Shown in pieces: positions 1 to 44,288 of a DNA stretch of 44,288 nt (positions within the stretch are counted from its first letter, which is position 1; each line of letters opens with the position of its first letter). Location of the stretch: the NCBI GenBank assembly GCA_018224385.1, contig JAGTVB010000008.1, positions 1 through 44,288 on the forward strand. Reading direction: 5' to 3'. The translations under genes were made by a program, and so were the position numbers. Below the pieces are notes generated by a model. The model saw only the letters and a list, made by a program, of their open reading frames with translations. It was not told where the DNA came from and made no database searches. Source of the stretch: Gammaproteobacteria bacterium. Lineage in GTDB: Bacteria; Pseudomonadota; Gammaproteobacteria; HK1.

Positions 1-242
1 AAGCGGTCGCTGGTGGCGCTTTTATCGTTGTTGGCGGTGCGCAGCACCTGGGCGCCGGCATAGTCGGATGGGACCTCGGTATAGGAGAAGCTTCGGTCGA
101 CGTAGACGGCCTTGCCCTGGGTCAGCGCATCCCATTGGTAATGCGCTGGTTGCGTAGTTTCTGTGACAACCGGGGCGGCGTTAACCACCGGGTAAAAAAA
201 ACTCGCTAAGACAAAGAATATAAGAGCAAACGGTTTAATCAC
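1..242 (-). CDS. Secreted protein, N-terminal fragment
   Basis: This is the first 80 codons of a protein that runs off the left edge of the window. It starts at a GTG preceded by AGGGGG at suitable spacing. Residues 1-23 form a signal peptide: a lysine, then a hydrophobic core (FALIFFVLASFF), then an Ala-Ala cleavage site. The mature part contains YVDRSFSYTEVP and LRTANNDK, a pattern I associate with extracellular beta-sandwich modules, though I cannot name a family. It lies downstream of the sugar transferase on the same strand across a gap of about 460 bp, so a role at the cell surface or in exopolysaccharide is only inferred. It is missing from the ORF track because it has no stop in the window. 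Confidence 0.6.
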   Translation of the reverse strand, partial: MIKPFALIFFVLASFFYPVVNAAPVVTETTQPAHYQWDALTQGKAVYVDRSFSYTEVPSDYAGAQVLRTANNDKSATSDR

Positions 243-701
243 TATCAGATCCCCCTGAACGGTTTTGAACCCGAGGTAAAACTAGCTGAAGTCCCTATTA
301 CCCCTGTGCACTCAGTGCTCAGGGAAACAGATGCGGGAGGGCCCGACGTACCGCCGCGAACGCCCATGACAGCTTACTTTGACGATATTCGCCAACAGAC
401 TATTCCCTTTGTCGGATGCCCTATCCCTCAGCAATAAGAACAACTGCAGCAAGTTAGTGCGCGGATTAGCACAAGGCAGAGTGGTTATCGAGCATCGCAA
501 CCAAACCTTTAGCGTGGCTAACCAAAGCCAACGCTTAGTATTGCGGCGGAAAGCTAATGCGAGCGCAACGTCAGGAAGGAAAGAAAAGGCAGTTATGCGG
601 ATTAATTACAGTTGAATCTCATAAAATGAGCAAATAAAAGCTAAATTAAAAAAGACGATGTTGGCAAGCAGGTTTTTTGTAATGTATGGTTTCTATCGTC
701 C
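243..701. other. Intergenic, no convincing gene
   Basis: This gap lies between the secreted-protein start and the sugar-transferase stop. The two ORFs listed here (62 aa on the minus strand, 78 aa on the plus strand) overlap each other, lack ribosome-binding sites and show no recognisable motif. I saw no terminator with a U-tract. The part near 600-690 is A/T-rich. Confidence 0.4.
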
Positions 702-2126
702 TCAATAAGCGTTCTTACTAAAAATTGTAAATATGGTCTTGAACAAGATCCAAAAATCCAGCCAAACAGACCATTCATTAATGTATTTCAAATCATGAGC
801 GACCCGTCCTTCCATTTTCTCTAAAGTTGCTGTTTCGCCTCTAAATCCTTCCACCTGAGCTAAGCCGGTCATGCCTGGCTTGATGCGGTGCCGAGACAGA
901 TAAGCGTCAATTTTCTTTGAGTAGTAATCATTGTGTTCCACAGCGTGGGGGCGAGGGCCGACTAAAGACATCGTGCCTTGGAGGACGTTAAAAAGCTGCG
1001 GAAGCTCATCGATGCTTGTCCGTCTTAAAATTCTACCCACCCGCGTCACCCTTCGATCATTGCGTATGGCTTGCTCAAGACCTGGTGCTTGTCCCTGATC
1101 GACGTACATTGTACGGAACTTCCAGACCTCGATAATGCGGCCGTCCCATCCGTGCCGGCGTTGTTTGAATATAATGGGGCCAGAACTATCTAATGTTATT
1201 AGAAGCGCCACCAACGCCATAAGAGGGCTCAACACAAGCAAGGCCAACGTAGCAACGACATGATCTTCAAGTGACTTTAGCCACTTGTGAGTGCCAAGCA
1301 GCGGGGTTTCAGAAAGGGTTAATAGTGGCACTCCGCCCAGCTCTTTCACGCTAGGATTTATGAGCTTAAAACCATGGATGTCAGGAGCCCAATAAATATT
1401 GACATTTTTTCTTTCCAGCGCCGTGTATATCCTTGCGATGACTTTGGACTGATCAAGTGGCAAAGTGATGTATACTGATACCACCCGTAGGCTATCGATA
1501 AGCCGCTCCAGTTCTGCGAGCGTTCCTAACACCGGAATACCAGCAACAGTCCACCGGCTTAACGCCGCACTATCATCATCAACGACACCAATGATTTTGG
1601 TATACAACCAAGGATTATCGTTGATGCGTCGAGCTAAATAATGGCCAAGCACGCTCGATCCGATAATCAACGCGTTTTGGCGCCCCCGTTGTTGATGGTG
1701 GTGAAACTTCTCCACAAGAAGCCGAAAAATCAAATGCACTATGAGTTGCAGCACATAGCTTCCAACCATCCAAAGGAGGATTACCTGACGGGATACCAAA
1801 GAGGATGTTTGTGTAATAAATCCAATCAAGAAAAGGCAAAAAACAACTGTTGCCCAGGCCTTTGTGAGCCTAATCGCCATGCGCAGCGCATCAGTCTGGA
1901 ATCTATAAACCCCGAAGTAACTGTAAAAGCCCAGCATTAGCAAGACAACAATGACAGCCTGTAATCGATATAAAAAATCAACGGTATCTAGCCGCAACAA
2001 CGCCAAAGCGAATAACAACACAGTCGCTATAAGGACATCTATCGTTGCCTGTACTGGCCGCAGTACTGATTTCTGTCGTTGCAGGAGCGAAGTCTTTCTT
2101 GGCTGCAAAAAACTGGCAGCGTCCAT
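702..2126 (-). CDS. Undecaprenyl-phosphate sugar phosphotransferase, WcaJ/PssY type
   Basis: Initiating enzyme of exopolysaccharide synthesis. Family members transfer a sugar-1-phosphate from UDP-sugar to undecaprenyl phosphate at the inner membrane. The N-terminal 130 residues hold four or five membrane segments. A Rossmann-like CoA-binding-type domain follows (NALIIGSSVLGHYLARR). The C-terminal bacterial sugar-transferase domain shows KQRRHGWDGRIIEVWKFRTM, RRTSIDELPQLFNVLQG, SLVGPRPHA and KPGMTGLAQVEGFRGET, all family hallmarks. The track starts at a GTG 11 codons upstream with no Shine-Dalgarno sequence. The ATG at 2126 has GGTGA at about 7 nt and gives 474 aa, the usual length. Sugar specificity (probably glucose or galactose phosphate) cannot be read from sequence. 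No other polysaccharide genes lie inside the window, so the rest of the cluster is presumably to the left. Confidence 0.93.
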   Translation of the reverse strand: MDAASFLQPRKTSLLQRQKSVLRPVQATIDVLIATVLLFALALLRLDTVDFLYRLQAVIVVLLMLGFYSYFGVYRFQTDALRMAIRLTKAWATVVFCLFLIGFITQTSSLVSRQVILLWMVGSYVLQLIVHLIFRLLVEKFHHHQQRGRQNALIIGSSVLGHYLARRINDNPWLYTKIIGVVDDDSAALSRWTVAGIPVLGTLAELERLIDSLRVVSVYITLPLDQSKVIARIYTALERKNVNIYWAPDIHGFKLINPSVKELGGVPLLTLSETPLLGTHKWLKSLEDHVVATLALLVLSPLMALVALLITLDSSGPIIFKQRRHGWDGRIIEVWKFRTMYVDQGQAPGLEQAIRNDRRVTRVGRILRRTSIDELPQLFNVLQGTMSLVGPRPHAVEHNDYYSKKIDAYLSRHRIKPGMTGLAQVEGFRGETATLEKMEGRVAHDLKYINEWSVWLDFWILFKTIFTIFSKNAY

Positions 2127-2275
2127 CTGCGATTCACCGTTTAATCTGCGCCGGCCCACCGAGGCTCAGCGGAGTCAAGAGAACAACATGTTGTAGAGTA
2201 GAGTTCGGCCGCAATCCTAACAGGATGAGGCGGCATGCTCAGCCATATCTTGATACGCAATTCGGGTAGGAGCAT

Positions 2276-2545
2276 ATGCTGAGTGACGGGAAAATAGGCG
2301 CGATTCTCATCGCGTCGACGTTCACTTCAGCAATATATGTCGCTATCGAGAACTACTCGCTTGCTATGGTACGGTGGGTCACGGCCCTCATGTACTCTCC
2401 CCTGTACGCTTTTCAATTGCTTGCCACGGGGCAACTACTTGCTTGGCCTGCGCTTTACGGGGCGTTAAAACACCCTTTGAGAGGCATACTCGAATATTTG
2501 CCTGAATCGATGGATTCCTCGCCTTTTGGTCTCCGATGCGGTTAG
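2276..2545 (+). CDS. Possible small membrane protein (89 aa)
   Basis: A weak candidate. The ATG is preceded by TAGGAG, but only 3 nt separate them. The product has two hydrophobic stretches that could cross the membrane (GAILIASTFTSAIYVAI and a second around residues 45-62). I recognise no family. It is transcribed away from the sugar-transferase gene. It may be a small unannotated protein or chance, since codon use gives no strong support. I list it because the stretch is otherwise empty. Confidence 0.3.
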   Translation: MLSDGKIGAILIASTFTSAIYVAIENYSLAMVRWVTALMYSPLYAFQLLATGQLLAWPALYGALKHPLRGILEYLPESMDSSPFGLRCG

Positions 2546-3135
2546 GCTATTCGCTATTTGGATGAGATTGGAAAGCATCTCCTATGATATTTTTCTGGAC
2601 GTGAGTTGCCTGAGAAATTCATGATCTCTATTCCCAAAGGCATCCTGGCATTATGCTGTTGTTCCGTTGCACGCTGGCAACTCAGATGTTGTTACCCGCG
2701 CATAATATTGTACTCAGCTAGCCGTATGTTCACTATATCACGTGTTGAGCCGACACTCTCTCGTTGTTGATATACAACAAAACGCATATGCGTCGTTGAA
2801 GAGGTTTTTGGAGCGCTCCACCGCCGCGGTTATTCTATGGCATGAAGTATAAGTCGACCGACAAGCCGATGTGATAGGTGGTGTTAGATATTGGCACCTA
2901 AGCTGGGCGAGGAAGGTTGTGGCTTTCCGGAGCACATGTTCCTCGACGTTCGCCGAAACGGTAGCACGAGTGGTCAGACCCTCAGAGTCAACCGACGTTA
3001 CCACGGCTCTTCAAATGCCGTGTAGCAATAGTGGTGATTCCGCCAACGCGCCATTTTTGAACGAAGAGGCGTAATGATACGCAATAGCCAGAAGCGGCGA
3101 GTAATCGCCGAGCCGCACTCGGTTCATTCCCTAAA
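2546..3135. other. Intergenic, no convincing gene
   Basis: About 590 bp between the small ORF and the stop of the VWA-FHA gene. ORFs of 60-103 aa overlap on both strands here without ribosome-binding sites or recognisable motifs. I saw no repeat shared with the rest of the window and no terminator with a U-tract. It could be decayed coding sequence. Confidence 0.35.
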
Positions 3136-4773
3136 TTACTCCGGGGGATGTCGCGTTGAGGGGTCCGCGGCAGAGGCGCTCCCTTCAACTCGGGGCGTGT
3201 TTTCGGGCCGCCCGCTCTTGAGTTGTGCTCCGCGGTATGTTTGGCTGCCGACCAGCGCCGTGTCGTCCTGCCCAACCACCACAGTAGAGTCTTCAGCAAA
3301 CGGTATCTGGGCTAGGCGAGTCTTAGCTTCCCCTTCCACTTCTGGGAGCACTACCTCAAACTCATAGGTGTGAAAACGCAGCCGATCGCCATGCTTTAGA
3401 AGGCGTTCCGACGTGACTCGTTCATCGTTGACGAAACTTCCATTGACGCTGCCGCGATCGATTATCCAGTAGCCGTAGTCCCGATATTCGATGACGGCGT
3501 GCTCGCGGCTAATGTAGTCATCCTTGACTACCAGGGTGCGCACGCTGGGGGAGTCTTCGGCGGGTGCCCGGCTGATGCGCGTGAGTCGGCCAGTTATATC
3601 GTGGCTTTCCCGATGGGTGGCGCCGCTTAGATCTTTCAGCAAGCAGAAGGGCGGCGGATAGCGGCTTGTGACCGGGGCGACCGTCGGCGGGGTCGCTTCG
3701 GCAAAAGGCCAGCGCCGCACAAGCGCCGTGATGACTAGGGCGAGTAACACGGCCAGACCACCCCCGAAAATGACCAGAATGGCGGGAGTTAATATCCATT
3801 CCGGGGTTAGTTTTTGCACGCTGGGCGAGGTTATTGCAGGTATGGGATTGGTGGCCGGTGCTGCGGAAGGGGGCGGTGAGAATCCCCTCTCGAGCTTTAG
3901 CACGGGGGGTTCCTTCGGTTCCGTAGGTTGCTCGATACCCGGGGCAGAGGCGGGTTGTTCAGCCTTGAACCCCTCTACTGGCGGCCCGGGGAGGGGCGGT
4001 TGCCCGGTGACCAATGCAGCGGGCCTTTCCGGTTCTGAAATGGTGACCGCCGATGGCGTCCCGGGACGCGGCGTCACCGGGGGTAGGAGCATGGGAACGG
4101 GGCGGCCAATGGGCGCCTCGGTATGCTGCAGCGATGCATTAAGGCGTTCAAACATGCTTCCGATGTCGTCAGCGGCGATGGCACGGAAGTACGTCCCGCC
4201 GGTTTTGAAGGTTAGGGTCTGGATCAGCTGGAAATCGGCCGCGTCGGTAAAAGCGATACCGAAGATGCGAATACCGGCGGCGGCGGCTTCTCCGGCGAGC
4301 GTTTCACCCATCCATTTCGCAAGCTCTCGATCCCGCATCGCGTCACCGGTATCAACGATGCCGTCGGTCATGAAAATGATAATTTTCTCCGTATCTACGC
4401 GGCCGTGGCGTTTGAGCTCGTAGATGGCACGCTCCATGCCTGCGGGGCTGTTGGTGAACCGTCCGCGGTAGTCGATAATCTCGAGCTTGGCGAGGAGCCC
4501 AGGGCGGGTGGTTTCGGTAACCGACGTTAGGGGTGCAGCGACGCGTACCTTCTGGTCAAAGATGACGATGGCGACGCGGGTGCGCTCGGTCAACCCCTGC
4601 AGAAATTCGGCCACCGCTCGGCGCGTCAAGAACTGGGGATCGTTTCGCCGCATGCTGCCCGAGTTGTCGAGCAGCAACACGACATCGCGTGGCGTCGCGG
4701 CCGCCAAAACACCGCTCGAGGCGAGCAGAGTGAACGTCATGGCAACCGCCAAGAGCCAATGGGGGCAAACCAT
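3136..4773 (-). CDS. VWA-FHA membrane protein
   Basis: Probable reader or effector for the adjacent Ser/Thr kinase. A signal peptide (LLAVAMTFTLLASSGVLAAA) is followed by a von Willebrand A domain at about residues 28-200, with the MIDAS motif DNSGS and FMTDGIVDTGD. A Pro-rich linker of about 120 residues, a single membrane helix (ILTPAILVIFGGGLAVLLAL) and a C-terminal FHA domain come next. The FHA domain shows SREHAVIEYRDYGYWIIDRG and SVNGSFVND, so it is cytoplasmic and placed to bind phosphothreonine. The VWA domain would face the periplasm. The track uses a TTG start. The ATG two codons later has AAAGAGAAGA at better spacing, giving 545 aa. It is transcribed divergently from the kinase, with a tiny ORF just upstream. 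A link to the kinase is inferred from domain logic and position. Confidence 0.88.
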   Translation of the reverse strand: MVCPHWLLAVAMTFTLLASSGVLAAATPRDVVLLLDNSGSMRRNDPQFLTRRAVAEFLQGLTERTRVAIVIFDQKVRVAAPLTSVTETTRPGLLAKLEIIDYRGRFTNSPAGMERAIYELKRHGRVDTEKIIIFMTDGIVDTGDAMRDRELAKWMGETLAGEAAAAGIRIFGIAFTDAADFQLIQTLTFKTGGTYFRAIAADDIGSMFERLNASLQHTEAPIGRPVPMLLPPVTPRPGTPSAVTISEPERPAALVTGQPPLPGPPVEGFKAEQPASAPGIEQPTEPKEPPVLKLERGFSPPPSAAPATNPIPAITSPSVQKLTPEWILTPAILVIFGGGLAVLLALVITALVRRWPFAEATPPTVAPVTSRYPPPFCLLKDLSGATHRESHDITGRLTRISRAPAEDSPSVRTLVVKDDYISREHAVIEYRDYGYWIIDRGSVNGSFVNDERVTSERLLKHGDRLRFHTYEFEVVLPEVEGEAKTRLAQIPFAEDSTVVVGQDDTALVGSQTYRGAQLKSGRPENTPRVEGSASAADPSTRHPPE

Positions 4774-4800
4774 AGGCAATCTTCTCTTTAGGTCGTCGTC

Positions 4801-4980
4801 TCAACGCCGAGTGTACCAGGCAACATGTTTGCCACCGATCACGGTAATGTTACCGCACAGAAAAGTGACGTTTCTGTTGCGTGCACCTACTAAGTAATAG
4901 TAGCCTGCGGGCAAATCTGCCAACGACTTGACGCCCTTGGAACCTATGTCGGCATGGTAAATATTGGCACCTCCCAGCAC
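4801..4980 (-). CDS. 59-codon ORF, small protein or remnant
   Basis: This ORF is one residue too short for the supplied track. Reading from a GTG at 4980 it gives 59 residues with strikingly protein-like composition, including SLADLPAGYYYLVGARNR and FLCGNITVIGG, and ends at TGA 27 bp before the VWA-FHA ATG. The frame stays open upstream only to a TAA at 5008-5010. There is no signal peptide or convincing Shine-Dalgarno sequence before the GTG. The sequence resembles the C-terminal beta-strands of a secreted domain, so it may be the tail of a gene whose front was lost when the kinase region formed. It may instead be a genuine small protein cotranscribed with the VWA-FHA gene. Any kinase promoter must overlap it. 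Confidence 0.4.
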   Translation of the reverse strand: MLGGANIYHADIGSKGVKSLADLPAGYYYLVGARNRNVTFLCGNITVIGGKHVAWYTRR

Positions 4981-5031
4981 AACGTCACTAACACAATGGT
5001 CTTGGCCTTAGCAGTACTCTAAAGCTCTCGT

Positions 5032-6306
5032 ATGCAAATTCCTGGCTATACCATCGAAACCGAGATCGGAAAGGGGGGGATGGCCACCGTCTACCTTGCG
5101 ACCCAACAACTATTGGACCGCAAAGTGGCGCTGAAGGTCATGAATCCTTCCTTGGCCGCGGATGATTCTTTCTGTAGCCGCTTTCTCAAGGAAGGCAAGA
5201 CCATCGCGCAGTTCAAGCACCCAAACATCGTGACCATCTATGATATTGGCGCTTTCGAGTCCCATTACTATATGGCCATGGAGTACATCGGCGGCGGCAC
5301 TTTAAAAGAGCGTATTCGCCAGGGTTCGGTACTCGAAGGATCGCTATCGATACTAAGACAGATTTCTTCGGCGCTCGGCTACGCTCATGCACGTGGATTT
5401 ATCCATCGCGATATCAAGCCTGCCAACATCCTGTTTCAGGAAGACGGTAGTGTGGTGCTGTCCGACTTCGGTATCGCTAAGGATATGACCTCGGATGAGC
5501 AGCTCACCCGGATGGGTTTTACCGTTGGGACGCCCGAGTATATGAGTCCGGAACAGGCACTTGGTCGAAGCGTGGATGGGCGTTCCGATCTGTACAGCCT
5601 GGGCGTAGTTTTTTATGAGATGCTCGCAGCGCGGAAACCCTTTGTTGCCCGCGACGCCTTTGCCGTCGCGTTGATGCATGCTAATCAGCCGCCGCCGCCG
5701 TTGCCTGACTCGGCAGAGACTTATCAGCCAATCGTGGAGCGCCTGTTGGCCAAGGATCCGGATCAGCGATATCCCACTGCCGAAGCGTTGCTCCACGCCA
5801 TCGATGCACTCGAGGCACGACGGGCGACTCGCGATGCACTAACCTTAAAGACGAAGGTTACTGCAGTATCCAATGAGGTCGCTGGTCGCCCGCGAGAGAG
5901 GCGCGCCACTGCGCGACGTGCCTTGAAGAAGTGGCCGATGCCCGCTGCTACAGTGGCGTTGGTTGCGGCTGCAGGGCTTTATTTCTATCCGTCGCTTGCG
6001 CCCTATCGCGAGCAGATCGCTTCCGTGCCCGACTCGCCGCCTTCGGAGGTTGGCGCGGAGACCGTTAACAGCACAGTCCCGCCCAGCGCCGGATCGCGCG
6101 AGCTCAGCCCTAGCGTGAAGGCCAGGATCGAGCGACTACTGGAGGTGGCGGAAGCGCACGCGGCGATCGGACGCTTTACCGATCCGCCGGGCAGCAACGC
6201 CTACGACGCCTATAATTTGGTGCTGCAGATCGACCCTGACAACGAGCGTGCTAAGGCAGGAATTCAAACCATCGAAGGAGAGGTGAGGCGCGCCCCGAGG
6301 GATTAA
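5032..6306 (+). CDS. Hanks-type Ser/Thr protein kinase, single membrane span
   Basis: Membrane-anchored eukaryotic-like kinase. The catalytic domain covers about residues 5-265. It has the Gly-rich loop GKGGMATVYLA, Lys35 in VALKVM, the catalytic loop HRDIKPANIL, the magnesium site DFGIAK and GTPEYMSPEQALG in the activation segment. HRD preceding DIKPAN marks an RD-type kinase expected to autophosphorylate its activation loop. A basic linker precedes one membrane helix (around AATVALVAAAGLYFYP), then a Pro/Ser-rich stretch and a C-terminal helical, TPR-like piece (about residues 355-420). PASTA repeats are absent. The start is an ATG with little Shine-Dalgarno, immediately after the divergent small ORF. 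The VWA-FHA protein encoded divergently is a natural phospho-Thr-reading partner, which is inference. Confidence 0.93.
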   Translation: MQIPGYTIETEIGKGGMATVYLATQQLLDRKVALKVMNPSLAADDSFCSRFLKEGKTIAQFKHPNIVTIYDIGAFESHYYMAMEYIGGGTLKERIRQGSVLEGSLSILRQISSALGYAHARGFIHRDIKPANILFQEDGSVVLSDFGIAKDMTSDEQLTRMGFTVGTPEYMSPEQALGRSVDGRSDLYSLGVVFYEMLAARKPFVARDAFAVALMHANQPPPPLPDSAETYQPIVERLLAKDPDQRYPTAEALLHAIDALEARRATRDALTLKTKVTAVSNEVAGRPRERRATARRALKKWPMPAATVALVAAAGLYFYPSLAPYREQIASVPDSPPSEVGAETVNSTVPPSAGSRELSPSVKARIERLLEVAEAHAAIGRFTDPPGSNAYDAYNLVLQIDPDNERAKAGIQTIEGEVRRAPRD

Positions 6307-6494
6307 TTTGGGGCGCCGCTGGTAGTAGGCCGTCTGGGACTGAGGGTCCGATGCGGGGGGAGCTTGAGACTGTTGCCGACCCAACGCTGACACGCCGGCG
6401 AGACAGCGCTTCGATTCCGTGGTCTAGGGCACAAGGGCATCGAGCGAACTTGGTCCTTGCGTAGGCGCCGTTCATCGTTAACACGCATAGGGAT

Positions 6495-7451
6495 ATGAAA
6501 CAGAGCTTCTTGGATTTTGAGCAGCCCATTGCGGATCTCGAAGCAAAGATTGAAGAGCTTCGCAAGGTCACCGCCGATTCAGAGATCAACATTGCTGAAG
6601 AAATTGAGCGCCTTGAGGCGAAGAGCCGACAACTCACCGAAGCGGTATTCTCTAAGCTTACCGCCTGGCAGATTGCACAACTCGCCCGCCATCCGCGTCG
6701 CGCCTATACGCTGGACTATGTGCAGCGGCTTTTTAGCGATTTCACCGAGCTGCACGGCGATCGCCTCTTTGGCGACGATCCTGCCATCGTGGGGGGCATC
6801 GCGCGGTTTGAGAACCGTCCAGTGATGATCATCGGTCATCAAAAGGGACGCGATACGAAGGAGAAGCTTCATCGAAATTTTGGAATGCCCAAGCCCGAGG
6901 GTTATCGCAAGGCATTGCGGCTGATGCGCATGGCCGAGCGCTTTCAATTGCCGCTGCTGACCTTCATCGATACCCCGGGGGCATATCCCGGAATAGACGC
7001 CGAAGAACGCGGTCAAAGCGAGGCGATTGCGCGCAACCTGTCAGTGATGGCCGAGTTGTGCACGCCGGTGGTTTGCACCATCATCGGCGAAGGGGGATCC
7101 GGGGGTGCTCTGGCCGTCGGCGTGGGTGACCGCGTGCTGATGCTGCAATACAGCACCTACTCGGTCATTTCGCCGGAGGGATGCGCCTCGATCCTTTGGA
7201 AGAGCGCTGAAAAGGCGGCAGACGCCGCCGAGGCGCTCGGCATTACCGCAACCCGTCTGCACCAACTCGGACTAATCGACGGCATTGTTCCTGAACCCCT
7301 GGGGGGAGTGCACCGGGATGTCGATCAGGCGGCTGAGCACCTGAGAGTGGCATTACAGGAAGCCCTCTCTGAACTTGCAGAGGATGATCTGAAACGGTTG
7401 GTCGAGGCCCGTTATCAACGGCTGATGCGCTATGGTGAGTACACCGAGTAA
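6495..7451 (+). CDS. accA: Acetyl-CoA carboxylase carboxyltransferase subunit alpha
   Basis: Alpha subunit of the carboxyltransferase half of acetyl-CoA carboxylase. With AccD it moves the carboxyl group from biotin on AccB to acetyl-CoA, making malonyl-CoA for fatty-acid synthesis in the cytosol. The 318-aa length is standard. Visible hallmarks are the N-terminal coiled coil, [68 protein letters not shown] and [15 protein letters not shown] lies 3-6 nt before the ATG. The stop is followed after 3 nt by the tilS GTG, so the two are almost certainly cotranscribed. The accA-tilS order is common in Gammaproteobacteria. The preceding 188 bp show no gene. Confidence 0.98.
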
Positions 7452-7454
7452 GGG

Positions 7455-8792
7455 GTGGATACAGGGTTTTCTTGGCAACAGCTCGCGAAGGTGCTGCAGC
7501 GCTTTCCCAGCGCGTCTTGCTATTGGGTGGCTTTTAGCGGTGGTGTTGATTCCCACGCCCTGCTGCACGCTTCGACGGCTTTGAGGAATGAGCGGGCGCT
7601 TCCGCAGGTATCTGCTGTACATATCAATCATGCACTGCACCCTGAGGCTAATGACTGGGAACGGCATTGTGCACAGGTCTGTCAGGCACTTTGCGTACCG
7701 TTCAGCGCTAGGCGAGTACACGCCCATCCGCGCTCCGGCGAGAGCCCTGAAGCCGTCGCGCGCCAAGCCCGCTATCAGGCGCTGTCGGCTGTCATTGCCG
7801 AAGGTGACCTGTTGCTTACGGCGCATCATCGGGATGATCAGGCGGAAACATTGTTGCTGCAGTTGGTGCGGGGAGCGGGACCGTCGGGACTTGCGGCCAT
7901 GCCCGCCTGTACTCCCTTCGGCAAGGGTTGGTTAGGCCGGCCGCTGCTCGACGTGTCCCGCGCGATGCTTGAGCAGTACGGGTATGCGCAGCGGCTGCGT
8001 TGGATTTCCGACAGCAGTAATGCCGACACGCGCTATGATCGAAATTTCATCCGGCACCAGGTGCTACCGGCGCTAAAGGCGCGCTGGCCGTCGGTCAACC
8101 GCACGCTGTCGCGGGTGGCTGCAAATCAGCAAGATGCAGCCTGTTTGCTGGAGGATATTGCGGCGGCCGACTGTATGGCGATCGCCGGGTCAGTACCGCG
8201 CACGCTCTCCCGCGCCGGTCTTACCGCTTTGGCACCCGAGCGGCAGCGCAACGTGCTACGGTATTGGCTTCGGTCCCTCGATCTCCCGATGGCCGGAAGG
8301 GTACACATCGAGGCTATCCTATTGGATGCGGTGCGCGGTAGCGAGGAGGCCACTCCCTGTGTTGAATGGCGAGGGGCGGCGATTCGGCGCTATCGCAATG
8401 GGATCTACGCCATGCGTCCTCGACCCGCGGCATCTGGACTCCAACGGCCCCTGGCGTGGGACGTGAAGACCCCGCTTGAGCTAAGCCATGGGCGACTGGA
8501 TGCCACCATGGTCCGAGGCGCGGGCCTCAGTGCAGAGTCATTTGAACGAGGATCCGTCGAGATACGATTTCGCGGCGGCGGAGAGCGCTGCCGCCCTGCC
8601 GGGAGCCGACACACGCGCACGCTTAAAAAGCTGTTTCAGCAACAGGGTGTGCCGCCGTGGGAGCGCGGCAGAGTGCCGCTGATTTATATCGATGGGGACC
8701 TCGCCGCCGTGGCGGGTCTATGGGTATGTGAGCCCTTTGCGGCGCGGGAAGGCGAGGTTGGCTGGCTGTTGTCCTGGCAATGCGCCGACTAG
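7455..8792 (+). CDS. tilS: tRNA(Ile)-lysidine synthase
   Basis: Converts the wobble cytidine of the AUA-reading tRNA-Ile to lysidine using ATP and lysine, which changes both its charging and its decoding. The N-terminal PP-loop ATPase shows FSGGVDSHALLHA, followed by VHINHALHPEA, LTAHHRDDQAETLLLQLVRG and NADTRYDRNFIRH, all typical. The middle helical domain and the C-terminal tRNA-binding domain (RFRGGGERCRPAG, LKKLFQQQGVPPWERGRVPL) are complete. The start is a GTG with an AAGGGG Shine-Dalgarno overlapping the accA stop, which suggests translational coupling. At 445 aa it matches the usual size. Confidence 0.97.
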   Translation: MDTGFSWQQLAKVLQRFPSASCYWVAFSGGVDSHALLHASTALRNERALPQVSAVHINHALHPEANDWERHCAQVCQALCVPFSARRVHAHPRSGESPEAVARQARYQALSAVIAEGDLLLTAHHRDDQAETLLLQLVRGAGPSGLAAMPACTPFGKGWLGRPLLDVSRAMLEQYGYAQRLRWISDSSNADTRYDRNFIRHQVLPALKARWPSVNRTLSRVAANQQDAACLLEDIAAADCMAIAGSVPRTLSRAGLTALAPERQRNVLRYWLRSLDLPMAGRVHIEAILLDAVRGSEEATPCVEWRGAAIRRYRNGIYAMRPRPAASGLQRPLAWDVKTPLELSHGRLDATMVRGAGLSAESFERGSVEIRFRGGGERCRPAGSRHTRTLKKLFQQQGVPPWERGRVPLIYIDGDLAAVAGLWVCEPFAAREGEVGWLLSWQCAD

Positions 8793-8944
8793 CACGAACC
8801 GGGCCCCGAAGCGTGCGCGTTGCCTTCGATGGCGTAACACTGGGTGTTTCCGAACAGCTTTCGTTAGTAAAGTCGCGACGCTTGAGGGGCGTGGCCCCGG
8901 ATAGGCTGGTCGGGGTCCGCCGTGAATACGTCTCTGTAAGCTCA

Positions 8945-8967
8945 GGTGCCGCCGTCCTGGCGGCACC
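8945..8967. repeat. Perfect 9-bp hairpin between tilS and the VanZ-like gene
   Basis: GGTGCCGCC, a 5-nt loop (GTCCT), then GGCGGCACC: a perfect and very stable stem in the 246-bp gap after tilS. No T-run follows on either strand, so it is not a classical intrinsic terminator. It may slow RNA decay or act in Rho-dependent ending. ORFs called across it look spurious. Confidence 0.5.
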
Positions 8968-9038
8968 CGGCCCCCACAAGCCCACTCCGAAACGATGTGC
9001 TTCGTAAGGCTAAACAATGGCCACCGGCATAACTTAGA

Positions 9039-9443
9039 ATGGAGACGGTCTTGAACCGCTTACCGCTACGCTATTTTCCCTTGTGGCTATCCATCGGCTG
9101 GCTGCTCGTTGCTGCCGTGCTTTATACGTCTTTAGCGCCAAGCGGTGTTCCGACAATGGCACCCCACAGCGACAAAGTCGGGCACTTCCTAGCGTATTTC
9201 GTGCTCGCTTTATGGTTTGCGCAACTCTACAACACCCGCGGGCGCATGGGCTGGGCGTTTGCATTCATAGGCATGGGCGTGCTCCTGGAATGCCTGCAGA
9301 CGTTTATTGCTTCACGGATTTTCGACCTTGTCGACCTGCTGGCAAACACGGTGGGGGTGCTGTCTGGCTGGGCACTTGGTTCGATGGCCGGCGCCAATTT
9401 CCTCGCGCGGTTTGAGTTTTGGCTCGAAAGTGATCGCGCTTGA
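9039..9443 (+). CDS. VanZ-like family membrane protein
   Basis: Small integral membrane protein of 134 aa with about four hydrophobic helices. VanZ-family features are visible: an N-terminal helix ending in SLAPSGVP, then HSDKVGHFLAYFVLALWFAQL, GVLLECLQTFIASRIFDLVDLLANTVGVLSG split over two helices, and a short Arg/Glu tail. The acidic and histidine residues in DKVGHF and the E..Q..FD.VDL.AN pattern define the family. The founding member gives low-level teicoplanin resistance, but most bacterial homologues have no known role. The start is the ATG at 9039, with no clear Shine-Dalgarno. It is convergent with the carbonic-anhydrase-like gene across a gap of only about 35 bp. Confidence 0.87.
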   Translation: METVLNRLPLRYFPLWLSIGWLLVAAVLYTSLAPSGVPTMAPHSDKVGHFLAYFVLALWFAQLYNTRGRMGWAFAFIGMGVLLECLQTFIASRIFDLVDLLANTVGVLSGWALGSMAGANFLARFEFWLESDRA

Positions 9444-9477
9444 GATAGAGACGAGCTTGGGTTGCCAGGGCATTCCG

Positions 9478-10011
9478 CTACCGGGAATCGAGGTGGCGGT
9501 TCTTGTTCTTGACATAGTGGGCTGCAGAATATTCCAAATGCGCGAGCTCCTCGTCGGTCAAGGCCCGAACTTTCTTGGCCGGCTGCCCCACCCAAAGAAA
9601 GCCACCTTCGATCTCTTTCCCGGGAGTCACCACGCTGCCTGCACCAATAAGTGTATGGGAGCGGATAATTGCGCCATCCATGATCCGCGCACCGATGCCA
9701 ATCAAACAGTAGGGTTCCACTGTGCAGCCGTGCAGTACGACGTGGTGACCCACCGTCACATCATGGGCAATCGCCAACTTCTGTCCGCCGGGCGAATAAG
9801 GCCCATCATGGGTGACATGCAGCACTGATCCATCTTGAATATTGGTGCGTTCCCCAATAACGATGGAGTTTACGTCGCCGCGTACCACGGCCATGGGCCA
9901 GATGGAGGCATCCCGGGCGATGGTCACTTGGCCGATGACCAGAGCGGTCCCGTCGACATAGGCCGTGGGAGCGATGTACGGATAAATACCTTCGAATGGG
10001 CGTATGGCCAT
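9478..10011 (-). CDS. Gamma carbonic anhydrase-like hexapeptide-repeat protein (YrdA/PaaY type)
   Basis: Left-handed beta-helix protein of the gamma-carbonic anhydrase superfamily, which forms trimers with a metal between subunits. Hexapeptide-type repeats run over about residues 20-140 (for example GQVTIARDASIWPMAVVRGD and GARIMDGAIIRSHTLIGAGS). The three metal histidines are visible in VLHVTHD and VGHHVVLHG. Relatives include YrdA and PaaY, where carbonic anhydrase or thioesterase activity has been proposed or shown, so exact activity here is open. The track starts at a TTG 10 codons upstream. I prefer the ATG at MAIRPFEG (177 aa), with GAAGGA about 12 nt before it, because the family starts close to this point. 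Confidence 0.9.
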   Translation of the reverse strand: MAIRPFEGIYPYIAPTAYVDGTALVIGQVTIARDASIWPMAVVRGDVNSIVIGERTNIQDGSVLHVTHDGPYSPGGQKLAIAHDVTVGHHVVLHGCTVEPYCLIGIGARIMDGAIIRSHTLIGAGSVVTPGKEIEGGFLWVGQPAKKVRALTDEELAHLEYSAAHYVKNKNRHLDSR

Positions 10012-10098
10012 AGCTGCGGAACATCCTTCAAGTAACAACAAGTTGCATAGCGTAGCTTGAATGGCAACCTGTTCTCAACACGTCTGGCGGTTAGGCGG

Positions 10099-10890
10099 TT
10101 AGGGTGTTCTCAGACGATCCAGGCGTAACCGTTCCCGGTGGTCGAATAGGCGGCGCGAACCCATCCACACAGCGGCGGTGGTGCCAAGGATGGTTCCACC
10201 ACTGATGAGAAATAGGATGAGAATCTGGTACTTGGCCGCTTGCACGGGGGATGCTCCAGCCAGAATCTGTCCGGTCATCATTCCCGGCAGGCTGACCACT
10301 CCGGCAGCAGCCATAGCGTTGATGATGGGAATGAATCCGCTGCGTATGCTGTTTCTCCGGATTTGGCCAATAGCCTCGTTCCAGCTGTGGCCGAGCATTA
10401 AGCGGGCTTCGATAGTGTCGCGCTGTGCCCAGGCGCCCTCGGTCAGTCGATCGACCCCAAGGGCGATGCCATTCATCGTATTCCCGAGCAGCATTCCGAG
10501 CAGCGGTATCGCGTATTGCGGATGATACCAAGGTGAGGCTTGAATGATTGCGGCGAGTGCAAACAGAGTTACTGTGAACGAGGACAGAAACAGCGACACC
10601 GTTCCGGTGCCATAGCCCCACCCGCCCCGGAAAGGTCGATGTTGGCGAGCCATGACCTCCCACCCAGCCACGAAAAGCATGATTCCTGCCAGCAGGCTTA
10701 CCCAGCCAAGGTGCACATAGCCGAACAGTGTTTGGAGCACGAGACCAATCAGGAGCAGTTGCACGATGCAGCGTATAGCGGCTATCAAAAGCGTTCGCGT
10801 CACAGCGAGGTGCAGGAAAGCTGCGATAATCGCCCCGAGGATGACGAGTACGCTGGCCAGCCCGAGATCAAACGTTGAGAGTTCCGTCAT
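10099..10890 (-). CDS. fetB: ABC exporter permease, FetB/UPF0014 family
   Basis: Membrane subunit paired with the ATPase gene directly upstream. It has about seven hydrophobic helices over 263 residues. Family signatures are PLLGMLLGNTMNGIALG, the ARLMLGHSWNEA stretch in the cytoplasmic loop that should contact the ATPase, and IPIINAMAAAGVVSLPGMMTGQILAGASP, followed by KYQILILFLISGG. E. coli FetAB is reported to export iron and to protect against oxidative stress, but substrate here is inferred from family only. The track extends the ORF 32 codons into the ATPase gene. The true start is the ATG at 10890, which overlaps the ATPase stop as ATGA and implies translational coupling. Confidence 0.92.
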   Translation of the reverse strand: MTELSTFDLGLASVLVILGAIIAAFLHLAVTRTLLIAAIRCIVQLLLIGLVLQTLFGYVHLGWVSLLAGIMLFVAGWEVMARQHRPFRGGWGYGTGTVSLFLSSFTVTLFALAAIIQASPWYHPQYAIPLLGMLLGNTMNGIALGVDRLTEGAWAQRDTIEARLMLGHSWNEAIGQIRRNSIRSGFIPIINAMAAAGVVSLPGMMTGQILAGASPVQAAKYQILILFLISGGTILGTTAAVWMGSRRLFDHRERLRLDRLRTP

Positions 10891-11495
10891 CTGAGGGCTC
10901 CAGTGTCGTCGCTCAGTCGTCCCTGGCTGATGTGCACAACCCGGCTCGCGACCCGCCGAATCTGCTGGCTGTCGTGGCTGACCCAAAGGGTGGGCGTTGC
11001 ATATGTCGTACGGTATATCTGTAGTATCCTTTCGACCCGCAGAGTAGTCGCAGGGTCAAGGTTCGCCGTCGGCTCATCAAGCAATAGCACGCGCGGCCGG
11101 TTCAAAAGAAGCCGCAGCAGTCCGAAACGTTGACGCTCGCCGCTGGACAGCCGGGTTACCGGTTCCGCCAGCAGGTGCTCGGCGAGTCCAAGGTCCGCAA
11201 GCATACTGCGATCGACGCTCGCTAGATGCTCGCCGACCCGGTCTTGCCACCAGTGCGTTTCCGGCGGCAGCAGACCGACCGCCCGGCGCCATTGCGATGC
11301 AGGAAACTCTTGACGAGACGTGGCGTCCAGACGGGCTTCGCCCTGGTGAACATCCAGGTCGGCAATGGCACGCAATAAACGGCTTTTCCCCGAACCCGAG
11401 GGGCCAGAGAGGCAAACACATTCGCCAGCGGCGATGGCCAGGGTGATCGGTCCAAGCGCGTTCGCCCGAATGTCCTTAATCTCTAATCGAGGCAC
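10887..11495 (-). CDS. fetA: ABC exporter ATPase, FetA type
   Basis: ATP-binding subunit for the FetB-like permease. It is short at about 202 aa, as usual for this family. It has Walker A GPSGSGKS, Q-loop region LPPETHWWQDRVGEH, signature RLSSGERQRFGLLRLLLNRP, Walker B LLLDEPTANLD and switch histidine WVSHD. The track starts at a GTG at 11531. A GTG 12 codons later (VPRLEIKDI) fits the usual N-terminus better, with GGGA about 6 nt before it, but the choice is not certain. A perfect 12-bp palindrome lies just upstream and could be an operator. Its last codons overlap the fetB start. Confidence 0.92.
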   Translation of the reverse strand: MPRLEIKDIRANALGPITLAIAAGECVCLSGPSGSGKSRLLRAIADLDVHQGEARLDATSRQEFPASQWRRAVGLLPPETHWWQDRVGEHLASVDRSMLADLGLAEHLLAEPVTRLSSGERQRFGLLRLLLNRPRVLLLDEPTANLDPATTLRVERILQIYRTTYATPTLWVSHDSQQIRRVASRVVHISQGRLSDDTGALR

Positions 11496-11532
11496 GGTAG
11501 TCCCAATTGATCTGTGGTACTCGACGAGCACG

Positions 11533-11544
11533 CGTACCGGTACG
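11533..11544. promoter_or_regulatory. 12-bp perfect palindrome upstream of fetAB
   Basis: CGTACCGGTACG reads identically on both strands and lies about 38 bp upstream of the preferred fetA start. Position and symmetry suit a dimeric regulator binding site. No matching regulator gene is adjacent and I cannot assign a protein. A chance palindrome of this size is possible. Confidence 0.3.
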
Positions 11545-11684
11545 AATAGGGGTGCAGCACGGGCGCCACATCGCTCACCGATGACCCGGGGAGGCGATGA
11601 TGGGCGGCGACCAGAATGTCATTGGCAGCTCCGAGTGCGGGAACGACCACAGGCAGCCGAACGCACTGTTGGTCAGTTGTGTCA

Positions 11685-11713
11685 TTGACAGCAGTTGATA
11701 ACTCCCTTATGCT
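11685..11713 (+). promoter_or_regulatory. Sigma70 promoter for the phasin/bktB unit
   Basis: TTGACA, exactly 17 bp, then TATGCT. The -35 box is a perfect consensus match and the -10 keeps the key T, A and final T. Transcription should begin near 11720, giving a leader of about 65 nt before the phasin GTG. This is the most consensus-like promoter I found in the window, in line with strong expression of a granule-coating protein. Confidence 0.7.
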
Positions 11714-11784
11714 GCGCCGCAACAAAAACATTTTTTTAGCGTGACTTCGGTACGCTGCAAGCGCAGGAATGAGAGGGACATAGC

Positions 11785-12084
11785 GTGGAGAAGCTCTTCG
11801 TAGAGGTTTATACTCAGATTAACGAATTAAATGAGAATGTGATTCAGCCTGCCTATCGACTCAAAGAGATCGCACACATGAGCGAGGGCAAATTAATTGA
11901 GCAACATCTCGCCTTGGTCGAGGCGTGTCTCGAAGTGGTCATTCGACAACTCAAAGCCTTGGGCGAGTCCAACGACATAGGCGAGTTGGTGGATCGACAG
12001 GCAACGTTGGCGGCCAGCTGGCGGGATGAAGTGCTTGCGCTTGGTCACGCGATGCAGCAGACCTCTGAGCAAGCCACCTATTAG
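11785..12084 (+). CDS. Phasin-like protein
   Basis: A 99-aa, mainly helical protein without membrane segments. Its sequence (QPAYRLKEIA, then HLALVEACLEVVIRQLKAL, then DIGELVDRQATLAASWRDEV) fits the phasin pattern of amphipathic helices that coat polyhydroxyalkanoate granules, including the near-constant 'region + RQ..LA..W' stretch. The start is a GTG preceded by GAGAGGGA at about 9 nt. A near-consensus promoter lies 70 bp upstream, and bktB follows after about 225 bp on the same strand. That neighbour, a beta-ketothiolase of PHA precursor synthesis, supports the phasin call. No PHA synthase or reductase is in the window. Small helical proteins are easily misassigned, so I leave the symbol empty. 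Confidence 0.7.
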   Translation: MEKLFVEVYTQINELNENVIQPAYRLKEIAHMSEGKLIEQHLALVEACLEVVIRQLKALGESNDIGELVDRQATLAASWRDEVLALGHAMQQTSEQATY

Positions 12085-12310
12085 AACGGTTGGGAAGCGC
12101 AGCTTGCGCCCTGAAAGGACCGCTTGAGGCCGCAACCGGTCGCCGGGAAATACTGGCGGATATTCGGTATTTTCTTGCATCACCCTGCCATTTCGGCCCA
12201 TAGTTCACGTTTTGACCGTCCGACGCTCGGTCGGAATGTTTAGGAATGTTTAGTCTGTTAGTTTGTGATCGGTAGCCATTACGAATTCCCGCGCAGGAGG
12301 AGAAGAGACA

Positions 12311-13501
12311 ATGAGTAACGGGCGTGAAGTAGTCGTATTGAGTGCAGTGCGGACCGCAATCGGTGGATATGGCGGATCGCTTAAGGATTTTCCACCGGCT
12401 GATCTGGCTGCAACTTGCGTTCGGGAGGTGGTGAAACGGGCAAATGTTGAGCCGCAAGAGGTGGGTCATTGTGTTTTCGGCAATGTGATCCATACCGAGC
12501 AGCGCGATATGTACCTTTCTAGGGTGGCGTGTGTCAACGGGGGGTTACCCGTGGAGACACCGGCTCTGACCGTGAATCGGCTCTGCGGCAGCGGACTGCA
12601 GGCGATCGTCTCTGCGGCGCAAAGCATCCTCTTAGGCGACGCCGATTGTGCAGTGGCCGGTGGGGCCGAAGTTATGAGCCGTGGCCAGTATTGGCTGCCC
12701 ACCCATCGGTGGGGGCAGCGCATGAATAACGGCGCCATTGTCGATGCGATGGTGGGGGCGTTGACCGATCCTTTCGACGACTGCCATATGGGCGTTACTG
12801 CCGAGAACATTGCGCAGAAGTGGCAGATCTCGCGGGAAGATCAGGATGCCTTGGCCGTGGAAAGTCACGAGCGTGCGGCACGAGCCACCGACAATGGGTA
12901 TTTCAAGGACCAGATCCTCCCCATTGAAATCAAGACCAAGAAGGCGACCACCGTGTTTGCTACCGATGAGCATTTTCGTCGGGGAAGCAGCATGGAGCAA
13001 ATGGCTAAGCTAAGGCCGGTGTTCAACAGGGACGGGACGGTAACCGCGGGCAATTCGTCTGGAATTAACGACGCCGCGGCGGCGGTATTGCTGATGGAAC
13101 GAAACCGTGCGCAGCAGCAGGGTCTGAAGCCACTGGCCCGCCTTGTCGGTTACGCTCATGCGGCGGTAGAACCGAAGTACATGGGTATTGGGCCGGTTCC
13201 GGCGGTCAGAAAACTGCTCGATAAGACCGGGCTCGGCATAGACGACTTGGATGTTCTGGAGGTCAACGAAGCGTTTGCGGCGCAGGCTATTGCCGTGGTG
13301 AGGGATCTCGGGCTGCCAGCCGATCGCACCAACCCGAACGGAAGTGGTCTCTCGCTGGGTCATCCCATCGGCGCGACGGGCGCCATTCTAAGTGTCAAGG
13401 CGGTCTACGAACTGCAGCGAATGGGCGGGCGTTATGCGTTAGTCACTATGTGCATTGGTGGCGGCCAAGGCATTGCGGCCATCTTTGAACGCTTAGACTA
13501 G
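12311..13501 (+). CDS. bktB: Beta-ketothiolase / acetyl-CoA acetyltransferase, BktB type
   Basis: Condenses acetyl-CoA with acetyl- or propionyl-CoA to give 3-ketoacyl-CoA, the first step of polyhydroxyalkanoate monomer synthesis. The reaction can also run in the degradative direction. Thiolase hallmarks are the nucleophilic Cys92 in NRLCGSGLQAI, GGAEVMSR, NEAFAAQA, the histidine in GSGLSLGHPIGATGA, and the second active cysteine in TMCIGGGQGIA. Several stretches (EVVVLSAVRTAIG, GNVIHTEQRDMYLSRVA, HMGVTAENIA) closely recall Ralstonia BktB rather than PhaA. It is 396 aa, full length. A strong Shine-Dalgarno (CAGGAGGAG) precedes the ATG. It probably shares the phasin promoter. A small tandem GGAATGTTTA duplication lies about 60 bp upstream. 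Confidence 0.95.
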   Translation: MSNGREVVVLSAVRTAIGGYGGSLKDFPPADLAATCVREVVKRANVEPQEVGHCVFGNVIHTEQRDMYLSRVACVNGGLPVETPALTVNRLCGSGLQAIVSAAQSILLGDADCAVAGGAEVMSRGQYWLPTHRWGQRMNNGAIVDAMVGALTDPFDDCHMGVTAENIAQKWQISREDQDALAVESHERAARATDNGYFKDQILPIEIKTKKATTVFATDEHFRRGSSMEQMAKLRPVFNRDGTVTAGNSSGINDAAAAVLLMERNRAQQQGLKPLARLVGYAHAAVEPKYMGIGPVPAVRKLLDKTGLGIDDLDVLEVNEAFAAQAIAVVRDLGLPADRTNPNGSGLSLGHPIGATGAILSVKAVYELQRMGGRYALVTMCIGGGQGIAAIFERLD

Positions 13502-13836
13502 GGCTTGGGATCGAACTTGCCCGCGTGTCTATGCGCCCTAACGTGTGCCATATCACCCTACCGTATGGGGTACGGCACTCCGTCTTGCCATTCACGGCAA
13601 CGGCATTCCGGATTCAAGACGGGGCAACAAGAGCGTCTGATGGGGCAGCGTTAGGTAGCGGCTTCGCCTAGCCAGTTATCGTTAGCTCCGCTGGCCTTGT
13701 TCTGGTTTCCAAACGGGCCTGGCGGAGCCATATTTGAATACGACGCTATCGCTTTGTGCCATGGTGTGGGGTGGTTCTTGCCGCTGCCGCTGGCAAGTTC
13801 GGACGGCGCTATTAATCGAATCTTCAGATCTTCCCC
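13502..13836. other. Intergenic with an 8-bp inverted repeat
   Basis: Between bktB and mtaB. CCGTCTTG at 13580-13587 pairs with CAAGACGG at 13615-13622, giving an 8-bp stem with a 27-nt loop about 80 bp after the bktB stop. No T-run follows, so ending transcription here would not be classical. ORFs through this stretch are shadows. No other feature seen. Confidence 0.4.
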
Positions 13837-13851
13837 GTGAGCGGAGTACCC

Positions 13852-15180
13852 GTGACGCGCGTTGCCTATTGCACCTTCGGCTGTCGACTTAATCAGTACG
13901 ATACAGAAACCATCCGTGCCCTGGTAGCGCGAGAGCAAGGGTATGAGGCGGTCGCTCAGCGCGAACAGGCCGATATTTACGTTGTCAATACTTGCACTGT
14001 CACCGCGCGCGCGGATGCGAACGCGCGCAAGGCGATACGCAGACTCCACAGCGAACATCCGGAGGCGCGGATCGTTGTGGCCGGCTGTTACGCCCAACGT
14101 GCGCCAGAAGAGCTCGCAGCGCTGCCAGGCGTTTCCTTAATTGTCGGCGCCGCTGAGCGGACGCGAATCGGGGGAGAATTGCAGGATCTCGTTACCGGCA
14201 GGCAGCGGATACGCGTGTCGCCCATTAGTGAGGCGAAGTCCTTCCTCGACATCCCCATCGGTGCGATGGCGGAACGCAGCCGTGCAATAGTGAAGATTCA
14301 GGAAGGCTGTAACCACCGTTGCACTTTCTGCATCATTCCAAAGACCCGCGGTCGCTCACGAAGCCGGCGCCCCGAGAGGGTTCTGCATGAGGTGCAGACG
14401 TTAGTGACGCAGGGCTATCAGGAGATCGTGCTCACCGGCGTGCATCTCGGTGATTATGGGCTTGACCTGGGCCATGGCGGGCGGCTGCTGACGCCGCTCC
14501 TGCGAGACATTTTAGATATTCCTGGCAGCTTCCGGCTTCGCTTGAGCTCCATCGAGCCGGCGTCGGTCAGTGACGAGCTTATTGAGCTCATAGCGTCGGA
14601 GCAACGATTCGCGCGTCATTTTCATATACCCGTTCAGAGTGCGGCCAATGCGGTTCTCACGAGGATGAAGCGCGGCTACACTGGGGATGAATTTGCCATT
14701 CTCGTTAACCGAATCGTGCAGCAAATTCCAGACTGCGGCATCGGCACCGATGTCATTTGTGGTTTTCCAGGTGAGACCGAGGCAGATTTTCGCCAGACGT
14801 TCGGGCGGTTAAGTGCGCTGCCGATTACGTATATCCATCCCTTTCCCTATTCCTTACGGCCAGGGTCGGAGGCAGAGCCCTATGGGGATAATGTAACGCC
14901 TGGCGAGAAAAAGCGCCGAACCCGTGCGTTGAAGCGCCTTTCCCATTCCAAGAATCAGACCTTCCGTGAGGCACAAGTCGGGAAGATAGTCGGGGTACTG
15001 TTCGAATTGCCCAAAAGCAAAGCGGACGGAAAGCGAATGGGTTGGACGGATAATTACCTGCGTGTGCGCGTAGACCAGGCGTCGGTAGTAGCGGGAATTA
15101 AACAAGTGCGAATCGACGGTCTGGCCGAGGGTGGGCTGATCGGTAAGCTTTTGGACACGGCCACCCAATACGGTCGTTAG
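13852..15180 (+). CDS. mtaB: tRNA t6A37 methylthiotransferase MtaB
   Basis: Radical-SAM enzyme that adds a methylthio group to threonylcarbamoyladenosine-37 of ANN-decoding tRNAs. The N-terminal UPF0004 domain carries cluster cysteines in YCTFGCRLNQYDTE, NTCTVTARAD and VAGCYAQ. The radical-SAM core has EGCNHRCTFCIIPKTRGRSR. The domain ends with HFHIPVQSAANAVLTRMKRGYT and GTDVICGFPGETEADF, followed by a degenerate TRAM-like tail. The NQYDTE and TVTARAD forms fit MtaB better than MiaB or RimO. The track starts at GTG 13837. A second GTG five codons on (VTRVAYCTF) has GGAG at 5 nt and is my choice (442 aa). It is convergent with rnd, with a repeat element in between. Confidence 0.95.
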   Translation: MTRVAYCTFGCRLNQYDTETIRALVAREQGYEAVAQREQADIYVVNTCTVTARADANARKAIRRLHSEHPEARIVVAGCYAQRAPEELAALPGVSLIVGAAERTRIGGELQDLVTGRQRIRVSPISEAKSFLDIPIGAMAERSRAIVKIQEGCNHRCTFCIIPKTRGRSRSRRPERVLHEVQTLVTQGYQEIVLTGVHLGDYGLDLGHGGRLLTPLLRDILDIPGSFRLRLSSIEPASVSDELIELIASEQRFARHFHIPVQSAANAVLTRMKRGYTGDEFAILVNRIVQQIPDCGIGTDVICGFPGETEADFRQTFGRLSALPITYIHPFPYSLRPGSEAEPYGDNVTPGEKKRRTRALKRLSHSKNQTFREAQVGKIVGVLFELPKSKADGKRMGWTDNYLRVRVDQASVVAGIKQVRIDGLAEGGLIGKLLDTATQYGR

Positions 15181-15296
15181 AAGCTGTTTAAAAATGTCGC
15201 AAGCGCCAGAGTCGCAAGGCGCACCGGGAAGCACAAGGATTTCGAACCGCCGCGCAACGCCGCTATGAAACGCGCAGCAGTTTTCAAACGGCTTCT
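15179..15296. repeat. MITE-like inverted-repeat element, copy 1
   Basis: A 118-bp element whose ends are imperfect inverted repeats: left AGAAGCTGTTTAAAA, right end read on the other strand AGAAGCCGTTTGAAAA (14 of 16 matching). The interior has further short palindromic motifs, such as GTCGCAAGGCGC and GCGCAACGCCGC. It starts inside the mtaB stop codon and fills the space between the convergent mtaB and rnd genes. Related copies sit at about 17348-17488, 28124-28232 and 41958-42030. No coding capacity and no transposase nearby. Confidence 0.72.
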
Positions 15297-15319
15297 CAAG
15301 CAGATTTTTGACACGAATC

Positions 15320-16495
15320 CTACGCCGTAGGAACTGCTTCGCTGGAGTGGCGCAGGGTAGCCAGCAGTGCGTCGCCGACGACGTCCTTTCGCCAGCCCTG
15401 GAACTCCCGGGGCAACTCATCACTCCCCTCAGTCTTCGCGTGCCGCACCAGTGATTCAATGAGTCGGCTGTGTGCTAGAACTTGAGGCGGCATGTCGAGC
15501 TCCGCTGCTTTTTTGGAGACAATGAGCTTGAGTTTGCTCATGAGCGCTGCATGTGCACGAGCTGCGGTAGGGTTGGGTAGAGGGACGGGAAGCTCATTCT
15601 CAGATACGCTGAGAGCACCTTGAATCAAGCTGACAAGCGTGTCTCCAAGGCGGGATACCGCCGCAACAGGAACACCGTGGATGCTCTTCAGGGCAAGCGA
15701 GGTGATTGGACGTTTGCGCGCAATCTCAAGGAGTACAGCATCCTGCAGGATGAAGCCCCGAGGAAGGTCTCGAGTGCGTGCCTGCTCATCTCGCCATACA
15801 CAGAGCCTTCGCAACACCTCAAGGCCGCGGGGGTCTAGCTGCCATGCTTGGGGCATGCGCCGGTAGCTTGAATGGCCGGTGCGGTGGAAACGACGAGCGT
15901 CGAGAAGCTTTTCAACCTCTTGATATACCCAGCATTCACGTCCATTTTCTGCCAGTCGTTGCTGCAGCATCTGGTATAACGGCAGCAAGTAAATGACGTC
16001 TTGGGCAGCATACATTACTTGTGAGGGAGTAAGGGGGCGTTGCAACCAGCTGGAGCGCGTTTCCGCTTTGGGTAGCTTTACTGAGAGCATTTGACTAACC
16101 AATCGCTGGTAGCCGGGTGCATAGCCATAACCTGCGAACGGAGCGGCGAGTTGCGTATCAAACAGTGGGCGTGGCAGGGTGCGGCCCAAGTGATAGAAGA
16201 CCTCGAGATCTTCTGATGAGGCGTGCAAGATTTTGAGAACACTTCGTTCGCGAAGTACGTCGAAGAAGGGATCCAGGCGAGACAGAGCGAGCGGATCAAT
16301 AAGATAGACGGTTTCACCATCGAAGACTTGAATCAGTCCGACGCGAGGATAATAAGTTCTAGCGCGGGCGAATTCGGTGTCGAGAGCGAGCGCTTCACAG
16401 CTCGTCCACTGGGCGCAGGCCTTTGCCAGCGCTTCATTGTGGGTGATGAAGGTGGGCGATCGAAAATGGGGTAAGCCCTCTTCGCAAGGCCTCAA
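15320..16495 (-). CDS. rnd: Ribonuclease D
   Basis: 3'-5' exoribonuclease for tRNA and small-RNA end trimming. The DEDDy exonuclease domain shows exo I ALDTEFARARTYYP, exo II LHASSEDLEVFYHLG with LFDTQLAAPFAGYG, and exo III YAAQDVIYLLPLYQ. An HRDC domain follows at about residues 215-300 (RRLCVWRDEQARTRDLPRGFI) and a second helical region completes the fold. The 391-aa size is slightly above the E. coli protein. The start is unclear: the track uses a TTG at 16495 without a good Shine-Dalgarno, and no ATG occurs before the conserved domain, so a rare start codon is likely. It is convergent with mtaB. Confidence 0.95.
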   Translation of the reverse strand: MRPCEEGLPHFRSPTFITHNEALAKACAQWTSCEALALDTEFARARTYYPRVGLIQVFDGETVYLIDPLALSRLDPFFDVLRERSVLKILHASSEDLEVFYHLGRTLPRPLFDTQLAAPFAGYGYAPGYQRLVSQMLSVKLPKAETRSSWLQRPLTPSQVMYAAQDVIYLLPLYQMLQQRLAENGRECWVYQEVEKLLDARRFHRTGHSSYRRMPQAWQLDPRGLEVLRRLCVWRDEQARTRDLPRGFILQDAVLLEIARKRPITSLALKSIHGVPVAAVSRLGDTLVSLIQGALSVSENELPVPLPNPTAARAHAALMSKLKLIVSKKAAELDMPPQVLAHSRLIESLVRHAKTEGSDELPREFQGWRKDVVGDALLATLRHSSEAVPTA

Positions 16496-16619
16496 GGCGG
16501 CGAACCCGTCGGATGTTGGCCCGTATTTATGGCGACCGCTTTATGCATCGTGCACATCGCATCCATCAGCCTCTATAAACAACGCGGGCGATCACGGCTT
16601 GGCCAGTCTTCGGTTGGCG

Positions 16620-17318
16620 CTAGGTGCACTTGGAGTCTGCACAATTCAAGCACACCGTACAGCCATCCAGCTGTACCACTGCCTTGGTATGGCATTTCAG
16701 GCAAAGGCGCGCTTCCTTCGGAAAGCTTGTCTTTGGCTCTTGCGTGTTCTTAGGTGAACGGCCGGATCTTGCGTCGAAGGTAGCTCGCTTCTCGGCAATT
16801 AAATAGGCCTGACCCGGTTCAAGAGGGTCGTTCTTCAGCAGGCCAATCATGCGCATGTGGCGTTCGATGGCATCGCCGATTTCCGCCACCAGTGAGGGCA
16901 TATACTTGCCGCCGGGTTTGAAGTAGCCGCCCCTTGGATCAAACACGGAATGTAGCTCTTCCACGAGAAAGGTAATATCGCCTCCCTTTCGGAAAACTGC
17001 CGAGATAATACGCGTCAGCGCGACGATCCACTGGAAGTGCTCCATGTTCTTAGAATTAATAAAGATTTCGAAAGGGCGGCGCTGCTCGTGTTCCGTGTCG
17101 GCGTTGAGCACCACATCGTTGATAGTGACGTAGAGCGCATGTTCCGAGAGCGGCGTCTTAATTTTGTAGGTGGAGCCGAGCAAAACCTCCGGTCGCTCGA
17201 GCCTCTCGTGCATTTGGACGACGTTTGTCGTGGGTTTTGGCTCCGCATCCTTGGGTTTATCTGAGTCCATAACCTTGACCCGATAACCGACAATCTTCTG
17301 ATCGATTTTGATTGCCAT
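16620..17318 (-). CDS. nrdJb: Class II ribonucleotide reductase, C-terminal chain (TSCPD plus zinc ribbon)
   Basis: Second chain of a split adenosylcobalamin-dependent ribonucleotide reductase. In Pseudomonas the NrdJb chain is needed with NrdJa for activity. The TSCPD domain spans about residues 45-160 (RRPFEIFINSKNMEHFQWIV, GGYFKPGGKYMPSLVAEIGD). The C-terminus ends in a cysteine cluster, CLKCHTKAVVQLDGC then CLNCADSKC, which should bind zinc or deliver reducing equivalents to the active site. The track uses a GTG. The ATG one codon on has GGGGAG at 7 nt. It is the second gene of the nrdJa-nrdJb unit, but 188 bp and a repeat copy separate the two. A stand-alone paralogue of its TSCPD domain lies at 35.5 kb. 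Confidence 0.9.
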   Translation of the reverse strand: MAIKIDQKIVGYRVKVMDSDKPKDAEPKPTTNVVQMHERLERPEVLLGSTYKIKTPLSEHALYVTINDVVLNADTEHEQRRPFEIFINSKNMEHFQWIVALTRIISAVFRKGGDITFLVEELHSVFDPRGGYFKPGGKYMPSLVAEIGDAIERHMRMIGLLKNDPLEPGQAYLIAEKRATFDARSGRSPKNTQEPKTSFPKEARLCLKCHTKAVVQLDGCTVCLNCADSKCT

Positions 17319-17347
17319 CACTAGTCTCCCCTGGACTGTCCCCTAGC

Positions 17348-17488
17348 AGCCAGCCGTTTTAAAAACGACGGCTCGTGTCATAGCGCGTTGCGCGACGTTT
17401 CGAGATCCTGGTACGTCCTGACACCCTCCGGTGGCCTACTGCCACACGCCTTGCGACTGCGGTACGCGCGAGACATTTTTACACCCTC
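17348..17488. repeat. MITE-like element, copy 2, between nrdJa and nrdJb
   Basis: This copy runs in the opposite orientation to copy 1. Shared blocks in order include AGCCGTTTTAAAA, GTTGCGCGACGTTTCGA, CGCCTTGCGACT and GAGACATTTTTA, each with a near-identical counterpart on the minus strand of 15179-15296. It holds an extra segment in the middle and is slightly longer. It occupies nearly all of the 188-bp gap between nrdJa and nrdJb. A short CCTCT/AGAGG stem (17485-17498) lies at its nrdJa-proximal edge. Confidence 0.65.
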
Positions 17489-17506
17489 TTTTTAGAGGCT
17501 AATTCC

Positions 17507-19669
17507 TCAAAAGCGCCCGTAATAACCTTCCTTGATCGCGTCATATAGGTTGGCGGCAGTATGCGTCTCCCCATCGTACTCTATCTCATCGTTTCCTTTG
17601 GCCTCGACCGCTGTCCCGTCTTCGAGGGTAAAGTGATAGGTGGTTTTCTCCAGATCCTTTTCCTTGACGAGAACGCCTTGAAAAGACTCGGGATTAAAGC
17701 GGAAGGTCGTACATCCCTTCAGCCCTTTCTGATAGGCATAAACGTAGATGTCCTTGAAGTCTTCATAGGGAAAGTCGGTGGGAACGTTAGCCGTCTTGGA
17801 AATAGACGAATCGATCCATCGCTGGGCGGCGGCCTGAACGTCGACGTGCTCACGGGGGGTGATGTCATCGGCGGTTACAAAGCACGCTGGCAAGGTTCCC
17901 CGGCTCTCGCCGTCCCCGGGCATGGCATCGGAATCGATGAGCTCCCGGAAGGCAAGCAGCTCGAAGGAGTAGACATCTATCTTTTCCTTTGTTTTGCGCC
18001 GCTCCCGGATAACATTACGCGAATAGTGATGTGCGAAGCTCGGCTCGATGCCATTGCTTGCATTGTTGGCCAAGGATAAGGCAATGGTGCCGGTCGGAGC
18101 GATAGAGCTATGGTGGGTAAAGCGAGCTCCGACGTCTGCGAGTTGGTCGATGAGATCAGAATCAATGGTCGCAAGCCGCTGCATGTAACGGCTGTAGCGG
18201 GCATGTAGGATTTTGCCGGGGACACGATCCCCGACCTGAAAGCCATCTTTTGCCATTTCCGGACGACGGCAAAGCATGTCGGTACTGACCGTAAATTCTT
18301 CCTCCATGAGTGGCGCTGGCCCCTTCTCCTTGGCAAGCTCGACCGCCATCTGCCAGCCCACATGAGCCAGCTCGCGGCTTACTCGTTCAGTGAACTGCAG
18401 CGATTCCGAAGAGCCATAGCGCATCCCGAGCATGGCTAATGTCGATCCCAGACCGAGAAAACCCATGCCGTGGCGTCGCTTACGAAAGATTTCGTCGCGC
18501 TGCGATTCGAGCGGCAGTCCGTTAAGCTCAACCACGTTATCCAGCATTCGAGTGAAAACAGCGACGGTGGCGCGATAGGTTTCCCAATCGAAGCGGACCT
18601 GTTCGGTAAACGGATCCAGCACAAACTTAGTGAGGTTTACCGAACCGAGCAAGCAGGAACCATAGGGCGGTAGCGGTTGTTCGCCGCAAGGATTGGTGGC
18701 ACGTATGTTCTCGCAGAACCAGTTATTGTTCATCTCATTTATCTCATCGATGAGGATGAACCCAGGTTCAGCAAAATCATAAGTGGAGGACATGATGAGG
18801 TCCCAGATGCGCCGTGCGCGCACGCTCTTGTAGACCGCGCAAGCGACCTCGCCGGCCTCATTGACAACATAACCGTCCTTGACGGGCCACTCCCGCCACA
18901 CAATCGAGTCCGTATCGTGGAGGTCAATGGCATCGCATTCCACCTCTTTAGCCGTGAGCGGGAACGCCAGCGGCCACTGCTCGTCTTGGCTGCCGGCTTG
19001 CATAAACGCACGACTCACCAGCAGGGAGAGGTTGAACTGCCGTAAGCGGCCGTTCTCGCGTTTGGAGCGAATGAAATCCAGCACGTCCGGATGACCGACA
19101 TCGAATGTCGCCATCTGCGCGCCACGCCGCCCTCCGGCAGAGGAGACGGTAAAACACATCTTGTCGTAGATATCCATAAACGAGAGCGGCCCTGAAGTGT
19201 AGGCGCCGGCCCCAGATACATAAGCGCCTTTCGGGCGCAAGGTGGAGAACTCATAGCCTATTCCGCATCCCGCCTTGAGGGTTAACCCGGCCTCATGGAC
19301 CTTTGCCAGGATGGCGTCCATTGAGTCTTTAACCGTTCCGGATACGGTGCAATTGATGGTCGAGGTGGCAGGCTTATGTTCCAAGGCCCCTGCATTAGAG
19401 ATGATGCGTCCACCTGGAATGGCGCCGGCCCGTAGTGCCCAGAGGAATTTTCCGTACCACTCATCCTGCTTCGCTGGGGTGGTTTCGACCTCAGCAAGCG
19501 CCCTTGCAACACGCTGATAGGTACCATCGATAGTTTGATCTAGAACGGTACCGTCCTTTTTCTTGAGCCGGTACTTGCGATCCCAAATATCCATCGATGC
19601 CGCTTGCAACGGGATCTCGGCAGGGCTGACGGTGTTGCTCAAGAGTGAGTGCTGGTGTGCAAATGTCAT
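17507..19669 (-). CDS. nrdJa: Class II (B12-dependent) ribonucleotide reductase, catalytic chain
   Basis: Reduces ribonucleotides to deoxyribonucleotides using adenosylcobalamin, so it works with or without oxygen. The 10-stranded barrel motifs are present: INCTVSGTVKDSMDAIL, LKAGCGIGYEFSTLRPKGA, SSAGGRRGAQMATFDVGHPD, ATNPCGEQPLPPYGSCLLGS and IAPTGTIALSLANNASNGIEP. The C-terminus ends after a short beta-rich tail without the TSCPD and zinc-ribbon part, which is supplied by nrdJb. The track begins at 19774. The ATG at 19669 has AGGGGA at 7 nt and gives 720 aa, and the extra 35 residues do not look like protein. Two NrdR boxes overlap its promoter. Dependence on cobalamin means the host makes or imports B12. 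Confidence 0.96.
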   Translation of the reverse strand: MTFAHQHSLLSNTVSPAEIPLQAASMDIWDRKYRLKKKDGTVLDQTIDGTYQRVARALAEVETTPAKQDEWYGKFLWALRAGAIPGGRIISNAGALEHKPATSTINCTVSGTVKDSMDAILAKVHEAGLTLKAGCGIGYEFSTLRPKGAYVSGAGAYTSGPLSFMDIYDKMCFTVSSAGGRRGAQMATFDVGHPDVLDFIRSKRENGRLRQFNLSLLVSRAFMQAGSQDEQWPLAFPLTAKEVECDAIDLHDTDSIVWREWPVKDGYVVNEAGEVACAVYKSVRARRIWDLIMSSTYDFAEPGFILIDEINEMNNNWFCENIRATNPCGEQPLPPYGSCLLGSVNLTKFVLDPFTEQVRFDWETYRATVAVFTRMLDNVVELNGLPLESQRDEIFRKRRHGMGFLGLGSTLAMLGMRYGSSESLQFTERVSRELAHVGWQMAVELAKEKGPAPLMEEEFTVSTDMLCRRPEMAKDGFQVGDRVPGKILHARYSRYMQRLATIDSDLIDQLADVGARFTHHSSIAPTGTIALSLANNASNGIEPSFAHHYSRNVIRERRKTKEKIDVYSFELLAFRELIDSDAMPGDGESRGTLPACFVTADDITPREHVDVQAAAQRWIDSSISKTANVPTDFPYEDFKDIYVYAYQKGLKGCTTFRFNPESFQGVLVKEKDLEKTTYHFTLEDGTAVEAKGNDEIEYDGETHTAANLYDAIKEGYYGRF

Positions 19670-19787
19670 GTGTTTCCCCTGAGAGCGGCAATAAAATTCA
19701 CCGCACGTTTCCGTTCGTGCTTTACCCTCTAACCAAAGATAGGTGCTGGAGGAGTTCCAAGCGAAGGCGATCAAAGCGCCTCTGCAT

Positions 19788-19815
19788 AGTGTAGAACACT
19801 ATGGGTTGTAGTCAA
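19788..19815 (-). promoter_or_regulatory. nrdJ sigma70 promoter
   Basis: On the minus strand, TTGACT (19815-19810), a 16-bp spacer, then TACACT (19793-19788). Transcription would begin near 19781, leaving a leader of roughly 110 nt before the nrdJa ATG. The leader contains a GCACG/CGTGC stem but no cobalamin-riboswitch core that I can see. The promoter spacer is covered by an NrdR box. Confidence 0.6.
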
Positions 19816-19842
19816 GCATAAAAAAATCACCATATATTGTGT
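19796..19842. promoter_or_regulatory. Tandem NrdR boxes controlling nrdJ
   Basis: Two 16-bp sites match the known NrdR consensus ACAcwATATATwGtgT. The distal site TCACCATATATTGTGT (19827-19842) agrees at 14 of 16 positions. The proximal site ACACTATGGGTTGTAG (19796-19811) agrees at about 11. They are 31 bp centre to centre (15 bp between), the helical phasing known for NrdR pairs. The proximal box lies in the promoter spacer and touches the -35, as expected for repression by the ATP/dATP-sensing regulator NrdR. The nrdR gene is not in the window. Confidence 0.75.
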
Positions 19843-20010
19843 TTCCTCACTCAAGGGCCGGACGCCCCTTGCGACCTCCGATATACTTGCAGGATTCCTG
19901 ATTGACCGCCGAACTAGTATAAGATCGCCGTTACTTCATGTTGCGTCACCCGCGGCCGCGAGCGATGACAAAGCAAACAATGATCGAGGAAGAGGGGGCC
20001 TTGAGGGACT

Positions 20011-20841
20011 ATGCTGACCACCAAAAGGTATGAGTACTTGCGTTTTGACAACATTCGGATACATCCTGACGTTTCCAACCACCGCCCATTGGATATCCGA
20101 AAGGTGGCCCACTACGAGGAGGACATCTACCGCAACGGCTTGCTTGAGCCGTTAGTGGTTTGGGAAAAAGGAAGCGGCGACTACTTCTTAGTGGGTGGTT
20201 TTCACCGCATGGCCGCCATCAATGCCATCCGGGCAAAACATCCCGGCTACTTCGATTCTGTCGATACCCGCGTGGTGGCGGGTAGCCTGGATGAGATCCG
20301 TGCGTTAAACCTCAAGCTTAACGCCGATCGCCTCGACACCAAGATCACCGACTACTTCGATACTGTTATCTACCTTAACAATGTGAATTGGCCGAAGGGG
20401 CGCATCGCGGAATTTCTGGACAAGAGCGTGCCCTGGATTGAGGAGATTCTGCGCTACGCGCCTACTATGGATCAACGGCTTCGGATACTTCTGGAAAATG
20501 GCCGAGTCTCCTGGAATCGGGCCAAACAGATTTGCCGACTGATTCAGGAGGCGCCCCCTGGTCGAGAACAAAAAGTCCTTGACAGAGAGCTCAAGGCATT
20601 GAGCCGGAACACTGTTGCGTCAAAGGCGCGCAAAAAACCGTTGACTTTTCGGATTGCAGAAAAGCGCTTACGTACCCGCTCGCGGAACCAGCCCGATAGC
20701 ACATTCACGGTCGGAGCCGAAGATCTCCTCTGTTTGCTTCTGGTACTGCAAGGAACGCGCTATGACGAGGAACATCTTCAACGGGTACGCAACACCTTCC
20801 CGGGGTTATTGGAAGAGCAAACACCTGACGACAATGGCTGA
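20011..20841 (+). CDS. Orphan ParB N-terminal-domain protein
   Basis: A 276-aa protein with a ParB/Sulfiredoxin-type domain at about residues 10-110. The nucleotide-binding motif appears as GGFHRMAAI in place of the classical GERRWRA box, with EEDIYRNGLLEPLVVW before it. A helix-turn-helix-like segment follows (around WPKGRIAEFLDKSVPWIEEI), then a basic linker and an acidic C-terminal helix. There is no parA gene or parS-like cluster beside it, so chromosome segregation is unlikely. Members of this superfamily also act as transcription regulators or CTP switches. It is divergent from nrdJ and shares a 340-bp control region. The start is an ATG after GAGGG. A TATAAG -10-like box lies about 95 bp upstream. 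Confidence 0.8.
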   Translation: MLTTKRYEYLRFDNIRIHPDVSNHRPLDIRKVAHYEEDIYRNGLLEPLVVWEKGSGDYFLVGGFHRMAAINAIRAKHPGYFDSVDTRVVAGSLDEIRALNLKLNADRLDTKITDYFDTVIYLNNVNWPKGRIAEFLDKSVPWIEEILRYAPTMDQRLRILLENGRVSWNRAKQICRLIQEAPPGREQKVLDRELKALSRNTVASKARKKPLTFRIAEKRLRTRSRNQPDSTFTVGAEDLLCLLLVLQGTRYDEEHLQRVRNTFPGLLEEQTPDDNG

Positions 20842-20856
20842 AAGGTTATGCCGTCA

Positions 20857-20879
20857 GGGCAGAAGAGTGATTCCTGCCC
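20857..20879. terminator. Terminator-like hairpin between convergent genes
   Basis: GGGCAG, 11-nt loop, CTGCCC, a perfect 6-bp stem between the stops of the ParB-like gene (20841) and the MreB-like gene (20902). The downstream ATTCAATTT is only partly T-rich. It could serve either direction. Moderate support. Confidence 0.45.
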
Positions 20880-20901
20880 ACCATTCAATTTAACTATCGC
20901 G

Positions 20902-21951
20902 TTATATCGGCACAAATAGGTCAACGCCTTTCTTATGCAACATCGACAGCGCTTTTCCGGCGCCGCGGGCGACGCACGTCAGTGGCTCGTCGGCGATGAT
21001 CACTGGCATGCCAATTTCATCCGCCAACATCCGATCAACACCTTTTAACAGCGCGCCACCACCCGTCAGCATGATACCGCGTTTGCGCACATCGATGCCA
21101 AGCTCTGGAGGTGTCTGATCGAGCACTCGGCGCAGCGGATCAGCGAGCTTGCGCAAAGGCTGGCGCAATACTTCATAGATTTCGTCACTGTTCAGTACGA
21201 GGGTGCATGGGACGCCGCCGGTCAGATGATGCCCGCCGACCTCAAGCTCAGAGATCTGTTCTTCCGGGTACGCTGAGCCGAGTTGCTGCTTGATATGCTC
21301 TGCCGTTGTCTCGCTGATAACGAGGAGATATTTTCGCCGAATATAGTTAGTGATGCTCTTGTTTAAGTGATCTCCTCCCATCCGCAGCGACGCGGCATGT
21401 ACAACCCCATTCATCGAGATCAGTGCCGCCTGCGTGGTGCCTCCTCCCAAATCGACAATCATGGAGCCGTGCGCATCGCTCACCGGTACGTCGGCGCCAA
21501 GAGCAGCGGCCAGGGGTTCCTCGATTAAGAGTACCTCTCGAGCGCCGGCAGACAGCGCCACCTCCCGGATCACGCGCCGCTCAACTTCCGTTGAGCCACA
21601 TCGCACACAAATCAGCATTCGGGGACTCCAACGCATCAGCCGATTACGCTGAATATGGTGCATGAAGTACTGCAGCATTTTCTCGGTGAGGATGAAGTCT
21701 GCGATCATGCCGTCCTGAACAGGCTTGACCGCGCTGTAGGAGCCGGGCATGCGCCCGAGCATGCGTTTGGCATCGTTACCTACCGCCGCGATATCGGTGC
21801 GGTTGTGAGCCCTCGTCGTCTGATTATGCACAGCAACCAAGGACGGTTCATTGAGCACCAGGCCTTCGCCCGCTTGGTAGATCAGGGTATTAACGGTGCC
21901 CAGCTCGATGGCCAGGTCATCACAAAACATACGACGAAGTCGTTTCAGCAT
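20902..21951 (-). CDS. MreB-like actin homologue (divergent paralogue)
   Basis: Bacterial actin of the MreB family, 349 aa. It keeps the N-terminal amphipathic membrane-binding helix (MLKRLRRMF), phosphate-1 (IELGTVNTLIY), the catalytic-loop LIEEPLAAALGA and adenosine motif LTGGGALLKGVDR. It departs from housekeeping MreB at strongly conserved points: LGTANT is LGTVNT, the LVCVPxG stretch is LICVRCG, and GGGTTE of phosphate-2 reads DLGGGTTQAALIS. No mreC or mreD follow; hemN lies upstream on the same strand. This suggests a second, specialised MreB rather than the cell-shape copy. The true start is the ATG at 21951, with GGAG at 8 nt; the track adds 28 implausible residues. Confidence 0.87.
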   Translation of the reverse strand: MLKRLRRMFCDDLAIELGTVNTLIYQAGEGLVLNEPSLVAVHNQTTRAHNRTDIAAVGNDAKRMLGRMPGSYSAVKPVQDGMIADFILTEKMLQYFMHHIQRNRLMRWSPRMLICVRCGSTEVERRVIREVALSAGAREVLLIEEPLAAALGADVPVSDAHGSMIVDLGGGTTQAALISMNGVVHAASLRMGGDHLNKSITNYIRRKYLLVISETTAEHIKQQLGSAYPEEQISELEVGGHHLTGGVPCTLVLNSDEIYEVLRQPLRKLADPLRRVLDQTPPELGIDVRKRGIMLTGGGALLKGVDRMLADEIGMPVIIADEPLTCVARGAGKALSMLHKKGVDLFVPI

Positions 21952-22399
21952 TTTGTTACTCCGCGTCCTATGTCGCTGCCTTAGGCAGATTGGTTCAACC
22001 CGCGCTACAGTGGTTGAGGAATGGTCATAACACACGCCTGCCTTCCCCTCACGCTATCTCGCGTTGCTGGCGCGACGACTCTGTGCGCTGGTCTCAGCAA
22101 GCTCTAGGCCAGCGTGCAAAAAGCTAATCATATTAAAGACTTATGCGCAGAGTTCAGGGATATGGAAATTGCCGCTGTATAGGGCGCCGACAGACGAGAC
22201 GAGTCGCTGAGCAGCCATTCTTTGGATGGAGTCAGGCCTGGAAGAATTCTTCATCGAGAAATACGACAAAGCGCCATCATCGCGCTTTGAGGACACGGCC
22301 CCGCTCGCCGGTACGGCGTTGCCGGGGGTGTAAGGAATTTCGACAGGTTTACGGGCTGGCAGCGCATTGATACGCAAAAGTAGCCCGGGCGTTTTTGCT
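21952..22399. other. Intergenic with a GC-rich hairpin
   Basis: Between hemN and the MreB-like gene. CGCCG-GTA-CGGCG with flanking CCCC and GGGG (22299-22327) forms a strong hairpin about 75-100 bp past the hemN stop, without a U-run. Short ORFs on both strands lack start signals and motifs. The MreB-like gene presumably has its promoter here, but I could not pick one out. Confidence 0.4.
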
Positions 22400-23764
22400 T
22401 CAGATTACTTGGCTGAACAGCTGTGTGTGCGGCTGACTACGCATCAAACGGGCGTCTAAGGCCATGCAAATATTGCGAAGAAAAGGGCGACCTACCTCGG
22501 TTACCGTCAGGCGGTTGTTCGCTATGGTGACGAGATCGTCGGCCTCCAATTCCTTTAGCCGGTGTAGCCCCGCCTCAAGAGCTGGGTGCTGTTCATCCGG
22601 ACGTGTCCAGGTGGTCTCGAACCGGCACATGAGATTAAGGATGTGTTGGCGCAGAACGAGATCCTCGTCGGTGAGCAGGTGACCGCGGAAAATGGGGACA
22701 ATGCCCTGTATCGCTTGGCGCACATACGCCTCGACAGCTTTCTCGTTCTGAGCAAAGGCATACCAGCTATCACTTATTGAAGACACGCCAAGACCAATAG
22801 AAAGCTGCGTGTGGACCGGCGTATAGCCCATGAAGTTACGGTGCAGCGTCCCGTTCTGTGCGGCTCGATAGAGGCTATCCTCCGGCAAGGCAAAATGATC
22901 CATGCCGATTTCCTGGTATCCCCCTTGTTCAAGCAGCTCACGTCCGGTTTCATAGAGGATTCTTTTTTCCCAGTCGCGCGGCAAATCTTGCTCAGAAAAG
23001 CGCCGCTGGCCAAGGCCCTTGATCCAGGGCACATGGGCATAACTGTAGAAGGCGATGCGCTCAGGTCGTAAGAGACTGACTTTGCGCACGGTGTCCATCA
23101 CGCTCGAAGGCTTTTGCAAAGGTAAGCCGTATACCAAATCGTAGTTGATGGATTGGTAACCTATGGTTCTCGCGCTCTCAGTTATGCTCGCGACGGTGTC
23201 GAAGGGCTGGAGGCGGTTGATGATTTTCTGCACGAGCGGATCGAAATCCTGGACGCCGAGGCTTAGTCGGCGAAAGCCCATCTGGTACAGCGTTTCAAGG
23301 TGCTCCGTGGTCGTATAATTGGGGTTTGCCTCGAATCCGAACTCGGTCGGGGAAGCTAAGGAAACTGTCTCAAGTATGGATCGGATCAGCTGCTTCAGGT
23401 TTCTTGGGCTAAAAAACGTCGGCGTTCCTCCGCCCAAGTGGATCTCCCTTACTCTAGGGGTGTCTGGCAGTGATTTGAGGTGCGTCGACCATTCCTTCAG
23501 CAGCGCATCGATGTAGGGCTGCTCCACAGCATGGTTCTTAGTCACCCGTTTGTTGCACCCGCAGAAGGTGCAAAGGCTCTCACAATACGGCAGGTGGATA
23601 TAGAGACTGATACCTTCTCTGGCGTTACCTTCGCTGAACGACCGGCGTGCCGTGCGATCCCATTGCTCAACGGCGAAGGTCGCTTCGTCCCAGTAGGGAA
23701 CCGTAGGATAGCTCGTATATCTCGGTCCGGGTATGTTGTACTTTGATATGAGGGTACGATTCAT
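22400..23764 (-). CDS. hemN: Oxygen-independent coproporphyrinogen III oxidase
   Basis: Radical-SAM enzyme that converts coproporphyrinogen III to protoporphyrinogen IX without oxygen, a late step of heme synthesis. The N-terminus has PGPRYTSYPTVPYW and the cluster motif YIHLPYCESLCTFCGCNK (CxxxCxxC plus the extra HemN cysteine). IHLGGGTPTFFSPRNL, FEANPNYTT, RRLSLGVQDFDPLVQ, YDLVYGLPLQ and EIGMDHFALPEDSLY follow. The C-terminal HemN domain is complete. HemN rather than the HemW paralogue is supported by the GCNK motif and the 454-aa length. I chose MNRTLISKY as start, and ATGs 3 and 6 codons upstream are possible. No FNR box was found upstream. Confidence 0.95.
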   Translation of the reverse strand: MNRTLISKYNIPGPRYTSYPTVPYWDEATFAVEQWDRTARRSFSEGNAREGISLYIHLPYCESLCTFCGCNKRVTKNHAVEQPYIDALLKEWSTHLKSLPDTPRVREIHLGGGTPTFFSPRNLKQLIRSILETVSLASPTEFGFEANPNYTTTEHLETLYQMGFRRLSLGVQDFDPLVQKIINRLQPFDTVASITESARTIGYQSINYDLVYGLPLQKPSSVMDTVRKVSLLRPERIAFYSYAHVPWIKGLGQRRFSEQDLPRDWEKRILYETGRELLEQGGYQEIGMDHFALPEDSLYRAAQNGTLHRNFMGYTPVHTQLSIGLGVSSISDSWYAFAQNEKAVEAYVRQAIQGIVPIFRGHLLTDEDLVLRQHILNLMCRFETTWTRPDEQHPALEAGLHRLKELEADDLVTIANNRLTVTEVGRPFLRNICMALDARLMRSQPHTQLFSQVI

Positions 23765-24058
23765 CGCTGGCATACCACGCATTTCGCTCGCGAAGGCATC
23801 ATCCCATCTCTAATGATGGAAAAGTTATTTTCGGGTTCCCGGTCGGCTACCATGGGCCGCTTTCTAGCTTATACTCGGTAGGTCCTTAACGTTCAGTGCG
23901 GATAGCTAGCGCTCACAGGGCGCGTGCCGCAGACGGCTTCTGGCCAATGCGGCGCGAACTTTGCCTTTATGGCGTTGAAAAAACGTTCCGCGCTATGCAA
24001 AGCTGTTATACGACATCAGCAAATAGAAAGAGCGTGCCAAATCACACTCGTAGTTGCC

Positions 24059-24871
24059 ATGTTACCAAATATTCATGAGCTCGCTCGCCTCGTTAAAGAT
24101 GTGGCGCAGCAGGAGCTTAGACCACGGTTCAAGAGTGTCCGTCAGCGGGTAAAGCAGGATGGAACCGTATTAACGGAAGCGGACTTGGCGATGGACAGAC
24201 GCCTCAAGGAAGCGCTCGCCCAACGCTGGCCGGGCATACCATTTCTCAGCGAAGAGATGCGTGCCGATGAGCAAAATGCACTTTTGCAGGATGTGCAGGG
24301 GCCCGTTTGGTGTGTGGATCCACTCGATGGAACGAGCAATTTCGCCGCCGGGTTGCCGTTCTATGCCGTCTCCCTGGCCCTTATTGCGGATGCCGCGCCA
24401 GTTTTGGGGCTGGTCTATGATCCCGAGCGCGATGAATGTTTCTCGGCGTTGAAGAGCACGGGTGCATGGCTCAACGGAAATCAGTTAGTGGCGAAGCGAT
24501 TCGACCTTCCTCTTAACCGCACTGTCGCACTGGTCGATTTCAAGCGTTTACAGCCCAAGTTGGCCAGCGCACTCGCTCGCGACCCCCCGTATGGTTCACA
24601 GCGCAACCTTGGCGCCTGCGCCCTGGAATGGGCATGGATAGCGGCGGGTCGCGGACACATTTATCTGCATGGCGGCCAGAAGCTATGGGATCGGGCCGCT
24701 GGCGCATTGGTGCTTAGTGAGGCCAGCGGATGTGCCGCTACCTTAGATGGCACGTCATTCCTGGAGCCCACACTGCGCACGACCGCCGTCGTTGCTTCCG
24801 GTGATCCGGATCTATTTGCCGATTGGCGGGATTGGATAACGCAAGCATCGCGTGGAGCAAACCAAAACTGA
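24059..24871 (+). CDS. Inositol monophosphatase-family protein
   Basis: A lithium-sensitive-type, metal-dependent phosphatase. Metal motifs are LSEEM, WCVDPLDGTSNFAAGLPFYAVS and LWDRAAGALVLSEASGC, covering the three conserved segments of the family. Possible substrates are inositol-1-phosphate, 3'-phosphoadenosine 5'-phosphate or fructose-1,6-bisphosphate, and sequence alone does not decide. The track extends 45 residues upstream into non-protein-like sequence. The ATG at MLPNIHELARLV gives 270 aa, typical of the family, although no good Shine-Dalgarno precedes it. The last codons lie close to the metallophosphoesterase gene, 61 bp downstream on the same strand, so they are probably one transcript. 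Confidence 0.9.
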   Translation: MLPNIHELARLVKDVAQQELRPRFKSVRQRVKQDGTVLTEADLAMDRRLKEALAQRWPGIPFLSEEMRADEQNALLQDVQGPVWCVDPLDGTSNFAAGLPFYAVSLALIADAAPVLGLVYDPERDECFSALKSTGAWLNGNQLVAKRFDLPLNRTVALVDFKRLQPKLASALARDPPYGSQRNLGACALEWAWIAAGRGHIYLHGGQKLWDRAAGALVLSEASGCAATLDGTSFLEPTLRTTAVVASGDPDLFADWRDWITQASRGANQN

Positions 24872-24932
24872 AAGGGCGTCGGCTTGGCGGCATGCCGCCA
24901 CCAGGCCAAGAAGTTCAAGGGAAGGATTTTTG

Positions 24933-25976
24933 ATGGGCGAATCATTACTCAATACGGTCAGTACGGTCCAATCCCATGCGCTGCGGCAACCCAGAGGGGC
25001 GACCTTGAATCCCCATCCTCCACCACCAATGGAACCGGCACTCTATGAGCAGTTACTGAAGCGTTTGGGGCGCTTGCATCTGCAACAGCGTCTCGGTATT
25101 GAAACTGATCATGAGTCCCAAGTCTTTGGACAAGGCATCAAATTCTTTCACCTTGAGAATTGGTATTCAGTGCATTCGGTTATTCGAAATAGCTTGCGCA
25201 TGGTGGGGCTCTACGGGCGCGGCCGGCGCAACGCCGCCGATATTCTAATTCGGCGCAACCATGTGGCGTTACCATCGTTGCCTAAGGCTTTCGACGGCTA
25301 CACCATCCTTCAGATCAGTGATCCGCATGTGGATATGGACGAGCACACTACCCACGTGCTCATCGAGCGGGTGCGTACGGTAGATTACGACCTCTGTGTG
25401 CTCACGGGCGACTACCGAGCTCGGACCTTCGGCCCGTTCGATGCGGTGCTCGAGGGTATGGAGCGGCTTCGTGTTCATTTGAAAGGACCAATTTACGGCG
25501 TGCTGGGCAACCATGATACAGTTCACATGGTGCCCGGTTTAGAGGGTATGGGGATCCGGCTACTGCTCAATGAGGCGGTGGCCATCGAGCGCCACGGGAG
25601 CGTGTTCTACCTCGCAGGGATCGATGATGCCCATTATTACCAGGTGGACAATCTAGAAAAGGCAGCCAGCGGTATCCCGCCTGATGCCATTGCCTTGTTA
25701 CTCTCCCACACTCCCGAGATCTATCGTCACGCAGCGCACGCCGATTTTAGCGTTATGCTGTGCGGCCATACCCATGGAGGCCAGATCTGCCTGCCGGGCG
25801 GCTTCCCGCTTACCTGGGATGCGAGCTGTCCCCGGCAGTTGGCAGCGGGTGCTTGGCGGTACCACGGCATGATCGGCTACACCTCGGTGGGAGCGGGGAC
25901 ATCCATCGTTGGCGTGCGTTTTAATTGCCCGGGAGAAATCACGCTGCATTATCTGCACGCCGGAGCCAGTCAATAG
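24933..25976 (+). CDS. YkuE-like metallophosphoesterase
   Basis: A calcineurin-like phosphoesterase with the full binuclear metal set: LQISDPHVD, LTGDYRA (where most relatives have GDxV/L), YGVLGNHD, a histidine in LLSHTPE and CGHTHGGQI. The catalytic domain is residues 120-345. It is preceded by about 115 residues without a transmembrane helix that hold a basic/amphipathic stretch (HSVIRNSLRMVGLYGRGRR). Relatives in this group act on phospholipids or UDP-lipid intermediates, or have unknown substrates. The track starts at a GTG inside the upstream gene. The ATG at 24933 with AAGGA at 6 nt is preferred (347 aa). It overlaps the convergent CarS-like gene by 7 bp at the 3' ends. Confidence 0.9.
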   Translation: MGESLLNTVSTVQSHALRQPRGATLNPHPPPPMEPALYEQLLKRLGRLHLQQRLGIETDHESQVFGQGIKFFHLENWYSVHSVIRNSLRMVGLYGRGRRNAADILIRRNHVALPSLPKAFDGYTILQISDPHVDMDEHTTHVLIERVRTVDYDLCVLTGDYRARTFGPFDAVLEGMERLRVHLKGPIYGVLGNHDTVHMVPGLEGMGIRLLLNEAVAIERHGSVFYLAGIDDAHYYQVDNLEKAASGIPPDAIALLLSHTPEIYRHAAHADFSVMLCGHTHGGQICLPGGFPLTWDASCPRQLAAGAWRYHGMIGYTSVGAGTSIVGVRFNCPGEITLHYLHAGASQ

Positions 25977-26452
25977 GGCCGATCGCGAATGTGGAGCCGA
26001 AACAATAGTGGCGATAGGATGAGGTGTACCGCAACAAAGGCGCTCACCACGATGATTATGCTCGACCACGAGAGACCCAGGGCGGGTTGCACGGCGAGCA
26101 GGGGCAGCAAAGATTCAGGGACTTGATCAAGTACGGGAGCATGTCCCTTTGGCGGCATTCGTAGACGCCGCTTGATAAAGCTTGACATAGCATCGCCCAC
26201 CATGGCGCAGAGCGCGATAAGCGCCCCGAGCTTCCAGGGAACACCAAGCAGGGGGGCGAGAGCGGCGGTAGCGATCACTGAGGCGGCCAGCCCGCGTAAG
26301 GTTTTGGAGGATCCGAAAAGGGGTTGCCCGTCTTTGAGGCGTATGCCACCGTCGAGCGGGAATGCGAACTGTCGCCCGAAGAAATTCCGCACGATGGCCG
26401 GGGCGCCGTTTGCCACAGTGGTGAGCAGCAAGAGGTTGAGTTCGATCGGCAT
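25970..26452 (-). CDS. CarS-like CDP-alcohol (CDP-archaeol synthase family) membrane protein
   Basis: A 160-aa integral membrane protein of the family that includes archaeal CarS, which makes CDP-archaeol from CTP and unsaturated archaetidic acid. Family marks are NGAPAIVRN, PLDGGIRLKDGQPLFGSSKT, a Gly-Asp pair in AMVGDAMSSFIKRRLRMPPKG and the LDQVPE motif. About four hydrophobic helices are visible. Bacterial members exist and are thought to work on CTP-activated lipid, but the substrate has to be found. Neighbours (metallophosphoesterase and inositol-phosphatase family) would fit a phospholipid-headgroup pathway, which is only inference. The start is the ATG at 26452. The 3' end overlaps the convergent gene by 7 bp. 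Confidence 0.85.
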   Translation of the reverse strand: MPIELNLLLLTTVANGAPAIVRNFFGRQFAFPLDGGIRLKDGQPLFGSSKTLRGLAASVIATAALAPLLGVPWKLGALIALCAMVGDAMSSFIKRRLRMPPKGHAPVLDQVPESLLPLLAVQPALGLSWSSIIIVVSAFVAVHLILSPLLFRLHIRDRPY

Positions 26453-26508
26453 CAGTCGAGAGGCTTGTCAACAAATACCGTGCGACGAGGAGGAGGAGGG
26501 GACACCCC

Positions 26509-26817
26509 ATGATCGTGACCTGCGTGCATGTCTACGTAAAGCCCGAACACGTGCAACAGTTCATTGAAGCGTCAAAGATTAACCACCAACACTCCATAAC
26601 GGAGCCGACCAACCTGCGTTTCGATATCCTGCAGTCCACGGACGATCCGACCCGGTTTCTCCTCTACGAAGCCTATGAATCTGAGGAGGGTGCGCAAGCA
26701 CACAAGCAGACAAGCCATTATCTCACTTGGCGCAAATCAGTAGAGCCTTGGATGGCCGAGCCGCGCCAGGGGATTGCCTATCGTTGTGTAGCGCCGACAA
26801 GTCAGAAGCAAAGCTGA
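26509..26817 (+). CDS. Antibiotic-biosynthesis monooxygenase (ABM) domain protein
   Basis: A 102-aa protein with a dimeric ferredoxin-like fold of the ABM/LsrG type: CVHVYVKPEHVQQFIEAS, then HQHSITEPTNLRFDILQS, then FLLYEAYESEEGAQAHKQTSHYLTWR. Members include heme-free quinol-forming monooxygenases and the autoinducer-2 degrading LsrG. The FDILQ-FLLYEAY-AHxxxxHY pattern is close to LsrG and YgiN. A purine-rich run (GAGGAGGAGGAGGGG) provides a strong Shine-Dalgarno. Its stop overlaps the next gene's ATG by one base (TGATG), so it is translationally coupled to the alcohol dehydrogenase and may work on the same metabolite. Confidence 0.85.
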   Translation: MIVTCVHVYVKPEHVQQFIEASKINHQHSITEPTNLRFDILQSTDDPTRFLLYEAYESEEGAQAHKQTSHYLTWRKSVEPWMAEPRQGIAYRCVAPTSQKQS

Positions 26818-27995
26818 TGTGGTCCTTTGATTATGCGCGCATCCCGCCGATCTCTTTTGGTGCTGGCAAGCTCACCCGCCTTCCGCAACTCGTAAGGCAA
26901 TTCCGGGGCCAGGTTGTGCTGCTGGTCACAGGAGGAACGTCGTTACAGCGTTCGGGGAAACTTGCCTGGGTGAAAAATCTGTTGGAGCAATCAGGAATGA
27001 CAGTTCACCATGTCGCCTGTGACGCTGAGCCAACAGTTACTCTGATCGATGGGGTGGTGACAAGCTACCGGACACTTTCTGTCGATGTCGTGATTAGCAT
27101 TGGCGGGGGCAGCGTGGTGGATGCCGGCAAGGCCATCTCCGCAATGCTCCCCCATGACAATTCCATCATCGATCATCTCGAGGGCGTTGGACGGGGCGTT
27201 GCGCATAGCGGTGTCAAAAAGCCATTCATTGCCGTGCCAACGACCTCGGGAACGGGAAGCGAAGTAACCAAGAATGCGGTTATCAGTGAAGTCGGCGTAG
27301 CCGGTTATAAAAAGTCGATTCGCCATGATAACTTCATTGCCGATGGTGTTATCGTCGATGGCGAGTTGCTGACTTCCTGCCCACGAGACGTCACGGCCGC
27401 CTGCGCCATGGATGCCTTTACCCAGTTGCTCGAACCTTTCCTTTCGCCGACAGTGTCGCCCCTGACGGAGGCGATTGCCTGGAGTGGGTTGGAAGCCCTG
27501 AAGGACAGTCTGTTGCCGGCCTGCGGCACGGCCGCTGCGGACGTGACCGTGCGGGAACGCCTTGCCTACGCGTCGCTTCTATCAGGCATCGCGCTGGCCA
27601 ATGACGGCCTTGGAATCGTTCATGGGCTTGCCTCGCCGATTGGCGGATTTTTCCCCATCCCGCACGGAGTTGTCTGCGCAACGCTGGTGGCATCTTCAGT
27701 ACGGGCGAACCTCAGAGCACTGCGTCAACGGGCGCCGACAAGTCCAGCGCTCAAGAAACTTGCTCGGGTTGGGGCATTGGTGGTGGACTCCTCTGAGCGC
27801 CGCGGGGACGATTCCTGCGATGCTCTGGTCGACACCCTGGACCAATGGACTACCATTTTGCAGGTTCCTAAACTGTCGCAATACGGAATTAACGACCATG
27901 ATCTCGAAAAAATTCTGGATCTTGCGGAAAACCGCAACAACCCCATCGAGCTAACGCGAGCAGAGATTCGCAGCCTGCTCGAAGAGCGACTCTAG
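26817..27995 (+). CDS. Iron-containing alcohol dehydrogenase
   Basis: Group III metal-dependent dehydrogenase, 392 aa. Nucleotide-binding motifs SIGGGSVVDAGKAISAM and PTTSGTGSEVTKNAVI are present, with the metal-site Asp in CAMDAFTQLLEPFLSP and histidines in GIVHGLASPIGGFFPIPHG. It oxidises or reduces alcohol/aldehyde pairs with NAD(P)H, and substrate is unknown. The ORF track adds 30 residues from the preceding gene. MWSFDYARIPPISFGAGK is the natural start. The one-base overlap with the monooxygenase makes a two-gene operon. No terminator with a U-tract follows; a repeat copy lies about 130 bp downstream. Confidence 0.94.
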   Translation: MWSFDYARIPPISFGAGKLTRLPQLVRQFRGQVVLLVTGGTSLQRSGKLAWVKNLLEQSGMTVHHVACDAEPTVTLIDGVVTSYRTLSVDVVISIGGGSVVDAGKAISAMLPHDNSIIDHLEGVGRGVAHSGVKKPFIAVPTTSGTGSEVTKNAVISEVGVAGYKKSIRHDNFIADGVIVDGELLTSCPRDVTAACAMDAFTQLLEPFLSPTVSPLTEAIAWSGLEALKDSLLPACGTAAADVTVRERLAYASLLSGIALANDGLGIVHGLASPIGGFFPIPHGVVCATLVASSVRANLRALRQRAPTSPALKKLARVGALVVDSSERRGDDSCDALVDTLDQWTTILQVPKLSQYGINDHDLEKILDLAENRNNPIELTRAEIRSLLEERL

Positions 27996-28328
27996 CATCG
28001 TGGTAAGGGCACCGAAACGCCATCAGAACGGTAGCCACCGTATCTGACCCAGAAAAGTTTTCCCTCACCCCCCAACCCCTGGCCGCTTTACGCTGGCTAG
28101 CAGCTTCCCAGATATTCGGCCTCAGAAGCTGTTTTAAAAGCTACTGCGCTTGCCTGAACTGCGGTGCGCGGCAGCGTCAGATTGCGAATGCTGGGCACAG
28201 GGCACAGTCTAGATATCTCAATTTAAAGCTCTAAGCTGCAGCCGTCGATGACGATTCGACTTTTCTTTCAACCTCCATCCGGAAGCTAAGCCAAGCGACC
28301 CACAAGGCACGTTGCGAGACCAGCGACT
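27996..28328. other. Intergenic, carries repeat copy 3
   Basis: Between the alcohol dehydrogenase and the retropepsin-like gene. A copy of the inverted-repeat element fills 28124-28232. The remaining sequence has no ORF with start signals. No clear terminator or promoter recognised. Confidence 0.5.
28124..28232. repeat. MITE-like element, copy 3
   Basis: The left end AGAAGCTGTTTTAAAA matches the terminal repeat of copy 1 (14 of 16 against its right end), followed by CTACTGCGC and GGTGCGCGGCAG, which parallel CTGCTGCGC and GTTGCGCGGCGG of that copy. The right end (ATTTAAAGCTCT) is a weak inverted match. It has diverged more than copies 1 and 2. Confidence 0.5.
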
Positions 28329-28817
28329 ATGAGCGCTTTAAGCGTGGTGAAAAGGTTCTTCGGGGGGCTTATTATTCTCGGTGTGATCCTTTCGGTACGC
28401 GGCTCGGAACCGAGAACCGCGTTGATTCCCATGCGCGATAACGGTGCTTCTGCCTTTTATGTTGAGGTTCACATTGAGGGATTCGGTAGCCGAGATTTTC
28501 TTGTTGATACCGGTGCCGGCTATATGACGATAAACGAGAACACGCTCGCTGTCCTCAGAACCCAGGACCTGGCAACCTACGTGCGTGAATTAGAGGGGAT
28601 TCTTGCCGATGGCACCCGTCTCAGGATGCCGGTCTATCGCCTGACAAGCATCAAGATCGGGGATGCCTGTGTCATTCGCGATGTCGAGGTGGCGGTGTTT
28701 CCGGGTACCACCCGCGGTCTTCTCGGACTCAGTGCTTTACGCAGAACCGCGCCTTTTCTATTCTCCTTAGAACCGCCTGTATTACAATTAAGCAATTGTT
28801 TCGCGACATCCGCTTAG
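28329..28817 (+). CDS. Retropepsin-like aspartic protease, membrane-anchored
   Basis: A 162-aa protein of the clan AA (retropepsin-like) group found in many Proteobacteria. After a signal or anchor helix (FFGGLIILGVILSV) comes the active-site motif DFLVDTGAGYMTI, with Asp60 in DTGA, then the flap-like GILADGTRLRMPVYRL. VAVFPGTTRGLLGLSALRR is the family's second hydrophobic-Gly motif. The single active Asp means it must dimerise. The likely site is the periplasm. Relatives are called TIGR02281-type or periplasmic aspartyl proteases, and their targets are mostly unknown. It stands alone: the acyl-CoA synthetase follows about 120 bp later on the same strand. Confidence 0.85.
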   Translation: MSALSVVKRFFGGLIILGVILSVRGSEPRTALIPMRDNGASAFYVEVHIEGFGSRDFLVDTGAGYMTINENTLAVLRTQDLATYVRELEGILADGTRLRMPVYRLTSIKIGDACVIRDVEVAVFPGTTRGLLGLSALRRTAPFLFSLEPPVLQLSNCFATSA

Positions 28818-28940
28818 CAAGTCGCCCAGAGGCGGTGGGTAACTTCCCTCCATGTTGATTCCTGCCTGACCCTCCGCCTTTTGGGTCGTGGGGTATTATT
28901 CGTCCCCGCGCACGGCGTGGGGTTATGGTTTTTTGCCACC

Positions 28941-30485
28941 ATGCCAGGCTATACCGGCCAACAACCGCCTCCTTATTTTAATATGGCGCACTACTGCATT
29001 GGCCGTAGCGCCGCCTCCGTGCCAGATAAAACGGCACTTGTTGTCGTCTCCGATCCTGACGGTGTGCCGGAGCAATGGACTTATCGCGAGATTGATGGTG
29101 CCGTGCGACGCATTGGCGCTGGCCTCCGACAGCTTGCGTTAAAGCCGGGTGATCGGATCATGATCCGAATGGAGAACACCAGCGATTATGCGCTCGTGTT
29201 CTTCGGTGCCATTGCCGCTGGGTTCGTGCCTTTACCGTCGTCGCCACAATTGAGCGCGGACGAGGCTCGGTTTCTATTGGAGGATTCTGGTGCTGCGGCC
29301 CTGGTGGTATCCGAAGACCTCCTGCTCGACCATCTGCCCAAGGGAATCAAGACCCTGGACTCCGAGGCGGTAACGCGCTTGAAGGAGGAGAGTAGCCCCA
29401 TGGAGTATGCCGATACGCCGGCTGATGCGCCCGCGTTCCTGATTTATACATCGGGTACGAGTGGCAATCCGAAAGGTGTGCTCCATGGGCAACGCAGCGC
29501 GTGGGGGCGGCGTCCAATGTATCAGGGCTGGTACGGGATTCACGCAGATGATGTCGTACTTCACGCAGGCGCATTCAACTGGACCTATACGCTCGGCGTT
29601 GGCTTGACGGATCCATGGGCGAACAACGCCACCGCCGTACTTTATAACGGGCCGCGCGATGTGTCGGTGTGGCCTACGCTCATAGAGCGTCATCGAGCGA
29701 GTCTCTTCGCGACGGTGCCCAGTCTTTACCGTCAGATACTCAAATATTGCAGGCTCGACGATTACGATCTTTCCTCACTGCGTCACGGGCTTACCGCAGG
29801 CGAAGCGCTGTCGCAGAGTCTTAGCGAGCGCTGGTCGGGATTGACTGGGAAACCGCTTTATGAGGCCCTCGGCATGAGTGAGTGTTCGACCTACATCTCC
29901 TGTGCCCCTAGCGTGCCGGTGAAGCCAGGCAGTCCCGGACGGCCGCAGCCTGGCCGCTGTGTCGCAATTCTGCCGATCGAGGCCGGTGAGTCCGTCGTGG
30001 CCCCTGGTGAAACGGGTCTTCTTGCCGTACATCGCAGTGATCCCGGATTAATGCTTGGTTACTGGAACCGACCGGCGGAGCAAGCGCTGGTTTATCGTAA
30101 CGAATGGTTTGTCGGTGGTGACTTAGCATCACTCGACGAAGATGGTTATATCAGATTCCACGGTCGCAATGACGATCTGATGAATGCCTTCGGATACCGA
30201 GTATCTCCTGAAGAAGTCGAGAAAGTACTACTCCAGCACCCGGCGGTGGCGGAGGTGGGGGTCACCGAGCTTCCACTTCAGGAGGACATTAGAATTATCG
30301 CTGCCTTTGTGGTACCAAAGAACATAGAAGAGCTGGACGCTGCGCCGATCCTGTCATTCGCCCATCGGTATCTGGCTGATTACAAGCGGCCTCGGGAGCT
30401 CATCTTTGTCGAGGCCCTTCCGCGTACCGCCAACGGTAAGGTAATTCGACGGCACCTCGCGAGGCTGTGGCGCTCACCAGCTTAG
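28941..30485 (+). CDS. AMP-forming acyl-CoA synthetase / ligase
   Basis: ANL-superfamily enzyme that adenylates a carboxylic acid and transfers it to CoA. Visible motifs are IYTSGTSGNPKGVLHGQRS (P-loop), EALGMSECSTYIS (A5), GGDLASLDEDGYIRFHGRNDD (A7/A8), GYRVSPEEVE and the catalytic lysine in PRTANGKVIRRHLA. The order and spacing fit the medium/long-chain or benzoate-CoA-ligase branch, and the substrate is not readable. The track begins 20 codons upstream at a non-ATG. I chose the ATG at MPGYTGQQPPPYF (514 aa), though no strong Shine-Dalgarno is seen. The molybdenum hydroxylase gene follows after 325 bp on the same strand, so a shared aromatic-acid pathway is conceivable. Confidence 0.92.
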   Translation: MPGYTGQQPPPYFNMAHYCIGRSAASVPDKTALVVVSDPDGVPEQWTYREIDGAVRRIGAGLRQLALKPGDRIMIRMENTSDYALVFFGAIAAGFVPLPSSPQLSADEARFLLEDSGAAALVVSEDLLLDHLPKGIKTLDSEAVTRLKEESSPMEYADTPADAPAFLIYTSGTSGNPKGVLHGQRSAWGRRPMYQGWYGIHADDVVLHAGAFNWTYTLGVGLTDPWANNATAVLYNGPRDVSVWPTLIERHRASLFATVPSLYRQILKYCRLDDYDLSSLRHGLTAGEALSQSLSERWSGLTGKPLYEALGMSECSTYISCAPSVPVKPGSPGRPQPGRCVAILPIEAGESVVAPGETGLLAVHRSDPGLMLGYWNRPAEQALVYRNEWFVGGDLASLDEDGYIRFHGRNDDLMNAFGYRVSPEEVEKVLLQHPAVAEVGVTELPLQEDIRIIAAFVVPKNIEELDAAPILSFAHRYLADYKRPRELIFVEALPRTANGKVIRRHLARLWRSPA

Positions 30486-30810
30486 GCCTAGTCGCGCTTT
30501 CTCAAACCCCCTTTCCCTTGCCGGCAGCCGTCGATCTGTCGTATTCGGACAGCGGGAATCATCGCCGGGAGCGCGCAGATTGAGCCTCGGCTTCGGAACA
30601 ACAGCGCTGCGCCCGGCACGACGGCGAGCTGCCTCCAAGATCTCCTGCAAGTCCGTTGCCGCCCGTGAAGCCGGCCTCCCGTAAGCGCCGCGCGTTTGCC
30701 TATGGTCATTTGCTTTTGCTTTGAAGCTGCAATTTTGCACCACACCTTGCACTTTTGGTAAGGCTCTGGTTCGATGTCAGTAACAACCTCCTCGAAATAT
30801 CGAATAGACA
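30486..30810. other. Intergenic, no convincing gene
   Basis: Gap between the acyl-CoA synthetase and the molybdenum hydroxylase. Minus-strand ORFs of 92 and 107 aa in this gap start at non-ATG codons, overlap in different frames and are low-complexity Arg-rich. I treat them as shadows. No hairpin with U-tract was seen; the hydroxylase start has no obvious Shine-Dalgarno. Confidence 0.35.
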
Positions 30811-33333
30811 ATGATCGCGCTGTCCATAAACGGCCATTCGCACTGCGTCAATACCCCCGCAGATAAACCGCTTCTTTGGGTGCTCAGAGACGAGCTTGGC
30901 CTCAAAGGTACCAAGTATGGTTGCGGCGTGGGTGTCTGCGGTATCTGCACGGTACTTATCGACACCGAGCCGCAACACGCCTGCAGGGTGCCGATTGGCA
31001 AGCTCGGGGGTCGGAAGGTAACGACTATCGAGGGTTTGAGTGAGGCTAACCACCCGCTCCTGCGGGCTTGGATCGAGGCACAAGTGCCTCAGTGTGGCTA
31101 CTGTCAACCGGGCCAGATCATGGCGGCGTTTGCCTTGCTGGAACGCAGGCAGCAGCCGGATGCAGGCGAGATCGAGGACGCTCTCTCAGGAGTGCTGTGT
31201 CGCTGCGGGACCTACCAGCGCATTCGCAAAGCCCTCCACCTGGCAACCGCCATCCAGCGAGATCCCACCCGCCATGGCATTTCGAAAAGACTGTCGTCAT
31301 CACAGCCAGGCCAAGCGTTATCGATAGTTTTGGAACAACGACGGGACGCCAATCCCGTTGATACATTTGTCTTCAATCCCTGGGTGCGCCTTGCCACAGA
31401 CGGCACGGTAACGGTGGTGATTGACCGTTCTGAGATGGGGCAAGGTGTGGCAACAGCCTTTGCCATGCTGGTGGCGGAGGAGTTGGAGGTGGAGTTAAGT
31501 AAAGTGCATGTTACCTTCGCACCGGCTGATCCGATTTACAACAATCCCGTGTTCGACGAGCAGTTGACCGGAGGCAGTACCAGCGTGCGGGGAGAATGGG
31601 AACGCATGCGCCGAGCCGGCGCGAGTGTTCGGTCCGTGCTGATTGCGGCGGCAGCGGCACGCTGGGGCGTGGGAGAAAGCGCGTGTCGCGCCCAGGCCGG
31701 TGCTGTCTATCATGATCGAAGCGGACGACGGCTCGATTACCCGGTGCTGCTCGCCGAGGCTGTAGGAAAATCGCCCCCGGAGCGCCTGCCGCTGAAAGCG
31801 GCGGGCGCTTGTCGGTTACTTGGCCGGCCGACACCGCGCTTGGATGTTCCAGCTATGGTGGCAGGGAGCGCACTGTATAGCATCGACATCACTCGCTCCG
31901 GTCAGCTTGCTGCCACGGTAGCCCGCCCCGCGGTGATCGGCGGACGGGTCATCCGTTTCGACGCGACCCGCTCGCTGGCTATTGACGGGGTGCGCCAAGT
32001 GTTCGCCATCGATAGCGGAATCGCGGTGGTCGCTGACGACTATTGGTCTGCGCTGCGGGGGCGGGAGGTGCTGGACATTACGTTTGACCGGGGTGTTCAC
32101 GGCGAGCTGTCAAGCGCCATGATAGACGACCAGTTATGGCAGGCCGCTTCACAGGGGGGCAAGCTGATCCAGCAAAAAGGGCAGCCTCAACATGCGTTAT
32201 CGCAGGCAGCACGGATCATTGAAGCTCATTATCAAACCCCGTACCTTGCGCATGCGCCCATGGAGCCAATGAACTGCACAGCCGAGGTCACCTCCAATGG
32301 GTGTGACGTATGGCTTGGTACCCAAAGTCAAGGCGATGTCTGGGCCATCGTGGCCCAGCTGACCGGCCTCCCCAGAGACAAGGTGCGAGTGCACACCAGT
32401 GTTCTGGGCGGCGGCTTTGGACGACGGCTGGAAACCGACTTTGTGGCCGAGGCGGTACAGATCGCCAAAGTGATGAAGAGGCCGGTCCAACTGATTTGGA
32501 CTCGGCAAGATGATTTACAGCACGATCATTACCGGCCCGCGCATTGCGCTTTGCTAAAGGGTGGCTTAAATCTCCAGGGACGACCTGAGGCATGGTTTCT
32601 GCGGATTGCCGGATCCGCCTTGGCGTTAGATGGTGTCGATGTCCCATACGATATGCCGCACATGCGCGAGGAGCATGTCAAGGTGGCGTCGGTGGTTCCC
32701 ACGGGGCCATGGCGCTCAGTGGGAGCGTCTCAGAACGCCTTCGTGATAGAGTGCTTCATCGATGAACTGGCGTGTGCAGCAGACCGTGATCCGTTGACCT
32801 TCCGCCTTGAGCATCTGCGGCACTCGCCGCGCCACCAAGGGGTGCTGCAACTGGCCGCAGTGCGTGCCAAGTGGGGAAAGGCGTTGCCTGCCGGGCGCCA
32901 TCAAGGCCTCGCTGTGTATTATTCCTTCCACAGCTGGGTCGCCATGGTGGCGGAGGTTTCGGTATCGCCACAGAGGCGGATCCTCGTGCACCGTATCGTC
33001 GCCGCCATTGATTGCGGGACCATCGTCAACCCGGACACCGTGCGTGCCCAAGTTGAGGGGGCGGTAGCTTTCGGTCTCTCGGCCACCTTGAAGGAAGTGA
33101 TCCACATCGAGGACGGGGCCGTGCAGCAAACGAGCTTTGCCGATTATCCGATTTTGACGTTTGCAGAAATGCCGGAGGTGGAGGTGCATATCGTGCCGAG
33201 TGAGGCACTTCCCGGAGGCGTTGGCGAACCGGGTGTACCCCCGGTCGCGCCCGCCGTTGCCAACGCGGTGTTTGCCGCCACTGGACATCGGTTACGCGCC
33301 TTACCGCTTCGCCTCAACTCAGCGCTCACCTGA
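30811..33333 (+). CDS. Single-chain molybdenum hydroxylase, IorA-IorB fusion
   Basis: A xanthine-dehydrogenase-superfamily enzyme of 840 aa in one chain. Residues 1-150 are the two-cluster ferredoxin subunit: plant-type cysteines C38, C43, C46 and C58 ([15 protein letters not shown]) and C95, C98, C130, C132 ([21 protein letters not shown]). After a linker, residues 185-840 are the molybdopterin subunit ([73 protein letters not shown]). It ends with the catalytic-Glu motif [18 protein letters not shown]. This arrangement corresponds to isoquinoline 1-oxidoreductase IorA and IorB, usually two genes with a Tat-exported IorB. No Tat signal precedes either part here, so the enzyme should be cytoplasmic. 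No FAD or cytochrome subunit is adjacent. Confidence 0.9.
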
Positions 33334-33435
33334 GAGTCAGGCCGCTTTTGCTCGACTAAGCCATGGCGCTAGCCGGAAGCACAGCGGTCTATGAATTGCA
33401 GCGCAGCAGCACAAATCGATGGGGCAGTAGGGGCG

Positions 33436-33675
33436 ATGAGCCGTATCCAGGTAGACACGGAATCCGATGTAGTGCAAGAGCATTTCGCCATTGTTTGGAC
33501 GAAGCAACGCCGGCGAAAGCGGTTCCCGGAGAGCTGCGTGCAACAAATGGCTTCACCGGCTGAAGCGCTCGCTGCCGCGAATTCACACGTAAACCAGTTT
33601 CCAGCCCTCGTTTACGGCCCTTCCCGTTCATCGGAAGGTTTGCGTGTATACTATTTGGTTCAGTGGCTTGAGTGA
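33436..33675 (+). CDS. Small conserved-looking protein (79 aa)
   Basis: The reading frame is convincing as protein: HFAIVWTKQRRRKRFPE and AEALAAANSHVNQFPALVYG, then SRSSEGLRVYYLVQWLE at the end. I cannot name a family. The basic RRRKRFPE motif and the aromatic C-terminus suggest a small soluble domain. The track begins 15 codons earlier at 33391. Neither ATG has a good ribosome-binding site, and the one at 33436 is preceded by GGGG only two bases away. It sits between the molybdenum hydroxylase and dedA on the same strand. Confidence 0.5.
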   Translation: MSRIQVDTESDVVQEHFAIVWTKQRRRKRFPESCVQQMASPAEALAAANSHVNQFPALVYGPSRSSEGLRVYYLVQWLE

Positions 33676-33776
33676 GCACCTAATAAGGGCAAGGCGGATG
33701 TCGCCTCGCCATCGTGGCGACTCCGAGCCCGCTTGCGCTTGGGTCTGATGAAAGGCGGTGGTGGATCGGGGTAACC

Positions 33777-34352
33777 ATGGACTTCTCTATTCAATCCGTT
33801 ATCGAGCACTATGGCTATCCTGCCGTCTTGGTGGGAAGCTTTTTCGAAGGGGAGATGGTTCTGGTGTTCGGTGGCATTGCGGCGAAGCTCGGTTACCTCA
33901 AGCTGCACGGCGTCATCATTGTTGCGTTTGTGGGAACACTATTAGGCGATCAACTGTATTTCTATCTTGGTCGCCACTACGGTGCCCGCTGGCTGAGGCG
34001 AAGTCGCCTTTGGCGCATTCGCGCACGCCGTATTGAACGCCTGCTACGTCACCGTCAAGTGGAGCTTATGCTGGGTTACCGTTTCATTTACGGAATTCGG
34101 ACTGTCACTCCCTTCGTGCTCGGGTTGAGTCGCGTCAGCCCCCTTCGCTTTTTGGCCTATAACTTGGCAAGCGCACTGGTGTGGGCTTTTGCGCTCGGCG
34201 TCTCTGGTTATGCCCTTGGGCATGTCGCGGGGCAACTCTTGGACGACGTTTATCGCTATCAGCAGATAATTGTGCCCGCAGGGTTGGGACTCAGCGTCAT
34301 GCTTTGGTGGATTTACCGAGCGTATCGCATTCGGGACGCGAAGCTCCCTTGA
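33777..34352 (+). CDS. DedA-family membrane protein
   Basis: A polytopic inner-membrane protein of about 190 aa. The DedA/SNARE-associated core is visible: VGSFFEGEMVLVFGGIAAKLG with the conserved acidic residue, TLLGDQLYFYLGRHYGARWLRR, and RFIYGIRTVTPFVLGLSRVSPLRF with the conserved arginines. Family members act in membrane homeostasis and some carry undecaprenyl phosphate or phospholipids across the membrane. The track runs 21 codons upstream; the ATG at MDFSIQSVIEHYGYP with GGGG at 6 nt is the likely start. The MerB-like gene follows about 100 bp later. Confidence 0.9.
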   Translation: MDFSIQSVIEHYGYPAVLVGSFFEGEMVLVFGGIAAKLGYLKLHGVIIVAFVGTLLGDQLYFYLGRHYGARWLRRSRLWRIRARRIERLLRHRQVELMLGYRFIYGIRTVTPFVLGLSRVSPLRFLAYNLASALVWAFALGVSGYALGHVAGQLLDDVYRYQQIIVPAGLGLSVMLWWIYRAYRIRDAKLP

Positions 34353-34456
34353 ATAGAGTTTGCTCCGAGAACGTCCACTGAGCAGGATTTTCGGCGGGCT
34401 GCGGCGCGCGGACAAACATTCCTGCGTTTTCCTTTCGACCTTCTTGGAGGCTTTTG

Positions 34457-35149
34457 ATGGAAACTAAGATTGAGGATGCCGTAAGGCGCCTCACGGAACA
34501 GCTACCGTTGCTGGCGCGGCAGCAGCAACTCGAATCCCGTCTCGTGGAAGTCCATCGGGCAATTCTAAGCTCTTTGGCTACCCGCGGGCGTTCCCTCACG
34601 CAGTCAGAGCTCGAGAAGCGACTGGGAGGAAAGGAGGCGGTGGCCCATGCCGTGAGGCGCCTCGGGAAGGCGGATTTGGTTGTTTTGGACGCCTCAGCTG
34701 AGCGCATTGTCGGTGCTTATCCGATGACCACCGAAGAAACCCCGCATCGGCTGCAGGTGAATGGGCAATCGATAAATGCTATGTGTGCGCTGGATGCACT
34801 GTCTGTGGGTCCGCTGTACGACGCAGAAGTCATTATCGATTCGCGCTGCCATGTTACTGCTGAGCCGATACACATCCGCCAGAAGGGGAAGGCGATTGTC
34901 GACTGCCAGCCAACAGATCCCCGGGTCGGCGTGCGATGGCAAAATCCTACTGGTTGCGCAGCGCACAGCATGTGCACCGAGATGGTTTTTCTCAATGATC
35001 CGGTCACAGCCAACCAGTGGCAAGCCATAGACCCCCAGTCGATTAGCTTGTTTACCCTCCCCGAAGCCGTCGAATTTGGAGCAGGGTTTTTCGTACCCCT
35101 CTTGGGTGTGTCGCGCAGTGCGGAAACCGACATCCGCCAATCATCATAA
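34457..35149 (+). CDS. MerB-like organomercurial lyase family protein
   Basis: A 230-aa protein aligned with alkylmercury lyase. MerB catalysis needs Cys96, Asp99 and Cys159. The corresponding residues here are Cys110 and Asp113 in AMCALDALSVGPLYDAEV and Cys173 in AAHSMCTEMVFLND. The MerB partner of the second motif is SFCCHVHFF, so Thr replaces its second cysteine. An N-terminal winged-helix-like domain (residues 5-80) precedes, as in MerB. No merA, merT, merP or merR is near, so a mercury-resistance operon is absent. It might still protonolyse an organometal, or act on another metabolite. GGAGG at 6 nt fixes the ATG; the track's TTG is one codon upstream. Confidence 0.8.
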   Translation: METKIEDAVRRLTEQLPLLARQQQLESRLVEVHRAILSSLATRGRSLTQSELEKRLGGKEAVAHAVRRLGKADLVVLDASAERIVGAYPMTTEETPHRLQVNGQSINAMCALDALSVGPLYDAEVIIDSRCHVTAEPIHIRQKGKAIVDCQPTDPRVGVRWQNPTGCAAHSMCTEMVFLNDPVTANQWQAIDPQSISLFTLPEAVEFGAGFFVPLLGVSRSAETDIRQSS

Positions 35150-35252
35150 TTATCTATGCCCCTATTCGTAGCGCTTGACAATCCCTGCCAGTGAACTAGG
35201 CTTGAGGTGAACGTCAGTGGATGTCAAAAGAGCACTGGATGGAGGGTGCACG

Positions 35253-35372
35253 ATGAAAAAGTCCGGCACAGAAAGCAAACTGTTATTGGCGTTGCCAAGC
35301 TTTATCTACATGCCCATTGTTTTGATGCTGGTGCTGACTCTGTTTACGGTGGTGGGAACCGCGACAGGATAA
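35253..35372 (+). CDS. 39-aa single-span membrane peptide
   Basis: Too short for the ORF track. It starts at ATG 35253 with GGAGGG at 7 nt, an excellent ribosome-binding site. The product opens MKKSGTESKL, followed by one hydrophobic helix of about 25 residues (LLLALPSFIYMPIVLMLVLT) and a short Gly/Thr tail ending TATG. The basic N-terminus and long non-polar stretch predict an inner-membrane protein with its N-terminus inside. No cleavage site is evident, so it probably stays anchored. Its location between the MerB-like and TSCPD genes on the same strand suggests a shared operon. I recognise no family. Confidence 0.65.
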   Translation: MKKSGTESKLLLALPSFIYMPIVLMLVLTLFTVVGTATG

Positions 35373-35543
35373 ATGCAGACGCGCAAACGTTCGCGGAAAT
35401 TACACTAAAAACGCCGCTGGGGTCTGTGGTATTGTCAACGCCGATCCCAAGGCGGGCTTAATGCGCGCGCAATATCGGAAGCAGGGAGCCCTAGCCCAAC
35501 TGTCGCTTCGTCGGTGCAAGTGCCATAAAGCGTCACTATCGTG

Positions 35544-35969
35544 ATGAAGCGCAAGAGCACGCGGCAGCTATCCTTGTTTCAAGGCAGGGCCGATGAGGTT
35601 GCGGGTGGCGCGCCGCCAGTCAGTGATGAGCGACCCGAGGTTCTGGGCTCGAGAACCTATCGATTGAAGGTCCCGGTCAACGGGGAGCTGCTTCATTTGT
35701 ACATGACGATTTCTGATCGCGACGGACGGCCTTTCGAGTTCTTTCTAAATTGCTCCAATATGGCGCTCAGTGAGTACCTCGCAACCGTGTCGGTGCTGGC
35801 GAGCCGCATGTTGCGAAATGGCTTTTCCGCTGAGGCGGTGGCCAGCGACCTGGTCGCCATTGAAAGCCCGTTCACGGGTCACATGCGCAAGGGGGGCTAC
35901 TGTCCCTCGCTTTCTGCGCTCATAGCGCGTACGCTGCTTGCCCACGTGAATGGCACGGAGCTTCCTTGA
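35544..35969 (+). CDS. Stand-alone TSCPD-domain protein, paralogue of NrdJb
   Basis: A 141-aa protein made of little more than a TSCPD domain, the module that forms the C-terminal part of class II ribonucleotide reductases. It aligns with NrdJb of this window: EVLGSRTYRLKVPVNGE against EVLLGSTYKIKTPLSEH, RPFEFFLNCSNMA against RPFEIFINSKNME, and GGYCPSLSALIARTLLAHV against KYMPSLVAEIGDAIERHM. The zinc-ribbon end is missing. It carries no reductase barrel, so it may modulate NrdJ or have a separate function. The ATG at 35544 has no clear Shine-Dalgarno, and a GTG one codon upstream is equally possible. It lies about 170 bp after the 39-aa membrane peptide. Confidence 0.8.
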   Translation: MKRKSTRQLSLFQGRADEVAGGAPPVSDERPEVLGSRTYRLKVPVNGELLHLYMTISDRDGRPFEFFLNCSNMALSEYLATVSVLASRMLRNGFSAEAVASDLVAIESPFTGHMRKGGYCPSLSALIARTLLAHVNGTELP

Positions 35970-36253
35970 GTAGCGCGTACCTCTTTAGTTGGTGCGATGC
36001 GCAAGGCGACGGCCGCCGGGGAGCTTTGGGGCCATAAGCCCGTTATCTAGTTTTCTCCGTCCTGCCTCGATACCTTGTCGAACAAGTTGGCGTTGCCACT
36101 TCCTGTCTTAGAACCTCCGATCATTGCTTGTCATCTCCACCGGCATGAGGACATGTTCCCAAGGGTTGTCATGAATCAACTTTGGCAATCCGTATGCGCA
36201 GTGGCTGTTTTGCACCACGCGGGTAGCCGGCGCGGAGGTCTTTCTGGAGGGTG

Positions 36254-38875
36254 ATGAAGCTCAGACGAAACGTAGCCGGATTCGCCCTGCTGCTCAGCGT
36301 GCTGGTCGCGCTCGCTTGGCTCTGCTTACCGCAATTAACAGGCCTCTTTCTTCGCGGCTACCTGGAGTCAGTAGGGCTTGGCAATGTGAGCATCCAAATC
36401 GAGTCTGTGGGCTTTGAGCGCTTACGGATTAAACGGCTCAGCTTCGCATACTCTGCTGACAATTCATGGCGCGTCGATATCTACGGTGCCGACCTCTCCT
36501 TTTCGCTGGGCGAATTGTCGAACAAAAGCATTCGCAGGCTGAGCATCGCTTCGGCCGTCATCGACATAGGGGCTGCCCAGGCATCACCCGAGCCCGATAC
36601 CGGAGAAGTACTGGCGTTGTTGGCGCGACCATGGCATCAGCATTGGCCAGTACACGTCTTATCCGTTCGTACGCTGACGCTCTATCGCGCGCCCCGCGGG
36701 CTTCCCCGACGTCTCTCTTTGAATCTGACCCGAAGGGAGAGCCAGCTAACGGCACAGATCGGTCTGTGGCAGAAAACGGGAACACCGCGCTATATCGACT
36801 TAAACCTCAGCGCTCCAGGCGAGCTTCGGGTGTCGTTACATGCCGTGACGGAAAACACGACGCCCGCAATGGCCATGGATCTTAGCCTGAAAGAGAGAAG
36901 TTCGCACTGGCACCTGCAGGGCCGTCTGGAGACGAATTTGGAGCTTTTTCATCAATGGCTCAAGCCTGGGTTTACGCCAGGCGCCTTATTGATGCGGGTT
37001 CGCGGTGGCCGTGCCGAGTTTGAATTCTCGCTGAGGCGCAAGACCATGGCCGACGCGGGGGGAGTGCCATGGCGGGCTAGAGTGACCAGCCGCTTCAAAA
37101 CGCTGGCCGTCAGTGTTGCCGACGAGCCTTCTGAAGCGGAGCAAGGTATTGCCTGCCGCGAGCGAACGGGAGTACCTCCGACGCTGACACAATGCGTCAG
37201 CGGGATAGGTTCATCGGCGCAACCATCGCCGAAAATACTCCGCATCGCAGCGGCCTCCTTCCAGGTGAGCGCAGATATCGAGCAACGTCCGCAGCAGGGT
37301 GATGTGCTCGTTGCCTTTCGCAGTGACGGGCAGGTTCAATCGCTTCAGGCCCATCCAGTGACACTCGGCAACGCGGTGATTCATCTCACGGGCACCCTCT
37401 CGAAGCAGGGCAGCACTACAGATCTCGCCATTGGTCCCGAGGCAACCGCAACACTGGAAGCCTTGGACCATCCGTCTGTGCACCTACCGCACCTACGCAT
37501 TAGCGCTGCGAAGCCCGCCGAGCGTCCCGGATCCATGGCGGAGGGCCTGCTGCGGGGTATTGGGATAAGCCTTCCCGCATACTGGCAGATCACGCTGCCG
37601 CCCCTGAGAGAAGATCAGTTTCAGTTTCAAGGCAATCCCCTTGAGATCGTCTTGGGTGACGTCGCTTGGAGCGGTGCGAATCACTCCCCCTCCATAGCGG
37701 GCAGCATAACCACCGCCAATGTGCTGCTCCAGATCAGAGATAGGGTGCTGCCTTGCCAGCAGGTCCGTATGGATTTTGTCGTTGACCGAGGTGCATTGCG
37801 GAGCACGTTCGAGGCGGGTTTAGCTGAGGGAGCCGGCCACCTTCGCGGCGAACTGATGCAGTCTTTTGGAGACGGTGGGGGGCGCGTTACTTTTGCGTTG
37901 AGCGACCTTAACTTTGAGGAAGAGAAAACTTCGCTGAGCCGTATTCTGCAAGAGTGGCCTTACGCTTTCGATTTGCTCTCCGGAAAACTGGCCTTTTCCG
38001 GGGAATTCTCATGGCCCCAAAATGCCGCACAGAGCGGCTATGGCACAACGACCGGTACGCTCCGGATCAGGATTTCGGACGGCGGTGGCTTTTATCAGGA
38101 GATTTGGTTCTCCGGCCTGGAAACTGACTTCATTATTCGACTCGCGCCGACTGTACGTACAGCCCGTTCAGCGCGGGTTAAGGCCGATATCGTAGACTTT
38201 GGTCTGCCGCTCAAAAATGTCGAACTGACGCTTGCGTTGCTCCATTCGACGCGTGGACCGCTGCCCCGCTTGGTAGTCTACGACCTCAAGGGAGGGCTGC
38301 TTGAGGGTGAACTGACGAGTAAGCGCGTGGTGGTTGATGCGAACAATAGTGTTCACCACATTCCATTGCAATTGAGGCGGCTCAATTTGGCCGAACTGCT
38401 TACGCTCTATCCCTTCGAAGGACTGCAGGCCAGCGGTGTTTTGAACGGCGTGTTGGATCTCATGGTGAGCCAAGCGGGAGTTTCAGTGCAGGACGGTACG
38501 CTTCGCGCAGCGCCCCCCGGCGGCGGAATTCGCTACCGTCCCGAAAGCCCGGCGCAACGAGTGGAAGCTGCCGTTCCCGGGTCGGCCGTGCTGTTCCGAG
38601 CGTTGGAAGATTTCCGCTATGAAGTCCTACGTGCTGAAGCCGATTATGCAGTGGACGGTACGCTGCTGCTCAACCTCCATCTCGAAGGGCGCAGCCCTCG
38701 GCTGCAAGCGGAGCGTGCCGTACACGTGAATCTTAAACTCGAGCAGAACGTGTTGTCGCTGTTGCGAAGCCTTCGGCTGGTGAATGGTCTCAATGAGCAG
38801 TTGACCAGCCGGGTGCGCACTTATTACGAGGAAAGGAAAGCACACCCCTCGAACGGGAGCCAGATATCGCCATAG
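36254..38875 (+). CDS. ydbH: YdbH-family intermembrane lipid-transport protein
   Basis: A large AsmA-like protein of 873 aa. The N-terminus has one membrane helix (GFALLLSVLVALAWLCLPQ) followed by a long periplasmic, beta-rich body that in this family forms a hydrophobic groove spanning from inner to outer membrane. In E. coli, YdbH works with the lipoprotein YnbE, and with TamB and YhdP is redundantly required for phospholipid transport to the outer membrane. The C-terminal segment (about residues 690-860, with LQASGVLNGVLDLMVSQAGV) corresponds to the family's conserved domain. The E. coli order ydbH-ynbE-ydbL is fully kept. The start is the ATG at 36254, with GGAGG only 3 nt before it; a GTG one codon upstream is possible. 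Confidence 0.9.
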   Translation: MKLRRNVAGFALLLSVLVALAWLCLPQLTGLFLRGYLESVGLGNVSIQIESVGFERLRIKRLSFAYSADNSWRVDIYGADLSFSLGELSNKSIRRLSIASAVIDIGAAQASPEPDTGEVLALLARPWHQHWPVHVLSVRTLTLYRAPRGLPRRLSLNLTRRESQLTAQIGLWQKTGTPRYIDLNLSAPGELRVSLHAVTENTTPAMAMDLSLKERSSHWHLQGRLETNLELFHQWLKPGFTPGALLMRVRGGRAEFEFSLRRKTMADAGGVPWRARVTSRFKTLAVSVADEPSEAEQGIACRERTGVPPTLTQCVSGIGSSAQPSPKILRIAAASFQVSADIEQRPQQGDVLVAFRSDGQVQSLQAHPVTLGNAVIHLTGTLSKQGSTTDLAIGPEATATLEALDHPSVHLPHLRISAAKPAERPGSMAEGLLRGIGISLPAYWQITLPPLREDQFQFQGNPLEIVLGDVAWSGANHSPSIAGSITTANVLLQIRDRVLPCQQVRMDFVVDRGALRSTFEAGLAEGAGHLRGELMQSFGDGGGRVTFALSDLNFEEEKTSLSRILQEWPYAFDLLSGKLAFSGEFSWPQNAAQSGYGTTTGTLRIRISDGGGFYQEIWFSGLETDFIIRLAPTVRTARSARVKADIVDFGLPLKNVELTLALLHSTRGPLPRLVVYDLKGGLLEGELTSKRVVVDANNSVHHIPLQLRRLNLAELLTLYPFEGLQASGVLNGVLDLMVSQAGVSVQDGTLRAAPPGGGIRYRPESPAQRVEAAVPGSAVLFRALEDFRYEVLRAEADYAVDGTLLLNLHLEGRSPRLQAERAVHVNLKLEQNVLSLLRSLRLVNGLNEQLTSRVRTYYEERKAHPSNGSQISP

Positions 38876-38907
38876 GCTGCAGCCTGGCCGCTGAGTAGGA
38901 TGGTAGG

Positions 38908-39102
38908 ATGAGAAAGATATTCACTCTAGGATTATGGTGGTTTTTGTTCATGGGGATGAGCGGGTGCACGCCGACAGTGAGAGTTGCACCGCCGGAGGAG
39001 CCGATTACGATCAACCTTAACGTGAAAATTGAACATGAAGTCCGGGTTAAGGTTGAGCGAGCCCTGGATGAGGTCATATCGGAAGATAGCGGCTTGTTCT
39101 AG
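38908..39102 (+). CDS. ynbE: YnbE-family outer-membrane lipoprotein
   Basis: A 64-aa lipoprotein. A signal peptide ends at a lipobox (MSGC), then APPEEPITINLNVKIEHEVRVKVE, the near-invariant core of the family. The C-terminus ends DSGLF, close to the SDLF end of E. coli YnbE. It is expected to sit in the outer membrane and bind YdbH by beta-strand augmentation. It lies 32 bp after ydbH and 21 bp before ydbL, clearly one operon. Confidence 0.92.
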   Translation: MRKIFTLGLWWFLFMGMSGCTPTVRVAPPEEPITINLNVKIEHEVRVKVERALDEVISEDSGLF

Positions 39103-39123
39103 CCAATTACGGAGGGCGTCATT

Positions 39124-39450
39124 ATGCATCCTTGGTTTTCGCGACTCATTTTTGTCGGCGCGCTGCTGACCACAGCGTCTGTTTTTGCACTGACGCTGCA
39201 CGAAGCCAAGGAATCGGGTTTGGTGGGTGAGACAGTCGAGGGTTACCTATCCGCAGTGGGTGATCCGTCCCACGAAGTGCAGAGGCTTATCGAGGATATT
39301 AACGCCAAGCGCCGTAAAGAATATCAGGCTATCTCGATACAGACCGGCGTCGAGTTACAGGCGGTGGAGGCGCTTGCCGGCAGGAAAGCGATCAACAAGA
39401 CCCCACGTGGCCAGTACATTCACTTGGGTGACAAATGGCAGAGAAAGTAG
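39124..39450 (+). CDS. ydbL: YdbL-family periplasmic protein (DUF1318)
   Basis: A 108-aa secreted protein: signal peptide (LIFVGALLTTASVFA), then TLHEAKESGLVGETVEGYL and the DUF1318 core VQRLIEDINAKRRKEYQAIS with a C-terminal GQYIHLGDKW. In E. coli, YdbL acts in the periplasm to keep YdbH and YnbE from going wrong together, by a chaperone-like role. GGAGGG precedes the ATG. It is the last gene of the operon and is followed at once by a terminator. Confidence 0.93.
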   Translation: MHPWFSRLIFVGALLTTASVFALTLHEAKESGLVGETVEGYLSAVGDPSHEVQRLIEDINAKRRKEYQAISIQTGVELQAVEALAGRKAINKTPRGQYIHLGDKWQRK

Positions 39451-39493
39451 ATTTCATGCCGAAGGCTGTACGCCAAGACACATGCCAGCATGG

Positions 39494-41863
39494 CTACTCC
39501 CGGCCCGCTGGCGTCAGCAGGCGGGCTTCTCTTTTAAACTGCCGCGCCTTGTGCGCGTTCTCACCGGCATGGGGCATCTCCGCAGGCGAGGAGGGCACTG
39601 AAATTCCGGCAGCGAGCGGCACCTGCGGCGCCGGTGGCGCCTCCCCGCGCTTGTCAATGCCAAAGTAGAGGGTGCGATGGGGAAATGGGATCTCGATACC
39701 GATCTCATCGAATCGGCGCTTGAGGCGCCGATTGAATTCCCGCCCTACTGTCCACTGCTGGATAGGTAGAGTCTTGATACGCGCCTTAATCATGACCGCC
39801 GAATCGGCAAACTGATCCAGGCCAAAAATTTCGAGCGGTGCCAACATGAGCGGCCCAAATTCCGCATCTTGTTGCAGCTCGGCGCCGAGATTTTTGAGCA
39901 CCTCAATGACTCGATCCACGTCCTCTCGATAGGCGACGCCGATATCGAAGACATAAAACGAGAAGTCTTTGGTGAGGTTACTGATGGTGGATATAGCACT
40001 GAACGGAATCGTGTGCACGGTACCCGAGAGATCACGAAGCCGTAGGCTTCGAATAGAAATCGCTTCAACGAGACCCGCCGTATCGCCTACCTTAACCACC
40101 TCACCGACGGAGACGAGATCCTGGAACAGGATGATTGCGCCGGTAATAATGTCTTTCACTAGGGTTTGTGCGCCGAATCCAACCGCCAGCCCAACTACGC
40201 CGGCACCGGCAAGTAGCGGCGCAATATTGACCCCGAGTTCCGACAGCACCAACAGTAAGGTGACTACCGTGATGGTTGCAAAGGCGGCGTTGCGCCCCAC
40301 GGTGAGCAAGGTTTTGACTCTCGCGCGTGGCGCCTGGCGTCTGCTGTCAGTGTCCGTCTCACGCAGCTGTCGGTCGATCACAGTGCTGGTGAGCTCCCAG
40401 AGCACAATCGCAAGGAGAATAATTAACAGCAATCTACCGAGGGTACTGCCCAGAACTCTCGCCGGCTCGCTTACCAGCAACGATGAACCGTCCACGCCCC
40501 ACGCCTCGAGCACTCCGAAGAGCGCGATGACGTAAACGATCCAGCGGGCTCCGGCATACAGTAGCGGGAAATAGCGGTTGACGCGCTGCTCTATGCCGGG
40601 AAAGCGGGTGCGCAGCTCAGCGCTCACATGAATAGCGTGCTGATAAACGCTTGCCAATAGTCGAAGGGCGATGCTGCTGAGAGCGATCACCAGAAGAGTC
40701 AGTGCGCTGGCTTGAAGAATAAATTGAAACCCTCCGGGGATTTGCAGTAGCCATACGCCCAAGAGCAAAATGACATAGGCGGTTGCCAAGAGGTGCCAGA
40801 GCTTCGCCAAGCGTTCTCGCAGCGCACGAAGTGGCGTTCCCTGCAGCCTGTTTGTGCCCCGAATAAAATTTGCGACAACCTCCCGATTTTGCCAGATGAG
40901 AATTAGTGCTAGGGAACTCACGAAAAAGCCGAGTAATGCCAGCAACGCGCCAAAAAACTTTTGGGGTAGACCGAGCACCACCGCTACTTCCAGGGTGACA
41001 TAACCGTAAATCGAAGCAAAGCTGAATCGTCGAGCCCAGATCAAAGCATAATGGGCCGTCTCATCACTCAAAGGCGACAACCGGAGTTGCGGCATATCGG
41101 GTGCAAACAAGAAGCGGGTGGCGGCCATCAGGGTGCGTACAGCGGTTGCCGCCGCAATCCAGGCTAATGCCACGACCCGGGCCGCCGCTGTCGGCTCGAT
41201 GAAGGTGAGGACCAGATAGGCAGCAAGAGCGGACAGGCCAATGACAAGCAGCTCAAGCACCATAATGAGAGTCAGTGCGGGCAGGTTCCCTAGACGACTT
41301 GGTGGAGGGCGGCGCGAGACGAGCCTTCGTTTAAAATACATCAATGGCAATTGGGTGACGACGAACACGACGTATCCAATCCCCATGATGGTCGCTAGAC
41401 TGATCAAAACTTGGGTCCATCGCGATCGCGCCTGGGGATCGCTTATTTCCTGGCGTAGCCAATGAAAAGCTTGAGGCAGTTGGTTCGCAACCCGCGCCAA
41501 TGGTAAGAGCGTACGTTCGCCCACGGAAATCATGTGCGTCGAGAGGCTCTGCAAAATCTCGGCAGTAGCGGTGTGCACCGGCGGCTGTTCGTTCGGTTTC
41601 GATTGCTCCGCGCCTGCCGAATGCGCCTCGCTCAGTACCTTGAGCTGGCCGATTAAGCGCTGTCGGGCACTGGGATCCTCGAGCAGCTCGATGAGCGCAT
41701 CGACATCGGCGGTGTCCCTTGTCTCGGTGAGGGGGGGCAGTGTTTCCTCCGGCTGACTGAATCCCTGCGGCGAGAGAGCCGTCAGGCAGAGGAAAAATCC
41801 GGCCAGAACGAACCACCTGCTAGCGGCTGAACGATTGCGTCGGTGCTTGAGTGCTGGGAGCAT
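39494..41863 (-). CDS. MscS-family mechanosensitive channel, large form
   Basis: A large MscS-type channel of about 790 aa. It opens with a signal peptide (FFLCLTALSPQGFS) and a periplasmic helical region, then roughly ten membrane helices, and ends with the MscS core. The pore helix has VVGLAVGFGAQTLVKDIITGAIIL, then VGEVVKVGDTAGLVEAISIR, LRDLSGTVHTIPFSAISTISN, and the C-terminal beta domain. Architecture resembles YbdG/YjeP or MscK-like channels that protect against osmotic downshock. The start is uncertain: 41917 (track) and 41863 are both ATGs without Shine-Dalgarno. I prefer 41863, as it gives a normal signal peptide. Its last codons carry the terminator of the convergent ydbHL operon. 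Confidence 0.92.
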   Translation of the reverse strand: MLPALKHRRNRSAASRWFVLAGFFLCLTALSPQGFSQPEETLPPLTETRDTADVDALIELLEDPSARQRLIGQLKVLSEAHSAGAEQSKPNEQPPVHTATAEILQSLSTHMISVGERTLLPLARVANQLPQAFHWLRQEISDPQARSRWTQVLISLATIMGIGYVVFVVTQLPLMYFKRRLVSRRPPPSRLGNLPALTLIMVLELLVIGLSALAAYLVLTFIEPTAAARVVALAWIAAATAVRTLMAATRFLFAPDMPQLRLSPLSDETAHYALIWARRFSFASIYGYVTLEVAVVLGLPQKFFGALLALLGFFVSSLALILIWQNREVVANFIRGTNRLQGTPLRALRERLAKLWHLLATAYVILLLGVWLLQIPGGFQFILQASALTLLVIALSSIALRLLASVYQHAIHVSAELRTRFPGIEQRVNRYFPLLYAGARWIVYVIALFGVLEAWGVDGSSLLVSEPARVLGSTLGRLLLIILLAIVLWELTSTVIDRQLRETDTDSRRQAPRARVKTLLTVGRNAAFATITVVTLLLVLSELGVNIAPLLAGAGVVGLAVGFGAQTLVKDIITGAIILFQDLVSVGEVVKVGDTAGLVEAISIRSLRLRDLSGTVHTIPFSAISTISNLTKDFSFYVFDIGVAYREDVDRVIEVLKNLGAELQQDAEFGPLMLAPLEIFGLDQFADSAVMIKARIKTLPIQQWTVGREFNRRLKRRFDEIGIEIPFPHRTLYFGIDKRGEAPPAPQVPLAAGISVPSSPAEMPHAGENAHKARQFKREARLLTPAGRE
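39503..39536 (+). terminator. Intrinsic terminator of ydbH-ynbE-ydbL inside mscS end
   Basis: GCCCGC and GCGGGC pair as a GC-rich stem (39503-39526) with a short inner extension, followed by TTCTCTTTTAA as U-tract. It lies 50 bp after the ydbL stop and overlaps the last codons of the convergent mscS-like gene, which ends at 39494. The stem also forms on the other strand, but no U-tract follows it there. Confidence 0.7.
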
Positions 41864-41957
41864 CAATGTGCGGTGGATTCTATGCAGCGCTACTCTATGA
41901 CTAAATGTTAGGGCCATGTTGCATCAGAACGGAAATCCGAGCGCTCTAACCGGTGTT

Positions 41958-42030
41958 AGGAGCGGTTATAAAAGTCGCCACACCGGAGTCGCAAAGGCGC
42001 ACGGGCGCGAGCCACCGGAGTGTACCTGGG
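41958..42030. repeat. MITE-like element, copy 4 (degenerate)
   Basis: GGAGCGGTTATAAAAGTCGC, then GGAGTCGCAAAGGCGCACGG, matches the first half of copy 1 (GAAGCTGTTTAAAAATGTCGC and AGAGTCGCAAGGCGCACCGG) in order and spacing. The second half is not recognisable, so the copy is partial or strongly decayed. It lies about 40 bp outside the mscS-like gene. Confidence 0.5.
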
Positions 42031-42572
42031 AATACCGGAAGAGTGCGAGCTACTGCCCCCATGCTGGTAAGTATTTCGCTGGGCGGCGGCCGCGCTTACC
42101 GCCGGGCCATACCACGGTGCTGAAACATGCTCCAAGCGTCCCCGCCTGAGCGCTTGCTCTTGAACAATGGTCCGTACACAACGCGTTCCAGGTTGGCAGG
42201 CAGCACAAATCGCTGCAGATCCCACAGCGCATGCGGTGGGTTGCACGGAAAGGGAGACTGTCGGTTGGCAGTTGCCACGGTGGCGGGCGGGGGGCCAAAA
42301 TTGCCATCGTTGGATTCAGTGGCTCGGATGCATTTCTGTGGCTCAGGTTGACCTGCCGGGCCGCGGCACAGCCGAGAGAAGTGCCGGAGTTCTCAACGGT
42401 GGGTGAAACTGCTTTGGCGCTAAGTGGTTCGTGGCCGAAGATAATTTATTCCTGGAACCTTCCATGGCAGGCATGACATCATTGGAGCTTGGCGATCCCG
42501 AGAAGCGGAAATGGGCCTCTCGTCGCATAGCGCGGGAAAACCTGCGTAAATAATTACCTACCTGGGTGCAAG

Positions 42573-42627
42573 GGCGGGTGAAAAGAGGGCTAAATGGCTG
42601 ATCGGCGCTGACCCGCCTGCTCGGCGG
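42573..42627 (+). ncRNA. Possible structured leader with two competing stems
   Basis: GGCGGGT (42573-42579) can pair with ACCCGCC (42611-42617). The same CCGCC (42613-42617) can instead pair with GGCGG (42623-42627) over a 5-nt loop, which is followed by AGTAAAATTTA. Two mutually exclusive stems of this kind are the usual layout of a regulatory RNA. It lies about 575 bp before ahcY, which is far for a leader. No known riboswitch class fits. Speculative. Confidence 0.2.
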
Positions 42628-43201
42628 AGTAAAATTTATCCCCCTTAGGGGCCTGCTCGGGTTGCCCCGCAACAGTCCGCTTATGATCAGCAGCGCCTCG
42701 AGCAAATAGCCACCGTCATGCAAGCTCGGAATGGATGGAATGCACCAAGTCTTGCCAATGATGGCAGGCTTCGTTTTTAGGGCAATTTAGGGACTATGGG
42801 TCGTGCTCGGAGACCATATTGTTCCTGGCAGCGCGCTTATCTGGCGCGACCTTTGCGCATTGGGTGGTAAACAATGGGCGCGCGCCTAGCCTGCTCTGGG
42901 GTGGCATCGATCTCTTCAACGATAGGGACGGGCTAGCCGTATACAGGGCTAAGGGATTTACCAATGCCAAGCCGTGATGTATGAAGCAATGAGCTTTGCC
43001 ACCGTTACACCTGCCTGTTTCGCGCTTTGGTTGTTTCCTCGATAAATTTTGTAGAGGCAACTTTGGCTTATTCAGGTGGCGTTGAAGAAGCGACGCGCTG
43101 GTAATTCCCCTTCGGTGAGTTTATTCAAGGCACTGCATAACAAAGATGCTTTTCTCTTCGTGAGAAAAACCAAAATCTGGCTACCTAAGAAAGGACTAGT
43201 A

Positions 43202-44288
43202 ATGACTGATGTACCGTTTGATGTCAAAGACCGTTCCCTAGCCGATGCAGGATTGAACCGGATTGACTGGGCACTTACGGAGATGCCCGTAATGAAGTCC
43301 CTTATTGACCGCTTGTCTAAGGAGCGACCCCTCGCCGGTCTTCGCATTAGCGGCTGTCTCCACATTACATCCGAAACGGCTAACCTGGGAAGAGCGCTCA
43401 AAGCGGCGGGGGCGCATGTCGTGTTGTGCGCGAGTAACCCTCTGAGCACCCAGGATGATGTAGCGGCGGCGCTGGCTGTTCACCTTGGTATTTCGGTGTT
43501 TGCACATCGGGGCGATAACCATGAACGGTATTATCAACGTATTGCAGCGGCGCTGGCGCATCGGCCGCACATCACCATCGATGATGGCGCCGACTTGGTA
43601 AGCGAAATCCATAAGAACCGAACGGACCTACTGACAGGACTGCTAGGGGGCACGGAAGAAACAACGACCGGCGTTATTCGGCTTCGCGCCATGGCGGCTG
43701 AGGGCGCGCTGCGTTATCCCATTATTGCCGTCAATGACGCTGACACAAAGCATTTGTTTGATAACCGCTACGGTACCGGCCAAAGCACTATCGATGGTTT
43801 TATTCGCGCCACGAACATTCTTCTGGCTGGGAAAGTCTTTACCGTTTGTGGGTACGGTTGGTGCGGACGAGGCGTGGCTATGCGTGCCCGAGGTCACGGG
43901 GCAAAAGTTATTGTCACTGAAGTCGAGCCGCTGCGGGCACTGGAGGCGACAATGGACGGTTTTCAAGTCATGCCGCTGTCGGAAGCTGCCCAGCAGGCAG
44001 ACTTCATTGTCACCGCGACGGGCGATAAGCATGTCATCGACCAAGTGCACCTGGAGGTGATGAAGGACGGATGCGTTATTGCCAACACCGGCCACTTTGA
44101 TGTTGAGATTAATATTCCGGCGCTTGAAGCAATGGCCGATCGCAAACAGCAGCCCAGGGATTCAGTCGAGGAGTACTACTCAAAAGACGGCCGGAGGATC
44201 AGATTATTAGCGCAGGGGCGCTTGGTGAATCTCGCCGCCGCAGAAGGCCATCCCGCCGCGGTAATGGACATGAGCTTTGCTAATCAAA
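43202..44288 (+). CDS. ahcY: Adenosylhomocysteinase (3' cut by window)
   Basis: Hydrolyses S-adenosylhomocysteine to adenosine and homocysteine, relieving inhibition of methyltransferases. It is missing from the ORF track because it runs off the end; 362 codons are visible. Hallmarks are [31 protein letters not shown], the active-site stretch [20 protein letters not shown], the NAD-binding [42 protein letters not shown] and the C-terminal [13 protein letters not shown]. Several segments recall the shorter archaeal/Thermotoga branch that lacks the approximately 40-residue insertion of the standard proteobacterial enzyme. The Shine-Dalgarno AAAGGA lies 6 nt before the ATG, and a stem-loop lies 33 bp further upstream. 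Confidence 0.96.

Follow-up and report, generated by a model that had tools for sequence, protein, structure and literature searches.

The contig described here raises the question of whether two box-like sequences upstream of a class II ribonucleotide reductase (RNR) gene act as an operator for the repressor NrdR. On the evidence assembled below, it is highly probable that the two 16-mers serve NrdR as an operator at the nrdJab promoter. This analysis establishes the sites and the distance between them, the presence of an nrdR gene and the conservation of the boxes together with the promoter; the predicted binding, nucleotide switching and repression in this host would follow by analogy with E. 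coli, Streptomyces and Pseudomonas aeruginosa.

The window, by which is meant the whole 44,288-nucleotide stretch that was analysed, is one entire contig (C8) of a 3.8 Mb assembly in 390 contigs that is 91% complete, and its closest named nrdJ relatives are gammaproteobacteria. The gene nrdJa (17507-19669, minus strand, with its ATG at 19669) encodes an adenosylcobalamin-dependent (class II) RNR of 720 aa, which matches PF02867 and the TIGR02504 equivalog (561.6 bits against a cut-off of 399.95). On its 3' side lies nrdJb (16620-17321, minus strand), a small second gene whose product carries a TSCPD domain (PF12637, 38.2 bits) and aligns with the C-terminal part of the PRK08665 class II RNR. 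By these domain matches, nrdJa and nrdJb together are a split class II reductase.

Both boxes are read on the minus strand, towards nrdJ. The distal and stronger box (ACACAATATATGGTGA, 19827-19842, predicted -61 to -46) agrees at 14 of 16 positions with ACACWATATATWGTGT, the consensus used for strict match counts, and the proximal, weaker box (CTACAACCCATAGTGT, 19796-19811, predicted -30 to -15) agrees at 11 of 16. Direct reading of the sequence confirms what the sequence-only reading had reported, namely two NrdR-box-like 16-mers, 31 bp apart from centre to centre, with 14 of 16 matches in the distal one; the distance is exactly 31 bp and leaves 15 bp between the boxes. The proximal box keeps C4 and G13, the conserved positions, and has the non-canonical centre CC where AT is canonical. 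A promoter-hexamer search placed a predicted -35 hexamer, TTGACT, at 19810-19815 and a predicted -10 hexamer, TACACT, at 19788-19793, both on the minus strand. This TTGACT-16-TACACT element (19815-19788) is one of two promoter-like matches in the region, against 0.4 expected from shuffles, and it should drive nrdJa-nrdJb. The earlier claim that the boxes overlap or abut this promoter holds: the proximal box fills the -35/-10 spacer, its first two bases being the end of the -35 and its last base falling two bases short of the -10. Transcription of nrdJ is expected to start near 19781, a prediction consistent with the conserved promoter, and the leader would then be about 112 nt long. Control by a cobalamin riboswitch was considered and dropped, as no Rfam family reached its gathering score in this leader or anywhere else in the window.

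NrdR regulons have been catalogued for 186 proteobacterial genomes (PMC5343134), and box pairs are defined here as 16-bp palindromes near acaCwATATaTwGtgt that lie 15-16 bp apart (31-32 bp from centre to centre). The nrdJ promoter combines palindromic boxes at this spacing with an RNR operon as the target and an NrdR encoded in the same genome. Spacings of 15-17 bp between boxes have been found to give repression in vivo and those of 18-24 bp derepression (PMC12051234), and the suitability of the 31-bp step for NrdR repression, proposed at the outset, is thereby upheld. The absence of nrdR had been named beforehand as grounds for refutation, and a single nrdR gene was found, on contig C344 in the order glyA-nrdR-ribD. 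Its product exceeds the TIGR00244 cut-off of 124.65 with 209.7 bits, matches PF22811 and PF03477 above their cut-offs (Zn-ribbon plus ATP-cone) and aligns over its full length with solved NrdR structures (E 2.9e-59). It also retains D15, R17 and the RRRR motif, which were reported as contacting the box and important for DNA binding (PMC9110341).

Support for the boxes comes also from scans of the window and the genome. Only one site in the 44 kb window matches the consensus at 13 or more of 16 positions, and ten do so at 11 or more. Of 3000 dinucleotide shuffles of the intergenic region, 0.03% produced a single site of at least 14 matches; the largest tandem at 31/32 bp had 21, and none came to 25. 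A weight matrix was derived from 67 boxes lying 5' of nrdJ in relatives, with the window excluded. It gave the distal box the top score in the window (19.2 bits, with a runner-up of 11.5) and ranked the proximal box, at 4.8 bits, as the fourth highest position; among box pairs at spacings of 17-59 bp, the distal and proximal boxes at 31 bp scored best, with 24.0 bits. The genome-wide scans used patterns in place of the matrix. When up to 3 mismatches were allowed, the core of the tandem at 31 bp was matched at one place in the 3.8 Mb genome, the nrdJ promoter, and the reversed control was matched nowhere; the pattern had been loosened so that the nrdJ site would qualify, and the uniqueness of that site counts for more than the match itself. 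At 32 bp, the same genome-wide pattern scan returned 0 matches.

Among single boxes in the genome, the nrdJ distal box shares the best match, at 2 mismatches, with a site at C89:2293-2308 (L006 1501-1516). This lone NrdR-like box, ACACCACATATAGTGT, scores 20.4 bits, has no partner at 30-33 bp and lies 3' of a LysR-type gene and just 5' of a short reading frame, which we take to resemble the start of a transposase.

The arrangement recurs in relatives. Of the 80 upstream regions of named relatives' nrdJ genes, 75 contain a box scoring 12 bits or more, and second boxes (above 0 bits) peak on the side towards the gene, at +31 (19% of regions), +32 (13%) and +33 (4%), with about 1% or less elsewhere. 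Four family members (G005, G007, G012 and G015) carry a strong box followed by TTGACT, a 16-bp spacer that is itself box-like, and TAGACT or TACACT at the place equivalent to the -10. This unit of a strong box, a 31-33 bp step and TTGACT-16-TAGACT/TACACT recurs 5' of nrdJ in family members that belong to other genera. Better second boxes also occur, with 12-15 bits at 32 bp in genus g7 (G006, G010, G014) and 15.8 bits at 31 bp in G013. Co-occurrence of box and nrdR was assessed in the 25 genomes for which an upstream region was available. Among the 23 that have nrdR, the host being one of them, 22 show a box scoring 11-29 bits, whereas coding DNA of equal length yielded at most 2.7 bits. In G025 nrdR is present and no box was detected upstream of nrdJ; in G001, a family member whose assembly is 96% complete, neither nrdR nor a box upstream of nrdJ was detected; and in G049 a box is present and nrdR was not found in an assembly 86% complete, the nrdR-negative set being too small for a statistical claim.

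The NrdR reading is supported on several counts: the genome has an nrdR gene, the presumed target encodes a genuine class II reductase, the spacing is right, no second tandem of this kind was found in the genome, and relatives show the arrangement 5' of nrdJ as well. Its main uncertainty is the weakness of the proximal box, with 4.8 bits and a CC centre. One alternative builds on that weakness: the distal box alone would be a genuine site, the proximal 16-mer would be promoter sequence with an accidental likeness to a box, and NrdR would bind weakly or use one box plus a non-specific contact. This is unlikely, albeit the most serious of the competing explanations. The low score and the CC in place of AT speak for it, as does the finding that many relatives have one strong box with a poor partner, and P. 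aeruginosa topA was reported with a single box (PMC4409342). Against it, positions matching at 11 of 16 number only 10 in 44 kb, so that one lying exactly 31 bp away is improbable; moreover, the proximal position retains C4 and G13 and is box-like in relatives, at up to 15.8 bits. The promoter of E. coli nrdAB offers lessons in both directions. One sequence there that was once called a box bound poorly, and a box-like look is therefore no proof (PMC12176259). Yet a box whose centre is non-canonical proved functional at the same promoter, which provides a precedent for the host proximal box (PMC12176259). As in the host, box 1 and box 2 of nrdAB pair a good box with one of non-canonical centre, 15 bp apart and at the promoter, although nrdAB is a class I RNR with the box centre AG and the host operon is class II with CC (PMC12176259).

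It is extremely improbable that both boxes resemble NrdR sites by chance, in the AT-rich DNA of a promoter. Single sites with up to 3 mismatches are indeed little more frequent genome-wide than in the control (11 against 7), but the shuffles, the genome-wide tandem search and the conservation across genera all disfavour chance. It is almost as doubtful that the region serves some other regulator through a perfect inverted repeat, CATAGTGT-AGA-ACACTATG, which lies at 19785-19803 over the predicted -10. No mismatch separates its arms, and at a tolerance of up to 3 mismatches the window should contain just 0.11 such matches. However, the repeat combines TAGTGT, a half of the proximal box, with the -10 hexamer TACACT, both of which are otherwise explained, and it is absent from family members that keep the boxes and the promoter; because it is not conserved, it was set aside as a separate operator.

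Characterized systems suggest how an NrdR operator would work at this promoter. A tetramer of NrdR carrying ATP plus dATP binds a pair of boxes (PMC9110341), and in the host it would do so when dATP is plentiful. With the boxes three helical turns apart on one face of the DNA, bound NrdR would cover the -35/-10 region and block RNA polymerase, and less class II RNR would be made. As dATP drops, NrdR would pass into its ATP form and leave the DNA, and nrdJab would be expressed. In the NrdR structure, the conserved GC pairs that the repressor contacts occupy positions 9/18 in one box and 40/49 in the other, 31 bases further on (PMC9110341), and both host boxes keep the equivalent C4 and G13 at that same step. 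The Streptomyces coelicolor nrdRJ promoter resembles the host promoter in this 31-base step between the GC pairs of its boxes and in serving a class II RNR (PMC9110341). In Streptomyces nrdR lies within the operon (PMC9110341), whereas the host gene lies elsewhere, in its glyA-nrdR-ribD setting, and self-control of nrdR was set aside, no box above 2.5 bits being seen in its fetched 3.3 kb locus. In P. aeruginosa, nrdJ is an established NrdR target whose expression goes up when nrdR is mutated, and mutating box 2 of the RNR promoters supported the conclusion that the boxes work and that control is direct (PMC4409342). The P. aeruginosa nrdJab operator was shown with a mutant and a reporter (PMC4409342), whereas the host operator is predicted from sequence. 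P. aeruginosa also has all three RNR classes (PMC4409342), in contrast to the host genome, in which neither the class I small subunit (PF00268) nor NRDD (PF13597) was found and no class III RNR was detected.

The divergent gene on the other side of the boxes (20011-20841, plus strand) lies outside the conserved unit. It shares the intergenic region with nrdJ, sits between nrdJ and an mreB-like gene, and resembles ParB by a match to phrog_1033 (5.5e-10), the Pfam ParB_N match reaching only E 0.12. The sequence-only reading had suggested that this gene might respond to NrdR too. Such a response is a guess, and is unsupported because none of the 109 other nrdJ loci fetched has a relative of the gene next to nrdJ, although most of them keep the boxes; NrdR control shared with this gene was set aside, but a weak plus-strand promoter-like match that overlaps the boxes makes some response conceivable. 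One marginal match (25% identity, E 8e-4) turned up in 54 related genomes and none in the plasmids or viral contigs searched, and the gene is an apparent orphan.

The nrdJ operator would add one more well-supported example, from an uncultured lineage, of a regulon known across most bacteria, a case of ordinary and well-understood gene control. The practical value lies mainly in the nrdJ loci assembled here, a collection of class II RNR promoters with a recurring design in which a weaker box within the -35/-10 spacer accompanies a strong distal one. The genome carries a second class II reductase gene, at C159:12775-14565 (L003 1405-3270), which encodes a protein of 621 aa that scores 573 bits against TIGR02504 and shares about 46% identity with nrdJa, and no NrdR box was found within its 4.5 kb locus. 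Tentatively, NrdR may control nrdJab but not this paralogue, and its genome-wide role could be confined to one operon. Finally, in five relatives (G009, G013, G021, G024 and G052) the nrdJa matches fall in two or three pieces within open frames of 1068-1828 aa and are interrupted around query residues 306-329 (in G052 also around 130), a pattern that suggests inteins in these class II RNR genes.
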